64,000 nucleotides of DNA, taken from Betaproteobacteria bacterium Ga0077532 (GTDB taxonomy: Bacteria; Pseudomonadota; Gammaproteobacteria; Burkholderiales; Ga0077523). The translations under genes were made by a program, and so were the position numbers. The first letter of the stretch is position 1; each line of letters begins with the position of its first letter. Below, piece after piece: positions 1 to 64,000 of this stretch. Where the stretch lies: positions 128,333 to 192,332 of the forward strand of contig LNEE01000062.1 in assembly GCA_001464895.1 (NCBI GenBank), read 5' to 3'. A model generated the notes under the pieces. The model was not told the DNA's origin, did no database searches, and worked only from the letters and a program-made list of their open reading frames with translations.

Positions 1-883
1 CAACGCCCACCTGACCCGCTACGACACCGCTCACGGCAAGTTCCAGGGCAAGGTTGAAGTGACTGCCGACGGCATGCTCGTGAATGGCGAATCGATCAAG
101 GTCTTCGCGGAGCGGGACCCCGCCAAACTGCCGTGGAAGTCGCTCGATGTGGACGTCGTCATGGAATGCACCGGCATCTTCACCAGCAAGGACCGCGCTT
201 CCGCGCACCTGGCCGGCGGCGCCCGCAAGGTCATCATCTCCGCGCCCGGCAAGGATGTCGACGCGACCATCGTGTACGGCGTGAACCACAACACGCTGAA
301 AGCCAGCCACACCGTCATCTCCAACGCGTCCTGCACGACCAACTGCCTGGCCCCGCTGGTCAAGCCGCTGCACGAGAAGATCGGCGTCACGTGCGGCCTG
401 ATGACCACGATCCATTCCTACACCAACGACCAGGTGCTCACCGACGTCTATCACGAGGACCTCCGTCGCGCCCGGTCGGCCACGATGTCGATGATCCCCA
501 CGAAGACCGGCGCCGCCGCCGCCGTGGGCCTCGTCCTCCCAGAACTGAACGGCAAGCTCGACGGCTACGCGATGCGAGTCCCGACGATCAACGTGTCGAT
601 CGTCGACCTCTCGTTCATCGCTGCGCGCCCGACAACCGCCGAAGAGATCAACGCGATCATGAAGGCCGCCGCCGAAGGCGAGCTGAAGGGCATCCTTGGC
701 TACACGAAGGAACCGCTCGTATCCGTGGACTACAACCACGACCCGCGCTCGTCCGTGTTCGACGCCACCCTGACGAAGGTCTCGGAAGGCACCCTGGTGA
801 AAGTCTCCTCCTGGTATGACAATGAGTGGGGCTTCAGCAATCGCATGCTCGACACAGCGGTGGCCTTCGTAAACGCGAAGTAG
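1..883 (+). CDS. gap: Glyceraldehyde-3-phosphate dehydrogenase, type I (5' end missing)
   Basis: NAD-dependent oxidation and phosphorylation of glyceraldehyde 3-phosphate in cytosolic glycolysis. The reading frame is open from base 2, and the first visible residues ([13 protein letters not shown]) correspond to about residue 43 of a roughly 335-residue family, so only the start of the Rossmann domain is cut off. The catalytic Cys is seen in the motif SNASCTTNC (Cys codon at 332-334). The C-terminal [12 protein letters not shown] signature is intact and the gene stops at 881-883 after NAK. It heads a glycolytic run with pgk and pyk. Oddly, its last 20 codons plus stop are repeated twice downstream (964-1026 and 1106-1168); only this first copy is joined to the gene body. 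Identification is secure. Confidence 0.97.
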
Positions 884-963
884 GAAGACGATCGGTGCCC
901 CATTCATTGCGGTGGAGGCTAACCTCGGCAAGTGCCGAGGTTAAGCGCAGCGGCCGTGACCAC
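821..963 (+). repeat. Tandem unit 1: gap 3' tail plus hairpin
   Basis: Unit 1 of a two-and-a-half-unit direct repeat. It starts with the translated gap tail (AATGAGTGGGGC, codons N-E-W-G, through the stop at 881-883), continues through a short spacer, and then a hairpin region that ends where tail copy 2 begins at 964. The period to copy 2 is 143 bases. Unit 2 aligns to it along its whole length, including the spacer after the stop (GAAGACGATCGG against GAAAACAATCGG). Confidence 0.93.
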
Positions 964-975
964 AATGAGTGGGGG
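897..975 (+). repeat. Long imperfect hairpin 1 reaching into tail copy 2
   Basis: The core is a near-perfect palindrome at 920-943 (TAACCTCGGCA, AG, TGCCGAGGTTA). The outer arms also pair: GCCCCATTCATTG at 897-909 is nearly the reverse complement of CAATGAGTGGGG at 963-974, so the outer right arm is the start of the second gap tail. An internal asymmetric loop (GCGCAGCGGCC on the right) lies between the arms. The core may act as an RNA stem or as a REP-like palindrome; there is no T tract. Confidence 0.85.
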
Positions 976-1105
976 TTCAGCAATCGCATGCTCGACACAG
1001 CGGTGGCGTTCGTAAACGCAAAATAGGAAAACAATCGGGCCCCACTCATTTCGGCGGAGGCTAACCTCGGCGGCAGCCGAGGTTAAGCGCAGCGGCCGCA
1101 GCCAC
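964..1105 (+). repeat. Tandem unit 2: second gap 3' tail plus hairpin
   Basis: Codons N-E-W-G to NAK-stop (964-1026) are repeated with four substitutions relative to copy 1 (GGC/GGG, GCC/GCG, GCG/GCA, AAG/AAA), all at third positions and all synonymous. It is out of frame with gap and has no start codon of its own in a sensible place, so it is not expected to be translated as GAPDH. The unit then repeats the hairpin-bearing spacer. Period to copy 3 is 142 bases. Confidence 0.93.
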
Positions 1106-1117
1106 AATGAGTGGGGC
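1039..1117 (+). repeat. Long imperfect hairpin 2 reaching into tail copy 3
   Basis: Same design as hairpin 1. The core inverted repeat is TAACCTCGGC, GGCA, GCCGAGGTTA at 1062-1085. The outer arm GCCCCACTCATT (1039-1050) is an exact reverse complement of AATGAGTGGGGC (1106-1117), the first four codons of tail copy 3. The outer pairing is therefore better conserved here than in hairpin 1. Confidence 0.87.
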
Positions 1118-1168
1118 TTCAGCAACCGTATGTTGGACACTGCAGTCGCCTTCGTGAACGCGAAGTAG
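1106..1168 (+). repeat. Third copy of the gap 3' tail
   Basis: This copy encodes the same 20 residues and a TAG stop as the translated gap end, with eight nucleotide differences from copy 1, all synonymous (for example CTC/TTG for Leu and CGC/CGT for Arg). After it the sequence leaves the repeat and enters a different stem-loop (1178-1206). I infer that this may be the original end of the gap gene, displaced by insertions upstream of it. Confidence 0.92.
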
Positions 1169-1177
1169 AGAGACACG

Positions 1178-1206
1178 GCAACCGCTCGCCGGACGGCGAC
1201 GGTTGC
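1178..1206 (+). terminator. Stem-loop after the last gap tail
   Basis: GCAACCG, one bulged C, TCGCCG, loop GA, CGGCGA, CGGTTGC. This is a strong 13-bp stem directly after the third tail copy and is probably the native gap 3' stem-loop. It lacks a U tract, so factor-independent termination is uncertain; RNA-end protection or processing is equally possible. Confidence 0.5.
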
Positions 1207-1222
1207 TCCCGGAACGGGGTGG

Positions 1223-1240
1223 GTCGGGCTTAAGCCCGAC
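1223..1240. repeat. 18-bp perfect palindrome (GTCGGGCTTAAGCCCGAC)
   Basis: Perfect self-complementary 18-mer in the gap-pgk spacer. Its GTCGGGCT...AGCCCGAC form resembles REP-type palindromes common in GC-rich proteobacteria. It could equally be an operator or an RNA hairpin. Besides this and the stem-loop at 1178-1206, the 225-base spacer (1169-1393) shows no gene and no clear ribosome binding site before pgk. Confidence 0.6.
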
Positions 1241-1393
1241 GCTCACGGTGGCAACACCGTTGGCGCATCGACCATCCACCGGACCTGCAATCGAATTCCC
1301 GGCATCCGTGCCGGCAAGACCCTGGCGGGGCCCGACGCAACCGACGACGGGCCCCGCTTCCTTTCCACCTTCCCCTGCTCGAACACCACCACC

Positions 1394-2581
1394 ATGGCGA
1401 TCCTGCGACTCACCGATCTCGACGTGCGCGGCAAGCGCGTGCTCATCCGCTCCGACCTGAACGTGCCCCAGGACGACGCCGGCCGAATCACCGAGGACAC
1501 CCGGATCCGGGCTTCGGTCGGCGCCATCCGCGCCGCACTCGACCAGGGTGCCCGGGTGATGGTGACCTCCCACCTCGGTCGCCCCAAGGAGGGCACGCTG
1601 GCCCCCGCCGATACGCTCGAGCCCGTGGCAGCACGGCTGGCCGAGTTGCTGGGACAGCCGGTGGCGCTGGTGCGCGACTGGGTCGACGGTCGCGAAGTGG
1701 CGCCCGCGGCCAGCCAGGTGGTGATGCTCGAGAACTGCCGGGTGAACGTCGGCGAGAAGAAGAACGACGAGGACCTCTCGAAGCGCATGGCGGCGCTCTG
1801 TGACGTCTACGTGAACGACGCCTTCGCGACGGCCCATCGCGCCGAGGCGACGACCCATGGCATCGCGCGCTTCGCCCCGGTCGCGTGCGCCGGACCGTTG
1901 ATGGCCGCGGAGATCGAGGCACTCGGCAAGGCACTCGGCAATCCGGCCCGCCCGCTGGTCGCGATCGTCGGCGGCTCGAAGGTCTCCACCAAGCTCACGA
2001 TCCTCTCGGCCCTCGCGGCGAAGGTCGACCAGCTCGTGGTGGGTGGCGGCATCGCCAACACGTTCATGGTCGCTGCCGGCCTGTCCGTCGGGAAATCGCT
2101 GGTCGAGGCCGACCTCGTGCCCGAGGCGAAGAAGATCATCGATGCCGCCGCCGCCCGCGGTGCGTCGGTGCCGATACCCGTGGATGTCGTGGTGGCGAAG
2201 GCGTTCGCGCCGGACGCAGTCGCCACGATCAAGGCTGCCACCGACGTCGCCGACGACGACATGATCCTCGACGTCGGCCCCAAGACGGCTGCAGGCCTGG
2301 TGGAGGCGCTCGGACGTGCCGGGACGATCGTGTGGAACGGTCCGGTCGGCGTGTTCGAGTTCGATCAGTTCGGCGAAGGCACGAAGGCCATCGCCGGGGC
2401 CATCGGCGCATCGAAGGCCTTCACGCTGGCGGGCGGCGGTGACACCATCGCGGCCATCCACAAGTACGGCATCACCGACAAGCTGTCCTACATCTCCACC
2501 GCGGGCGGCGCCTTCCTCGAGTTCCTCGAGGGGCGCAAGCTCCCGGCCATCGAGATCCTGGAATCCCGCGCTGCCAGTTGA
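1394..2581 (+). CDS. pgk: Phosphoglycerate kinase
   Basis: Transfers phosphate from 1,3-bisphosphoglycerate to ADP in glycolysis. At 395 residues it has the usual length. The substrate-binding N-domain motifs RSDLNVP (about 19-25) and SHLGRPKEG (about 57-65) are present, as is the C-domain nucleotide loop GGGDTIAAI (about 347-355). The ATG at 1394 gives the standard family start [19 protein letters not shown], although no Shine-Dalgarno sequence is obvious in the CACCACCACC just before it. It lies between gap and pyk on the same strand with 37 bases to pyk, consistent with one transcription unit from gap or from the spacer. Confidence 0.97.
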
Positions 2582-2618
2582 TCGGCCGCTCGGCTCCGTA
2601 CCTCTTCGAGGACTCTCC

Positions 2619-4052
2619 ATGCAGCGTTCCACCAAGATCGTCGCCACGCTCGGCCCCGCCAGTTCGGACCCCGAAGTCCTCCGGAAGATGCTCGCAGCCG
2701 GCGTCGACGTGGTGCGGATGAACTTTTCGCACGGCACCGCGGCCGACCACCTCGCCCGGGCGCAGGCCGTGCGCGAGGCCGCCCGCATCCTGGGCATCAC
2801 GGTCGGCATCATGTGCGACCTGCAGGGGCCGAAGATCCGGATCGGCAAGTTCGAGAACAGCCGCATTCAGCTCGAGAACGGCGATCGCTTCATCCTCGAC
2901 GCCGCCTGCACGCAGGGCAACCAGGAGCGCGTCGGGCTCGACTACAAGGAACTTCCCGACGACGTCCGCGCGAACGACATCCTGCTGTTGGACGACGGCC
3001 GCATCGTGATGGATGTCGAGCGCGTGGTCGGCACCGAGATCCACACCATCGTCCGCCATGGCGGCGAGCTTTCGAACAACAAGGGCATCAACCGCCAGGG
3101 CGGCGGCCTCACGGCGCCCGCGCTGACCTCGAAGGACATGGAGGACATCCGCACCGCCGCCACCATGAAGGCGGACTTCCTCGCCGTGTCGTTCCCGAAG
3201 AGCGGTGCCGACATGTACATGGCGCGCGAGCTGATGCGCGCGGCCGGCGGGAAGTCGCTGCTGATCGCGAAGGTGGAACGCGCCGAGGCCATCCACGCGC
3301 TCGAGGAGGTCATGGACGCCTCCGACGGCATCATGGTCGCGCGCGGCGACCTGGCGGTCGAAGTGGGTGACGCCGCCGTGCCCGCGCTCCAGAAACGCAT
3401 GATCCGCATGGCCCGCGAGCGCAACAAGCTCACGATCACGGCCACGCAGATGATGGAGTCGATGATCACGAGCCCGGTGCCGACGCGCGCCGAGGTGTCC
3501 GACGTCGCCAATGCCGTCCTCGACGGCACCGACGCCGTGATGCTCTCGGCCGAGACGGCCGCCGGCAAGTACCCGGTGCAGACGGTCGAGGCCATGAGCC
3601 GCGTGTGCCTCGAGGCCGAGAAGTCCACGGAGTTCTCGCTGGATCGCGAATTCCTGAACCGCGTGTTCACGCGCGTGGACCAGTCCATCGCGATGGCCGC
3701 GCTCTTCACCGCGTTCCACCTGAAGGTGAAGTGCATCGCCGCGCTCACGCAGTCCGGCTCGACGGCCCTGTGGATCTCGCGCCTCAACTGCGGCGTGCCG
3801 ATCTACGCGCTCACGCCGGAGATATCGACCCGGTACCGCCTCTCGCTGTTCAAGGACACGTATCCCCTGATGATCCAGTACATGGGGCACGACCGCGAGC
3901 AGCTGCTGCAGGAGGCGGAGGACAAGCTGAAGAGCCACGGCATCGTGCAGGACGGCGATCTCATCGTCCTCACGATCGGCGAACCCATCGGCAAGGCCGG
4001 TGGCACCAACACCATGAAGATCGTGCGCGTCGGCGAATCCCGCGCGCGCTGA
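2619..4052 (+). CDS. pyk: Pyruvate kinase
   Basis: Converts phosphoenolpyruvate and ADP to pyruvate and ATP, the last step of glycolysis. The protein has 477 residues, normal for a bacterial enzyme. Visible motifs are TKIVATLGPAS at the N-terminus, MNFSHG, the active-site segment LLIAKVERAEAI with the catalytic Lys, and VARGDLAVEVG followed by TATQMMESM. I chose the ATG at 2619 because it gives the family N-terminus and has GAGGA upstream (CGAGGACTCTCC-ATG). The open frame runs further upstream into pgk in another frame, but that is not coding. In many betaproteobacteria fba follows pyk; here purE follows directly. Confidence 0.96.
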   Translation: MQRSTKIVATLGPASSDPEVLRKMLAAGVDVVRMNFSHGTAADHLARAQAVREAARILGITVGIMCDLQGPKIRIGKFENSRIQLENGDRFILDAACTQGNQERVGLDYKELPDDVRANDILLLDDGRIVMDVERVVGTEIHTIVRHGGELSNNKGINRQGGGLTAPALTSKDMEDIRTAATMKADFLAVSFPKSGADMYMARELMRAAGGKSLLIAKVERAEAIHALEEVMDASDGIMVARGDLAVEVGDAAVPALQKRMIRMARERNKLTITATQMMESMITSPVPTRAEVSDVANAVLDGTDAVMLSAETAAGKYPVQTVEAMSRVCLEAEKSTEFSLDREFLNRVFTRVDQSIAMAALFTAFHLKVKCIAALTQSGSTALWISRLNCGVPIYALTPEISTRYRLSLFKDTYPLMIQYMGHDREQLLQEAEDKLKSHGIVQDGDLIVLTIGEPIGKAGGTNTMKIVRVGESRAR

Positions 4053-4082
4053 ACCCACGTTTTCCACGACGACATTCCGACC

Positions 4083-4586
4083 TTGAACCTGCCCCCCCGA
4101 GTCGGTGTGGTGATGGGCTCCCAGAGCGACTGGGAGACCATGCAGCACGCCGCGCGCATCCTCCAGGACCTCGGTGTACCCCACGAGGCCCGCATCGTGT
4201 CCGCCCATCGCACGCCGGACCTCCTCTTCGAATACGCCAACGCTGCTGCCGACCGCGGCCTCGCATGCATCATCGCGGGGGCCGGTGGCGCGGCCCATCT
4301 CCCGGGCATGCTCGCGGCGAAGACGCGGATCCCGGTACTGGGCGTCCCCGTCCAGAGCCGCGCGCTGCAGGGGCTGGACTCGCTGCTGTCCATCGTGCAG
4401 ATGCCGAAGGGCGTCCCGGTGGCGACCTTCGCGATCGGCGAAGCGGGTGCCGCCAACGCCGCGCTCTTCGCGGCAGCGATGCTCGCGGTGAACGACACCG
4501 GACTCGCGGCGCGGCTCGACGCCTTCCGCCAGCGGCAGACCGACACCGTGCTGGCCACGCAACTGCCGCCCGTCGCCGGATCATGA
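4083..4586 (+). CDS. purE: N5-carboxyaminoimidazole ribonucleotide mutase, PurE class I
   Basis: Moves the carboxylate of N5-CAIR to C4 to form CAIR in de novo purine synthesis, acting after PurK. It has 167 residues with [16 protein letters not shown] and [11 protein letters not shown], which line the active site of class I PurE. The start is TTG at 4083; no ATG lies near, and this start gives the usual short lead before VGVVMGS. Its stop overlaps the purK start (ATGA at 4583-4586), so the two are translationally coupled. PurE working with PurK means the organism uses the ATP-dependent route to CAIR. Confidence 0.95.
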
Positions 4587-5749
4587 AGTCCGTCGCTCCC
4601 GGGGCCTGGCTGGGCCTGCTCGGTGGCGGCCAGTTGGGCCGCATGTTCACCATGGCGGCCCAGAGCATGGGGTATCGCGTAGTGGTGGTGGACCCCGGCC
4701 GCGACAGCCCCGCGGGTTCGGTCGCCGACGACCACCTCTGCGCGGACTACCTGGACCCTGACGCGCTCGCGGAACTCGCGCGGCGCTGCGCGGGCGTCAC
4801 GACCGAATTCGAGAACGTGCCGGCCGAGGCACTCCGCCGTCTCGCCGAGCACTGCGTCGTGAGTCCCTCCGCGGACAGCGTCGCCGTCGCGCAGGACCGC
4901 ATTCTCGAGAAGCGATTCCTGCAGGCCGCCGGTCTCGGTACCGCGCCGTTCGCGGTGATCGAGTCCGAGGCTGACCTCGACAAGGTCCCCGACGACCTGC
5001 TGCCCGGCATCCTGAAGGCCGCACGCTTCGGCTACGACGGCAAGGGCCAGGCCCGCGTGCGGACCCGTGACGCATTGCGCGAGGCCTTCGTCGCCATGGG
5101 TGGCCGGCCCGCGGTGCTCGAGCAGATGCTCCCCCTCGACCGCGAAGTGTCGGTGGTGGTGGCCCGGGGTTTCGACGGCGAGGTGCGCACCTTTCCGGTG
5201 GCCGAGAACCAGCACGCGAACGGCATCCTCGACGTGAGCATCGTGCCGGCGCGCGTCCCCGAGGCGCTGGCGCAGACGGCCCGTGCACAGGCGCTGAAGG
5301 TGGTCGAGGCGCTCGACTACCGCGGCGTCCTGTGCGTGGAGTTCTTCGTGCTGGCCGATGGTCGTCTGCTCGCGAACGAGATCGCGCCGCGGCCGCACAA
5401 CAGCGGGCACTACACGATCGACGGCTGCGTGACCTCGCAGTTCGAGCAGCAGGCCCGCGTGCTGTGCGGCCTGCCGCTCGGCGAGACGGCTGCGCACTGC
5501 CCGTCCGTGATGATCAACCTGCTGGGCGACCTCTGGGCCGCCGGCGAACCCGACTGGCGCATCGTCCTGCGCGAGCCCCGCGCGAAGCTGCACCTCTACG
5601 GCAAGTCCGAGGCGCGGCCCGGCCGCAAGATGGGGCACTTCACCGTCCTGGGCGACGACGCGGACGCGACGCTCGCCACCGCCACTTCACTGCAGTCCCG
5701 ACTTATCCCGACCGCGGATGCCGCGGCCCGATCCGGAACCTCGTCATGA
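4583..5749 (+). CDS. purK: N5-carboxyaminoimidazole ribonucleotide synthase
   Basis: ATP-grasp enzyme that carboxylates AIR with bicarbonate to N5-CAIR. It has 388 residues. The N-terminal [12 protein letters not shown] nucleotide loop is visible, followed by the ATP-grasp core ([40 protein letters not shown]), whose Glu and Asn are metal and substrate ligands in the family. ATG at 4583 overlaps the purE stop, and the gene's own stop overlaps the purC start (ATGA at 5746-5749). The substrate bicarbonate is notable because a bicarbonate transporter is encoded 2 kb downstream, but I see no direct link beyond proximity. Confidence 0.95.
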
Positions 5750-6630
5750 CCGACATCGCCATCCACGAGACGAACCTGCGCTCGCTGCGCTTCCTGCATC
5801 GCGGGAAGGTGCGCGACATCTACGCCATCGACGACGAGCGGCTGCTGATCGTGCAGACCGACCGCCTGTCGGCGTTCGATGTGATCCTGCCCTCACCGAT
5901 CCCGGGCAAGGGCAAGGTGCTCACCGAGGTCTCGAACTTCTGGTTCGCACGCCTGGGCCACGTGATCCCCAATCATCTGCTGCCGGTGGACCCGCTCACG
6001 GTGGTCGCCCCGGACGAACGGGAGCAGGTGGCAGGCCGGGCATTCGTGGTGCGGCGTCTGAAGCCGCTCCCGATCGAAGCGATCGTTCGCGGCTATGTGG
6101 CGGGTTCGGGCTGGAAGGATTACCAGCGCACCGGCGCCATCTGCGGCATCCCGCTGCCTGCTGGCATGGCCGAAGCGCAGAAGCTCCCGGCACCCATCTT
6201 CACGCCGTCGACCAAGGCGCCCGCGGGATCCCACGACGAGAACATCCCGTTCGCGGAAGCCGAACGTCTGCTCGGCGCTGCACGCGCCGCCGAGGTGCGC
6301 GACGCCGCGATCCGCCTCTACAGCGAAGCCGCCGACTTCGCCGCCACCCGGGGCATCCTCATCGCCGACACGAAGTTCGAGTTCGGCACGGACGCCGCCG
6401 GAAAGCTATACCTGATCGACGAGGCGCTCACGCCGGATTCGTCGCGCTTCTGGCCGGTCGCGGGCTACCGCACGGGCATCTCGCCGCCCTCGTTCGACAA
6501 GCAGTTCGTGCGCGACTGGCTCGAAGCGCACCACTGGAACAAGAAGCCGCCCGCGCCCGTGCTCCCGGCCGACGTGCTCGAGAAGACGGCGGAGAAGTAC
6601 CGGGAGGCACTGCGCCTCCTGGTGGGCTGA
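5746..6630 (+). CDS. purC: SAICAR synthetase
   Basis: Joins CAIR with aspartate using ATP to form SAICAR. It has 294 residues, the longer form of the family. Motifs seen are [23 protein letters not shown], and [16 protein letters not shown], all typical of PurC. The ATG at 5746 is inside the purK stop overlap. Three consecutive steps of purine synthesis (PurK, PurE, PurC) are therefore made from one overlapping operon. The next gene starts within the stop codon of purC (TGATG at 6628-6632). Confidence 0.96.
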
Positions 6631-7604
6631 TGTCCGCTGCCACGGCCGACGCCCGCGACATCGCGACGGCGGTGGCGGCACTGCGCGCCGGCCAGCTCGT
6701 CGCGTTCCCCTCCGAGACCGTCTACGGCCTCGGCGCCGACGCCTCGAACCCAGACGCCGTCCGGCGCATCTTCGAGGCCAAGGGCCGCCCCGCCGATCAT
6801 CCGGTGATCGTCCATGTCGCCTCGGCTGCACAGATGGGGGACTGGGCCCGCGACATCCCGCCTTCCGCCTTCGCGCTGGCCGAGGCCTTCTGGCCGGGCC
6901 CGTTGACGCTCGTCCTGCGTCGCCGGCCCCACGTGAGCGATCTCGTGACAGGCGGTCAGGACACCGTCGGCATCCGCGTGCCATCGCATCCGGTCGCGCA
7001 GGCGCTCCTGCAGGCCTTCGGCGGCGGCGTCGCCGGCCCGTCGGCAAACCGATTCGGACGGATCTCGCCCACGACGGCCGCCCACGTGCGTGAGGAACTG
7101 GGCGACCGCGTCGACATCGTGCTGGAAGGCGGGGAGAGCGATGTCGGCATCGAATCCACGATCATCGATCTCTCCGGCCCGGAGCCCGCCCTCCTTCGGC
7201 CGGGGATGCTCGACATCGCGCGGGCCGAGGCCCTTCTCGGGATGCCGCTGCGATCGCCTGGCATCGCGTCGCCACGGGTGTCGGGCATGCTCGCCTCGCA
7301 CTACGCGCCGCGCACACCGACGCGCCTGGTGACGCCAGACGCGCTCGTCGCCGCGGTGCAGGCCACGAACGCCCGGGTCGCAGTCCTCGCCCGCCGCCCG
7401 CGGCCCGCCGAACTTCCGGCGACCCGTTGGATCGAAGCGCCCGCCTCGGCCACCGCCTATGCCCACGATCTGTACGCGTCCCTGCGCACTCTCGACCACG
7501 CGGAGGTCGACCTGATTCTCGTGGAGGCGGTGCCTGCGTCCTCGGACTGGACCGCCATCCGCGACCGCCTCGGCCGCGCCGCGACCCGTCCGGAGACTCC
7601 GTGA
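6630..7604 (+). CDS. L-threonylcarbamoyladenylate synthase, Sua5 type
   Basis: Makes threonylcarbamoyl-AMP from threonine, bicarbonate and ATP for the t6A37 modification of tRNAs. It has 324 residues. An N-terminal YrdC domain (about 10-200) shows LVAFPSETVYGLGADA and GPSANRFGRISPTTAAHV, and a C-terminal Sua5 domain begins at GMLASHYAPRTPTRL. That extra domain separates it from the shorter TsaC. The start is the ATG sharing one base with the purC stop, and its stop overlaps the next start (GTGA at 7601-7604). It thus sits in a chain of overlapping genes; like PurK and SbtA it handles bicarbonate, which is an observation rather than evidence of co-regulation. Confidence 0.93.
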   Translation: MSAATADARDIATAVAALRAGQLVAFPSETVYGLGADASNPDAVRRIFEAKGRPADHPVIVHVASAAQMGDWARDIPPSAFALAEAFWPGPLTLVLRRRPHVSDLVTGGQDTVGIRVPSHPVAQALLQAFGGGVAGPSANRFGRISPTTAAHVREELGDRVDIVLEGGESDVGIESTIIDLSGPEPALLRPGMLDIARAEALLGMPLRSPGIASPRVSGMLASHYAPRTPTRLVTPDALVAAVQATNARVAVLARRPRPAELPATRWIEAPASATAYAHDLYASLRTLDHAEVDLILVEAVPASSDWTAIRDRLGRAATRPETP

Positions 7605-8548
7605 GCCTCGATCCCGTCGTCCTCTTCTTTCTGCTGGGTGTGTTTGCGCGGTTGCTGAAGAGCGACCTGCGGCTGCCCGAGGCCATGTACGAGAGCCTCT
7701 CGATCTACCTGCTGCTAGCGATCGGTCTGAAGGGCGGGGTCGAACTCTCGAAACATCCGATCGGGCCGCTGCTGCCCCAGGTGGGCGGCGTGGTGCTGCT
7801 CGGCTTGATGCTGCCGCTGATCGCCTATCCGGTGCTCCGCGGACTCGGCCGACTGCCGAAGCCCGACGCGGCCTCGATCGCCGCGCACTACGGTTCGGTC
7901 AGCATGGTGACCTTCGCTGTCGCGACGGCGTTTCTCGTGGACCGTGGTGTGGCACACGAGGAGTACATGCCGCTCTTCGTCGTGCTGCTCGAGGTCCCCG
8001 GGATCATGGTGGGCATCCTGATCGCCAAGCTCGGAGCGGGCGGCGGCGTGCGCTGGGGCGCGCTCGCCCACGAAGTGTTCCTCGGCCGCAGCATCGTGCT
8101 GCTCACGGGGGGGCTCGCCATCGGCTGGATCTCGGGGCCCGAGGCGCTGGCGCCGCAGTCGAAGCTCTTCTTCGACCTGTTCAAGGCGGTGCTCGCGCTC
8201 TTCATGCTCGAGATGGGCCTCGTCGCGGCAGGCCGCATCCGCGAACTGCGTCGCACCGGGGCGTTCCTCCTCGCGTTCGGGACGATCGTGCCGTGCGTCT
8301 TCGCGGTGATCGGCGTGGTCACGGGCCGGGCGATCGGTCTCTCGCCGGGCGGCGCGATGCTGCTGGGCACCCTGGCCGCCAGCGCGTCGTACATCGCAGC
8401 ACCGGCGGCCATGCGGATCGCGGTGCCCGAAGCGAACCCATCGCTGTCCCTCGCCGCGGCGCTCGGGGTCACATTTCCGTTCAACATCGTCTTCGGCATT
8501 CCGATGTACCACCGTATCGCAACCGCACTCGTACCCCCGGCAACCTGA
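7601..8548 (+). CDS. sbtA: Sodium-dependent bicarbonate transporter, SbtA family
   Basis: Inner-membrane symporter family first known from cyanobacterial carbon concentration. It has 315 residues and about ten hydrophobic segments, starting with LDPVVLFFLLGVFARLLKSDLRLP, then ESLSIYLLLAIGLKGGVEL, and a second half from LFFDLFKAVLALFMLEMGL that mirrors the first, as in the family's two inverted repeats. The GTG at 7601 overlaps the upstream stop; no better start is seen. It is followed after 7 bases by a PII-like gene, the usual SbtB partner. In a non-cyanobacterium it probably supplies bicarbonate for anaplerotic or biosynthetic carboxylations. Confidence 0.9.
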   Translation: MSLDPVVLFFLLGVFARLLKSDLRLPEAMYESLSIYLLLAIGLKGGVELSKHPIGPLLPQVGGVVLLGLMLPLIAYPVLRGLGRLPKPDAASIAAHYGSVSMVTFAVATAFLVDRGVAHEEYMPLFVVLLEVPGIMVGILIAKLGAGGGVRWGALAHEVFLGRSIVLLTGGLAIGWISGPEALAPQSKLFFDLFKAVLALFMLEMGLVAAGRIRELRRTGAFLLAFGTIVPCVFAVIGVVTGRAIGLSPGGAMLLGTLAASASYIAAPAAMRIAVPEANPSLSLAAALGVTFPFNIVFGIPMYHRIATALVPPAT

Positions 8549-8555
8549 GGATCCC

Positions 8556-8858
8556 ATGCAGACCCACGCCCTCAAGCTGGTCGTCGTCATCACCGAAGCC
8601 GCGCTGGAGACGCTCCTGGTGAAGGACATCCTCGCGCTCGGGGCCCATGGCTACACGGTGGCGGACGTGCGTGGCGGCGGCCGCCGGGGCGTGCGCGAGG
8701 GCACCTGGGAAGCCGACCGCAACATCCGCCTCGAGGTGATCTGCCACGACACCGTCGCCGACGCCATCGCCGAGCACGTGCTCCAGCGTTACGCGCTCAA
8801 CTATTCGACCACGGTCTTCGTCAGCGACATCGGGGTGCTGCGGCCGGAGAAGTTCTGA
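8556..8858 (+). CDS. sbtB: PII-like regulator, SbtB type
   Basis: Small cytosolic trimeric signal protein that in the family binds adenyl nucleotides and gates SbtA. It has 100 residues with the ferredoxin-like PII pattern: LVVVITEAALETLLVKDILALGAHGYTV, a Gly/Arg-rich T-loop (VRGGGRRGVREG, about 42-53), then NIRLEVICHD and a closing strand TVFVSDIGVLRPEKF. The uridylylated Tyr of canonical GlnB is absent from the T-loop and there is no C-terminal Cys-rich loop, unlike some cyanobacterial SbtB proteins. Its place directly after sbtA supports the assignment. Confidence 0.87.
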   Translation: MQTHALKLVVVITEAALETLLVKDILALGAHGYTVADVRGGGRRGVREGTWEADRNIRLEVICHDTVADAIAEHVLQRYALNYSTTVFVSDIGVLRPEKF

Positions 8859-8880
8859 CCATGGCAGTTCCTGATCGCTG

Positions 8881-9231
8881 ATGGCACCGCAGCCGCCAAG
8901 CCCGGGCACGCCGCTCTGCCGGATCGACGAGATCCCGGACGGCGAGGGCCGCGAGTTCGTGTTCGGCACGGGCATGGCCGCATGGCGCGGGCTCGTCGTG
9001 CGGCGCGGCGATCGTGTCTTCGGGTACGTGAACGAATGCCCGCATCACTTCATCCCCCTGAACGACCGCGAGGACCGGTTCGTGACCTGGGATCACGAAT
9101 GGATCATCTGCTCGGCCCACGCCGCCGTGTTCCGCTACGAGGACGGCCATTGCGAGGACGGCCCGTGCAAGGGCCGCGGTCTCCAGCCGTGGCCGGTGGT
9201 ACTCCTCGACGGCGCGATCGTCACGGCCTGA
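8881..9231 (+). CDS. Rieske [2Fe-2S] domain protein
   Basis: Small soluble ferredoxin-like protein of 116 residues. The Rieske cluster ligands are visible as C53-P-H55 and C77-S-A-H80 (ECPHHF ... ICSAHAAVF), the CxH-CxxH pattern. No signal peptide or membrane segment is present and no dioxygenase catalytic domain is attached, so it is either a free electron carrier or a regulatory subunit. It follows sbtB by 22 bases on the same strand and is probably co-transcribed, but a functional tie to bicarbonate transport is unproven. It contains no further recognisable domain. Confidence 0.88.
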   Translation: MAPQPPSPGTPLCRIDEIPDGEGREFVFGTGMAAWRGLVVRRGDRVFGYVNECPHHFIPLNDREDRFVTWDHEWIICSAHAAVFRYEDGHCEDGPCKGRGLQPWPVVLLDGAIVTA

Positions 9232-9285
9232 TCCGGACGGGAACGCCCCGGTCGAGCGATGGCGATTCCCCGCCCAATCATCGCC

Positions 9286-9307
9286 TTGCTTACCATAAGC
9301 TAGGCAA
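9286..9307. promoter_or_regulatory. Candidate MarR operator
   Basis: Imperfect inverted repeat TTGCTTACC ... GCTAGGCAA with a 4-base centre (7 of 9 arm positions match). It lies 13 bases before the start of the marR-type gene and in an AT-richer patch than its surroundings, where an autorepressor of an efflux operon would be expected. No binding data; inferred from symmetry and position. Confidence 0.5.
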
Positions 9308-9320
9308 CTAAAATCGCGCC

Positions 9321-9800
9321 ATGGCCCAGGAAGACCTTTCGCGCAACTTCGGTTTCATCCTGAACGACGTCGCGCGGCTCCTGCGCACGGCGTTCGATCG
9401 GCGCGTGCGTTCGCTGGGCTTCACCCGCTCGCAGTGGTGGGTGCTCAATCACCTGTACCGCAACAATGGCCTCAATCAGTCCGAACTCGCCGAGTTGCTC
9501 GAAGTGGAGAAGGCGACGCTCGGCCGTCTGCTCGACCGCATGGAACAGAAGGGCTGGATCCGCCGCGAGGCCGACGCCAATGATCGGCGGGTGCGGCGCG
9601 TGTTCCTGACGGACGAGGTCAGCCCGACCATGAAGGCCATGCGTGCCGCCGCCGCCGATCTCCGCCGCGAGGCGCTCGCCGGGCTGACACCGGAGGCCCA
9701 GGATCACTTCGTCGATACGCTCATCGCCGTGAAGACCAACCTGACGCGCCCCGCTCCCGGCGCCGCCGTCAGGGCGCCACGGATCCGGGAACGCCGATGA
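9321..9800 (+). CDS. MarR-family transcriptional regulator
   Basis: DNA-binding dimer of 159 residues. The winged helix is visible: SQWWVLNHLYRNNGLNQSELAELLEVEKATLGRLLDRMEQKGWIRREADANDRRVRRVFLTDE (about 34-96), with the conserved DRR(V)R wing. It is the first gene of a three-gene unit; its stop overlaps the start of the EmrA-like gene (ATGA at 9797-9800). The family usually represses its own operon until a phenolic or hydrophobic ligand binds. The palindrome at 9286-9307 is the likely operator. Confidence 0.92.
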   Translation: MAQEDLSRNFGFILNDVARLLRTAFDRRVRSLGFTRSQWWVLNHLYRNNGLNQSELAELLEVEKATLGRLLDRMEQKGWIRREADANDRRVRRVFLTDEVSPTMKAMRAAAADLRREALAGLTPEAQDHFVDTLIAVKTNLTRPAPGAAVRAPRIRERR

Positions 9801-10918
9801 CCCGCATGCCTCGCCTGCGTCGGCCATCCGCGCGCAGTCTCGTCCGGCTGTTGCTGCTCGTGGTCGTCCCGCTCGTCGCGATCGTGATCGCCACGCGCAT
9901 GTACGCCCAGTCGGGCCGGATCGCCGAGACCGAGAACGCGTACGTGAAGGCCGAGATCATCGTGGTGAGCAGCGAGGTCGTCGGGCGCGTCGTGGAGGTG
10001 GGCGTACGGGACAACCAAGCCGTTGTGGCCGGTGCGCTGCTGTTCCGTGTGGACCCGGCCCCCTTCGAGATCGCCGTGGCGCGCGCCCGTGCGCAGATGG
10101 ACGTCATCCGGACCGACCATCAATCGCTGCGCGCGGAGTACCGCGCAGCGCAGCGCGAGGGCGAGGAGGTCCAGGAACAGATCGCCTTCCTCTCGCGTCA
10201 GCTCGAGCGTCAGGAACGGTTGCGCGAGACCGGCATGGCCCGGGGCGATGCTCTCGACGAGGCGCGCCACAACCTCGAGCTGGCGCGCCGCCGACTCGTG
10301 AGCGTGCGCGAGCGTGCCACGCGCGTCGTCGCGGGCCTCGCCGGCAATCCCGACCTGCCCGTGGAACGCTTTCCGCGGTACGCGGAGGCGAAGGCCTCCC
10401 TCGACGCCGCGCTGGACGATCTCGCCCGCACCACGATCCGTGCCCCCGCGGCGGGCACGGTGAGCAACATGCGCCTGCAGCCGGGCGAGCACGTCGAGAA
10501 GGGGGCCCCGGTGTTCAGCCTGATCAGCGGCCAGCCCGCCTGGATCGAGGCGAACTATAAGGAGACGCAGCTCACGCACATGCGCGTCGGCCAGCGGGCC
10601 ACCGTGGCCGTCGACGCGTACCCTGACATCGAGTGGCCCGCAGTGGTGGCCTCGATCGCACCCACGACGGGCGCCGAGTTCGCCGTGCTGCCGCCGCAGA
10701 ACGCGAGCGGCAACTGGGTGAAGGTGGTGCAGCGCGTGCCGGTGCGGCTGGAGGTGGAACAGCCCGAAGGTCAGCCGAAGCTGCGGGCCGGGATGACCGT
10801 CACGGTGTCCGTGGACACCGGCCACAGCAACGGCCTGCCCCGCGTGGTGCAGCGCCTGGTGGATCGCGGTTTCCTGCCGCGCTTCCTCGAACCCGCCACC
10901 GCCGTCGCGGAGCGCTGA
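9797..10918 (+). CDS. EmrA/HlyD-type membrane fusion protein
   Basis: Periplasmic adaptor of a tripartite efflux pump, 373 residues. One N-terminal membrane anchor (SLVRLLLLVVVPLVAIVIATRM, about 13-34) is followed by a lipoyl-like half (VSSEVVGRVVEVGVRDNQAVVAGALLFRVDP), a helical hairpin rich in Arg/Glu (about 95-185) and the second lipoyl half (TIRAPAAGTVSNMRLQPGEHVEKG). It precedes a DHA2 transporter, the usual EmrA-EmrB order. No outer-membrane channel gene is next to it, so it must use one encoded elsewhere. Confidence 0.92.
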   Translation: MTRMPRLRRPSARSLVRLLLLVVVPLVAIVIATRMYAQSGRIAETENAYVKAEIIVVSSEVVGRVVEVGVRDNQAVVAGALLFRVDPAPFEIAVARARAQMDVIRTDHQSLRAEYRAAQREGEEVQEQIAFLSRQLERQERLRETGMARGDALDEARHNLELARRRLVSVRERATRVVAGLAGNPDLPVERFPRYAEAKASLDAALDDLARTTIRAPAAGTVSNMRLQPGEHVEKGAPVFSLISGQPAWIEANYKETQLTHMRVGQRATVAVDAYPDIEWPAVVASIAPTTGAEFAVLPPQNASGNWVKVVQRVPVRLEVEQPEGQPKLRAGMTVTVSVDTGHSNGLPRVVQRLVDRGFLPRFLEPATAVAER

Positions 10919-10945
10919 CGGGGCTGGAAAGCCCGTCGGCCGCCG

Positions 10946-12481
10946 ATGTCGTCCGCCGCGCACCTGCTGCCCCGCCATCCGCGGCTGGTCACCATCTCGG
11001 TGATGCTCGCGTCCCTGCTGTACTCCATCGACTGGACCATCGCAGCCGTGGCGCTGCCCCACATGCAGGGTGCCTTCTCGGCGACCCACGACCAGATCGG
11101 CTGGGTGATCACTTCGTACATCGTGGCCTCGGCCATCGCGATCCCGACGGCCGGATGGCTCTCGGTGCGCTACGGACGCAAGCGTCTTTTCGTGTGGGCG
11201 ATGCTGGGCTTCACGGTCGCCTCGATCTTCTGCGGCGCCTCGGAGACGCTGGCGATGGAAGTCGCATCGCGCATCGTGCAGGGGATGTGCGGAGCGTTCC
11301 TGATCCCGCTCTCGCACGCGGTGATCCTCGACACGTATCCGCCCGCGGAGCACGGCAAGGCGATGGCGCTGTGGGGGGCAGGCTCCGTGTTCGGCTCCTT
11401 CCTCGGGCCGACGCTGGGCGGGTACCTCACCGAGTACATGAGCTGGCACTACATCTTCTACATCAACGTGCCGTTCGGCCTGCTGGCGGCGGCGGGCATC
11501 GCGTCGTTCGTGCCGGAGACCCCGCGCGATCGGCACCGCCCCTTCGATGCGCTCGGCTTCGTGTCGCTCGGGATCGCCATCGGCTCGTTCCAGCTCATGC
11601 TCGACCGCGGCGGCAGCCTCGACTGGTTCGAGTCGCAGGAGATCGTCATCGAGGCCTGTCTCGTGGTTGCGGGCCTCTACGTCTTCATCACGCACAGCCT
11701 GACGACCGACCACCCGTTCCTCCACCTAGCCCTCTTCACGCAGCGCAACTTCGTGCTCGGTCTTGGATTCGTGTTCATGTATGGCCTCCTCACGGTGCCA
11801 CCGCTCGTCCTGATGCCGACGTTCCTGCAGGAGATCCGCGGCTATCCGATCGACACGATCGGCCTGCTGCAGGCACCGCGCGGCGTCGGCATGCTGGTCG
11901 CGATGATCGTGGGCGGAAAGATCACGGGCCGGATCGACCCGCGCCCACTGATCGCGCTGGGTCTCCTGTGCATCGCTGGTTCGGCGGCCGAGATGTCGAC
12001 GTGGAACGCCGACGTGGGCGTCTGGCCGCTCGTGTGGACCAACTTCGTGCAGGGCGTGGGGGGCGGGATCATCCTCGTGCCGATCCAGGTGATCGCCTTC
12101 CCGGGCATCGCCCCGACGCTGCGGACGGAGGCGGCGGCAACCTACAACCTGATCCGCAGCATCGGCGCGAGCATCGGCGTGTCGGCGGCGCTCACGCTGT
12201 TCGTGCGCGGCGGCACGATGCAGCGCTCACGCCTCGCCGAACACCTCACGCCTTACAGCGAAGCGCTGAACCACGCCGGCGATACCGTGACGCGCCATCT
12301 CGATTCGCTCCACGGTCTCGCGCTTCTCGACCACGAACTGGATCTCCAGGCCGCGATGATGGCGTACGTGGCCGACTTCCGGATGCTGGCATTCGCGGCA
12401 CTCGCCGGACTCCCGCTGCTGCTGCTCGTGCGGAAGCCGGCACCGCCCAGCATCGAAGACACCGTCGCCGCTGCGGAGTAG
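10946..12481 (+). CDS. EmrB/QacA-type MFS drug efflux transporter (DHA2)
   Basis: Proton-driven inner-membrane exporter of 511 residues with a 14-segment hydrophobic pattern. Signature regions are DWTIAAVALPHMQGAF (segment 1), GWLSVRYGRKRLF (the loop 2-3 motif), and SHAVILDTYPPAEHGKAMALWG. The ATG at 10946 follows the adaptor gene by 27 bases. With the MarR regulator it forms a standard inducible efflux unit for hydrophobic or aromatic compounds; the actual substrate cannot be read from sequence. It converges on the aminotransferase gene with only 11 bases between stops. Confidence 0.93.
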   Translation: MSSAAHLLPRHPRLVTISVMLASLLYSIDWTIAAVALPHMQGAFSATHDQIGWVITSYIVASAIAIPTAGWLSVRYGRKRLFVWAMLGFTVASIFCGASETLAMEVASRIVQGMCGAFLIPLSHAVILDTYPPAEHGKAMALWGAGSVFGSFLGPTLGGYLTEYMSWHYIFYINVPFGLLAAAGIASFVPETPRDRHRPFDALGFVSLGIAIGSFQLMLDRGGSLDWFESQEIVIEACLVVAGLYVFITHSLTTDHPFLHLALFTQRNFVLGLGFVFMYGLLTVPPLVLMPTFLQEIRGYPIDTIGLLQAPRGVGMLVAMIVGGKITGRIDPRPLIALGLLCIAGSAAEMSTWNADVGVWPLVWTNFVQGVGGGIILVPIQVIAFPGIAPTLRTEAAATYNLIRSIGASIGVSAALTLFVRGGTMQRSRLAEHLTPYSEALNHAGDTVTRHLDSLHGLALLDHELDLQAAMMAYVADFRMLAFAALAGLPLLLLVRKPAPPSIEDTVAAAE

Positions 12482-12492
12482 CCGCAGGCGCG

Positions 12493-13689
12493 CTATCTGG
12501 GCAGCGACGTCGGCCGCTTCGATTCGACGAGATGATCGAGCGCAGCGCGGACGCCCTCGCGCACGATCGGCACCCCCGCGAGCGCGAGCCCCATCTCGAC
12601 GCCCGACAACGTACCGGCCAACGTGAGATCGTTGAAGTCGCCGAGGTGGCCGATGCGGAACACCCGGCCCGAGAGGCGCCCGAGGCCGGTGCCGAGCGAC
12701 AGATCGAAGTGGTCGAGGATGAGCGCGCGCACGCGATCCGCGTCGTGGCCCTCGGGCAGCACCACCGCCGTGAGGGAGTTGCTGAACTCCTGCGGATCGG
12801 CGCACAGCACCTCGAGGCCCCAGCCCCGCACCGCGCGACGGGTGGCCTCGCCATGGCGGGCGTGACGCGCGAAGACGTTGTCGAGGCCCTCGTCCATGAG
12901 CATCACGATGGCCTCGTGGAGACCGTAGAGCAGATTGGTGGCGGGCGTATACGGGAACCAGCCGGCGCGGTTCGGTTCGAGCATCGCCTCCCATGACCAG
13001 TACGCGCGCGGCAGCGTCGCGGTCTTCGACGCCACGAGCGCCTTCTGGCTCACCGCGTTGAACGAGAGGCCCGGCGGCAGCATCAGGCCCTTCTGGGAAC
13101 CGGCGACGGTGACGTCGACGCCCCAGTCGTCGTGGTGGTACGGAATCGAGCCGAGGGACGAGATGGTGTCGACCATGAGCAGCGCCGGATGGTCCGCGCG
13201 ATCGATCGCCGCGCGCACGTCGGGAATGCGGCTCACGACGCCGGTGGAGGTCTCGTTGTGCACGACGCACACCGCGCGGATCTCGCGCTTCGTGTCCTCG
13301 GCGAGGCGCGCCTCGATGGCGGCCGGATGGGCACCGTGACGCCAGTCTCCGGGCAGGAACTCGGTGCGCAATCCGAGCTTCTCCGCGAGCCCGCGCCACA
13401 GCGACGCGAAATGCCCGGTCTCGCACATGAGCACGAGATCGCCGGACGAGAGCGTGTTCACCAGCGCGGCCTCCCATGCACCCGTGCCGGAGGCGGGATA
13501 GATGACGACCGGATGGTGCGTGCCGAAGATCGGCTTCAGGCCGTCGAGCACCGCGCGCGCCAAGCGGTTGAAGTCGGGGCCGCGATGGTCGATCGTCGGG
13601 CGGTCCATCGCGCGGAGCACGCGGTCGGGCACGTTCGTGGGACCGGGAATCTGGAGGAAATGGCGGCCGGCGCGGTGACTCATGGACAT
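12493..13689 (-). CDS. Class V aminotransferase, serine/alanine-glyoxylate type
   Basis: PLP enzyme of 398 residues, most like serine-glyoxylate or alanine-glyoxylate aminotransferases. The N-terminus GRHFLQIPGPTNVPDRVLRAM is diagnostic for the SgaA group, and the PLP lysine is K200 in AGSQKGLMLPPG. The open frame extends 49 codons upstream, but the ATG at 13689 (or the next at 13683) gives the family start. It is transcribed away from a 2-hydroxyacid dehydrogenase; together they would turn a 2-hydroxyacid such as glycolate into an oxoacid and aminate it, a photorespiration-like salvage. A second class V enzyme is encoded at 29427-30938. Confidence 0.88.
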   Translation of the reverse strand: MSMSHRAGRHFLQIPGPTNVPDRVLRAMDRPTIDHRGPDFNRLARAVLDGLKPIFGTHHPVVIYPASGTGAWEAALVNTLSSGDLVLMCETGHFASLWRGLAEKLGLRTEFLPGDWRHGAHPAAIEARLAEDTKREIRAVCVVHNETSTGVVSRIPDVRAAIDRADHPALLMVDTISSLGSIPYHHDDWGVDVTVAGSQKGLMLPPGLSFNAVSQKALVASKTATLPRAYWSWEAMLEPNRAGWFPYTPATNLLYGLHEAIVMLMDEGLDNVFARHARHGEATRRAVRGWGLEVLCADPQEFSNSLTAVVLPEGHDADRVRALILDHFDLSLGTGLGRLSGRVFRIGHLGDFNDLTLAGTLSGVEMGLALAGVPIVREGVRAALDHLVESKRPTSLPR

Positions 13690-13841
13690 GAACCTGGAGG
13701 ACGACGAAGCACGGATCGTAGTCTCCGGCCGAGCGGCACCGCAAGGCGGTCGCGGCGCCATGCGCGGGCCCGCCACCGATCGCTGGATCGATCGCGTCGC
13801 GACGGCGCAGAATCCGGGGTCGATCCTCCGTGTCACCGCCC

Positions 13842-16772
13842 ATGTCCGCCACCGCCATTCCCGATGCCGTCGCCCGTCGCCTCGCCCGCGAGATCCGTGG
13901 CGATGTGCTCCTCGATACCGCGAGCCGTGGGCGCTACGCGACGGACGCTTCGATCTACCAGATCCTGCCGCTCGGCGTCGTGGTGCCCCAATCCGAGGAC
14001 GACGTCGCGACGGCCATCGCCATTGCCGCCGAAGCCGGGATGCCGGTGCTGCCGCGCGGTGGCGGCACGTCGCAATGCGGTCAGACGGTCGGTGCCGCCA
14101 TCGTCATCGATACGTCGCGCCATCTGAATCGCATCGTCGAGGTCGACGCCGAGGCGCGCACCGCATGGGTGGAGCCCGGCGTCGTGCTCGACCACCTGAA
14201 TGCACATCTACGGTCGGCGGGACTCTGGTACCCGGTGGATGTCTCCACCAGTGCGCAGGCGACGCTGGGCGGCATGGCCGGCAACAACTCGTGCGGCGCC
14301 CGTTCGATCCGTCACGGCAACATGGTGCACAACGTCCTCGGGATCGAGGCGTGGCTCGCGGACGGCGAGCGGTGCACGTTCGGGCCGTCGTCCGAGGTCG
14401 CAGCCGGTCCGGCGCGGTATCGCGCACTGGTGGCTCGCATCCACGCCATCGCGACGCGCGAGCGGGACGAGATCGAGGCGCGGTGGCCGAAGGTGCTGCG
14501 GCGCGTCCAGGGCTACAACCTCGACATGGTGCAGCCGCTGGCGCCGCACAACCTCGCGCACCTGCTGGTGGGCTCGGAGGGCACGCTGGCGTGGTTCCGA
14601 CGCCTCAAGCTCGCGCTGAAGCCCCTGCCCGCGCACAAGGTGCTGGGCGTCGCGCATTTCCCGTCGTTCTACGATGCGATGGCGATCACACAGGAGATCG
14701 TGAAGCTCGATCCGGAGGCGGTGGAACTTGTCGACCGCACGATGATCGGGCTCGCGCGTGGCCACGATGAGTTCCGGCCCGTGGTGGAGCAGTACTTCCT
14801 CGGTCAGCCGGACGCCATCCTTCTCGTGGAGTTCGCCGGCGAGGAGAAGGCAGCGCAGGTCGCGAAGCTGGACCGGCTGGTGGAGCTGCTGGCCGATCGC
14901 GGTCTGCCCGACGCCGTGGTGAAGGTGACCGACGCCCGGCAACAGCGCGACATCTGGGAGGTCCGCAAGGCCGGGCTGAACATCATGATGTCGATGAAGG
15001 GCGACGGGAAGCCGGTGTCGTTCATCGAGGATTGCGCGGTGCCGCTCGAGCATCTCGCGGAGTACACGCGCCGGATCGACGAGGTGTTCGCGAAACACGG
15101 CACGCGCGGCACGTGGTACGCCCACGCCTCGGTGGGCACGCTGCACGTTCGGCCCGTGCTCGACATGAAGACCGATGGCGCCATGAAGATGCGCGCCATC
15201 GCCGAGGAGGCCTGCGCCCTCGTGCGCGAGTACAAGGGCGCATTCTCCGGCGAGCACGGCGACGGCCTGGTGCGATCGGAGTGGATCGAGCCGATCCTCG
15301 GCGCGCGCCTCACCGCGGCGCTCGGCGAGGTGAAGGCGGTGCTCGATCCGCAGGGACTCTTCAACCCGGGGAAGATCGTGCGCCCCTCGCGCATGGACGA
15401 CCGCACGCTCTTCCGATTCGCGCCCGGCTACCAGCGCCTGCCCGTCGAGACGGCGTACGACTGGTCGGCGTGGGGTGGGCTGGGCGGCGCGGTCGAGATG
15501 TGCAACAACAATGGCCACTGCCGCAAGTTCGACGCCGGGACGATGTGCCCGTCGTACCGCGCGACCCGCGATGAGCAACACCTGACCCGCGGCCGCGCGA
15601 ACACGCTGCGGCTCGCGCTCTCCGGTCAACTCGGCCCGGACGGCATCCGGTCCGACGCCGTGAAGGACGCGATGGACCTCTGCGTGAGTTGCAAGGGCTG
15701 CCGGCGCGAGTGTCCGACTGGCGTAGACATGGCGCGCATGAAGCTCGAATGGCTGCACCAGGCGTCGAAGGATCGCTCTCCCACGCTGCGCGAGCGACTC
15801 GTCGGCCGGCTGCCCGACTACGCGCCGACCCTCGCGAAGATGCCGTGGCTCGCGAACCTCCGCGACGACGTGCCCGGCCTCGCCGGTCTGACGGAACGCC
15901 TGACCGGCCTCTCGGCGAAGCGCGCTTTGCCGCGATGGCGGTCGGATGCCTTCCGCGATGGCGAAGTCCCCGCGCTAACGGCCGCGCCCGCCGCGAATAC
16001 CGTCGTGCTGTTCGCCGACACCTTCGACCGCTACTTCGAACCGGAGAACCTGCGCGCCGCGGTGAAGGTACTGGGTGCGCTGGGCCACGACGTACGCACT
16101 GCCCGGCCAGTCGGCGACGGCCGGCCGCTCTGCTGCGGCCGCACCCACCTCGCGACGGGCGACGTCGCACGGGCGCGGGCCGAGGCGCACCGGCTGCTCG
16201 ACGCCCTGGCGCCAGCGCTCGCGGCCGGCTGCCCCATCGTCGGACTGGAGCCGTCCTGCCTCTTCACCCTGAAGGATGAGTACCTGGCTCTCGGACTCGG
16301 CCCGGCCGCCGAGAGACTTGCGACGCAGGCCGTCCTGCTGGAGGACGTCGTGGCGCGCTCGCCGGAGGCGGCGGGGCGGGCCTTCGGACCCCTTGCCAAG
16401 CGCGTGCTGCTGCATGGACACTGCCATCAGAAGGCCTTCGGGGCGATGCCCTCGGTGACGCGGGCGCTCGCGCTGGTGCCGGCGCTCGAAGTCACGGAAG
16501 TCGTCTCGAGCTGCTGCGGGATGGCGGGGAGCTTCGGCTACGAGACCGAGCACCACGAGATCTCGCTGCGCATGGCGGAGGCGTCGCTGCTGCCGGCCGT
16601 GCGGGGGGCCGCAGAGGACACACTGATCGTGGCCGACGGCACGAGCTGCCGCCACCAGATCGCCGACGGCACCGGGCGCGGTGCGATGCATGTGGTCCGC
16701 GTGCTGGAGATGGCGCTCGCCGGGAACGGCGGTCAGGCGCCCGGCCGGACGACACTGAGAGGATCGACATGA
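13842..16772 (+). CDS. FAD-linked 2-hydroxyacid dehydrogenase with Fe-S and CCG domains (YdiJ/Dld-like)
   Basis: A 976-residue fusion. The FAD-binding domain (about 40-180) shows VLPRGGGTSQCGQTVG and GGMAGNNSCGARSIRHGN. An FAD-oxidase C-terminal domain follows (about 210-460, with GEHGDGLVRSEW). Two Fe-S regions come next: CNNNGHCRKF...MCPSYRAT and CVSCKGCRRECPTGVD. The CCG-type C-terminal domain carries HGHCHQKA and SSCCGMAGSFGYE. The architecture matches YdiJ-type enzymes that oxidise D-2-hydroxyacids (2-hydroxyglutarate, lactate or glycolate) and pass electrons to quinone. A GTG at 13830 is in frame, but the ATG at 13842 is preferred. The stop overlaps the cupin start (ATGA at 16769). Confidence 0.9.
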   Translation: MSATAIPDAVARRLAREIRGDVLLDTASRGRYATDASIYQILPLGVVVPQSEDDVATAIAIAAEAGMPVLPRGGGTSQCGQTVGAAIVIDTSRHLNRIVEVDAEARTAWVEPGVVLDHLNAHLRSAGLWYPVDVSTSAQATLGGMAGNNSCGARSIRHGNMVHNVLGIEAWLADGERCTFGPSSEVAAGPARYRALVARIHAIATRERDEIEARWPKVLRRVQGYNLDMVQPLAPHNLAHLLVGSEGTLAWFRRLKLALKPLPAHKVLGVAHFPSFYDAMAITQEIVKLDPEAVELVDRTMIGLARGHDEFRPVVEQYFLGQPDAILLVEFAGEEKAAQVAKLDRLVELLADRGLPDAVVKVTDARQQRDIWEVRKAGLNIMMSMKGDGKPVSFIEDCAVPLEHLAEYTRRIDEVFAKHGTRGTWYAHASVGTLHVRPVLDMKTDGAMKMRAIAEEACALVREYKGAFSGEHGDGLVRSEWIEPILGARLTAALGEVKAVLDPQGLFNPGKIVRPSRMDDRTLFRFAPGYQRLPVETAYDWSAWGGLGGAVEMCNNNGHCRKFDAGTMCPSYRATRDEQHLTRGRANTLRLALSGQLGPDGIRSDAVKDAMDLCVSCKGCRRECPTGVDMARMKLEWLHQASKDRSPTLRERLVGRLPDYAPTLAKMPWLANLRDDVPGLAGLTERLTGLSAKRALPRWRSDAFRDGEVPALTAAPAANTVVLFADTFDRYFEPENLRAAVKVLGALGHDVRTARPVGDGRPLCCGRTHLATGDVARARAEAHRLLDALAPALAAGCPIVGLEPSCLFTLKDEYLALGLGPAAERLATQAVLLEDVVARSPEAAGRAFGPLAKRVLLHGHCHQKAFGAMPSVTRALALVPALEVTEVVSSCCGMAGSFGYETEHHEISLRMAEASLLPAVRGAAEDTLIVADGTSCRHQIADGTGRGAMHVVRVLEMALAGNGGQAPGRTTLRGST

Positions 16773-17239
16773 GCGGGACGACGGAATCGCAATGGAAGTT
16801 TCACGGCGTGCGTGTCGTGAAGAGCAACGAACTGGACACCAACACCGCGCAGACCCCGGGGATGAACCGTGCGGCGGCGATCACGCATGCGAGGTGCGGC
16901 GCCGAGAAGCTGTGGGCCGGTACCGTGGTCATCCATCCGAAGGCCAAGACGGGCGCGCATCACCACGGCCCGGTGGAGAGCGTGATCTACGTCGTGAGCG
17001 GCCGGGCCCGCATGCGCTGGGGCGACAACCTCGAGTTCACGGCCGAGGCCGGCCCGGGCGACTTCATCCACGTGCCGCCATTCGTTCCGCACCAGGAGAT
17101 CAACGCGTCGGACACGGAGCCGCTCTCTTGCGTGCTCTGCCGCAGCGGTCAGGACCCCGTGGTCGTGAACCTCGATATCCCACCCGCCGAGAACCCCGAG
17201 GCTGTGCACTGGGTCGACGACATCCACCCGGCTCCCTGA
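16769..17239 (+). CDS. Cupin-domain protein
   Basis: Small beta-barrel metal-binding protein of 156 residues. Cupin motif 1 is visible as GAHHHGPVESVIYVVSGRARMRWG (His-rich, with the Glu) around 62-85, and motif 2 as PGDFIHVPPFVPHQEIN around 94-110, so three His and a Glu are available to hold one metal. It overlaps the dehydrogenase gene by 4 bases and is probably co-translated. The reaction is unknown; isomerase, dioxygenase or ligand-binding roles are all possible in this superfamily. Confidence 0.87.
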   Translation: MSGTTESQWKFHGVRVVKSNELDTNTAQTPGMNRAAAITHARCGAEKLWAGTVVIHPKAKTGAHHHGPVESVIYVVSGRARMRWGDNLEFTAEAGPGDFIHVPPFVPHQEINASDTEPLSCVLCRSGQDPVVVNLDIPPAENPEAVHWVDDIHPAP

Positions 17240-17247
17240 CCGGAGCG

Positions 17248-18504
17248 GTGCCGCGCCCCTTGGTGCATCCCCCCCAACCGCCGCTGAAGCCCCCGGACGA
17301 CGCCCGCCTGGACCACGAGCTGTTCGGCTCGGTGGCACTGGCCGAGGTGCGCCATCGGCGCGCGGCGATGTACCTGCGCGTCCTGGCACTCGTGGTGATC
17401 CTGAACGGGACGCTCTGGCTGCCGGTGTCGGTGGTGCTCGGCGCAACGGTTCTCGCGGCTGCCGACATCGCGCTGGTGGTCACCGGCCTCGCCGTTCTGT
17501 GGCTGGTGCACAGGAAGCACGTGACGCTTGCGCGTGTGCTCATCGGAACCGCGGCGCTCGCCGAAGTCACTCTGTTCGTGGCCGTCGCCTACGGTCACCC
17601 TGGCACCGAGGTGCGCCTGGCGAATCTCTGGTTCGTCGCGATCGCGGTGGCGTCGTACTTCGTCTTCTACGACGTGCGGGCGCTCTACCGGGATCTCTAC
17701 GCGATCCTCGCCTTCGCGATGTTCGTGCTGTACGCGGCAGGGCTCGGACCGGCGATCCCGCTGGTCACACTGGAGGCGGAGGTCCGCGACACCATCGACA
17801 CCGTTGTCGCCATGTCCTTCGCGGTTTCGCTCTTCGCGATGATGCGGCTCTTCGTCTTCGAGCTGTCGGATGCGGAGCGGCGCCTCGGTCTCGCGCACGG
17901 GCGGCTGGAACAGATCCTCGAGAACATGCTGCCCAAGCCGGTGGCCGACCGGCTGCGCGACCAGGGCCGTGCGTTCGCCGACCCGGTGGCGGATTGTTCC
18001 GTGCTGTTCGCGGATCTCGTCGGCTTCACGGAACTCTCGCAGCGCCTGCCCGCGGATGATGTCGTGCGGCTGCTGAATCAGATCTTCTCGCGCTTCGACG
18101 ATCTGACCGAGGCCTCGGGGCTCACGAAGATCAAGACGATCGGCGACGGCTACATGGTCGCGGCTGGCGTGCTCTCGCCCCGCGCGGATCACGCCACGGC
18201 CCTGGCCTCCCTGGCCCTCGCGATGCAAGGCGAGATGGCCGCATTCGAGGGCCTCGCACTGCGCGTGGGCATCAACTCCGGACCCGTGATCGCCGGCGTC
18301 ATCGGCAAGCGCGGGCTCGTCTACGATCTGTGGGGCGACACCGTGAACGTCGCCGCGCGCATGGCCTCGGGCGGTGTCTCGGGCGGCGTGCAGGTTACCG
18401 CGGCGACGCGCGACAAGCTGGACGGCCGCTTCCACGCCGAGTATCGCGGCGAGGTCGAGGTGAAGGGCCGCGGTACGATGCCCACGTATCTGCTCACGGT
18501 TTAG
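17248..18504 (+). CDS. Membrane-bound class III adenylate cyclase
   Basis: Converts ATP to cyclic AMP. It has 418 residues from the GTG at 17248, which has CGGAG close upstream; the frame is open further upstream inside the cupin gene but that is not coding. Six hydrophobic segments (about 40-205) precede a short helix and the cyclase domain (about 245-415). Metal and base residues are visible: CSVLFADLVGFTELS, LTKIKTIGDGYM with the adenine-selecting Lys, and YDLWGDTVNVAARM with the paired Asp, which argue for ATP over GTP. What the membrane half senses is unknown. Confidence 0.88.
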   Translation: MPRPLVHPPQPPLKPPDDARLDHELFGSVALAEVRHRRAAMYLRVLALVVILNGTLWLPVSVVLGATVLAAADIALVVTGLAVLWLVHRKHVTLARVLIGTAALAEVTLFVAVAYGHPGTEVRLANLWFVAIAVASYFVFYDVRALYRDLYAILAFAMFVLYAAGLGPAIPLVTLEAEVRDTIDTVVAMSFAVSLFAMMRLFVFELSDAERRLGLAHGRLEQILENMLPKPVADRLRDQGRAFADPVADCSVLFADLVGFTELSQRLPADDVVRLLNQIFSRFDDLTEASGLTKIKTIGDGYMVAAGVLSPRADHATALASLALAMQGEMAAFEGLALRVGINSGPVIAGVIGKRGLVYDLWGDTVNVAARMASGGVSGGVQVTAATRDKLDGRFHAEYRGEVEVKGRGTMPTYLLTV

Positions 18505-18583
18505 CGGGATCTCAAAGCCCGGCGTCCCACCGCCACTGCGAATCCCCACCCCGCATCCACCCCTGCACCGAGAGAGTTCGACG

Positions 18584-19273
18584 ATGCCCACCGATATGCC
18601 CCCGCCTGTCGCCGCCTACGTGTTCGACGCCTACGGAACGCTGCTCGACGTCCACTCCGCGACCGCCCGCCACACGGCACGCCTGGGCGGCGAGGCAGCC
18701 GCGTTCTCGCAGACCTGGCGGACGAAGCAGCTCGAGTACTCCTGGGTGTCTTCGCTCATGCAGCGATATCGCGACTTCTGGTCGCTCACGGAAGATGCCC
18801 TCGACTTCGCGATGGCGCGGCACGGCATCGTCGACCGGGCGCTACGGGCTGACCTGCTCTCGGCGTACGAGACGCTGGACGCGTATCCGGAGGTCCGCGC
18901 CACGCTCGCCGCACTGCGCGCCAGGGGCATGCGCACCGCCATCCTCTCGAACGGCAGCCCGGCGATGCTCGCGAGCGCGGTGCGCGCCGCCGGCCTCGCG
19001 GACCTTCTCGACGCCACGATCTCCGTCGATCCGCTACGGGTGTTCAAACCCGACCCCCGCGTCTATGCATTGGTCGGCCAGCAGCTCGGCGTGGCCGACG
19101 ACGCCGTGAGCTTCCAGTCCTCGAATGCCTGGGACATCGCCGGAGCCGACGCTTTCGGATTCCGTACGGTCTGGGTGAACCGCATGCAACAACCGGCCGA
19201 GTACCCGGCTGCCGGACGGGCCCGGGTGGTCGCCGATCTCCGAGCCCTCGTCGACGGTGCCGATACTCCATGA
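18584..19273 (+). CDS. (S)-2-haloacid dehalogenase, type II (HAD superfamily)
   Basis: Hydrolyses 2-haloacids to 2-hydroxyacids. It has 229 residues. The nucleophile is D15 in YVFDAYGTLLD; SNGSP, the KPDPRVY lysine and SSNAWDIAGADAFGF match the type II haloacid dehalogenase consensus rather than general phosphatases. The start has GAGAGAG upstream, and its stop overlaps the next gene (ATGA at 19270-19273). Many proteins of this subfamily are annotated by homology without proof of dehalogenation. The product would be a substrate class for the hydroxyacid dehydrogenase at 13842. Confidence 0.87.
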   Translation: MPTDMPPPVAAYVFDAYGTLLDVHSATARHTARLGGEAAAFSQTWRTKQLEYSWVSSLMQRYRDFWSLTEDALDFAMARHGIVDRALRADLLSAYETLDAYPEVRATLAALRARGMRTAILSNGSPAMLASAVRAAGLADLLDATISVDPLRVFKPDPRVYALVGQQLGVADDAVSFQSSNAWDIAGADAFGFRTVWVNRMQQPAEYPAAGRARVVADLRALVDGADTP

Positions 19274-20700
19274 GCACCGCAATGGGCACTGGCGGCAAGC
19301 CCCCCGGGCGCATGCGCCGTCTCGCGCGGCGGTTGCGCTTCGAGCCGATCGGCTGGGTGCGCACGGTGCCGTGGAAGGAAGTCGTCTACGTGGGCGTGCC
19401 GCTGCTGCTGGCGGCGCTCGCGGTGGTCTGGATCGCCAGGACCTACATGAAGCCGTCGCTGCCGAAGCACGTGGTGTTCGGCGGCGGGCCACCCGGCAGT
19501 GCCTATGCGGCATTCGGCGCGGCCTACGGCAAGGTGCTCGCGCGTGAGCGCGTCCGGCTCGACGTGCAGGAATCCGCCGGCGGACGCGAGAACTACCGGC
19601 GCCTGCGGGAGGACGAGAACCGCATCGATGTCGGGCTCGTACGCGGCGGCATCGGTGAGATCGAGGAGGCCCCGCACCTGGTGTCGCTCGGTGTGGTGGG
19701 CTACGAGGCGCTCTGGGTGTTCTGCCGTGGCCGGCAGATCCTGGACGACCTGCCGGGCCTCAGAGGCAAGACGATCGCCATCGGCGGCAAGGGCGCCGGG
19801 ATGCGGCGGATGGTGCGCACGCTGCTCGCTGCCAACGGCATCGACGAGGGCGAGTTCGAGGCGGTCGAGATCGGCGGCATCGAGGCGGCCGAGGCGCTGC
19901 TCACGAACAAGGCCGACTGCGCCTTCCTGATGGAACCCCCGGAATCCGGACTGCTGAAGGCGCTCATCTACAGCGAGAGCGCGCAACTCGTGGACTTCAG
20001 CCGGCGCGTGGACGCCTACACCAAGCTCATGCCCGCGCTGCACAAGGTCGTCCTGCCCGAGGGTGCGAACGACATGCCGGGCAACCGCCCACCGCGCCCG
20101 GTGACGCTGCTCGCTGCGCAGACCCAGCTCCTGGCGCGCGACGATCTGCATCCCGCGGTCCAGATGCTCCTGATGCAGGCGGCCACCGAAGTGCACGGCG
20201 GCATCGGGCTCTTCCAGGACGAGCGCGAGTTCCCGTCACCGCGGGTCCTGGAGTTCCCGCTGTCCGACGACGCGAAGCGCTACTACACGTCCGGGCGCCC
20301 GTTCCTGCAACGCTATCTGCCCTTCTGGGCCGCGAACCTCGTCGACCGGATGCTGGTGTTCCTGATCCCGGCGCTCGCGCTGCTGTTCCCACTGGTGCGC
20401 ATCCTGCCACCGCTGTACGCGTGGACGGTGCGCCGACGGATCTATCGCTGGTACGGCGAACTGATGTTCATCGAGAACGAGATGCGGCGCCCGCTCACCG
20501 AAGGCGAGACCCGGAACTTCGGCGAGCGGCTCGACTGGATCGAGCAGGAGGTGAACGATCTCCACACGCCGCTCTCGTTCGCCAACCAGGTCTACCTGCT
20601 GAGGCAGCACATCGACTTCGTGCAGCACAAGCTGGAGGTATCGACGGAAGGCGGGGAGATGCCCACGCCCCCAAGGGCGGGCGCGGACGCGGAGGGGTAG
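19270..20700 (+). CDS. TAXI-family TRAP solute-binding protein with membrane anchors at both ends
   Basis: 476 residues. The central part (about 64-340) is a TAXI-type substrate-binding domain (VVFGGGPPGSAYAAFGAAYGKVL, DVGLVRGGIGEIE, GKTIAIGGKGAGMRRMVRTLL). Unlike ordinary periplasmic TAXI proteins it has no cleavable signal peptide. An uncleaved anchor is seen at about 38-60 (EVVYVGVPLLLAALAVVWIA) and a second strong hydrophobic segment at about 355-385 (MLVFLIPALALLFPLVRILPP), followed by a cytosolic Glu/Arg-rich helical tail. No TRAP permease gene (fused DctQM) is nearby. It may be a membrane-held ligand sensor or a partner of a distant permease. Confidence 0.85.
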   Translation: MSTAMGTGGKPPGRMRRLARRLRFEPIGWVRTVPWKEVVYVGVPLLLAALAVVWIARTYMKPSLPKHVVFGGGPPGSAYAAFGAAYGKVLARERVRLDVQESAGGRENYRRLREDENRIDVGLVRGGIGEIEEAPHLVSLGVVGYEALWVFCRGRQILDDLPGLRGKTIAIGGKGAGMRRMVRTLLAANGIDEGEFEAVEIGGIEAAEALLTNKADCAFLMEPPESGLLKALIYSESAQLVDFSRRVDAYTKLMPALHKVVLPEGANDMPGNRPPRPVTLLAAQTQLLARDDLHPAVQMLLMQAATEVHGGIGLFQDEREFPSPRVLEFPLSDDAKRYYTSGRPFLQRYLPFWAANLVDRMLVFLIPALALLFPLVRILPPLYAWTVRRRIYRWYGELMFIENEMRRPLTEGETRNFGERLDWIEQEVNDLHTPLSFANQVYLLRQHIDFVQHKLEVSTEGGEMPTPPRAGADAEG

Positions 20701-20714
20701 TCGGCCATCGCCTG

Positions 20715-20744
20715 GAGGAGACGCTGAACAGTCAGAGTCTCCTC
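20715..20744. terminator. Bidirectional stem-loop between convergent genes
   Basis: GAGGAGAC, mismatch, CTGA, loop ACAG, TCAG, mismatch, GTCTCCTC. The eight-plus-four base-pair stem lies between the TAXI gene stop (20700) and the dehydratase stop (20743-20745) and overlaps the latter by two bases. Convergent placement makes a shared terminator likely, although T runs are lacking. Confidence 0.6.
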
Positions 20745-22473
20745 AATGAATCTCCGGGTCCTCCGTGGGCTGGGTTCCCTCGAGGAAATCGAAGTCGCAG
20801 CCCTTGTCCGCCTGGGAGACGTGCTGGCTGAAGAGGGCGCCGTAGCCCCGCTCGAATCGACGCGCCTTCGGCTTCCATGCCGCGCGACGCGCCGCGAGTT
20901 CCTCGTCGCTCACCTTCAGGTTGAGCTGTCGACCGGGCACGTCGAGCTCGATGAGATCTCCGGTCTTCACGAGCGCGAGTGGGCCGCCGATCCAAGACTC
21001 GGGCGCGACGTGGAGCACGCACGTGCCGTAACTGGTGCCGCTCATGCGCGCGTCGGAGATACGCACCATGTCGCGCACGCCGGCCTTCAGCAGCTTCTTC
21101 GGGATCGGCAGCATGCCCCACTCCGGCATGCCGGGACCGCCGAGCGGGCCAGCGTTGCGGAGCACGAGCACGGAGTCGGCATCGACATCCAGTGCGTCCG
21201 TGTCGATGCGCGCGGCCATGTCGTTGTAGTCGTCGAAGACGATGGCGCGGCCGGTGTGGGTGAGCAGCCTCGGGTCCGCCGCGTTCGCCTTCAGCACGGC
21301 ACCGTCGGGCGCGAGGTTGCCGCGCAGGACGACGAGACCACCGTCGGGGCGGATCGGGTTTGCGGGCGTGCGGATCACTTCGGGGTTGTGGATGCGCGCG
21401 CCGGCGATGTTCTCGCCGAGGGTCTTGCCGGTGCAGGTGAGTTCACCGGTGTCGAGCAGATCGCGCATTCCTTCGAGCAGACCGGTGAGGCCACCGGCGT
21501 AGTAGAAGTCCTCCATGAGGTACTGGCCGGCCGGGCGCATGTTCACGAGGTAGGGGGTGCGCTTGCCGATCGCCTCGAAGTGGTCGAGATTCAGATCGAT
21601 GCCGGCGCGCCGCGCGATCGCCACCACGTGGATCAGCGCGTTCGTCGAACCGCCGAGCGCCATCAGCACCTTGATCGCGTTGTCGACCGAGCGCGGGGTG
21701 ATGATGTCGCGGGGCTTCAGGTCCTCCCACACTATCTCGACGATGCGACGACCGGAGTACGAGCCCATGCGCGAATGGTTGGAGTCCGGCGCGGGAATCG
21801 CGGAGGCGTTCGGCAGGCTGAAGCCGAGCGTCTCGATGATGCCGGTCATGGTGGAGGCCGTGCCCATCGTCATGCACGTGCCGGGAGACCGCGCGATGCC
21901 CGCCTCGATGTCGTCCCAGTCGCGCTGCGTGATGTTGCCGGCGCGCAGTTCGTCCCAGTACTTCCACACGTCCGAGCCCGAGCCCAGCGTCCTGCCGGCC
22001 CAGCGGCCGGTGAGCATCGGACCGGCGGGGACGAAGATCGACGGCAGGTTCATGCTGAGCGCGCCCATCAGCAGCGCGGGGCCGGTCTTGTCGCAGCCCC
22101 CCATCAGCACGCAGCCGTCGACGGGGTACGACCGCAGCAGTTCCTCGGTCTCCATCGCGAGGAAGTTGCGGTACATCATCGTGGTGGGCTTCTGCATCAC
22201 TTCGGCCAGCGTGATGGCCGGCATCTCGAGCGGGAACCCGCCGGCCTGCCACACGCCCCGCTTCACGTCCTCCGCGCGCTCGCGGAAGTGGGAGTGGCAG
22301 TGGCTGATGTCACTCCAGGTGTTGATGATCGCGATGACCGGCTTGCCCTTGTAGTCCTCGTGCGAGAAGCCCATCTGCAGCGTGCGCGACCGATGGCCGA
22401 AGCTCCGCATGTCGGTCTTGCCGTACCAGCGATGGGATCGCAGGGTCTCGGGGGTCTTTTTTCTCTCGCTCAC
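20743..22473 (-). CDS. IlvD/Edd-family dehydratase, L-arabinonate dehydratase type
   Basis: Fe-S enzyme removing water from a sugar acid, 576 residues. The N-terminal [18 protein letters not shown] and the segment [17 protein letters not shown] resemble arabinonate/xylonate dehydratases more than IlvD. Cluster cysteines are visible in [22 protein letters not shown] and [14 protein letters not shown]. The end of the protein ([14 protein letters not shown]) also fits the sugar-acid subgroup. The start is GTG at 22473 with a strong GGAGGAG eight bases upstream. No arabinose pathway partners are adjacent, so the substrate is inferred; dihydroxy-acid dehydratase activity is the alternative. Confidence 0.85.
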
Positions 22474-22558
22474 GGCCGGCTCCTCCGGTGATGGTTCAGG
22501 CGCGGATTATCACCGCGCAATCCGCGCCATTGCAGCCTCGTCGACCCTCAGAAATGGA

Positions 22559-22583
22559 AAAGGCGACCGTGGAGGTCGCCTTT
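22559..22583 (-). terminator. Rho-independent terminator of the hibernation factor gene
   Basis: Perfect 10-bp stem (AAAGGCGACC, loop of 5, GGTCGCCTTT) 80 bases past the stop of the minus-strand gene at 22664-23053. Read on the minus strand it ends in a short T run. It would also protect against read-through into the dehydratase gene promoter region at 22474-22558. Confidence 0.75.
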
Positions 22584-22663
22584 CGTGGTCATCGCTTCGT
22601 GGTTCGGGACCGGCACGGGAAGGGGGATCCCCGTGCGGGTCATGCAGAGGTCCCCTCGCGGGA

Positions 22664-23053
22664 TCAGTCTTCCTGGACGAACTCTTCGGGTTCGACCTCG
22701 GGCTCCATCGTCGCGAGCCGCGCGCGGCCGTTGTGGTGCTTGGTGGTGCGCGCCTTGCGGTGGTGGTCCTCGAGTTGCCGCTTCGCGGCATCGAAGGCGT
22801 CGCGCAGGGCGACGTAGGCATCCTCGTTCCGATGATGATTGACGACGAACTCGGCGCCGGGGACGCGGAGGTCCACGTGAACGACGAAGTTCCTTCCCTG
22901 GTGCTTGTGCTTGTGGGGCAGTTCCACCGTCACGTGGCAGCCCATGATGGGGGAAAAGAACGACTCCAGCTTCGCGGCCTTCTCGCGGATATGCGCCTCG
23001 AGCGCATCGGAGTGGGGAACGTCGCGGAAGGTGATCTGCAGCGGAGTTTGCAT
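22664..23053 (-). CDS. Ribosome hibernation/ribosome-associated factor, HPF/RaiA family
   Basis: Binds the decoding region of the 30S subunit and silences ribosomes in stress. It has 129 residues with the beta-alpha-beta-beta-beta-alpha pattern (MQTPLQITFRDVPHSDALEAHIREKAAKLESFF ... DAYVALRDAFDAAKRQLEDHHRKAR) and an acidic tail. The ATG at 23053 is chosen because AGGAGG stands 8 bases upstream; the open frame reaches further to 23107 without such a site. It is transcribed alone, bounded by a stem-loop in its leader (23088-23121) and a terminator. Length matches the short, non-dimerising forms. Confidence 0.85.
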   Translation of the reverse strand: MQTPLQITFRDVPHSDALEAHIREKAAKLESFFSPIMGCHVTVELPHKHKHQGRNFVVHVDLRVPGAEFVVNHHRNEDAYVALRDAFDAAKRQLEDHHRKARTTKHHNGRARLATMEPEVEPEEFVQED

Positions 23054-23087
23054 ACGGTTTTCCTCCTGGTGACAGGAACAGAATTCA

Positions 23088-23121
23088 GCGGACCGGACGG
23101 GCTCCAAACCCGGTTGTCCGC
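23088..23121 (-). promoter_or_regulatory. Leader stem-loop before the hibernation factor gene
   Basis: On the minus strand GCGGAC ... GTCCGC closes an inner stem CGGG/CCCG with a seven-base loop, placed about 20 bases ahead of the Shine-Dalgarno sequence. It could affect translation or mRNA stability. Tentative; based only on base pairing. Confidence 0.35.
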
Positions 23122-23358
23122 TCCGGGGAACTGGCGATCACTTCACCGATTCCCGGGGCCGCTCGCTTCGCTGTCGTGGAGCGGTACTGCCGCCTCCTCT
23201 GTTGCGTTGCCTCTGCATCATCCACCGCCCACTGCGCTCCGGCCTCCGGAATCGCAGCGCCGGCGGAACATCCATAGGGTGGAACCTCGTTGATCAGTGA
23301 GAGTTCCCCCGCTTCGTCGCTTGCCCGTCGATGGCAACCACGCAGGTGGCGTGCCGGA
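23122..23358 (-). other. Gene-free stretch upstream of the hibernation factor gene
   Basis: Together with the leader this gives about 305 bases without a recognised gene between the GH57 stop and the hibernation factor start. A minus-strand -24/-12-like match (GGCACG, four bases, CTGC, at 23355-23342) sits just past the GH57 stop and might be a sigma-54 promoter, but it would imply a leader of about 275 bases. A 44-codon Arg-rich open frame on the minus strand has no ribosome site and is not called. Confidence 0.4.
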
Positions 23359-25380
23359 TCACGGGCCTGTCCTTTCGAACCGCAGTCGCACGCACAGCGC
23401 GTGCCGCCCCGCGGGCAGCGACCACTGCAGCACGATCGAGACGGCCTGCATGATCTTCTCGAAGCCCGCCTCGGACTGGGACACCGTCAGCAGCGGCGTC
23501 GCCGTGAGTTCGCAGGCGCGGTCGGTCTCCAGCCGGACCACGCCGCCCAGCACGCCGTCCTCCAGGCTCAACCCGGTGGCAGCAGCAAGCGCGTGGCTGT
23601 CGCCCAGCCCACCGAGGATCGCGCCGTCGTGCACGACGCGCCCCAGAAATCCGTCGCAACTCGGCATAGCGAGTTCCAGGCGCACGCGCCACTCGCCGGG
23701 CGCCTGCACGTCGACCGCGTAGCGCACCTCGACGCCGTCGGCGATCAGGGCGTACTGCTTCTCGACGGTGGCGCCATCGAAGCCGGTGGCGAACGATGGT
23801 GCAGCGCCGCGAGCGGCGTACGTCGGCGATTGCCATTCCCCGCTGGCGACCCGCCATGCGTCCACGAAGCTGTGGCGCGGCCCGGTGTCCGGTTCTGCAT
23901 CGCCGGGGCCGATGGCGTGACGGAAGGCGACGCGATCGTGCGCCGATGCGATGCCCTCGCCGTGATCGTGCGTCGCTTCGTGGGCCTGCACGCTTGCGTC
24001 GAGATGGCGGTAGTAGTGCTCGCGTCGACGGGTGAGGGCGTCGCCGAAGTTGTGGCGCAGCGGATACGACGACAGCTCGACGGCGGCCGCGCTGCCGTCG
24101 TCGCGGATCACGACCTGGCAGGCGAGCCCGTGCAGGAACAACTCCTCGGCGCCGTCGAGGTCGGCATCGATGCGCGACACCGGAGGGCGCGGCGCAAGGG
24201 CATCGAGTTTCGCCTCGAGCTCGACGAGCGCGTTCCAGACGGCCCGGCGCAGATGGGGCAGGTAGATGCCGCCGAAGAGCCCGTGCCAGTAGGCGTCGTT
24301 CGCCTGCGCGCGATGCAGGAGATCGACGAGGTCCGCGGTGCGTGATGCTGCCGGCAGCGCATCGACCCGCGCGGACAGGCCGAGCATGCGCTTGTGCATC
24401 CAGTTCGCTTCGGGATACCGCGACAGGAAGTTGCGCCAGATGCCGCCGCGCAGGAAAGGTTTGAAGCGCTCGTAGCTGCCGTCGGCCTTGTGCGCAGCGA
24501 TGAGGTCCGCGAACACGTCGGCGCGCGGTGCAGGCAGCGACCACTCGCCCATCTCCATGTACGAAGTGGTCGGCAGATACACGATGCCGCGCGTGCGATG
24601 TCGCGCGTGGTGCTCGGCGAAGTGCATCGGCTGGATGACCGGCGAGGCCAGGACGCCTTCGATGAAATGCTCCAGCCACTTGCGGCCGTAGACCCAGTCG
24701 TAGGTCTCGGGCCAGATGCCGAACTTCTCGATGTCGTCGTAGTAGATCGCGGCGTGCGCTTCACCGTGGGTCGCGAGCGACTCCATGTAGCGGACGACCT
24801 CGTCCGCGGGCGCGAAGGGAATGCGATAGCGGAGCTGCTCGGAGATCGGATACAGATCGAGGCGGCGGCCGTCGTCCTCGGTCGAGAAGTACCCACCGAG
24901 TTCGTGCAGCTCGCGCCCGGCGCAGACGAAGTGATAGTCGTCGACGGTGACGAACTCGATGCCGGCCTGGGCGAGCGAGGGCACGACGGTGGCCTCCCAG
25001 ACGCGCTCGGTGAGCCAGGCCCCGCGAGGGCGGCATCCGAAGGCGCGTTCGAGGCGAACCGCGAGGGCTTCGAGTTGGGCGAGACGATCCCGCGCGGGGA
25101 TCGATGCCAGCACGGGCTCCATGTCACCGCCGCCGAAGAGCTCGGCCTGGCCGCGCTTCACCATGTCGGCGAGCAGGGCCATGTCGTCCGGGTGACGATC
25201 GAGGAGATCGGCGAGAAGCCAGCCGCTGAAATGCGCGGAGAAACGGAAGTCCGGATAGCGATGCACGGTCCGGAGGAACGGGCCGTAGGACTTCTCGTGG
25301 GCCTCGTCCACGACGGACGCGAAGTTGCCGGCGGGCTGGTGCGCGTGGACCCCGAAAAGCAGCGAGACGGTTCGATTCAT
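23359..25380 (-). CDS. Glycoside hydrolase family 57 (4-alpha-glucanotransferase / alpha-amylase)
   Basis: Cuts or transfers alpha-1,4-glucan chains, so a glycogen or maltodextrin enzyme. It has 673 residues, close to the family's glucanotransferases. The (beta/alpha)7 domain starts at LLFGVHAHQPAGNF; the nucleophile is E125 in GAWLTERVWE and the acid/base Asp lies in YYDDIEKFG (D215/D216). The C-terminal half (about 400-673) is the all-beta part found in these enzymes. There is no signal peptide, so it acts in the cytosol. The ATG at 25380 overlaps the stop of the haloalkane dehalogenase gene (ATGA). Confidence 0.88.
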   Translation of the reverse strand: MNRTVSLLFGVHAHQPAGNFASVVDEAHEKSYGPFLRTVHRYPDFRFSAHFSGWLLADLLDRHPDDMALLADMVKRGQAELFGGGDMEPVLASIPARDRLAQLEALAVRLERAFGCRPRGAWLTERVWEATVVPSLAQAGIEFVTVDDYHFVCAGRELHELGGYFSTEDDGRRLDLYPISEQLRYRIPFAPADEVVRYMESLATHGEAHAAIYYDDIEKFGIWPETYDWVYGRKWLEHFIEGVLASPVIQPMHFAEHHARHRTRGIVYLPTTSYMEMGEWSLPAPRADVFADLIAAHKADGSYERFKPFLRGGIWRNFLSRYPEANWMHKRMLGLSARVDALPAASRTADLVDLLHRAQANDAYWHGLFGGIYLPHLRRAVWNALVELEAKLDALAPRPPVSRIDADLDGAEELFLHGLACQVVIRDDGSAAAVELSSYPLRHNFGDALTRRREHYYRHLDASVQAHEATHDHGEGIASAHDRVAFRHAIGPGDAEPDTGPRHSFVDAWRVASGEWQSPTYAARGAAPSFATGFDGATVEKQYALIADGVEVRYAVDVQAPGEWRVRLELAMPSCDGFLGRVVHDGAILGGLGDSHALAAATGLSLEDGVLGGVVRLETDRACELTATPLLTVSQSEAGFEKIMQAVSIVLQWSLPAGRHALCVRLRFERTGP

Positions 25381-26417
25381 TGTTGTTCGTCGTGTGCGGC
25401 TGCGCGCGTCGTCGGCAATCCGTTCGATGACATTGATCGACCCGGGTCCGGAAAACTCGAGCCCGTTTCGCCGGTTTCGCCGCCGAGGTGACCCTTCGCC
25501 ATGGCCGCGACGGCCGCCGCCGCGATGGCTTCGCCCCACTCGGGGACGAAATGGCCGGCCTCGGCATCCGTGTAGGGCGGCGCAGCCCCGCGGATGTGGC
25601 GGTGCAGCGCGTGCATCACCGGGGGCCCCAGCACGGGATCCTTGCCGCCGATCGCCATGAAGCAGTGGCCGCTCCAGGCGGTCTCGAACCAGGTCCGGGC
25701 CGCCCGCGAGAGGGCCGCGCCTTCGGCGTCGGGATGGTCGGGGACCATTGCCGGGAAGCGGCGCACGCCGGCCTTGTGCTGCGCGTCCGGGAAGGGTGCG
25801 TCGTAGGCAGCCCGCTCGGCTTCGGTGAGCTGCGGGCACGCGCGACCAAGGAGCTTGCCCACCTCCATATCGGGATGGTCGGCCGCCCATTGGCGCCACG
25901 CGAGGAAGCCCGGCGACAGCGGCTCATCCCCGGTGCCGAGCGTCGTGTTCATGACGAGAAGCCCCGTGAACCGTTCGGGCCGCGCCATGGGCAGCGTGAG
26001 GCCCAGCAGCCCACCCCAGTCCTGGCAGACCAGGCAGATGCCGCGCAGGTCGAGCGCATCGATGAAGGCGAGGAGGGCGTTGCGATGCCGCTCGAAGGTG
26101 TACCAGCCGTCGTCCACCGGCTTGTCGGAGCGGCCGAACCCGAAGAGATCGGGGACGACGACCCGATGCCCGGCCGCCGCGAAGACCGGGACCATGCGCC
26201 GGTAGAGGTAGCCCCAAGTGGGCTCGCCGTGCAGGCAGAGGAAGACGCTCGGGGCGCCGTCCGGACTGAAATCCGGACCGACATCCGGACCGACATCCAC
26301 ATAGTGCATCCGGAGGCCGTCGAACCCGGGCAGCGCGTCGAGGTAGTGCGGGGGGAAATCGAAACCGGGGAGGTTCGCGAAGCGGTGGTCGGGCGTGCGC
26401 AGGAACGCGACCGTCAT
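25377..26417 (-). CDS. Haloalkane dehalogenase (alpha/beta hydrolase)
   Basis: Hydrolyses carbon-halogen bonds of haloalkanes to alcohol and halide. It has 346 residues. The catalytic triad is readable as D133 (VCQDWGG), D260 (GGKDPVLG) and H289 (EAGHFVPEWG), and W134 next to the nucleophile is the halide-binding Trp of this family; HGEPTWGYLYR is the oxyanion-hole motif. A small insert VGPDVGPDFSPDG at about 42-54 comes from a 12-base DNA repeat, and about 40 extra residues follow the last helix. Its start overlaps the MidA gene stop and its stop overlaps the GH57 start. True substrates are unknown. Confidence 0.88.
   Translation of the reverse strand: MTVAFLRTPDHRFANLPGFDFPPHYLDALPGFDGLRMHYVDVGPDVGPDFSPDGAPSVFLCLHGEPTWGYLYRRMVPVFAAAGHRVVVPDLFGFGRSDKPVDDGWYTFERHRNALLAFIDALDLRGICLVCQDWGGLLGLTLPMARPERFTGLLVMNTTLGTGDEPLSPGFLAWRQWAADHPDMEVGKLLGRACPQLTEAERAAYDAPFPDAQHKAGVRRFPAMVPDHPDAEGAALSRAARTWFETAWSGHCFMAIGGKDPVLGPPVMHALHRHIRGAAPPYTDAEAGHFVPEWGEAIAAAAVAAMAKGHLGGETGETGSSFPDPGRSMSSNGLPTTRAAAHDEQQ
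26268..26305. repeat. Short 12-base tandem repeat inside the dehalogenase gene
   Basis: The motif ATCCGGACCGAC occurs twice exactly in a row, flanked by partial copies (ATCCGGAC... and ATCCACAT...). It encodes the Gly-Pro-Asp-Val repetition near residues 42-50 of the haloalkane dehalogenase, in a loop before the first conserved strand. It keeps the reading frame and looks like local slippage. Confidence 0.7.
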
Positions 26418-27622
26418 AGCAGCCTTGAGAGATCGCCGCGGGTGAAGCCGAGCAGCGGGGCATCGACCCCGCGGGACAGCGCCACCACCTTGAACAGTTC
26501 CCCCATTTCCGACGGACTCATCAGTTTCTGCGCTTGCGACGCCAGGGGCAGGTAGGCGGAAGCATGCGCCGCCGGCACCTCGGAAAGCAACTGTGCGATG
26601 CCACAGTTCACGAGGAAGTTCGCCTGCGTCGTGTAGCCGGCGAACCGCAGGCCGGCCGCCACGCCCGCTTCAGCCACTGCGGTGAAGTCGACGTGCGCCG
26701 TGATGTCCTGCAGCCCCGGCAGGACGAAGGGGTCGTCGTGCATCCGATGCCGGTAGTGACACACGAGCGTGCCGCGGTCCCGCTGGGGGTGGTAATACTC
26801 GCGCCGCCCGAATCCGTAGTCGACGAACAGCAGCGCGCCCGCGGTCAGCGATCCGGCCAGTGCACGAACGAGCGCCTCGGCGCGCGGGCAGAACTCGGTG
26901 TCGTAGGGCGACGGGAAGGCGAGGGCCTCGGCACGGTCCCGCACGGGGCCGGCGGCGAGCGGTCGCCCGGCCCATACGAACGATCCGTCGGCCAGGGACA
27001 CGCCGCGCTCCTGCAGGCCGTCGTCGCGTCGGCTCACGAGGGACACCGGCAGCGCATCGAGCACCTCGTTCGCGAGGATCAGGCCCTCGAAGCTGGCTGG
27101 CAGCGCGTCGATCCACTCGGCACGGTGGGCCTCGCCGGGAACGCTGGCGTTGATGTGTTGCCTCTGTCGGTCGCGCAGGTCGGCGCTCACGTCGAGCAGG
27201 AGGTAGCGGCGCGGGGGGTGACCGAGCCGGGCCAGTTCCGCGAGCAGCGTCGCCGCGAGACGACCGGTGCCGGGGCCCAGTTCCAGGACGTCGCCACCGG
27301 TGATCGCGAGCACCTCGGCCACCTGGCGGGCCAGGGTGCGGCCGAAGAGATCGGAGATCTCCGGCGCCGTCACGAAATCTCCATCGACGCCGAACTTGCG
27401 GCTCCCACCGGCGTAGTAGCCGAGGCCGGGGGCGTAGAGCGCGAGGTCCATGTAGGCGTCGAACGGGATCCAACCGCCGGCGGCGGCGATCCGGTCGGCG
27501 ATGAGGTCGCGGAGGCGATCGGAATGCGCGACCGCGTCCACGGACGGCGGCGCCAGATCCGGAAACAGTGCGGACAGTGCAGACAAGAGGGACGTCGGAG
27601 CAGGGTGCGGGCGCGGGGCCAC
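26414..27622 (-). CDS. SAM-dependent methyltransferase, MidA/NDUFAF7 family
   Basis: Protein arginine methyltransferase-like family (DUF185); the mitochondrial relative helps complex I assembly. It has 402 residues. Motifs seen are GWIPFDAYMDLALYAPGLGYYAGG, the SAM loop VLELGPGTGRLAATLLAEL and LILANEVLDALPV, then LFVDYGFGRREYYHPQRDRGTL. The start at 27622 is GTG, the first sensible one before the conserved HSDRLRDLI helix. It opens a minus-strand operon with the dehalogenase and GH57 genes through 4-base overlaps and is divergent from the pteridine reductase gene 58 bases away. The combination of functions is unusual. Confidence 0.9.
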   Translation of the reverse strand: MAPRPHPAPTSLLSALSALFPDLAPPSVDAVAHSDRLRDLIADRIAAAGGWIPFDAYMDLALYAPGLGYYAGGSRKFGVDGDFVTAPEISDLFGRTLARQVAEVLAITGGDVLELGPGTGRLAATLLAELARLGHPPRRYLLLDVSADLRDRQRQHINASVPGEAHRAEWIDALPASFEGLILANEVLDALPVSLVSRRDDGLQERGVSLADGSFVWAGRPLAAGPVRDRAEALAFPSPYDTEFCPRAEALVRALAGSLTAGALLFVDYGFGRREYYHPQRDRGTLVCHYRHRMHDDPFVLPGLQDITAHVDFTAVAEAGVAAGLRFAGYTTQANFLVNCGIAQLLSEVPAAHASAYLPLASQAQKLMSPSEMGELFKVVALSRGVDAPLLGFTRGDLSRLL

Positions 27623-27680
27623 GGGCGGGGATGCAGGGGGCGTGGCGTAGAATCGGGATTAAACAACGAGGTGGTGAACG

Positions 27681-28421
27681 ATGCAAAACCGGGTGGTCCT
27701 GATCACCGGCGGCGCCCGACGCGTGGGTGCCGCCATCTGCCGGCATCTCCACGCGGGCGGCGCCAACCTCCTGGTGCACTACCGGTCGTCGGCGGTGGAG
27801 GCGCGGGCCCTGCAGGCCGAACTGAACGCCATCCGGCCGGACTCGGTGGCCCTGGTACAAGCGAACCTGCTCAACATCGCGCATCTGCCGACGCTCGTGA
27901 ACGAGACCGTCCAGCGGTTCGGCCGACTGGATGTGCTGGTCAACAACGCGTCGAGCTTCTTCCCCTCCGCGGTGGGCGACATCACCGAGGACATGTGGGA
28001 CGACCTCGTCGGGACCAACCTCAAGACGCCGCTCTTCCTGTCGCAGGCCGCTGCGCCGCATCTGCGCCGCAGCGAAGGGTGCATCGTGAACATCGTGGAC
28101 ATCCACGCCGACCGCCCCATGAAGAACTACCTCGTCTACAACGCCGCCAAGGGCGGCCTCGTGTCGCTCACGCGGTCCCTCGCCCGGGAACTGGGGCCCG
28201 AGGTGCGGGTGAACGGCGTCGCGCCCGGCGCGATCCTCTGGCCGGAGGACGAGGCGTGGTCGGACGAGCTGGCGCGCCACCGGATCATCGGGACGACGCT
28301 GCTGAAGCGTGCGGGCGAACCGTCGGACATCGCGAAGGCGGTACGCTTCCTCGTCGAGGACGCGCCCTACGTCACCGGCCAGATCCTGGCGGTGGACGGC
28401 GGTCGCAGCGTGCATCTCTAG
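27681..28421 (+). CDS. Pteridine reductase (short-chain dehydrogenase)
   Basis: NADPH-dependent reductase of dihydro- or oxidised pterins, 246 residues. The TGGARRVG cofactor motif (9-16) with the double Arg points to NADPH and to the PTR1/FolM group. Catalytic residues are D140, Y153 and K157; Asp in place of the usual Ser, 13 residues before Tyr, is the pteridine reductase hallmark. ATG at 27681 is preceded by GAGGTGGTGAAC; a TAGAAT box at 27648-27653 could be the -10 element. It is followed after 10 bases by ttcA. Confidence 0.9.
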
Positions 28422-28431
28422 GCCGCCGACG

Positions 28432-29322
28432 ATGACGACCGGGGACATCCAGAAGCAGACCGTGGAGGCGAACAAGCTCGCCAAGCGCCTGCGCCGCCAG
28501 GTGGGCGAGGCGATCGCCGACTATCGGATGATCGAGGGCGGCGACCGGGTGATGGTCTGCCTCTCCGGCGGCAAGGACAGCTACGGCCTGCTCGACGTCC
28601 TGCTGTCCCTCAGGGCGAGTGCGCCGGTGCCCTTCGAGATCATCGCGATGCATCTCGACCAGGCGCATCCCGGCTACCCGGCGGACGTGCTGCCCAACTA
28701 CCTGACGGCGCTCGGCGTGCCGTTCCACATCGAGCGGCAGGACACCTACTCGACCGTGAAGCGGGTGATCCCCGAGGGGAAGACGATGTGTTCGCTGTGC
28801 TCGCGGCTGCGGCGCGGCGTGATCTACCGGGTTGCGACCGAGCTGGGCGCCACGCGCATCGCCCTGGGCCACCACCGCGAGGACATGCTGGAGACGCTGT
28901 TCCTCAACATGTTCCACGGCGGCAAGCTGAAGGGCATGCCGCCGAAGCTGGTTTCCGACGACGGCAGGCACGTCGTGATCCGACCGCTCGCCTACGTCGC
29001 CGAGAAGGATCTCGCCGCCTACGCCGAGGTGAAGGCATTCCCGATCATTCCGTGCGACCTCTGCGGCTCGCAGGAGAATCTGCAGCGCCATCAGATCAAG
29101 CTGATGCTGGCCGACTGGAACCGCCGCTTCCCAGGGCGGATCGAGACCATGTTCCGCAGCCTGCGGAATGTCGTGCCATCGCACCTCGCCGACCCGACGC
29201 TCTACGACTTCGCGAATCTCGAACCCACGGGCACCCCGGACGAGGACGGCGACACCGTCTTCGACACCCCCGACATCTCCCGCCCGGGCAGCATTCGCCT
29301 GACCTTCGTGACCGAGCCCTGA
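28432..29322 (+). CDS. ttcA: tRNA 2-thiocytidine biosynthesis protein
   Basis: Fe-S dependent, ATP-using enzyme that thiolates C32 of certain tRNAs. It has 296 residues. The PP-loop SGGKDS is at 45-50; the cluster-binding cysteine pairs are C120/C123 (MCSLCSR) and C208/C211 (PCDLCGS). [26 protein letters not shown] is the family's central signature. The ATG at 28432 gives the normal N-terminus; the frame extends upstream over the pteridine reductase gene only as a shadow. It sits directly downstream of the pteridine reductase gene and is likely in the same transcript. Confidence 0.96.
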
Positions 29323-29360
29323 CATCGTCGGAAGCTCCCGCGCGGTTTGCCATGCCTTGC

Positions 29361-29381
29361 TTGTCAAAATGAATTTGATAA
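29361..29381. promoter_or_regulatory. Candidate operator (AT-rich palindrome) before the HTH-aminotransferase gene
   Basis: TTGTCAAA ... TTTGATAA with a five-base centre; seven of eight arm positions are symmetric, and flanking GCCTT / AAGGC extends the symmetry with a small offset. It lies 45 bases before the start codon of the gene encoding an N-terminal HTH domain, where autoregulation would act. It stands out as AT-rich in GC-rich surroundings. Confidence 0.5.
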
Positions 29382-29426
29382 GGCAGAGTCCAGTCCCGTG
29401 GTCAACTTTTCAACGATCCTGATCCC

Positions 29427-30938
29427 ATGAACTGCGCCGAGCGTCTCGTCAGCCTGTTCGGCACCCAGGCGGAAGTCTCACGCCGCCTCAAGCTCGACCG
29501 GGCCGTCGTCAGCCACTGGGTGAAGTCCGGCTACATCCCTGCACGGTGGGCCATGGAAGTGGAAGCCGTGTCGGAAGGTCGGATCGAAGCCGTAGAAATA
29601 CTGAACGAGGCCAATCGCCTCCGACCCGTGCGTGTGAAATCGCGCGGGGAGGACGAAGGCGTGTTCGGTTCCGCCATAACAGGGAGCGACATCATGAATT
29701 CATTCGCGCCGGCCAAGCGCATCCATTCCTTCCACCCGCCGCAGCGCACGCTGATGGGGCCGGGTCCGACGGAAATTCATCCGCGCGTGTTGACCACGAT
29801 GAGCCAGCCGGCCATCGGGTACCTCGACCCGGTGTTCGTCGAGATGATGGAAGAGCTGAAGAGCCTCCTCCGCTACGTCTACCAGACGAAGAATGCGCTG
29901 ACGTTCCCGGTCTCCGGCCCCGGTTCGGTGGGCATGGAGTACTGCTTCGTGAACATGGTCTCGCCCGGTGACAAGGTCGTGGTCTGCATCAACGGCGTGT
30001 TCGGTGGCCGGATGCTCGAGAACGTCATCCGCTGCGGTGGTGTGCCGGTCGTCATCGAGCACGAGTGGGGCACGCCCGTCGACCCGCAGCGCCTGGAGGA
30101 CACCCTCAAGGCGAATCCGGACACGAAGATCGTCGCGTTCGTGCACGCCGAGACATCCACCGGTTGTCTGTCGGACGCCAAGACGCTCGTCGAAGTGGCG
30201 CATCGCTACAACGCCCTCACGATCGTGGACGCGGTGACGTCGCTCGGCGGCGTCCCGGTGCTGGTCGATGAATGGGGTGTGGATGCCATCTACTCCGGCA
30301 GCCAGAAATGCCTCTCCTGCACGCCCGGTCTGTCGCCGGTGTCGTTCAACGAGCGCGTCGTCGAGCATGTGAAGGCCCGCAAGGACAAGATCCACAGCTG
30401 GTTCATGGACATGAACCTGCTGCTCGGTTACTGGGGCGCCACGAACCGCACGTATCACCACACCGCGCCGACGAACTCGCTGTTCGCACTCCACGAAGCG
30501 CTGCTGCTGATCCGAGAGGAGACGCTCGAAGACTGCTTCGCGCGCCACCGCCGCCATCATCTGGCGCTGAAGACCGGCCTCGAGGCGATGGGTCTCCACT
30601 TCCTCGTGAAGGAGGAGTACCAGATCCCGCAGATGAACGCCGTGCGCATCCCCGAGGCGATCCAGCCGAAGGAAGCCGAGGTCCGCAAGCGTCTGCTGAA
30701 CGAGTTCAACCTCGAGATCGGCGCCGGCCTCGGTCCGCTCGCCGGCAAGATCTGGCGCTTCGGCACGATGGGCTACTCGTGCCGGCCGGAGAACGTGATG
30801 CTGTGCCTCTCGGCCCTGGGTTCCGTCATGTCGGACCTCGGGATGCCAGTTCACGTCGGCGACGCCGAAGCGGCAGCGCACGACGCCTACGCCCAGATGC
30901 ACAAGCACGCAGCCCTGCAGAAAAAGCGCGTCGCCTGA
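29427..30938 (+). CDS. HTH (YdaS/Cro-like) domain fused in frame to a serine/alanine-glyoxylate aminotransferase
   Basis: One uninterrupted 503-codon frame. Residues 1-75 form a helix-turn-helix of the YdaS/Cro type (FGTQAEVSRRLKLDRAVVSHW, then VKSGYIPARWAMEVEAV). After a polar linker a complete class V PLP aminotransferase begins at M90, with MGPGPTEIHPRVL and the PLP lysine K294 (SGSQKCLSC). An ATG at 29694 with GGGAG upstream gives exactly the usual enzyme N-terminus and a 414-residue product (PLP Lys at 205). Two products, a DNA-binding enzyme and a free enzyme, are therefore possible. The likely enzyme role is glyoxylate amination; which amino donor is not decidable. Confidence 0.87.
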   Translation: MNCAERLVSLFGTQAEVSRRLKLDRAVVSHWVKSGYIPARWAMEVEAVSEGRIEAVEILNEANRLRPVRVKSRGEDEGVFGSAITGSDIMNSFAPAKRIHSFHPPQRTLMGPGPTEIHPRVLTTMSQPAIGYLDPVFVEMMEELKSLLRYVYQTKNALTFPVSGPGSVGMEYCFVNMVSPGDKVVVCINGVFGGRMLENVIRCGGVPVVIEHEWGTPVDPQRLEDTLKANPDTKIVAFVHAETSTGCLSDAKTLVEVAHRYNALTIVDAVTSLGGVPVLVDEWGVDAIYSGSQKCLSCTPGLSPVSFNERVVEHVKARKDKIHSWFMDMNLLLGYWGATNRTYHHTAPTNSLFALHEALLLIREETLEDCFARHRRHHLALKTGLEAMGLHFLVKEEYQIPQMNAVRIPEAIQPKEAEVRKRLLNEFNLEIGAGLGPLAGKIWRFGTMGYSCRPENVMLCLSALGSVMSDLGMPVHVGDAEAAAHDAYAQMHKHAALQKKRVA

Positions 30939-31003
30939 GCGAACTGCGCGCCCGCAGGTCGACCGGCTGTTCAACCGGCAGTCGACTGGAAAGTCACGGA
31001 GAG

Positions 31004-31028
31004 CGGCGGACCCTGGTCCGCCGTTTTT
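31004..31028 (+). terminator. Rho-independent terminator
   Basis: CGGCGGACC, loop CT, GGTCCGCCG followed by TTTTT. A perfect nine-base-pair GC-rich stem with a T run, 65 bases after the stop of the HTH-aminotransferase gene. It is the clearest intrinsic terminator in the window. Confidence 0.92.
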
Positions 31029-31142
31029 CGTTTGGAGGCTCGTGCGCCGGACGGATGACGCGGCACCGATCTTGCGAAGTGTGAGACGGCGCGCATGCCA
31101 TGGTACTTTCCGGCCGCGCGCATTTCAGGAGCAGATTCCCCC

Positions 31143-31955
31143 ATGAATTCCCTCGGACGACGTACGCTCGTCGCGCTCGCTTTTGGTCTTGCGACCACGG
31201 CGACGCGCGCCGAAGTGGTGCTGTATGCGAACGACTTCGAGACCGCGATCGGTCCCGAGTGGTCGAGCACCTCGACCTACGCCTGGGGACTCCAGCAGAC
31301 GCCGGCCGACGACATCGGCGGCGGATTCCTCGGCTACTTCGGCGGCAACAACGCGACGACGCTCACGCTGACGAACCTTCCGTCGGGCCTCCCCAGCCTC
31401 ACGCTCGAGTTCGATGCCTATCTGATGTGGTCGTGGGACGGCGAGGACACCCGACCCGTCGACGGTGTGCCCCGCGGCCCTGATCGGTTCGGGTTCCGGA
31501 GCGGCGCGGGCAACAGCTTCGACATCGGGCAGTCCTGGACCTTCAGCCACGGTAGCGCGGCCACCGGATTGCAGTCGTTCTGCGGCGACATTGTCGCGCC
31601 GTGCGCGCCGACCACCGGGGCCCTGTCCCGATACACGCTCGGCTACCGTTTCGAGATCGTGCCGACCGAGGAGGACCTCGACACCACCGGCGCGGCCCCC
31701 ATGGATTCCGTCTACCGGTTCGCGTGGACGGAAGCCCACGACGGTGGCACCACCGCGTCGTTCACCTTCTTCAGCGCCGGCTTGCAGGTGCGGCCGGATC
31801 TCGATTTCCCGTACCTCGACGAGGCCTGGGGCCTCGACAACGTCCGGGTCATCCACACGCCCGTGCCGGAGCCAGCAGCGTCAGCGCTTCTGGCGCTCGG
31901 TCTGGCGATGCTCGCCGTCGTCCACCGACGCAGCAGACGTCGCGACGCTTGCTGA
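31143..31955 (+). CDS. PEP-CTERM sorting-domain protein
   Basis: Exported protein of 270 residues. It has a signal peptide (LGRRTLVALAFGLATTATRAE), a beta-rich body with DFETAIGPEW and several Gly/Asp-rich turns, and ends in the PEP-CTERM signal: VPEP motif, hydrophobic segment AASALLALGLAMLAVV and Arg-rich tail HRRSRRR. Such proteins are processed by an exosortase, which must be encoded elsewhere, and are linked to exopolysaccharide matrix. The ATG at 31143 has AGGAG about 11 bases upstream. It lies 68 bases before a cellulose-synthase-like gene, which fits a matrix role. The body matches no family I can name. Confidence 0.85.
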   Translation: MNSLGRRTLVALAFGLATTATRAEVVLYANDFETAIGPEWSSTSTYAWGLQQTPADDIGGGFLGYFGGNNATTLTLTNLPSGLPSLTLEFDAYLMWSWDGEDTRPVDGVPRGPDRFGFRSGAGNSFDIGQSWTFSHGSAATGLQSFCGDIVAPCAPTTGALSRYTLGYRFEIVPTEEDLDTTGAAPMDSVYRFAWTEAHDGGTTASFTFFSAGLQVRPDLDFPYLDEAWGLDNVRVIHTPVPEPAASALLALGLAMLAVVHRRSRRRDAC

Positions 31956-32023
31956 GCATCAGTCGCACCGATGTCCACGATGGGCCGAAGTGGCGTCCAC
32001 GACGCTGAAGAATCGATGACGGC

Positions 32024-34258
32024 ATGCCGCGCTCCCTGACGATCGACCCGCTGACGGACCTCCCCCCGCCGCCCGACGCCCCCACGCTCGAAACGCTCTC
32101 CCGACCACGCCAGGCACTCGTCGCCGTCTACGTGATCGTCGCGTTCTGGTATCTGCTCTGGCGTCCCGAGACTTTCAACGTCGCAGCGCCGTGGTTCTCG
32201 CGGCTCGTCTACGCGGGCGAGGTGTTCGGCTTTGTCACGGCGTTGCTGCACATCCACATGGTGTGGCGGCTGTCGGTGCGCGAAGCGCCCGCGGCGCCGG
32301 CGGGCCTCGTGGTCGATGTGTACGTCACCACCCGCGACGAGCCGGTCGAGATGCTGCGCCGGACGCTGGTCGCCGCGACCCGGATGTCCTACCCGCACGT
32401 GACCTGGCTGCTGGACGACGGCAACCGGCCCGCCATGCGCGCTCTTGCAGCCGAGCTGGGGGTGCAGTACCTCGCCCGCGAGCAGCATCGGCACGCGAAG
32501 GCAGGCAACCTGAACCACGCCCTGTCTCGCACGCTCGGCGACTACATCGCCGTCTTCGATGCAGACCACGCCCCGGCGCGCGACTTCCTGACCCGGACCC
32601 TCGGCTACTTCCGGGACGCGCGTGTCGCATTCGTATCGACGCCGCAGGACTTCTACAACCTCGACTCCTACCAGCATCGCAACGACGCGCAGACCCGCCT
32701 CGTCTGGAACGAGCAGTCGCTGTTCTTCCGCGTGATCCAGCGCGGCAAGGACGCCACGAACAGCGCGTTCTTCTGCGGCACCTGCGGCATCCTCCGCCGC
32801 AAGGCACTGGACGACATCGGCGGTTTCGCCGTCGACACGGTCACCGAGGATCTCGACACCTCGGTCCGCATCCACCGCAAGGGATGGCAGTCGGTGTACC
32901 ACGCCGAGCCGCTCGCGTTCGGGATCGCCGCCGCCGACATCGTGCCGTTCGTACGGCAGCGGGTGCGCTGGGGCCAGGGCGCCATGCAGGTGCTCAGACG
33001 GCACGGCTTGCTGCTGTTCGCCAGCGGGCTCACTGTGCCCCAACGCCTCAACTACTTCGCCAGCACCATCATGTACTTCGACGGCTGGCAGAAGGCCCTC
33101 TTCTATCTCGCGCCGGCGATCGTGCTGATGACGGGTGCGATGCCGATCAGCCAGCTTTCGTGGGAGTTCGTCCTGCGGTTCGTGCCGTACTACCTGCTCA
33201 CGTTCTGGGTGTTCGAGGAGGTGGGCCGCGGCTACGGGCGCGCGCTCGATGTCGAGCGATACAACATGGCGCGCTACGGGGCCTTCGTGTGGTCGACCCT
33301 CGGCCTGCTGCGGCGACGACTCGCATTCCGCGTCACGCGGAAGCATCGGAGTCCCGACGACGACCGCGTGGGCCGTCGCTTCCTGTGGCCGCAGTGGGCC
33401 GTCCTCGGCATGAACGCCGCGGCGATTCCCGTGGGTCTTCTTCTCCAGACGCTCGGGGTCATCGCCCTGCCCACGGCGGCGCTGATCGCGAACATCTTCT
33501 GGGCGCTGGTGAACGTGGTCCTCGCGCGTGCCGTCGTCGGCTTCACGCGTCGCGTTTCCGGATTCCACCGCCGCGAGTATCGGTTCCGCATCCCGCTGCC
33601 CGCGCTGCTGTCGGGAGACTCGCGTCATCCTCACGCAGGGATCCTCGACGACGTGTCGGCCGAAGGCTTCAAGTACTACGGGCGCTTCCCGGCGAACACG
33701 GCGCCCGGCGACACGGTCGCGGGGGAGATCCTGCTTCCGAGCGGACGGATGCCCTTCCGTGCCACGGTCTGCGCGTGCTTCCCAGGGCCGAGGGACGGCG
33801 ACGTGCGGGCCCTCGGTTGCCGGTTCGACTGGACCGCCGCCTCCGACGCGGACGAACTGATCGCCTTCCTGTACGGCTCAGATCTGCAATGGAAACTGAA
33901 TCGCCTGAGCGACCGCTCGCGCACCCCGCTCGAGCGGTTCATGCGATGGCTGCGCCGGCCGTCTCGATCGGCGCCGGAGGCCCCGGACGCGCCGTGGGCC
34001 GCCGCCGTTGTCCGCAGTGCGGACACGCCGGATGGCGGGATGCACCCGGGCATTGTCTCGGTCCCCTCGGCGACGGATGACGAACGCACGCTCGTCGTGT
34101 TCCGGCGGATGGCGGCTCGGGAGCGCCTGGAGATCCTCGTCACGACGCGGGCGGGGACCTCGATGCTGCGGACCCGCGCCATCCTGTTCGACGCGATGCT
34201 CGCGAGCGGGACGCCGCTGTATCTCTACCGGTTGTCTCCCGCGGGGGAACTGCTATGA
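32024..34258 (+). CDS. bcsA: Cellulose synthase catalytic subunit-like GT2 glycosyltransferase with PilZ domain
   Basis: Processive membrane glycosyltransferase of 744 residues. Two N-terminal membrane segments (about 30-80) precede the GT2 domain with all BcsA motifs: DDG (131-133), DAD (179-181), FFCGT (249-253), TED (274-276) and QRVRW (312-316). Further membrane segments follow (about 345-505). A PilZ region has RREYR (RxxxR) and DVSAEG (DxSxxG, about 542-548), so binding of cyclic di-GMP is expected. Its stop overlaps the next gene (ATGA). No bcsB, bcsZ or bcsC is adjacent, which is unusual. Confidence 0.88.
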   Translation: MPRSLTIDPLTDLPPPPDAPTLETLSRPRQALVAVYVIVAFWYLLWRPETFNVAAPWFSRLVYAGEVFGFVTALLHIHMVWRLSVREAPAAPAGLVVDVYVTTRDEPVEMLRRTLVAATRMSYPHVTWLLDDGNRPAMRALAAELGVQYLAREQHRHAKAGNLNHALSRTLGDYIAVFDADHAPARDFLTRTLGYFRDARVAFVSTPQDFYNLDSYQHRNDAQTRLVWNEQSLFFRVIQRGKDATNSAFFCGTCGILRRKALDDIGGFAVDTVTEDLDTSVRIHRKGWQSVYHAEPLAFGIAAADIVPFVRQRVRWGQGAMQVLRRHGLLLFASGLTVPQRLNYFASTIMYFDGWQKALFYLAPAIVLMTGAMPISQLSWEFVLRFVPYYLLTFWVFEEVGRGYGRALDVERYNMARYGAFVWSTLGLLRRRLAFRVTRKHRSPDDDRVGRRFLWPQWAVLGMNAAAIPVGLLLQTLGVIALPTAALIANIFWALVNVVLARAVVGFTRRVSGFHRREYRFRIPLPALLSGDSRHPHAGILDDVSAEGFKYYGRFPANTAPGDTVAGEILLPSGRMPFRATVCACFPGPRDGDVRALGCRFDWTAASDADELIAFLYGSDLQWKLNRLSDRSRTPLERFMRWLRRPSRSAPEAPDAPWAAAVVRSADTPDGGMHPGIVSVPSATDDERTLVVFRRMAARERLEILVTTRAGTSMLRTRAILFDAMLASGTPLYLYRLSPAGELL

Positions 34259-34974
34259 AGATGCCGAACACCTGTCTCCTCGCACTGAGCGGCCTGCTGC
34301 TCTCGGGTGCGACGCTGGCGCGGGACATCACCTTGCTGACCGGTGCGGAGGTCCGGCGGAACGACGAGTACTACGCGTACCTCGGGGCGCTCGTCCCGCT
34401 GCGCAGTTCGGACCGGCTGGGTGCCGGGTGGGTGCAGCGCTACTGGATCGACGGGCTCAACTATGGTTTCGACGTGTCGGACCCCGCGCGCTTCGCCACC
34501 GACCCGCAGAACATCCGGGCCCGGGCCCTTGGTCTGGAGGCGGCCCTCGGCTACCACCTCAGGGACGACCGCGGCGGGGTGGCGGCGTACCTCGGTTTCC
34601 GGCATCAGCAGTCGACGCTGTCACCCGACGTCCCGGACAGCCGGGTGCGCGGATCGCAGTGGTGGCCGAGGGCGCAGGTGGAGGTGGATGCCCGGCTCAC
34701 GGCCAAGGTGCACGCCTACGGCATCGTCGCCTACACCTTCGGGATGGACGGGTACTGGTCGAGGCTGCGCGTGATGCACGATCTCGGTGGCCTCGAGGTG
34801 GGTCCCGAGGCGATCCTCCAGGGTGACCGCGACTACCGCGCCCGGAAGGTGGGGCTGGTGACGACCGGCCTGCGCCTGGGCGGGAACCTCACGATGGGGC
34901 TGCGCGCCGGTTATCACTTCCAGGCCAACGCGAACTCTCCGTACGTAGGCGTCGAACTCGCGCTGGGCCTCTGA
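34255..34974 (+). CDS. Cellulose biosynthesis BcsS-like outer-membrane protein
   Basis: 239 residues with a signal peptide (CLLALSGLLLSGATLARD) and a body of alternating amphipathic strands ending in an aromatic-poor but strand-like terminus VGVELALGL, consistent with a small outer-membrane barrel. Segments such as EVRRNDEYYAYLGALVPL, WVQRYWIDGLNYGF and ALGYHLRDDRGGVAAYLGF resemble the BcsS family encoded beside bcsA in some proteobacteria. The 4-base overlap with bcsA supports a joint role, perhaps in glucan export. The family call is from pattern recall and is moderately sure. Confidence 0.68.
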   Translation: MKMPNTCLLALSGLLLSGATLARDITLLTGAEVRRNDEYYAYLGALVPLRSSDRLGAGWVQRYWIDGLNYGFDVSDPARFATDPQNIRARALGLEAALGYHLRDDRGGVAAYLGFRHQQSTLSPDVPDSRVRGSQWWPRAQVEVDARLTAKVHAYGIVAYTFGMDGYWSRLRVMHDLGGLEVGPEAILQGDRDYRARKVGLVTTGLRLGGNLTMGLRAGYHFQANANSPYVGVELALGL

Positions 34975-34992
34975 CGCGGTGAGACACCCGCA

Positions 34993-35024
34993 CCGCCACC
35001 CCGGAATCGGGCTCGGGATGGCGG
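34993..35024. terminator. Stem-loop between convergent genes
   Basis: CCGCCA, mismatch, CCCG ... CGGG, mismatch, TGGCGG with a 10-base loop. It lies between the bcsS-like stop (34974) and the protease stop (35042) and probably serves both strands. No T run. Confidence 0.45.
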
Positions 35025-35041
35025 ATGCAGGGGTCGCTTCC

Positions 35042-35935
35042 TCAGTCCAGCTTCGCCGTCCTGAGTGCCTTCACCGCAGCAGCGAACCGGGCCTCGTTGC
35101 GGGGCTGGGCCTCGAAGCGGGTGAAGTTCTCGCCCATCGCTTCCCCCAGCCGGTCGAGGCGCTGACCGGGGTTGGGGTGGGTCTTCGTCAGGAGTGCGAG
35201 GTAAGGATCGTCGCCCTTGATCTTGCCGAGGGTCTGCAGCGCGCCGGCGAGACCGTAGGGATCGTAGCCAGCCCGAGTGGCCAGCACCACGCCGACGCGA
35301 TCGGCCTCGTACTCGTCGTCCTTGTCGAGGCCTCGCGAATAGAGCTCCTTGGTGGGCCCGACGAGGGCATCGACGAGCGCACCACCACCCTTGCCGGCCG
35401 TCGCCGCGCTGGCCCCGGCACCGAGAAGATTCGTCCAGGCGCCCTTTTTCATGGCGTTCAGGTGATGCTTGCGCACGACGTGCCCCACCTCGTGACCGAG
35501 CACGCCCGCGAGTTCCGCCTCGTTCTCCAGGAGCCGCAGCATGCCGCGCGTCACGATGATGATCCCGCCAGGCGCCGCGAAGGCATTCACGTGGTCGCTG
35601 TCGTTGACGCCGAACCGCCAGGGCAGATCGGCCCGTTCGGACCGACTCGCAACCCACGCACCGACCTCGTTCACGTAGCGTTGCAGCGCCGGATCGTCGT
35701 GCAGAGGACGCGCGCCGAGGAGCGTCTCGGCGACGCCGCGACCCATCTCGATCTCCTTCGGCTGATCCACCGACCCGAAGGCGCCCTTCAAGTTGGAAGT
35801 GAGGCCGTCGACGCCCCCGGAGCTTTTCACGAAGGCGTCGATCTGTTTGGGATTGCAGGCCGCCAGAAGACCGATGGAAGCGGTGGCAGCCAGCACCCAG
35901 CCGGCGATGCGTTTGCGGTTCGGATGGCGGTCCAT
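35042..35935 (-). CDS. M48-family metalloprotease lipoprotein
   Basis: Zinc protease of 297 residues with a lipoprotein signal peptide (IAGWVLAATASIGLLAAC, lipid Cys at 27), so it is anchored in the periplasm. The zinc site is HEVGH (H148, E149, H152) with the third ligand E210 in DDEYEADRVGV. This matches the periplasmic M48C-like proteases (LoiP/YggG type) that clear misfolded envelope proteins. The ATG at 35935 shares one base with the SH3 gene stop (TGATG); a GTG one codon earlier is possible. It is downstream in a two-gene unit. Confidence 0.9.
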   Translation of the reverse strand: MDRHPNRKRIAGWVLAATASIGLLAACNPKQIDAFVKSSGGVDGLTSNLKGAFGSVDQPKEIEMGRGVAETLLGARPLHDDPALQRYVNEVGAWVASRSERADLPWRFGVNDSDHVNAFAAPGGIIIVTRGMLRLLENEAELAGVLGHEVGHVVRKHHLNAMKKGAWTNLLGAGASAATAGKGGGALVDALVGPTKELYSRGLDKDDEYEADRVGVVLATRAGYDPYGLAGALQTLGKIKGDDPYLALLTKTHPNPGQRLDRLGEAMGENFTRFEAQPRNEARFAAAVKALRTAKLD

Positions 35936-36453
35936 CACTTGCCCCCTTTCTCGGCTTTGCCGTCGCCGGTCACGTACGGGATCGTCTGCGCAGACAGCTT
36001 GCCCGCTGCCGCGAAGCCGGCCGCCGTGGCGCCGGTCACGGCGAACCCGTCCATGCGCGCCAACTGCTCGGGATCGGGCTTGGCGGCCGTCAGGTCCTCT
36101 TCAGAGAAGCCCCGCACGCCCGTGGCCGCTGTCGACCCGGCGGCACTGCGCTGCTTGCCGACGCCGAGTGTGGCCAGGAAGGCGGAGTCGTTCTTCGCCG
36201 GATCGGGGTTGCCGAGGCGCACGGCGAGCAGGCGCACCCAGCCGGCGGTGGCGCCGACCTTGATCTTCGCCCAACCGCCCTGACGCTCGGTGACCGTGAT
36301 GGCGGTCTTCTCCGGCACCTTCCCCACTGCAGCGGCATCGAGGAAGGGCTTGGCCTTGACCTCCACCGCCCGCAGCGTGAAGCCCTTCTCGTCCGCGAAC
36401 GCCATCGAGGCACACAGCATCGTCGCGAGACCCCACCATCGCCATCGAATCAT
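35935..36453 (-). CDS. Exported bacterial SH3-domain protein
   Basis: 172 residues. A signal peptide (WWGLATMLCASMAFAD) precedes a single SH3b domain (about 25-80: RAVEVKAKPFLDAAAVGKVPEKTAITVTERQGGWAKIKVGATAGWVRL), which in many proteins binds cell-wall peptides. The rest is Ala/Gly-rich without known domain, with the segment AKPDPEQLARMDGFAVT. AGGAGG stands eight bases before the ATG at 36453. It overlaps the M48 lipoprotease gene and they probably work together in the envelope. Confidence 0.85.
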   Translation of the reverse strand: MIRWRWWGLATMLCASMAFADEKGFTLRAVEVKAKPFLDAAAVGKVPEKTAITVTERQGGWAKIKVGATAGWVRLLAVRLGNPDPAKNDSAFLATLGVGKQRSAAGSTAATGVRGFSEEDLTAAKPDPEQLARMDGFAVTGATAAGFAAAGKLSAQTIPYVTGDGKAEKGGK

Positions 36454-36608
36454 CTCTGCCTCCTGGTTTGCCGTGGGGTCCGCCTGTACGACACCCCAGC
36501 ATGGGATGGTCGCAAGACGGTGGCCGGGACAGACGCGCCGACCATCTCACCGCAAGGTGAATCGTATCCCTGGTCGGAACAGGTGCGACAGAGAAGTCGC
36601 TCACGGCC

Positions 36609-37457
36609 TCATCTGGCCACTGCCGCCTTGGGGAGTCCGAGCTGGTTCCAGAGCGCCGTCACCGGACCGGACTGGTTCAGGGTATAGAAATGCAGGCCCG
36701 GCGCACCATCGGCGAGGAGCTTCTCGCAGAGCTTCGCCACGACATCGAGGCCGAAGGCGCGCACCGATGCGGTGTCGTCGCCGAAGCCCTCCAGGCGCCT
36801 GCGGATCCATCGCGGGATCTCCGCGCCGCAGGCGTCCGAGAATCGTGCGAGCTGGGTGTAGCGGGTGATCGGCATGATGCCCGGCACGATGGGGACGTCG
36901 ACACCCTGGGCCCGCGCTTCGCCCACAAAACGCCAGTAGGCGTCGGGATTGAAGAAGTACTGCGTGATGGATGCGTTGGCACCGGCCTTCACCTTGCGCA
37001 CGAAGTTGCGCAGGTCCTCGTCGGCCGAGCGCGCCTGCGGATGCACCTCGGGATAGGCGGCCACCTCGATGTGGAACCAGTCGCCCGTCTCGGCGCGGAC
37101 GAAGCCGACGAGATCGTTCGCGTACCGGAACTCGCCCACCTCCATCATCCCGGACGGGAGATCGCCGCGCAGCGCGACGAGGCGGCGGATGCCCTGTCCC
37201 CGATAGCGCTCGAGCAGTTCACGCACGGACGCCCGCGTTGCGCCGACGCACGACATGTGTGGTGCGACGTCGTAGCGGAGTCCGACGAGATCATCGACCA
37301 CGCCCAGCGTTCGTTCGCGGGTGGAGCCGCCGGCGCCGTACGTGACCGAAAAGAATTCGGGCCCCAGACGCGCGAGGTCCGCCACGGTGGCGCGGAGCTT
37401 CTCGATGCCTTCCGGCGTCTGCGGGGGAAACAGTTCGAAACTGAGGGATGGTGTCAT
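36609..37457 (-). CDS. metF: 5,10-methylenetetrahydrofolate reductase
   Basis: FAD enzyme reducing methylene-THF to methyl-THF for methionine synthesis. It has 282 residues with the family's SFELFPPQTPEGIEKL, FFSVTYGAGGSTRERT, RRLVALRGDLP, ASITQYFFNPDAYWRF and VPGIMPITRYTQLARFSDACGAEIPRW. The ATG at 37457 gives the standard N-terminus, although the frame continues nine codons upstream. It follows ahcY by 138 bases on the same strand. With the SAH riboswitch ahead of ahcY, both genes of the methionine cycle are probably induced when SAH accumulates. Confidence 0.95.
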   Translation of the reverse strand: MTPSLSFELFPPQTPEGIEKLRATVADLARLGPEFFSVTYGAGGSTRERTLGVVDDLVGLRYDVAPHMSCVGATRASVRELLERYRGQGIRRLVALRGDLPSGMMEVGEFRYANDLVGFVRAETGDWFHIEVAAYPEVHPQARSADEDLRNFVRKVKAGANASITQYFFNPDAYWRFVGEARAQGVDVPIVPGIMPITRYTQLARFSDACGAEIPRWIRRRLEGFGDDTASVRAFGLDVVAKLCEKLLADGAPGLHFYTLNQSGPVTALWNQLGLPKAAVAR

Positions 37458-37550
37458 GGCGGATTCCACGGGGGGACATGGCACGCAGTGCCCGGATCAT
37501 CGGGTCGAAGGCGGAAGCGCCATGAAGGCGCCCCGCATTCTCGATGGAAC

Positions 37551-37588
37551 GTCCGCCTCGCGCCGGGTGTGACCGGAACGAGGCGGAC
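37551..37588 (-). terminator. Stem-loop between ahcY and metF
   Basis: A perfect ten-base outer stem (GTCCGCCTCG / CGAGGCGGAC) with inner CCGG/CCGG, beginning seven bases after the ahcY stop. No T run, so it may reduce rather than end transcription into metF, or protect the ahcY mRNA end. Confidence 0.5.
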
Positions 37589-37595
37589 AGCCGCT

Positions 37596-39014
<1,419 letters not shown>

Positions 39015-39094
39015 GTGCTCACTCCTAGTTGAGGGACGGCCCCAGGGGGGACGGGAGTGAGATCTCACGCTCGTCACCCGGGAGCCAGTCACGG

Positions 39095-39161
39095 GTCAAC
39101 GAGCGCAGTTCGAAAAACCTGAGCCTGGCGGGGAGATTCCCGTCGCAGCGCTCCTCAGGAC
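39095..39161 (-). promoter_or_regulatory. S-adenosylhomocysteine riboswitch
   Basis: The minus-strand leader of ahcY contains the conserved core: CCTGAGGAGCGCTGCGAC at 39159-39142, then CCAGGCTCAGG with CTCAGG pairing back to CCTGAG, and GCGCTC at 39106-39101 able to pair with GAGCGC in the first strand (pseudoknot). This order matches the known SAH riboswitch class found ahead of ahcY in beta- and gammaproteobacteria. A TAGAAT -10-like box lies 7 bases upstream (39174-39169). In this class ligand binding raises expression. Confidence 0.9.
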
Positions 39162-39212
39162 GGCCAAGATTCTACGGGAGGATGTGGCGGCCGCACACCC
39201 CCCTCGGGCAGG

Positions 39213-40369
39213 CTACGCGGACCTGGCCTCGTGTTCGGGAGTGTCGGCAAAGCGCTCGGCGATCTCGAGGAACCTGCCGCGGATCTCGAAGAAGGCATCG
39301 GCCAGCCCCGGATCGAAATGGGTGCCGCGCTCGCGCATGATCATGTGCACGGCATCGTCGTGCGGGTAGGCGGCCTTGTACACGCGCCGCGAAATCAGCG
39401 CGTCGTAGACATCGGCGATGGCCATGATCCGCGCGGACAGCGGGATCTCCGTGCCCGACAGGCCGTCGGGGTACCCGGTGCCGTCCCAGCGCTCGTGATG
39501 GCTCGTCGCGATCTCCCGGGCATGGCGCAGGAACGAGTCCCCGACGACGACGAGATCCGCCTCCGCCTGCAGGATGGCATCGCGCCCGAGCACGGTGTGT
39601 TGCTTCATCACCTCCCATTCCTCCCGGTCGAGCTTGCCCGGCTTCAGGAGTACGGCGTCCGGAATGGCCACCTTGCCGACATCGTGCAGCGGCGCGGACT
39701 TGAAGAGGAGATCGATGGTTTCCTCGTTGAGCTCGCTCCGGTAGGGGTCGCGGTCGCGGACCTGCTCGGCGAGCGCGCGGACGTAGTGCTGCGTCCGGCG
39801 GATGTGGTTGCCGGTCTCGTAGTCGCGCGCTTCGGCGAGCGAGCAGAACGCGCTGATGGTGGCGTCCTGCGCCGCGATCAACTGCTGCTTCCGACGGACC
39901 AGCTCGGCCGATTGCTCGAGGATGTGGCGCGTCCGCTCGGACACGAGGCGTTCGAGATCCTCGTTGCGCGTGCGGAGCAGCCGCGCACTCTGGCTGAGAC
40001 GCAGATGATTCCGGACGCGCGCGAAGACGACGGCCGGCGAGAACGGCTTGTGGATGAAATCCTCCGCGCCGAGCGACAGGCCACGCTCTTCATCAATGGC
40101 ACTGGAGAGCGTCGTGAGGAAGATGACCGGGATGTGGCTGGTGGCCGGGTCCTGCTTGAGGGCGCGACACACCTCGAATCCGTCCAGGCCGGGCATCATC
40201 ACGTCGAGAAGGATCAGGTCCGCGGGACCGCCGTCGCCGAGATACGCCAGGGCGGCATGGCCGCCGTCGAGAGAATGCACCACGTGGCTTTCGCCCAGCA
40301 GGTCTTCGAGGATGAGCAGGTTGTCGGGCTGGTCGTCGACGATGAGGATGTGGGCGCGGTCGGGTTCGG

Positions 40370-40373
<4 letters not shown>
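39213..40373 (-). CDS. Response regulator with HD-GYP cyclic di-GMP phosphodiesterase domain (RpfG-like)
   Basis: 386 residues. An N-terminal receiver (D57 in LLDVMMPG, K109) is followed by a coiled stretch (about 125-165) and an HD-GYP domain (about 170-375) with ETGNHIRRTQHYV, HDVGKVAIPD, HHERWDGTGYPDG and DVYDAL. Those are the metal and substrate residues of active cyclic di-GMP hydrolases. It starts at GTG 40373, overlapping the stop of the hybrid kinase (GTGA), so it is the output gene of a four-gene signalling operon. Confidence 0.93.
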
Positions 40374-45052
<4,679 letters not shown>

Positions 45053-45055
45053 GTT

Positions 45056-45493
45056 TCAGGGGAGGGGCGGTTCGTTGGTCGCGAGCCAGTACACGCCGAG
45101 CCGCGCCACGGTCTCCGCGAACTCGCCGAAGTCGAGCGGCTTGCGCACGAAGCTGTTGGCGCCGTTCTCGTAGCTGCGCAAGCGATCGCGATCCTCGTCG
45201 GAGGACGTGAGTATCACGACGGGCAGGAGCCGCGTGCGCGTCATGCTCCGTAGGCGCTGCAGAACCTGGAGGCCCCCGACGCGCGGGAGGTTGAGGTCCA
45301 ACAGCACGACCGCAGGCAGCGGCATCGCGCGCTGATCCGCGAACTCGCCCTCCCCGCCCAGATAGTCGAGCGCCTGCTGACCGTCCCGCACGACCACCAC
45401 CTGATTCGAGAGATTCACCTTCCGCAGTGCGCGCAGGGTGAGCATCTCGTCCTGGGGGTTGTCCTCGACGAGGAGGATGGATCGATGATTCAT
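45056..45493 (-). CDS. Single-domain response regulator (Rcp1/CheY-like)
   Basis: 145 residues, one receiver domain only. The acidic pocket is ED at 10-11, the phospho-acceptor is D66 in LLDLNLPRVGG, and the Lys lies in FVRKPLDF. The sequence with LRALRKVNLSNQVVVVRDGQQALDYL matches the group that partners phytochrome-like or multi-PAS kinases. The ATG at 45493 overlaps the upstream kinase stop (ATGA), and 3 bases separate its stop from the hybrid kinase start. It probably shuttles phosphate between the two large kinases. Confidence 0.92.
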   Translation of the reverse strand: MNHRSILLVEDNPQDEMLTLRALRKVNLSNQVVVVRDGQQALDYLGGEGEFADQRAMPLPAVVLLDLNLPRVGGLQVLQRLRSMTRTRLLPVVILTSSDEDRDRLRSYENGANSFVRKPLDFGEFAETVARLGVYWLATNEPPLP

Positions 45494-48400
45494 GAGGCGG
45501 GGTCCGCGACGTCGGTCATGGTGTCGGCTCGCGTGGGCAGACAGAACTCCATGCATGCCCCCCGCCCCGGTTCAGCGCTCGCGCGCATGCACCCGCCATG
45601 GCGATGGACGATGCGCTGGGCGGTCGCGAGGCCGATGCCGACGCCCGGGAACTCGTCCTGCCGGTGCAGTCGCTGGAACGGCTTGAAGAGCTTCTCGGCA
45701 TGCGCCATGTCGAACCCCGCACCGTTGTCGACGACGCGAAAGCCGGGCTGCCTGTCGATGGTGACGGACTCGACACGGATCTCGGGGTCCGCACACTTCG
45801 ACGTGTACTTCCATGCATTCGATAGCAGGTTGCGCAACACCACCTCCACCATGCGGGCATCGGCACGCGCTTCGAGCCCTGGCGCCACCGTGACGCGGAC
45901 CCGACGCTGCGGCTCATCCCGCGCGAGTTCGTCGAGGATACGCCTTGCCATGGCGCTGATATCAACGGCATCTCGCTGCAGCTCGCCCCGGGTGCTACGC
46001 GAGAGTTGAAGAAGGCCGTCGATCAGTTCCCCCATGTGCCGGCCACCGACGATGATCTGCGACAGATAACCACGTGCCTCGGCGTCGAGTCGGTCGCCGT
46101 AGTCTTCGACGAGCGCCTGGCTGAAGCCGGTCATCGCCCGCAGCGGCGCCCGCAGATCGTGGGAGACGGCGTACGCGAAGGTCTCGAGCTCCTCGTTCGC
46201 TGCGCGCAGTTCGGCCGTGCGCTCGTGCACGCGCTGCTCGAGCGTCGTGTTGAGCTGGCGTATCGCCTCCCCGGCCCGGCGTCGCTCCGTGATGTCGTGC
46301 AGGATGCCGAGCACCGCAGGCTGACCATTGAACATGATGCGATTCGCCCGGAGCTCGACCCACAAGTCCGGCCGGCCGTCCCGGCGGAGAAGCCGCACCT
46401 CGTACTGCCGCGGTGGCTCGGCCCCGCCGGCGATCCGCTGATCGAAGCGGACATTCCACATGGCCACGAACTCGGGTGCGACCACTTCCTCGACGCGCTT
46501 GCCGTCGAGGCCCTCCGGCGGGTCGCCGAGCATCCGCGAGAACGCCGGGTTCGCGAACACGAAACGGCGACCCTGCGTGACGAACACACCGTCGACCAGT
46601 GCGTCGACGAGCGTGCGATAGCGCTGTTCGCTCTCGCGCAGCGCCAGCTCGGTCCGTTTGCGATCCGTGATGTCGAGGACGATGGCGCAGACGAATGCGG
46701 GAAAGCCCTGCTCGTCGAGCACCGGGAAGAGGTATGACGCAAACGTGCGCTCGACGCCGTCCAGCGTGAGGACATCCTCCGATGCTCCTCGCGCGCGCGA
46801 CCGCACCACATGCTGTTCGCGCTGCCGTCTCGCCTTTGCGATCGCTGGCGGGAAGAGCTCTTCATCAGTGCGTCCGAGCACGTCTTCGCCGACCTTCGAG
46901 AAGACCCGCTCGAAGTTCGGATTCACCAGCACGTATCGACCGTCGATGTCCTTCATGTAGATCACCGCCGGCGAGTTCTGCACGATCGCCTGGAGCTTGC
47001 GCTCACGATCGTGCAGGGCGTCCTCGGCGTCCCGCCGGCGCTGGATGTCCTCGGCAACGCGGATGAAGTAATCCGGCGCGCCCCGCGCATCGCGCACGAG
47101 GGAGACGGTGATGGCGATCCACCGCACCTGACCGTCAGCGCGGAAGTACCGCTTCTCGAGCGCGTAGCTGCTTCGTCCACCCGCGATGAGTTCCGCGATG
47201 AGGGCCTGCTCCTCTGCGACATCGTCCGGGTGCGTGAGGTCCTGCACGCGCAACCCGATGAGCGCGCTCCGCTCGCGTCCCACGATCTCGCACAGCCGAC
47301 CGTTCACGCGCAACCACCGGCCATCGATGTCGACGTGCCCGATGCCGACGGCGGCCTGCTCGAACGTGGCGCGGAACCTGGCCTCGATCTCCTGCCGGGC
47401 GATCTCGGCGGCTTCGCGGTCGGTCACGTCCTGACTCGTGCCGATGATCCGCGCCGGGCGGCGCTCGGCGCCATCGCCAGCGAACACGATGCGGCCGTTG
47501 GCCGCGATCCATCGCACCAGCCCGTCGGGATGGACGACGCGATACTCGACGGTGAACAGCGCCTGGCCCTCCGGGCTGCGCACGGCAGTGGCGATCGCAG
47601 CCCGCAAACGGGCGCGATCGTCGGGGTGCACCACGTCGAGCACCGCGCCCATCCCGCGCACTTCGCCTCGGATGCCGTACATGGCGCGGGACCGGTCGTC
47701 CTCACTGATCTCGTCGGTGAGGAGATCGTGCTCCCAGGTACCGAGGCGGGCCGCATCCAGCGCGAGGCGATGACGGCGTTCGCTGTCGCGCAGGGATGTC
47801 ATCGCGAGGCGGCGGTCGGTGTCGTCCTCGGCGATCCCGGCGAGCTGCCTCGGTCGCCCATGCCCGTCGTCGACGACGAAACTGCGATCGCGGATCCAGC
47901 GGGTCGTCCCGTCCGGTCTCACGACACGGTATTCGAGGACATCGCTCCTGCCCGCGAGGCGGGCGCGATACGCGGCCGCGACGCGGCCGCGGTCATCGGC
48001 GTGGACGCCGGCGAGCCAATCGCCGGGGTCGGCCTGAAGCGCTTCGAGGGAGCGGCCCCAGAGACGTTCGTAGGCGGCACTGGCGTACACGAAGCGACCA
48101 CCATCGTGAGGATCCGCGATCCAGAGCACATCGTCGATCGCCTCGGAGAATCGTCGGAACTGCGTCTCGGCCACCCGCAGCGCTTGCTCGACGCGCTGGC
48201 GCTGGCTCACGTCGTGCACGACCGCCATGACACCTCCGACTTCGCCGGCGCCGTTCCGGTACGGCTGGAAGGTGAGGCGCTGCCAGATAACGCCGGGCGT
48301 TTCGGGATCGATATCGGGAGGCAGGACATCGTGGGTGCCATACCGACGGGGCACGGGGGACGGGATGCGCACGACCTCGCCCGCCCGCGCACGGCGGATG

Positions 48401-48984
48401 GCTTCGCGGATCTCGGGGCTGAGAGGCGTGCCATCGTCCTCGCCCGCGGACGTACCGATCACGGCGTCCGAGGGGATGCCGGTGAATCGCTCCATGAAAG
48501 TATTCCGCGCAATGCAGCGGAGATCGCGGTCGTACACGACGATCCCTTCGTCGATGCTCGAAAGAATGTCGGCATGGAGATGCAGGGCCTCCTCCAGCGC
48601 GCGCTCGCGGGTGGACGGCGGCGGAAGATCCGTGACGATCACGCAGGCGATCGGGCGTCCATCGACGACGGCTGGGCGCGACGAGAGCCGGACGATCCGG
48701 CCCGGCTCGCAAGTGCCCAATCGGACCTCGACCACCGCGGGAACCTGCACGGACAGCGGGGTGAAACGGTCCCGGCCCTCGGGGGCGATGAGTTCGGCGA
48801 AGAGCCTGCCGTTCAGGCAAAGCCCGTCGCTACCCGCGAGTTGCGCGAAGCTACGGTTGTGATGCCGGATGCATCCTTCACCATCGATGACAACGGCACC
48901 GGCGCTCAGGGCCTCGACGAAAGCTTCGCAAAGTCCTGGTGATGGCGAAGTTGATGCGGACGGCGGCACGACGGGACCGGGCAT
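45490..48984 (-). CDS. Multi-PAS sensor histidine kinase
   Basis: 1164 residues, soluble, with about seven PAS/PAC repeats (about 20-870) followed by a helical linker (LNTTLEQRVHERTAELRAANEELETF), HisKA with the His in AYAVSHDLRAPLRAMTGF (about 940), and HATPase (about 1045-1155, VDNGAGFDM and GVGIGLATAQRIVHRHGG). The kinase core is the bacteriophytochrome type, but no GAF/PHY chromophore domain was seen. The open frame begins at 49041, but that ATG lies in a hairpin (49029-49049); the ATG at 48984 has AGGAGG upstream and is preferred. First gene of the operon. Confidence 0.9.
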   Translation of the reverse strand: MPGPVVPPSASTSPSPGLCEAFVEALSAGAVVIDGEGCIRHHNRSFAQLAGSDGLCLNGRLFAELIAPEGRDRFTPLSVQVPAVVEVRLGTCEPGRIVRLSSRPAVVDGRPIACVIVTDLPPPSTRERALEEALHLHADILSSIDEGIVVYDRDLRCIARNTFMERFTGIPSDAVIGTSAGEDDGTPLSPEIREAIRRARAGEVVRIPSPVPRRYGTHDVLPPDIDPETPGVIWQRLTFQPYRNGAGEVGGVMAVVHDVSQRQRVEQALRVAETQFRRFSEAIDDVLWIADPHDGGRFVYASAAYERLWGRSLEALQADPGDWLAGVHADDRGRVAAAYRARLAGRSDVLEYRVVRPDGTTRWIRDRSFVVDDGHGRPRQLAGIAEDDTDRRLAMTSLRDSERRHRLALDAARLGTWEHDLLTDEISEDDRSRAMYGIRGEVRGMGAVLDVVHPDDRARLRAAIATAVRSPEGQALFTVEYRVVHPDGLVRWIAANGRIVFAGDGAERRPARIIGTSQDVTDREAAEIARQEIEARFRATFEQAAVGIGHVDIDGRWLRVNGRLCEIVGRERSALIGLRVQDLTHPDDVAEEQALIAELIAGGRSSYALEKRYFRADGQVRWIAITVSLVRDARGAPDYFIRVAEDIQRRRDAEDALHDRERKLQAIVQNSPAVIYMKDIDGRYVLVNPNFERVFSKVGEDVLGRTDEELFPPAIAKARRQREQHVVRSRARGASEDVLTLDGVERTFASYLFPVLDEQGFPAFVCAIVLDITDRKRTELALRESEQRYRTLVDALVDGVFVTQGRRFVFANPAFSRMLGDPPEGLDGKRVEEVVAPEFVAMWNVRFDQRIAGGAEPPRQYEVRLLRRDGRPDLWVELRANRIMFNGQPAVLGILHDITERRRAGEAIRQLNTTLEQRVHERTAELRAANEELETFAYAVSHDLRAPLRAMTGFSQALVEDYGDRLDAEARGYLSQIIVGGRHMGELIDGLLQLSRSTRGELQRDAVDISAMARRILDELARDEPQRRVRVTVAPGLEARADARMVEVVLRNLLSNAWKYTSKCADPEIRVESVTIDRQPGFRVVDNGAGFDMAHAEKLFKPFQRLHRQDEFPGVGIGLATAQRIVHRHGGCMRASAEPGRGACMEFCLPTRADTMTDVADPAS

Positions 48985-49028
48985 GGCGCGGATGCCTCCT
49001 GCGGAGCGGATCGATTGTCCCAGATCAC

Positions 49029-49049
49029 CCCGGGGGTACATACCCCGGG
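49029..49049. terminator. Stem-loop between glk and the kinase operon
   Basis: CCCGGGGGTA, loop CA, TACCCCGGG with one bulged base. It lies 23 bases past the glk stop on the minus strand and ahead of the signalling operon, so it could separate the two units. No T run. Confidence 0.45.
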
Positions 49050-49071
49050 CTCGTACGACGCGGCAGGAGCG

Positions 49072-50025
49072 TCAGCCGGCGCGCGGAATGGCGAGCAACT
49101 GCGCCACGCCGCGAAGCGCCGGGTTCTCAGCAGTGATCACGTAGGTTGGGATCGCTGCCATGTAGTCGCGATAGCGACCTTTCGCCTCGAAACGCGCGCG
49201 GAACACGGATCGGTCGAACGCCGGGCCGAGAGAAGGCACGATTCCGCCGCCGATGTAGACGCCGCCCCGCGCCCCCAGCGTGACGGCGAGGTTCGCGCTG
49301 GCCGTCCCGAGGATGCCGCAGAAGAGATCGAGAACCTCCGCACAATCGGGATCCGATCCGGCGAGCGCTTCGCGCGTGATGTCCTCCTGGGACAGTGGAC
49401 GGTGCGGCCGTCCGTCGAGAGCGCAGAGGGTCTCGTGGAGCAGAACGATGCCGGCACCCTGCAGGAGTCGTTCGGTCGAGACGTGATCGAAGCGCCGCCA
49501 CAGATGGCGGAGCACCGATTGCTCCCGCTCGCCCACAGGGCTGAACGCAGTGTGACCACCTTCGCCCGTCACGGGTACCCACCCAGCGCTTCCCGGCAAC
49601 AGGCCGGAGACCCCGAGACCGGTGCCGGCGCCGATGAGGGCGATTGCCGCGCCAGGTACGGGTGCTCCGCCGCCTACCTGGCGGGTTTCGCCCGGTCCGA
49701 GATGCGGGAGGGCGAGGGCGAGGGCCGTGAAATCGTTGAGGATCTCGAGGCGGTCCAGACCGAGCCGCACACGGGTGTCCTCGATCGAGAACACCCAGGG
49801 GCTGTTGGTGAATCGCACGATGTCCCCGAGCACGGGGGATGCGACCGCCATCGCCGCCTCGCGGACGGTCGTTTCACCGACCTGCCCGAGGTAGTGGCTC
49901 GCTGCCGCCGCAAGGTCGGGAAACGCGGCACAGGCGAGTACCTGCTGATGGCGTAGTCCGCCCGTCGACGCATCGATCAGACCGAACCGTGCGTTGGTTC
50001 CGCCGATGTCGCCGACGAGTCGCAC
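49072..50025 (-). CDS. glk: Glucokinase
   Basis: Phosphorylates glucose with ATP, cytosolic. It has 317 residues. Motifs are VGDIGGTNARFGL (ATP phosphate 1), LEILNDFTALALALP with the catalytic Asp, IGAGTGLGVSGL (phosphate 2) and GEGGHTAFSP, all typical of the Glk group rather than ROK kinases (no Cys-rich zinc motif). The start is GTG at 50025 with AGGGAGA upstream. It follows tkt by 36 bases on the same strand and is probably co-transcribed, feeding hexose into central carbon metabolism. Confidence 0.94.
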   Translation of the reverse strand: MRLVGDIGGTNARFGLIDASTGGLRHQQVLACAAFPDLAAAASHYLGQVGETTVREAAMAVASPVLGDIVRFTNSPWVFSIEDTRVRLGLDRLEILNDFTALALALPHLGPGETRQVGGGAPVPGAAIALIGAGTGLGVSGLLPGSAGWVPVTGEGGHTAFSPVGEREQSVLRHLWRRFDHVSTERLLQGAGIVLLHETLCALDGRPHRPLSQEDITREALAGSDPDCAEVLDLFCGILGTASANLAVTLGARGGVYIGGGIVPSLGPAFDRSVFRARFEAKGRYRDYMAAIPTYVITAENPALRGVAQLLAIPRAG

Positions 50026-50061
50026 GATTCCGGTCTCCCTGTCAGCGCTTCGGCGCGGCGA

Positions 50062-52065
50062 TCAGCGCAGCACCGACTCTGCCGCTTCCGTCACGTGCGC
50101 CGCGGTGAAGCCGAACAGTTCGAAGAGCGCGCCTGCAGGCGCCGATTCGCCGAAGCGGTCCATGCCGACGACGGCACCTTCGAGACCCACGTACTTGCGC
50201 CAGAAATCGGAGATGCCGGCCTCGATCGCGACACGCGGCACGCCACGGGGCAGCACGGCTTCCCGCCACGCCGCGGGCTGTCGATCGAACACCGTGGTGG
50301 AGGGCATCGACACGACGCGTGCGAAGACGCCCTTCGCAGCAAGTAGCTCCCGCGCCGACATCGCCAACGCCACCTCCGATCCGGTGGCGATCAGGATGAC
50401 GGCGGGCTTGCCGCCGGACGCTTCCGCGAGGACATAGCCACCCTTGGCGACGTCGGCGACCTGGGTTGCCGTGCGGGACTGGTGCGGCAGATTCTGGCGG
50501 GAGAGCAGGAGGCTGGTGGGGCCATCCGCACGCTCCACGGACGCACGCCACGCGGCGGCAGTCTCGACGGCGTCGCACGGACGCCAGACATCCATCTGCG
50601 GAATCATCCGCAGTGTCGCGGCGTGCTCCACCGGCTGGTGCGTGGGCCCATCCTCGCCCAGGCCGATGGAGTCGTGCGTGAACACATACACCACCCGGAG
50701 CTTCATGAGCGCGGCGAGACGCAGGGCGTTCCGGGCGTAGTCGCTGAACACGAGGAACGTCCCGCCGTAGGGAATGAATCCGCCGTGCAGCGTGAGGCCG
50801 TTCATGATCGCGGCCATCGCGAACTCACGCACGCCGTAGAACAGGTAGTTGCCGCCCTGGCCCCGCTTGACGCCCTTGGAACCCGACCACAGGGTGAGAT
50901 TGGAACCGGCCAGATCCGCAGAACCGCCGAGCAGTTCGGGCAGCGCGGGGGCAAGACCTTCGATCGCGTTCTGCGACGCCTTGCGCGTGGCGATCGTCTC
51001 GCCCTTGGCGTCGACCCCGGCCACGAAGGCGTCCGCGGTGGCCTGCCAGTTGGTCGGCAGCGCTCCGCCGATCCGTCGCAAGAACTCGCCGGCCTCCGCG
51101 GGATGGGCAGTGGCGTAGGCAGCGAACCGCTTCGTCCAGTCGGCCTGGACTTCGGCTCCCTTCGCGCGGGCGTCCCAGGCCTGGCGGATATCGTCCGGGA
51201 TCTCGAACGGCGGATGCGTCCACCCGAGCGCCGCGCGCGTCGCCGCGATCTCGTCGGCACCCAGAGGCGCGCCGTGCACGCTGCCCGTGTTCGCCTTCTT
51301 GGGGGATCCCTTGCCGATGATCGTCTTGCAGCAGATGAGGACCGGTCGGTCGGTCACGGCACGCGCCGCCCGGATCGCGGCGTCGACCGCATCTGGATCG
51401 TGTCCGTCGACTGCAGGGATCACGTGCCAGCCGTAGGCGGCAAAGCGCGCCGGGGTGTCGTCGGTGAACCAGTGCTCCATCGTCGACTTCTCGGAGTCGA
51501 TCGAGATGTGGTTGTCGTCGTAGACGGCGACGAGCTTCGAGAGTCCGAGCGTGCCGGCGAGCGAGCACGCTTCGTGGGAGATGCCCTCCATCAGGCAGCC
51601 ATCGCCGAGAAAGACCCAGGTGCGGTGATCGACGATCGTGTGTCCGGGGCGATTGAACTCGGCGGCGAGCAACTGCTCCGCGATGGCCATGCCGACAGCG
51701 CCGGCGATGCCCTGACCCAGCGGGCCGGTGGTGATCTCGACGCCGGGGGTCATGCCGACTTCCGGATGCCCGGGCGTCATGGAGTGGAGCTGACGGAAGT
51801 TCTTCAGCTCGTCGATGGGCAGCGCATATCCGGTGAGGTGCAGCAGGCCGTAGAGGAGCATCGAGCCGTGCCCGTTCGAGAGGACGAAGCGATCGCGGTC
51901 GGGCCAGCGTGGATCTGCGGGGTTGTGCTTCAGGTGGCGGCGCCACAGGACCTCGGCGATGTCGGCCATGCCCATCGGCATGCCGGGGTGGCCGGAATTG
52001 GCCTTCTGAACGGCGTCCATGGCCAGGACGCGCAGTGCGTTGGCCAGTTCGGTGGTGGTTGCCAT
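50062..52065 (-). CDS. tkt: Transketolase
   Basis: TPP enzyme moving two-carbon units between sugar phosphates in the pentose phosphate pathway (and the Calvin cycle where present). It has 667 residues. Seen are [19 protein letters not shown], the TPP/Mg motif [32 protein letters not shown], and the pyrimidine-part motif [36 protein letters not shown]. The ATG at 52065 gives the normal N-terminus [12 protein letters not shown]; the frame is open 31 codons upstream without support. A minus-strand TAGAAT box at 52142-52137 may be its -10 element. Confidence 0.96.
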
Positions 52066-52215
52066 GGCGGATATCCGAGGTCTCTGAGGATGGGGGCCCT
52101 GCCGGGATCTGCGGGGCAGGAGCAAACGAGGGCGCGATTCTAATCCGGTTGGCGTCACAAGCCCTGCACCCGCAGGCGCGGGACAGCGTGGAATGCCTGG
52201 CGGGCCGGGGCCTCG

Positions 52216-53484
52216 CTACGGTTCCGCCCTGCGCGGCAGGACGACGCCAAGCTGCTTCAGCTTTCGATAGAGGTGCGTGCGCTCGAGCCCGACGCGATCG
52301 GCGACGCGGCTCATGTTCCCGCCTTCGCGAGCGATGTGATATTCGAAGTACGCCCGCTCGAACGCATCGCGCGCATCGCGAAGCGCCACATCGAGCGAGA
52401 GGCCTCCCAGCACGCCGACGGGAGCAGCCTTCTCGAGCGTCTCGAGGGCACCGCCGACATCGGCGTGGCCGATGTCGGCGCCGGCTGCGAGCAGGGCCGC
52501 GGACTTCACGACGCTCTGCAACTGGGCGAGGTTGCCGGGCCAGGGTTGCATCCGCAGTGCGTTGAGCGCCGCCGTCGTGAAGGTGCGCGGCGGAATCTCC
52601 TTCGCCTCCACCATGCGTTCGAGCAGAGCACCCGCCATTCCCGGCACGTCGTCCGGATGCTCGCGGAGCGGCGGCACCCGCAGGGTCACCGTCGCGAGCG
52701 CCGAATAGAGCCGTGCATCGAAGTCGCCTTCCGCGACGCGCTGCGCGAGGGAGGGATGTGCTGTCGCGATCAGCCGGGTGTTGCATTGGTCGAGGAACGG
52801 CAGCCTGGCGAGCAGCGAGCGCTGGGAGTCGCGGCCGAGCCGATCGACGCCACGCAGGAACAGGGTGCCCTCGGCCGCCTGGGCGAGGGCACCGGCCGCG
52901 GCGTCCTGCAGGAACCCTTCGTCATCGGGCGCGGCCCAGGGTGTGTTCTGCCGATGCAGGAAGCGGGCGCAGAGATCCTCCCCGCTGCCCGGTTCGGCCA
53001 TGAGGAGGACTGGTGCCCGCAGGTCGCGGGCACGCTCGAGCCGGGTCTTGAGATCGACGATGACCGGCGCGCCCCCCAGCACCGCGAGCGAGTACGCAGG
53101 CACGCCGGTCGGGGAAGGGCCAGGTTGTGCCAGTGCCTTGCCCACGGTGGCGAGCAGCTTCTGCAGTGCGATCGGCTTCTCGAGGAATGCGTAGGCACCG
53201 ATGCGCGTGGCCTCGACGGCGGTCTCGATGGTCCCGTGCCCGGACATCATCACCACGGGCATCGTGAGCTGGCCCTTCGAGCCCCACTCCTTCAGCAGCG
53301 TGATGCCGTCGGTGTCGGGCATCCAGATGTCGAGCAACACGAGATCCGGTCGCGCACGGCCGCGCCAGTGCCGCGCCTCGGCCGCGTTCTGGGCGAGCCT
53401 GACGTCGTAGCCCTCGTCCGACAGGATCTCGGACAACAGCTCCCGGATGCCGACCTCGTCGTCCACCACCAGTATCTGACTCAT
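52216..53484 (-). CDS. ntrX: NtrX-type response regulator with degenerate AAA+ domain
   Basis: 422 residues. Receiver with D52 (LLDIWMPDTDG) and SGHGTIETAVEATRIGAYAFLEKP; central AAA+-like domain (about 135-345); Fis-type HTH at the end (NMSRVADRVGLERTHLYRKLKQLGV). The central domain is eroded: Walker A reads AEPGSGED (163-170) with Glu in place of the Lys, Walker B reads TLFLRG instead of LFLDE, and the GAFTGA sigma-54 contact loop is missing. It probably regulates as a DNA-binding protein without driving sigma-54. The ATG at 53484 is chosen by the family start MSQILVVDDE; the kinase partner lies 93 bases upstream. Confidence 0.88.
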   Translation of the reverse strand: MSQILVVDDEVGIRELLSEILSDEGYDVRLAQNAAEARHWRGRARPDLVLLDIWMPDTDGITLLKEWGSKGQLTMPVVMMSGHGTIETAVEATRIGAYAFLEKPIALQKLLATVGKALAQPGPSPTGVPAYSLAVLGGAPVIVDLKTRLERARDLRAPVLLMAEPGSGEDLCARFLHRQNTPWAAPDDEGFLQDAAAGALAQAAEGTLFLRGVDRLGRDSQRSLLARLPFLDQCNTRLIATAHPSLAQRVAEGDFDARLYSALATVTLRVPPLREHPDDVPGMAGALLERMVEAKEIPPRTFTTAALNALRMQPWPGNLAQLQSVVKSAALLAAGADIGHADVGGALETLEKAAPVGVLGGLSLDVALRDARDAFERAYFEYHIAREGGNMSRVADRVGLERTHLYRKLKQLGVVLPRRAEP

Positions 53485-53577
53485 GATTCCCGCAACCTCG
53501 AATGTGTCGGCAGACAGCGAGGAAGCTCTCGGAGCATTCCCGCGGAACCACCGGAACGGCAAGATTTCGTCATGTCG

Positions 53578-55770
53578 TCACGCTCTCGCATTCACCACGC
53601 GCGGTGCCGCCGGCACTTGCGGCAGGATGACGCTCACGCGCGCACCGCCGGCCACCAGATTCTCGAGATGGATGAGGCCGCCGTGTTCTTCGACGATCTT
53701 CTTGACGATGGCAAGGCCGAGCCCGGTGCCCTTGGCCTTGGTCGTCACGTAGGGTTCGAACGGTCGCGACAGGAAATCGGGGGGAAAGCCGGCACCGTTG
53801 TCGGCGACGCGCAATGCGACACCACCTTCCGCGCGCTCGACGTGCACGGTAATGCGGGGCATGGTCACGGACCCGACGGCGTCCTCGGCATTGCGCACCA
53901 GGTTGTGGATCACCTGTCGCAGCTTCGCCGCATCGCCCATCACGGCATCCAGCCCCGGCTCGATGCGCACGACGATGGCGGCACCCACCGATTCGTAGAG
54001 CCCCAGCACTTCGCGCGTGAGCGCGCCGAGATCGAGACTGAGCAATGTGGCGTCCGGAGAGCGGGCGTACTGACTGAAGGTGTCGACCATCGCCTTCAGG
54101 GCCATGACCTGGTTGACGATGGTCTGCGTGAGGCGCGACAGCATGTCGCCGTCACCGGCTTCCAGCTTCGGATGCAGGCGCTGCTGGAGCCGCTCGGCGG
54201 AAAGCTGGATGGGAGTCAGCGGATTCTTGATCTCGTGCGCCAGGCGGCGCGCGACCTCTCCCCACGCCGCCTGGCGCTGAGCGCGTAGCAGGTTGGTGAT
54301 GTCGTCGAACACCACCACGTAGCCATCCGTGGCGCCTTGCTGGGCGATGGCCGAGGCGCGCACGAGCAGGGTGAGTTCGCCGTCTTCGGCCCCGTAGACA
54401 ACCTCCCGTTCCCAGAGCCGCTCGAGCGGGCGCGACAGCGCTTCCGAGAGCGGTGCGGCGATCGCGGCGAGCCGGGCATCGGCGCGGATCCATTCGTCCA
54501 CGGGCAATCCGACCAGACCTTCCAGCGTGCGACCGAGGATGCGGTGGGCGGCCGGGTTGGCGGACCGCAGCCGGCGATCGGCATCGAGCGAGATCACGCC
54601 AGCCGACAGATTGGCGAGGATGCTCTCGAGCGACGCCTTCGCTGCTTCGAGTTCGGACTGGTACTTCTGCGAGGCGCCCTGCGCCTCACCCAGCTCCCGG
54701 GTCATCGCGTTGAACGATCCCGTGAGAATGCCGAGTTCGTCATAGCTCTTCACGGACTGCCGCTCGCGAAAGTCGCCCTGGGCCACGGCGCGGGTGCCCT
54801 CTGCCAGCACCCCGAGCGGAGCCGACAGCCGCTGGCTGAAATAGATGGCGAGCAGCAGGGCGAAGAACAACGAGAGCAGGAGTGCCAGGGTGAGCGAGAG
54901 TGCATAGAGCCGCTTCAGACCCGGTCGGAAATACGACAGCTCCTGATACTCCGCATAGGCGTTCTGGACGAACTCGGCGTCGCGAGCGATGTCGTCGCGG
55001 ACCTTCTGGACGAGCTGGAGTGCCTCGATCTCGCCATCGCGGATGTTCACCGGCACGAGCACCCGCAACAGCAGACCCCGCCGCGCGTCGACCAGGATGC
55101 GACTGTTCGATTTCTGGACGCGGATGTCGCGCAGCACCTCGTTCGACGGCATGACGGGCGCCAGGCTGTCCTTCTCCTCGCTGGAGTACACGAGCACGCG
55201 GCCGGCGTGATCGAACACGGCCGCTTCCTGCACGGCAGCCTGTTCGCGCAGCGTGTTGATCACGGCGCGCTGCTGCTGCGGCGTGCCATCCGAGAGCGCC
55301 AGCGCCATCGCGTCGGCCTTCGTGCGGAGATCCGTCAGCATGGTGTCGAGCGTGGTGCGACCGAGGGCGAGTCCACCTTCCAGGGCCTTCTCGACCCGTA
55401 CGTCGAACCAGGTGTCGATGGAGCGCGTGAGGAACTGCACCGACACTGCATACACGAGCGCGCCGGGCAGAATGGCCACCAGTGAGAACAGGAGGACCAG
55501 GCGAAGCGAGAGCTTGGAGCCGAACACGCGCTGCTTCAGGCGATGACGCAGCGCGAGCAGTTGCTGCCCGGTCACGAGCATCAGCACGAGCACGAGGGCC
55601 ACACTCGCTCCCAGCAGCCACGTCAGCTGACCGGCGAGGAGCGGCGTGTTGCTGCTGGCCGTCGAGAGCAGGTAGAGCATCACCGCTCCGCACGCGGCGA
55701 TCACGGCCGTCATGACGGTGCCACTCCGGGTGAGGAGGGTCGTGCGCCATTGCCAGAACGACCCGCTCAC
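53578..55770 (-). CDS. ntrY: NtrY-type sensor histidine kinase
   Basis: 730 residues. Membrane segments at about 17-40, 44-70, 86-113 and 288-315; the large loop between the third and fourth would be periplasmic. Then HAMP (about 316-370), PAS (about 378-490), HisKA with the His in RRLAHEIKNPLTPIQLSAERL (about 505-530) and HATPase (VADNGAGFPPDFLSRPFEPYVTTKAKGTGLGLAIVKKIV). That arrangement is the NtrY layout; it pairs with the regulator downstream. It starts at GTG 55770, overlapping the DUF4390 stop. The kinase motifs are all intact, in contrast to its partner's ATPase. Confidence 0.92.
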   Translation of the reverse strand: MSGSFWQWRTTLLTRSGTVMTAVIAACGAVMLYLLSTASSNTPLLAGQLTWLLGASVALVLVLMLVTGQQLLALRHRLKQRVFGSKLSLRLVLLFSLVAILPGALVYAVSVQFLTRSIDTWFDVRVEKALEGGLALGRTTLDTMLTDLRTKADAMALALSDGTPQQQRAVINTLREQAAVQEAAVFDHAGRVLVYSSEEKDSLAPVMPSNEVLRDIRVQKSNSRILVDARRGLLLRVLVPVNIRDGEIEALQLVQKVRDDIARDAEFVQNAYAEYQELSYFRPGLKRLYALSLTLALLLSLFFALLLAIYFSQRLSAPLGVLAEGTRAVAQGDFRERQSVKSYDELGILTGSFNAMTRELGEAQGASQKYQSELEAAKASLESILANLSAGVISLDADRRLRSANPAAHRILGRTLEGLVGLPVDEWIRADARLAAIAAPLSEALSRPLERLWEREVVYGAEDGELTLLVRASAIAQQGATDGYVVVFDDITNLLRAQRQAAWGEVARRLAHEIKNPLTPIQLSAERLQQRLHPKLEAGDGDMLSRLTQTIVNQVMALKAMVDTFSQYARSPDATLLSLDLGALTREVLGLYESVGAAIVVRIEPGLDAVMGDAAKLRQVIHNLVRNAEDAVGSVTMPRITVHVERAEGGVALRVADNGAGFPPDFLSRPFEPYVTTKAKGTGLGLAIVKKIVEEHGGLIHLENLVAGGARVSVILPQVPAAPRVVNARA

Positions 55771-56417
55771 GGCTTCACCGTCCAGCGGTACCAGTCGGAC
55801 GACAGGTTCCAGGTCTTGGAACCGATCGAGGAGATCTGGAAGGGCTTGGGGAGTTGCGCAGTGTCCAGCCGCAGGCGGATCTGGGCGGTGTAGACCTGTG
55901 AAGGTTCCAGCTGATCCCGCATGGCGATCTGCTGCCCCCGCACCCGGCCCATGAGGGCCAGGGCTTCGGAGAGCGTCTCGAACGTGAGCGTGAGGCCGCC
56001 CGTGGCGAGCCGGTAGTGGCGCGTGAGCGCGCTGTAGCTCAGCCGATAGCGCTGCTCGAAAGCGCTGATGGTCTTGTTCCAGAGGTTGAGGAAGTACCAG
56101 CGCTCGTAGAGCAGTTCGAACTCGGTGACGAAGTGCAGCGTCACGCCGCGCTGGAGGGCGTCCTCCAAGGTGTCGCCAAGGTCGACCTGGAAGGTCGCGT
56201 CGAGCAGGAGAGCGGCTTCGGCGTTCGCCGTGATCTCGGCGGACCGGATATGCAATCCGGGTTCATCGGCCAGAAGCAGCCCAGCCGCAAGGCTCAGCCA
56301 GAAGGCGAAAAGGATTCGCCAGACTCGGACGCCGGCCGCCCGGGCCCCTCCACGCAGGCCGACGACAGGAGGATCCCGGACCGGATCTACAACTGGCGGT
56401 GGGGCGGGGGCGATCAC
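55767..56417 (-). CDS. DUF4390 family exported protein
   Basis: 216 residues. It starts with a Pro-rich stretch, then a hydrophobic segment (ILFAFWLSLAAGLLLAD) that is likely a signal peptide or anchor, followed by the DUF4390 body: GLHIRSAEITANAEAALLLDATFQVDLGDTLEDALQRGVTLHFVTEFEL and YRLSYSALTRHYRL. The family has no assigned function but is regularly found between rsmB and ntrY in betaproteobacteria, as here. The start GTG at 56417 lies four bases after the rsmB stop; a later GTG just before the hydrophobic segment is an alternative. The stop overlaps the ntrY start. Confidence 0.82.
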   Translation of the reverse strand: MIAPAPPPVVDPVRDPPVVGLRGGARAAGVRVWRILFAFWLSLAAGLLLADEPGLHIRSAEITANAEAALLLDATFQVDLGDTLEDALQRGVTLHFVTEFELLYERWYFLNLWNKTISAFEQRYRLSYSALTRHYRLATGGLTLTFETLSEALALMGRVRGQQIAMRDQLEPSQVYTAQIRLRLDTAQLPKPFQISSIGSKTWNLSSDWYRWTVKP

Positions 56418-56421
56418 AGTG

Positions 56422-57666
56422 TCAGGGGACCCTCTTTCCGAGCAGCGCGTAGAAGAAGCCGTCGTGCCCGGCATCGGGTAGCAGACAGCCGTCGGCCGAG
56501 GGCAGGCCTGTGGCAGGCAACCTGCGGGCGTCGTCCCGACCCCTCAGGAAGGCATCGACCACCTCGGCGTTTTCTTCGCGAAACACCGAACATGTGACGT
56601 AGAGCAATGTACCACCCGGTTCGAGCACCTGCCAAAGCGCGGTCAGCAACGCACGCTGAGTTGCGGCGAAAGAGGCGATGTCTCCAGGGCGCCGCAGCCA
56701 GCGGGCATCGGGATGACGCCGGACGATGCCCGACCCCGAACATGGAGCATCGAGCAGTACGCGCTGGAAGGGTTCACCGTCCCACCAGTCACGCACGCGG
56801 GCGGCGTCTGCGGCGATGCAGCGGGCGTCCAGGCCCAGCCGAACGAAGTTGCGACGCGCGTCGTCCAGCCGCGACGGGTCGGCATCGAGCGCGGTGAGCT
56901 GGATGGCGGCACTTTCGAGCAGGTGGGCGGCTTTGCCCCCGGGCGCGGCGCAGGCATCGAGGACCCGCATGCCGTCGCTCGGGGCGAGCAACCTGGCCGC
57001 CCACTGCGCCCCTGCGTCCTGGACGGAGACCAGGCCTTCCTGGAAACCCGGGAGGCGCCGGACTGGCACCGGCTTCGGCAGCAGCAGCGCCGCGGGGGCG
57101 ACATCGACGGACTCGATACCGTCCGCCGCCAGGCGCTCTCGGTAGTCGGCAAGCGTCGTGCGCCGGAGATTGGGACGGACGGCCATCGGGGGATGGGAGA
57201 GTCCGGCTGCCAGGATGGCTTCGGCAGCGTCGGGATACTCGGCGCGGAGGCGATCGATCCACCAGGCGGGATGCGACCAGCGGCCCTCGGGATCCTGCCG
57301 TGCCTGGGCGACCAGCTGGTCGCGCTCGCGCAGGAACCGGCGCAGGGCGGCATTCACGAATGCGGCGGCTCGCTCGAACCCCATTGCTCGCGCCGCGGCG
57401 ACGGCCTGGTCCACGACCGTGTACGGCGCAGCCCGCGTGTGCTGCAGCTGATACAGACCGACTGACAGCAATGCCTCGAGTCCCGGCTCGGCCACACCGC
57501 GGGGCGCGAGCGATCGTAGGATGACGCGTTGGGTGCCGAGGTGCCGAAGGGTGCCGTAGGTGAGGTCTCGCACCATGGCGTCTGTTTCGCCTGCGGCATA
57601 GGCGAGACTGTGGCCGGAAATGACCTCGGCGACGCGGCCTGCGGCCGTGCGTTGTGCGTCCTTCAA
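56422..57666 (-). CDS. rsmB: 16S rRNA m5C967 methyltransferase
   Basis: SAM enzyme that methylates C967 of 16S rRNA. It has 414 residues. The N-terminal NusB-like helical domain (about 1-140: VRDLTYGTLRHLG, LLSVGLYQLQHTRAAPYTVVDQAVAAARAMG) is followed by a Rossmann domain with VLDACAAPGGKAAHLLE, LLDAPCSGSGIVRRHPDARW and the catalytic Cys in YVTCSVFREEN. The start appears to be TTG at 57666, nine bases after the fmt stop; no ATG is available before the conserved region. It is part of the def-fmt-rsmB run. Confidence 0.93.
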   Translation of the reverse strand: MKDAQRTAAGRVAEVISGHSLAYAAGETDAMVRDLTYGTLRHLGTQRVILRSLAPRGVAEPGLEALLSVGLYQLQHTRAAPYTVVDQAVAAARAMGFERAAAFVNAALRRFLRERDQLVAQARQDPEGRWSHPAWWIDRLRAEYPDAAEAILAAGLSHPPMAVRPNLRRTTLADYRERLAADGIESVDVAPAALLLPKPVPVRRLPGFQEGLVSVQDAGAQWAARLLAPSDGMRVLDACAAPGGKAAHLLESAAIQLTALDADPSRLDDARRNFVRLGLDARCIAADAARVRDWWDGEPFQRVLLDAPCSGSGIVRRHPDARWLRRPGDIASFAATQRALLTALWQVLEPGGTLLYVTCSVFREENAEVVDAFLRGRDDARRLPATGLPSADGCLLPDAGHDGFFYALLGKRVP

Positions 57667-57675
57667 GCGGCTGAC

Positions 57676-58629
57676 CTAGGAGGACACCGGGACGAAACGC
57701 TCGCCCGGTGCGATTGCGCATCCCTGGAGGAAAGTCCGGACGGGCTGTCGCCGGCCGCCGGGGCGCTGCAGTTCCGTGAGCATCAATGCCGTGCCGCCAG
57801 CACAGGCGACCAGGATGCCATCCGAATCGGCGGCGATCACTTCGCCCGGGACCTTGTCGGCACGGCCGGGCGACGGATGAGCACCCCAGATCTTCACGGG
57901 TTCGCCACGCAGGGTCGTGCCGGCTCCGGGCGATGGATCGAATGCTCGTACCTGGCGGTGGACGACATCGGCGCTGACGGCCCAGTCCACGACGGCGTCT
58001 TCGCGGCGGATCTTGCGGGCGTAGGTGATGCCGTCGACGGGCTGCGGCATCGGTTGTGGGGTGCCCTGTTCCAGGTCGGCCAAGGTTTGCAGGAGGAGGT
58101 CGGCGCCCAATGCGGCGAGCCGGTCGTGCAGGGTGCCCGTCGTGTCGTCGGGAAGGATGGGAACGCTGGCCCGTCGGTACACGGGTCCGGTGTCGAGGCC
58201 CTCTTCCATGCGCATGATGCACACACCGGTTTCCGCGTCGCCTGCGAGCAGCGCCCGGTGAATCGGCGCGGCGCCCCGCCAGCGCGGCAGGAGCGACGCA
58301 TGGATGTTCAAGCAACCGCGGGGGAACATGGACAGGATGGTCAGCGGCAGCAGCAGCCCGTACGCAGCAACGACCATGAGGTCGGCCCCGGCCGTGCGAA
58401 GGAGCGCTTCGGCCGCCGAATCCCGAAGTGTCGACGGCTGTGCCACGGCGAGTCCGTGCTCGAGCGCGAGGGTCTTCACCTCGCTCGCCACGAGCTTCAT
58501 GCCCCGTCCGGCGGGGCGGTCGGGTTGGGTGAGAACCAGCGGAATGTCATGACCCGCCTCGACGAGTCGCTGGAGTGCAATGGCGGCAAATCGCGGCGTA
58601 CCGGCAAAAACGAGCCGCACCCGGGTCAT
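57676..58629 (-). CDS. fmt: Methionyl-tRNA formyltransferase
   Basis: Formylates initiator Met-tRNA using 10-formyl-THF. It has 317 residues. Motifs are [32 protein letters not shown], and the catalytic region [26 protein letters not shown] (Asn, His and later Asp), then [16 protein letters not shown]. The C-terminal OB-like domain is intact. The ATG at 58629 overlaps the def stop (ATGA). The frame extends far upstream over def but only as shadow. Confidence 0.96.
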
Positions 58630-59129
58630 CCCGTCTGCCGCTGCTGCTTGCGCAACTTCGCGGCGATGCGGTTCTGTTTCAGACGGGAGAGGTAGTCGAC
58701 GAAGACCCGACCCTTGAGGTGGTCCATCTCGTGCTGGATGCACACCGAAAGCAGGCCCGTGGCTTCGAAGTCGAAGGCTTTTCCGTCTGCATCGAAGGCT
58801 CGACCCCGTATGTGCTCGAAGCGCGGGACACGGTCGTAGACGCCCGGGACGGACAGGCAACCTTCCTCCAGTGCGGACTCGCCATCCCCTTCGATGAGCA
58901 CCGGATTCACGAACACCCGAAGGTCGTCGTGCTCGTCGGAGACGTCGGCCACCAGGACCTGCCGGTGCACATCGACCTGGGTGGCGGCAAGCCCTACCCC
59001 AGGTGCTGCGTACATCGTCTCGGCAAGATCACGGACGAGTTCCCGCAGGTTCTCGTCGAAGGATCGGACGGGTTCGGCCACCTTGTGGAGGCGCGGATCT
59101 GGGTATTGGAGGATTTGCAGGATCGCCAT
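58626..59129 (-). CDS. def: Peptide deformylase
   Basis: Metal hydrolase removing the formyl group from nascent peptides. It has 167 residues. The three family motifs are [18 protein letters not shown] (metal ligand C91) and QHEMDHLKG (H133, E134, H137), all complete. The ATG at 59129 gives [16 protein letters not shown], the standard start. It is first in the def-fmt-rsmB-DUF4390-ntrY-ntrX run and is divergent from the LysM gene across an AT-rich 113-base gap that should carry both promoters. Confidence 0.96.
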
Positions 59130-59242
59130 AAATGCTTGCTTACTTAGACTATTACGCTCAAAATCTAATCCAGAATATAGGTAAATCCCGTTACCGTGCG
59201 GATTCTCGGGGGGATTTGCCTCGTACCTTGGTGGGGGCTGTG
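59130..59242. promoter_or_regulatory. Divergent promoter region between def and the LysM gene
   Basis: The first 60 bases are clearly AT-richer than the rest of the window. For the plus strand TTGCTT (59136-59141) and CAAAAT (59159-59164) have a 17-base spacing and could form a sigma-70 promoter. A second box GAATATAGG follows near 59173-59181. The exact starts cannot be fixed. Confidence 0.5.
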
Positions 59243-60403
59243 ATGCGCAATTCAATCATATCGACGCTCGCCGGGCTAACGCTCGTGGCGTTGTCAGTGT
59301 CCGCACCGAGGGCGGAAGACGCTCCCATGGAGCTTCAGGACAACCCGCCGGAACGCTACGTCGTCACCCGCGGGGACACGCTGTGGGGAATTTCCAAGCG
59401 CTATCTGAAGAACCCGTGGCGCTGGCCAGACCTCTGGGGCATGAACAAGGAGGAGGTTCGCAACCCTCATCTGATCTACCCCGGCAATGTGCTCGTGTTC
59501 GACACGTCCTCGGGCCAACCAAGACTGCGGCTCGAAGGCGACGGTCCGGGTGGACTCGCGGAGATTGCCAAAGGAACGGGCGTCGGGAGCACCGTCAAGC
59601 TGTCACCTCGCGTGCGCAGTGAGCAGCTCAGCGGCACTGCGGTGAAGAGCATATCGGCTTCTGTCATCAATCCCTTCCTGAATCGCCCGCTCATCGTTGC
59701 GCCCGACCAGTTCGAACAGGCTCCGCGCATCATCGCGACCCCGGAGAACCGGGTGCTCGTGGGTGATGGAGACATCGCCTACGTCGAGGGGATCGGCAAG
59801 GACAGCCCCCCTCTCTGGCAGGTATATCGCCCCAGCAAGCCGCTGATCGATCCTTTCACCAAAGAGGTTCTCGGCTTCGAGGTGCTGTATCTGGCCGACG
59901 CGCAGGTCCGCGACTATGGTGGCGTGTCCACGGTGAAGATCCTGCGGGCGCGCCAGGAGGTCGGCGTCGGGGATCGGCTCGTACTCTCCCCACCATCGGA
60001 TGTGCTTGCCTACGTGCCGCGGGCAGCGACGGCCTCCCAGGAAGGTCATGTGATCTCGGCGCCGGACACGGTCATTTCCGAGATCGGTCAGCAGCAGATC
60101 ATCGTCCTCAACGTGGGCGCACGGAACGGCGTGGAAACCGGTCAGGTGTTCGCGCTGTACCGTTCCGGCATCGTTTCGACTCCGAGACGCCTGCCATCGA
60201 GCACTTCGAACGATCCCCATCGCGCGGAGATCGTCACCGTGCAATCGGAATTCGATCCGAAGATGCAAGGTGGGCCGGTCACGCTCCCCGATGAACGCTA
60301 CGGAGTCACCTTCGTGTTCCGCGTCTTCGAGAAGGTCTCGTACGCGCTCGTCATGAATGCCGCTCGCCCGGTGAATCTGATGGATCGGGTGAAGGCGCCC
60401 TGA
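59243..60403 (+). CDS. LysM-domain exported protein
   Basis: 386 residues. Signal peptide ([22 protein letters not shown]) and one LysM domain at about 37-85 ([19 protein letters not shown] and [11 protein letters not shown]), which binds peptidoglycan. The remaining 300 residues are a conserved but unnamed region rich in beta strands ([52 protein letters not shown]). Family members often lie just before dprA and after def on the opposite strand in betaproteobacteria. ATG at 59243 has GGTGGGGG upstream. It probably helps attach or shape the cell wall. Confidence 0.88.
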
Positions 60404-60422
60404 CCGCTGGTCAGGGCATCGT

Positions 60423-61502
60423 ATGTCGGTCGACCCCGGCGTTGAGGACTGGCTGCGGTTCACGCTGGTCCCCGGCATCGGGGGTGCCACCCAGCGCAAG
60501 CTCCTCAAGCACTTCGGCAGTCCCGCGGCAGCTCTCCGGGCGCCGGCCTCTGAGGTATCAGCCCTTCTGAGCGCCACGGCGGCCTCCGCTTGGCGGGCCG
60601 GTGCAGATGTCAGCGAGATCGGACTGGTCCTCGCCTGGCTCGGAGAACCTGGCAACCATCTGCTGACCCTGGCCGACGCAGAGTACCCACCTGCGCTGCT
60701 GGAGACTGCGGATCCACCCACCGTTCTGTATGTGAAGGGGAGTGTCGACCGACTCTCGATGCCCGCTCTCGCCATCGTCGGGAGTCGCAACGCGACACCC
60801 CAGGGACTTTCCACGGCGCGGGACTTCGCCCGGGCACTGGGGTCGGCGGGCCTCACCATCGTGAGCGGCCTCGCGTTGGGCATCGACACTGCCGCGCACG
60901 AAGGAGGGCTCGCAAGTTCCGGGAGTACGGTCGCCGTCGTGGGGACCGGGCTGGACATCGTCTACCCGGCACGCAATCGTGATCTCGCCCATCGCATCGC
61001 TGCCGAAGGCGCGATCGTGTCGGAGTTTCCCATCGGGACCAAGGCGATCCCGTCCAACTTCCCTCGCCGAAACAGGTTGATCAGCGGGCTCTCGCGAGGC
61101 GTGCTCGTGGTCGAGGCAGCCATCCGCAGTGGCTCGCTCTCCACAGCCCGCTTCGCTGGTGAACAGGGCCGCGAGGTGCTGGCCATCCCGGGTTCGATCC
61201 ATTCCCCGTTGTCGCGGGGATGCCATGCCCTGATCAAGCAAGGCGCGAAGCTCGTGGAAAGCGCATCCGATGTCCTCGAGGAGCTTCGCCTCACCTCGCT
61301 GGCAGAGGAAGCGATGGATCCCGTGAGCGATGACGACCCGCTCCTCGCTGCGCTCGGGCATGATCCGTGCGACTTCGACACCTTGTCACAGCGGACAGGA
61401 CTCCCGGTCGGGTCATTGCAGACGCGCCTGTCCGAACTGGAACTGGAGGGCAAGATCGCATGTCTGCCCGGCGGTAGGTTCCAGCGATTGCCGACGAACT
61501 GA
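60423..61502 (+). CDS. dprA: DNA-protecting protein DprA (Smf)
   Basis: Binds incoming single-stranded DNA in natural transformation and loads RecA. It has 359 residues. A helical SAM-like N-terminus (WLRFTLVPGIGGATQRKLLKHFG) is followed by the Rossmann-like core with VGSRNATPQGLSTARDFAR, TIVSGLALGIDTAAHEGGL, VVGTGLDIVYPARNRDL, FPRRNRLISGLS and VVEAAIRSGSLSTARFA, and a C-terminal winged helix (about 300-355). The ATG at 60423 lies 20 bases after the LysM gene stop. The smg gene often found next to dprA is absent. Confidence 0.95.
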   Translation: MSVDPGVEDWLRFTLVPGIGGATQRKLLKHFGSPAAALRAPASEVSALLSATAASAWRAGADVSEIGLVLAWLGEPGNHLLTLADAEYPPALLETADPPTVLYVKGSVDRLSMPALAIVGSRNATPQGLSTARDFARALGSAGLTIVSGLALGIDTAAHEGGLASSGSTVAVVGTGLDIVYPARNRDLAHRIAAEGAIVSEFPIGTKAIPSNFPRRNRLISGLSRGVLVVEAAIRSGSLSTARFAGEQGREVLAIPGSIHSPLSRGCHALIKQGAKLVESASDVLEELRLTSLAEEAMDPVSDDDPLLAALGHDPCDFDTLSQRTGLPVGSLQTRLSELELEGKIACLPGGRFQRLPTN

Positions 61503-61594
61503 TCGTCGTCCCCGCGACACCCTCGCTTGCGCCCTGCAAATTCGGGCGCTTATCATTCGCGGCCCTTTTTTCCTCCCCCGGCAGGTCTCCCTCG

Positions 61595-64000
61595 ATGCCC
61601 ACCACGAAACGCGCCGCCAGCGCCAAGACGACGCCCGCGCGTAGCAAACCCGCTCCGGCACGACGCCCGAAATCCACGGACGACGGTACCGGAACGGAGG
61701 GAGGCAAGCGACTCATCGTCGCCGAGAAGCCGTCGGTCGCGGCCGACATCGCCAAGGCCCTCGGCGGCTTCACGAAGCAGGGCGAGTACTTCGAGAACGA
61801 CGAGTACGTCGTGTCTTCCGCCGTGGGCCACCTGCTCGAACTGGCCGCGCCAGAGGAGTTCGAGGTGAAGCGGGGGAAGTGGTCGTTCGCGAATCTGCCT
61901 GTCATTCCCCCGCACTTCGATCTCAAGCCGATCGAGAAGAGCGAGGACCGCCTGAAGCTCCTCACGCGGCTCATCAAACGCAAGGACATCGTCGGTCTGG
62001 TGAATGCCTGCGACGCCGGCCGCGAGGGTGAACTCATCTTCCGGTACATCGTGCAACACGCCCGGACCGACAAGCCCATCGAGCGCCTCTGGCTGCAATC
62101 GATGACACCGGCGGCGATCCGCGATGGTTTCGCTTCCTTGCGCGACGACGCTTCGATGCAACCGCTTGCCGACGCCGCAACCTGCCGCAGCGAGTCCGAT
62201 TGGCTGGTGGGAATCAACGGCACGCGCGCGATGACCGCGTTCAACAGCAAGGACGGTGGCTTCTACAAGACCACCGTCGGACGCGTGCAGACCCCCACGC
62301 TGGCGGTGCTGGTGGAACGCGAGCGGCGCATCAAGGCGTTCCGGGCCCGGGACTACTGGGAAGTGAACGGCACGTTCGAAAGCGGCGGGGGTGAGTATCC
62401 CGGTCGCTGGTTCGACGAGAATTTCGAACGCACCACCAAGGCCGACGACCCCGATGTCCGAGCGGAACGGATCTGGGACAAGGCCCGCGCCGACGAGATC
62501 ACCGCCAAGTGCATCGGCAAGCCCGGCACGGTCACGGAAGAGTCGAAGCCCACGACGCAGGCGCCGCCCCTTCTGTACGACCTCACCAGTCTGCAACGCG
62601 AGGCGAACAGCCGGTTCGGCTTCTCGGCGAAGATGACGCTGTCGCTCGCCCAGGCCCTCTACGAGAAGCACAAGGTACTCACCTACCCGCGGACCGACGC
62701 GCGGGCGCTGCCCGAGGACTACGGTCCCACGGTCCGCAGCACGATGGAAATGCTGAAGGGCGGTCTCTCGAACTCGCTCATCGCCGGCTATTCGACGTTG
62801 GCCGGACGCGTTCTTCAGGAAGGCTGGGTGCGCCCGAACAAGCGCATCTTCAACAACGAGAAGATCTCCGACCACTTCGCCATCATCCCCACGCTCGATG
62901 CGCCCAAGCATCTTTCGGAAGTCGAGCAGAAGTTGTACGACATGGTGGTGAAGCGGTTCCTGGCCGTTTTCTTCCCGTCGGCGGAACATCTCGTCACCAC
63001 GCGCATCACGCGCGTCGAAGGCGAACCGTTCAAGACCGAAGGGCGCATTCTCGTGAATGCTGGCTGGCTAGAGGTCTATGGAAAGGAAGCGGCGGAAGGC
63101 GACGAGGGCTCCCTCGCCCCCGTGAAGGATGGCAAAGCGATCGCGGCGCACGTGGAAACCCGAGCGCATGTCACGAAGCCACCGGCGCGGTTCACGGAAG
63201 CAACGCTGCTTTCCGCGATGGAAGGGGCGGGCAAGCTGGTCGAAGACGAGGATCTTCGGGCTGCGATGAGCGAAAAGGGTCTTGGCACGCCTGCGACACG
63301 TGCTGCGGTGATCGAAGGCCTGCTGACGGAGGAGTACCTGGTCCGCGAGGGCCGCGAGTTGATTCCCACCGCCAAGGCGTTCGACCTGCTCTACGCCCTC
63401 GACAAGTTCGGCATCGACGAATTGCGGTCCCCGGAACTGACCGGAGAGTGGGAGTACAAGCTCAAGCAGATGGAGCAGGGACTCCTGAAGCGTACCGACT
63501 TCATGCATCACATCATGGCCACCACGAAGGACCTCGTGGACCGCGTGAAGCAGGGAACGCTGTCCGACGAACCGATCTCGACGCTGGGTACACCGTGCCC
63601 GAAATGCGGTGGTACGGTCATAGAGAACTACAAGAAGTTCGCCTGTCAGAAGTGCGATTTCTCGCTGTGGAAGGTGATCGCGAGTCGCCGGATGGAAGGG
63701 CACGAGATGGAAACGCTCTTCACCGAGCGTGCGATCGGACCGCTGCAAGGTTTCCGAAGCCGGATGGGCCGCGCTTTCGCGGCAATGCTCAGATTGAAGG
63801 ACGATTTCACGGTCGAGTTCGACTTCGGGCAGTCGTCGCCGACCAGCGATGGCGACCAGGAAGCCGTCGATTTCAGCGGGCAGACCAGTCTGGGTGCCTG
63901 CCCGAAGTGCGGGTCCGCGGTGTACGACCATGGCATGGCGTACGTCTGCGAGAAATCAGTGGGAGCCGAACGGTCCTGCGACTTCCGCTCGGGGAAGATC
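61595..64000 (+). CDS. topB: DNA topoisomerase III (3' end beyond the window)
   Basis: Type IA topoisomerase that decatenates and relaxes DNA through a covalent 5'-phosphotyrosine. 802 codons are visible and the frame is still open at the window end. After a Lys/Ala/Pro-rich N-terminal tail (1-40) the TOPRIM domain begins at RLIVAEKPSVAADIAKALGG with NACDAGREGELIFR; the catalytic Tyr is Y364 in LTYPRTDAR. The C-terminal part has two Cys-rich zinc motifs (CPKCGGTVIENYKKFACQKC and CPKCGSAVYD). The AEKPS start and TYPRTD motif point to TopB rather than TopA. Confidence 0.93.
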   Translation, partial: MPTTKRAASAKTTPARSKPAPARRPKSTDDGTGTEGGKRLIVAEKPSVAADIAKALGGFTKQGEYFENDEYVVSSAVGHLLELAAPEEFEVKRGKWSFANLPVIPPHFDLKPIEKSEDRLKLLTRLIKRKDIVGLVNACDAGREGELIFRYIVQHARTDKPIERLWLQSMTPAAIRDGFASLRDDASMQPLADAATCRSESDWLVGINGTRAMTAFNSKDGGFYKTTVGRVQTPTLAVLVERERRIKAFRARDYWEVNGTFESGGGEYPGRWFDENFERTTKADDPDVRAERIWDKARADEITAKCIGKPGTVTEESKPTTQAPPLLYDLTSLQREANSRFGFSAKMTLSLAQALYEKHKVLTYPRTDARALPEDYGPTVRSTMEMLKGGLSNSLIAGYSTLAGRVLQEGWVRPNKRIFNNEKISDHFAIIPTLDAPKHLSEVEQKLYDMVVKRFLAVFFPSAEHLVTTRITRVEGEPFKTEGRILVNAGWLEVYGKEAAEGDEGSLAPVKDGKAIAAHVETRAHVTKPPARFTEATLLSAMEGAGKLVEDEDLRAAMSEKGLGTPATRAAVIEGLLTEEYLVREGRELIPTAKAFDLLYALDKFGIDELRSPELTGEWEYKLKQMEQGLLKRTDFMHHIMATTKDLVDRVKQGTLSDEPISTLGTPCPKCGGTVIENYKKFACQKCDFSLWKVIASRRMEGHEMETLFTERAIGPLQGFRSRMGRAFAAMLRLKDDFTVEFDFGQSSPTSDGDQEAVDFSGQTSLGACPKCGSAVYDHGMAYVCEKSVGAERSCDFRSGKI

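Follow-up and report, generated by a model that had tools for sequence, protein, structure and literature searches.

A BcsA-like synthase gene adjoining a BcsS-family gene and a PEP-CTERM gene, without BcsB, in Betaproteobacteria bacterium Ga0077532

Locus organization

The window, i.e. the whole 64-kb stretch of DNA analysed here, encodes a BcsA-like synthase (32024-34258, plus strand) followed by a BcsS-family gene (34255-34974, plus strand), and the two reading frames overlap by 4 bases. A PEP-CTERM gene (31143-31955) lies upstream, and its stop codon is 68 bases from the synthase start. The predicted features, all on the plus strand, are as follows.

31061-31076, plus: sigma-54 (-24/-12)-like site CGGCACCGATCTTGCG, 82 nt 5' of the PEP-CTERM start codon
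31143-31955, plus: PEP-CTERM protein, 270 aa (PF07589 above cut-off)
32024-34258, plus: BcsA-like GT2 synthase with PilZ domain, 744 aa (PF00535, PF07238)
32105-32278, plus: two N-terminal TM segments of the synthase (residues 28-46 and 67-85), equivalent to BcsA TM3-4 by hydrophobicity and alignment
32318-32980, plus: GT2 catalytic domain of the synthase, residues 99-319 (PF13641)
32636-32647, plus: acceptor motif STPQ of the synthase (QTPH in BcsB-type synthases; R. sphaeroides His276)
33569-33874, plus: PilZ domain of the synthase, residues 516-617, with RxxxR and DxSxxG (PF07238, motifs)
34255-34974, plus: BcsS-family protein, 239 aa, predicted 12-stranded outer-membrane beta-barrel (PF17036, AlphaFold2)

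For the PEP-CTERM gene, the reading frame also allows a longer version that starts at 31095. In a scan of positions 30800-35200, no sigma-70 promoter was found, and the one terminator-like site, located within the synthase gene, is no more than expected by chance. All three genes are under purifying selection, with dN/dS values of 0.13 (synthase), 0.20 (BcsS) and 0.18 (PEP-CTERM, in comparison with relative L019).

As a sequence-only reading of this DNA had remarked, no bcsB, bcsC or bcsZ genes are found among the six genes on each side of the pair. The genome-wide check for bcsB and bcsC that it proposed gave no match to PF03170 (BcsB) or PF05420 (BCSC_C) in the assembly of this genome (4.93 Mb, 62 contigs, 89.8% complete), for which these absences hold. 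BcsB is also missing from 18 of the 19 searched genomes that carry a non-dead synthase copy (20 were searched; G037, with a dead copy only, is not counted); the remaining one, Paraburkholderia madseniana, carries a bcsQ-A-B-Z-C operon apart from this locus. The suggestion that the partner lies elsewhere in the genome is therefore rejected for BcsB itself. BCSC_C is present in 3 of 23 searched genomes (G064, G070, G071), so that BcsS is not always the sole candidate exit.

The synthase

The synthase matches PF00535 (E 8e-21) and PF07238 (PilZ; E 6.3e-7), and its matches among PDB chains are BcsA relatives (E down to 7e-72); no Pfam match to a glycoside hydrolase was found in it. The motifs DDG, HAKAGN, DADH, FFCGT, TED, QRVRW, FRVTRK, RREYR and DVSAEG represent the D,D,D,QxxRW and FxVTxK signatures of BcsA and the RxxxR and DxSxxG signatures of PilZ. 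The gene had been described as a complete BcsA with PilZ motifs, which is right for the PilZ motifs but does not fully hold for completeness: TM1-2 of BcsA are absent by hydrophobicity and alignment, so that the four-helix N-terminus of BcsA is not found, and the score against NCBIfam CelA (TIGR03030) is 380 bits, under the equivalog cut-off of 699, with the match beginning at profile position 56. Control scores were 897 and 842 for two BcsB-type synthases, 336 for CrdS and 407 for BgsA.

The alignment begins at about residue 203 of E. coli BcsA and about residue 78 of R. sphaeroides BcsA, and the segment ahead of the GT domain comprises 40-110 aa in the family (except the contig-cut L033) versus 121-255 aa in nine BcsB-type synthases. 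The groove of BcsA TM1-3 holds the BcsB tail anchor (PMC11470070), and the window synthase is thus predicted to be without N-terminal helices that help to form this docking groove. The premise that BcsA needs BcsB stands for canonical BcsA; it may not carry over to a synthase that appears to lack part of the docking groove, and a related case, RiGT2, has been published without BcsB (see below).

The motifs are intact in the aligned BcsS-associated relatives, with single changes only (DDSR in L024, DLHSKG in L034; L033 is contig-cut and its N-terminus is missing). A divergent copy in G226, outside this alignment, has TRHRW for QxxRW, CVGT for FFCGT and WKSSAK for FxVTxK, and catalytically dead paralogues also occur in the clade. 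In phylogenetic trees, from which the G172 synthase (internal stop) and the contig-edge fragment L041 were left out, and in the second also L033 (cut at a contig end) and L039 (the fastest dead paralogue), the family branches as a distinct clade next to BcsB-type BcsA and to the CrdS/BgsA group; the family and CrdS/BgsA are separate clades with SH-aLRT of 99 each in a quick tree. Excerpts of PMC6821405 describe a clade 4 of 'unknown function' from alpha-, beta- and gammaproteobacteria, which, going by its description alone, may be the present clade.

At the position of His276, all 22 family rows have Q and all 9 BcsB-type rows have H. Gln276, Gln298 and Lys309 of the window synthase are as in the curdlan synthase CrdS and unlike BcsB-type BcsA; among the five channel-entrance residues of CrdS (276, 298, 309, 412, 480) these are the three that match, positions 412 and 480 being Ala and Asn. 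Since these residues agree with curdlan synthase and not with BcsA, the product may be other than plain cellulose. A non-cellulose polymer, as proposed earlier, gains support from these shared residues as a candidate product.

The BcsS-family protein

The BcsS-like barrel suspected behind the synthase is confirmed as a family member by PF17036 (CBP_BcsS; E 8e-26, 91.5 bits, cut-off 24), and the AlphaFold2 model (mean pLDDT 86.5) predicts a signal-like helix at the N-terminus, followed by a 12-stranded outer-membrane barrel. The nearest folds are KdgM, VhGalP, intimin, FapF and NanC (Z 18.4 to 16.7). KdgM (Z 18.4, 168 residues, rmsd 2.9) and NanC (Z 16.7, 174 residues, rmsd 3.3) are likewise 12-stranded barrels, at 11-14% identity only, and the barrels of intimin and FapF score about equally, so that no function follows for BcsS from these matches.

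The gene directly 3' of the synthase was compared across 23 loci, i.e. the relatives with a synthase that is not catalytically dead, excluding the contig-edge fragment L041. In 16 of these it encodes a Pfam-confirmed BcsS; in five it encodes an unrecognised, similarly sized protein that has no Pfam BcsS match and resembles BcsS weakly when profiles are compared (hhalign probability 34.5%). G058 and G286 have a live synthase without an adjoining BcsS. Of 19 pairs whose spacing was measured, 9 have the 4-base overlap, and the same pair is found in many genera. Among cultured relatives, Rhizobacter sp. Root404 has the synthase beside a divergent neighbour, and Paraburkholderia madseniana has the synthase-BcsS pair in addition to its full bcs operon. 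Within the order, PF17036 was found in 8 of 399 genomes, and all eight genes adjoin such a synthase: BcsS is present in 7 of the 9 genomes that carry a live synthase (E<=1e-100) versus 1 of 390 others, and in this one it also adjoins a synthase, a divergent one. The genome of the window (G000), G006 and G002 belong to one genus, so that the counts are not independent. The pairing of synthase and BcsS is not due to chance.

In six alphaproteobacterial genomes BcsS precedes bcsA-bcsB-bcsZ, and BCSC_C is absent from all six, as expected of an exit porin. BcsS is said to have been named by Romling and Galperin in 2015; no published BcsA-BcsS pair without BcsB was found in the literature searched, which did not cover that article.

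The PEP-CTERM protein and the putative promoter

The PEP-CTERM protein matches PF07589 (E 1.3e-4, 22.3 bits, cut-off 20.7). Full-length family members share 31-92% identity with it in six relatives, and the full-length family adjoins the synthase-BcsS pair, on either side, in 9 of the 11 distinct genomes that hold it, which supports the proposed link of this protein to the polymer genes. Across the 399 genomes of the order, six have strong family matches, each adjacent to the pair; four of the six are in the profile's own alignment, so that only G031 and G172 are independent. At 14 of the 23 loci no such gene was seen next to the pair, in some cases on contigs that end early. The predicted structure is of low quality (pLDDT 54) and gives no indication of function. 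Two exosortases are encoded in the genome of the window (contigs C8 and C31); none is shown in G395, which has the PEP-CTERM family.

With both strands counted, the pattern GGCAC-N5-TTGC occurs a single time in the 64-kb window, at the sigma-54-like site. L019 (a 94%-identity relative) retains its GGCAC and TTGC cores, with a differing spacer, and L020 has no more than a degenerate form; upstream of the downstream-placed PEP-CTERM copies, none was found in L022, L026 and L033, and a poor one in L021. A looser pattern with two mismatches gave 11 matches in the window versus 20.5 expected, so that the site alone is not significant. No PrsK/PrsR were seen by sequence motif in the window and parts of contigs C8 and C31; these are the regulators expected alongside a sigma-54 PEP-CTERM promoter. 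In excerpts of PMC9850573, PepA of Aquincola is an RpoN-dependent PEP-CTERM protein that keeps polysaccharide bound in flocs.

Comparison with known systems

With the canonical BcsA-BcsB of E. coli and R. sphaeroides the window synthase shares the GT2 core (D,D,D,QxxRW), the FxVTxK gating loop and the PilZ motifs; it differs in being without BcsB and TM1-2, in scoring under the CelA cut-off, and in xTPQ in place of QTPH. The closest published analogue, likened by description and not by sequence, is RiGT2 (Cgs) of Romboutsia ilealis, which in excerpts of PMC10374906 is PilZ-bearing and BcsA-like with no clustered bcsB, is without the N-terminal helix that coils with BcsB, and produces (1,3;1,4)-beta-glucan in yeast; it has PilZ motifs, yet no binding of, or activation by, c-di-GMP was seen. 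Romboutsia ilealis is Gram-positive, so that its system is without an outer-membrane porin, unlike the window pair.

CrdS, which makes curdlan, and BgsA, which makes a mixed-linkage glucan, are devoid of PilZ motifs according to excerpts of PMC6821405; they also have no adjoining BcsB and have Gln at 276 and 298 (CrdS also Lys at 309), but they form a separate clade and their neighbours are either hypothetical proteins arranged like CrdA/CrdC or an HlyD-like protein. Cyanobacterial XcsA resembles the window synthase, again by description rather than sequence, in being PilZ-bearing without BcsB; an HlyD-like XcsB and TolC are proposed for it where the window has a 12-stranded barrel (excerpts of PMC12430437). 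The pseudomonad 'Orphan' is likewise a BcsA-like GT2 outside a bcs operon, with a periplasmic GH17 domain and no PilZ in excerpts of PMC10237404, whereas the window synthase has PilZ.

Proposed function and alternatives

The gene set, in scattered relatives, looks like a stripped-down maker and exporter of a cellulose-like chain that does without BcsB. With moderate confidence we favour a beta-glucan synthase that works without BcsB and is gated by c-di-GMP, BcsS serving as its outer-membrane channel and the PEP-CTERM protein as a dedicated matrix component. The three genes would form one unit, a putative operon probably transcribed from a sigma-54 promoter ahead of the PEP-CTERM gene, for a secreted beta-glucan matrix. 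The synthase would polymerise UDP-glucose in the cytoplasm and thread the chain through its own membrane channel, the gating loop opening upon binding of c-di-GMP to the PilZ domain; the BcsS barrel would form, or belong to, the chain exit in place of BcsC. The PEP-CTERM protein, a surface protein likely in the same slime as the polymer, would be exported, sorted by exosortase, and bind or organise this matrix. The polymer would be a beta-glucan, possibly not pure beta-1,4. A more specific version is doubtful, namely an undescribed minimal system of a c-di-GMP-gated GT2 with neither BcsB nor periplasmic co-polymerase and a 12-stranded porin, exporting a non-cellulose (beta-1,3 or mixed) beta-glucan, with a PEP-CTERM protein from the same, sigma-54-controlled transcript tethering this glucan to the cell surface.

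If the favoured reading is true, essential and accessory parts of processive beta-glucan synthesis and export could be told apart: a BcsA-like enzyme would dispense with BcsB, and a small porin would stand in the place of BcsC. BcsS would gain a testable role as exit channel, here and in the alphaproteobacterial bcs operons without BcsC, and one particular PEP-CTERM protein would be linked with one particular polysaccharide synthase, a link relevant to what the abundant PEP-CTERM surface proteins hold. Labelling members of this clade automatically as 'cellulose synthase' may mislead.

The product could also be ordinary beta-1,4 cellulose made without BcsB, with BcsS and PEP-CTERM as accessories and the channel-entrance residues reflecting clade history rather than linkage. 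In its catalytic motifs the clade agrees with BcsA, and plant CesA makes cellulose with Gln at the His276 position too. PilZ-bearing XcsA without BcsB is reported as a cellulose synthase (excerpts of PMC12430437). We regard plain cellulose as rather unlikely, given that Gln276, Gln298 and Lys309 together fit CrdS and not BcsB-type BcsA, and that the CelA score is as low as those of CrdS and BgsA. Somewhat less probable still is a non-BcsB periplasmic partner encoded elsewhere (e.g. HlyD-like, as BgsB for BgsA) that couples the synthase to BcsS or a TolC-type channel: HlyD-like genes adjoin BgsA in Sinorhizobium and relatives, and the model of XcsA includes an HlyD-like protein whose gene lies elsewhere (excerpts of PMC12430437), but no conserved adaptor gene was noticed beside the loci.

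That BcsS is an activating subunit replacing BcsB, as the sequence-only reading had offered for the periplasmic partner, would suit the tight pairing and the frequent 4-base overlap; this role as BcsB substitute is nevertheless very improbable and was rejected on the model, which predicts an outer-membrane barrel behind a signal-like helix rather than a BcsB-like periplasmic protein with membrane anchor. BcsS and BcsB also occur together in the alphaproteobacterial operons, and two synthases have no BcsS alongside. The presence of just two bcs-like genes, in a clade with known dead paralogues, might indicate a remnant of a bcs operon, but open frames, intact motifs, low dN/dS for both genes, the occurrence in many genera and the separate clade make decay the most improbable explanation, and it was rejected; nor did the genome as assembled show a full bcs operon elsewhere beside a decayed local copy, the finding that had been named as counting against the locus. 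A chance position of the PEP-CTERM gene beside the pair, for which its poor fold model and the 14 loci not showing it could be cited, is improbable in view of the adjoining full-length homologues and of the strong matches within the order, all adjacent, with G031 and G172 as the independent cases.

The synthase–BcsS locus

The sequence-only reading of an orphan BcsA–BcsS pair beside a PEP-CTERM protein gene proved to be real. The locus comprises the following features:

31143-31955, PEP-CTERM protein gene, with 68 bases between its end and the synthase start
32024-34258, + strand, synthase gene (744 aa; glycosyltransferase family 2 and PilZ domains by Pfam)
directly after the synthase gene with a 4-base overlap, + strand, BcsS-family gene (239 aa; PF17036, E 8e-26)

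The synthase matches solved BcsA structures with a best E of 7e-72. The outer neighbours, i.e. an aminotransferase gene upstream, and downstream the genes for an M48 peptidase and an SH3-domain protein, both on the opposite strand, have no relation to the locus, as that reading had stated, and no bcsZ was found among the six genes on either side. The lack of bcsB and bcsC noted at the locus extends to the genome as assembled: profile searches of the window's genome (4.93 Mb in 62 contigs, 89.8% complete) gave zero matches to BcsB (PF03170) and to the BcsC C-terminal domain (BCSC_C; PF05420). G006, the closest relative, whose synthase is 94% identical and whose genome is 99% complete, is also without BcsB and BCSC_C. 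Relative to the locus of this genome (L019), dN/dS is 0.13 for the synthase, 0.20 for BcsS and 0.18 for the PEP-CTERM protein, all well below 1; three neighbouring genes are lower still (0.03-0.06).

The aminotransferase (29427-30938; class V, 503 aa) carries an in-frame N-terminal YdaS/Cro-like helix-turn-helix stretch that scores below Pfam's cut-offs; a class V aminotransferase with this stretch is present in L019 too.

A family of BcsB-free synthases

Relatives were drawn from 60 near genomes, from 399 genomes across the order and from a single scan of named genomes. There are 23 distinct loci with a live (not catalytically dead) synthase: the window, 16 loci designated L019-L034 (L019, L020 and L033 being those of G006, G002 and G395), and the loci of G031, G058, G172, G286, G303 and G226. 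The pair recurs, with the next same-strand gene coding for a roughly BcsS-sized protein in 21 of the 23 loci; Pfam confirms BcsS in 16 of these, and the other five (L023, L027, L028, L029, L030) give weak BcsS profile similarity and no Pfam match. No BcsS-sized gene follows the synthase in the neighbourhoods of the G058 and G286 loci. The overlap is exactly 4 bases in 9/19 pairs measured. The most divergent synthase (G226) has several motif changes and just misses the E 1e-100 limit of the order-wide search; that of G172, a one-contig genome, has one in-frame TAG (L073, G172:C1:1223317-1225464) and adjoins BcsS and a PEP-CTERM gene. For two pairs the contig is labelled as belonging to another phylum (Nitrospina for L024, Aquificaceae for L034), which reflects either horizontal transfer or misbinning.

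A quick maximum-likelihood tree gives three clades: the family, which includes two dead paralogues (SH-aLRT 99), BcsB-type BcsA (96), and the curdlan (CrdS) and mixed-linkage glucan (BgsA) synthases (99), the placement of the long branches L070, L122 and CrdS being unsure. BcsB was searched for in 20 genomes, 19 of them carrying a live synthase and the other (G037) no more than a dead copy (G172, G226, G286 and G303 were outside this search), and was found in G071 (Paraburkholderia madseniana) alone, where it belongs to a separate bcsQ-A-B-Z-C operon (L074) on a different contig from the pair (L032); BCSC_C was found in 3 of 23 genomes (G071, G064, G070). The conserved BcsB-free synthase–porin pair with an associated surface protein is real and forms its own clade; synthases without BcsB are already known elsewhere. 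P. madseniana, with an undamaged BcsB-free pair and a full operon in one genome, is a natural test case.

Ahead of the catalytic domain, the family rows (minus the cut L033) have 40-110 aa and no more than two hydrophobic segments, compared with 121-255 aa and two to five segments in nine BcsB-type synthases. The two segments of the window's synthase peak at only 1.42 and 1.49 (Kyte-Doolittle), and its alignment to BcsA begins deep inside the reference chain (about residue 203 in E. coli, 78 in R. sphaeroides). In the E. coli structure described in PMC11470070, a groove of BcsA TM1-3 takes the BcsB tail anchor. RiGT2 of Romboutsia is described in PMC10374906 as being without the N-terminal helix that coils with BcsB, with bcsB not clustered, and as yielding mixed-linkage glucan when expressed in yeast. 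By analogy with these two systems, and given the shortened N-terminal region, the clade probably works independently of BcsB.

PEP-CTERM protein

The PEP-CTERM homologues align with the window's protein over the whole length (31-92% identity). Family matches (E<=1e-6) were found in 11 of 22 distinct genomes (23 entries; the identical hits of G072 and G395 were counted once). The gene lies upstream of the synthase in the window's genome (G000), G006, G002, G031 and G172, and downstream of BcsS in G060, G061, G065 and G395; PEP-CTERM, bcsA and bcsS stay together in these nine of the 11 genomes, and the match lies elsewhere in G062 (on another contig) and G067 (weak match). Order-wide, the profile matches 9/399 genomes; all six strong matches adjoin a synthase, four of these having contributed to building the profile, and the three weak ones (G011, G123, G159) are in genomes without the synthase. 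Exosortase is present in 15/23 entries, with two in the window's genome. A sigma-54-like site upstream of the PEP-CTERM gene (GGCAC-N5-TTGC, 31061-31076) is conserved in the nearest relative only.

BcsS and the polymer

The AlphaFold2 model of BcsS (mean pLDDT 86.5) has 12 strands, and its closest folds (KdgM, Z 18.4; VhGalP, 17.3; intimin, 17.1; FapF, 16.8; NanC, 16.7) are outer-membrane barrels of small size, among them several channels for sugars or fibre proteins; the Z scores are bunched, so no function follows. In six alphaproteobacterial genomes BcsS directly precedes bcsA, followed by a large gene at the place of bcsB (BcsB by Pfam in both genomes tested) and bcsZ. BCSC_C was found in none of the six, and alphaproteobacterial operons without bcsC are on record in PMC7112194; a role of BcsS as the outer-membrane exit where BcsC is missing would fit this arrangement. 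A second alphaproteobacterial PF17036 set (L102, L104, L109, L112, L114, L116) shares a common non-cellulose neighbourhood; with such genes distant from any bcs gene, the BcsS family is wider than cellulose. A possible BcsA–BcsB fusion lies on a Sphingobium plasmid (L123, 3105-7481): a 'hypothetical protein' of 1458 aa that matches a GT2 synthase and is encoded upstream of an annotated wssE gene.

Residues near the channel entrance that set cellulose synthases apart from curdlan synthases are listed in PMC6821405 (R. sphaeroides numbering used here). References were L118 for CrdS, picked by its three-gene setting and the exact CrdS residues given there, and L117 for BgsA, picked by its HlyD-like neighbour on pSymB. 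The family agrees with CrdS at positions 276 (Gln in 22/22 rows; His in 9/9 BcsB-type synthases), 298 (Gln, 21/22) and 309 (Lys, 21/22), which points to possible beta-1,3 linkages in the product. Positions 412 (Ala, 21/22) and 480 (mostly Asn) agree with neither CrdS nor BcsB-type, and plain cellulose is a possible product.

Dead synthase paralogues

Paralogues that have lost DDG, QxxRW and other catalytic motifs, with the frame still open (about 743 aa), are:

L039 (G002), 8647-10881
L040 (G037), 9740-11971
L076 (G097), 5621-7852

They have two separate origins on the tree and are possibly pseudo-synthases with a regulatory role; dN/dS between L040 and L076 is 0.14.
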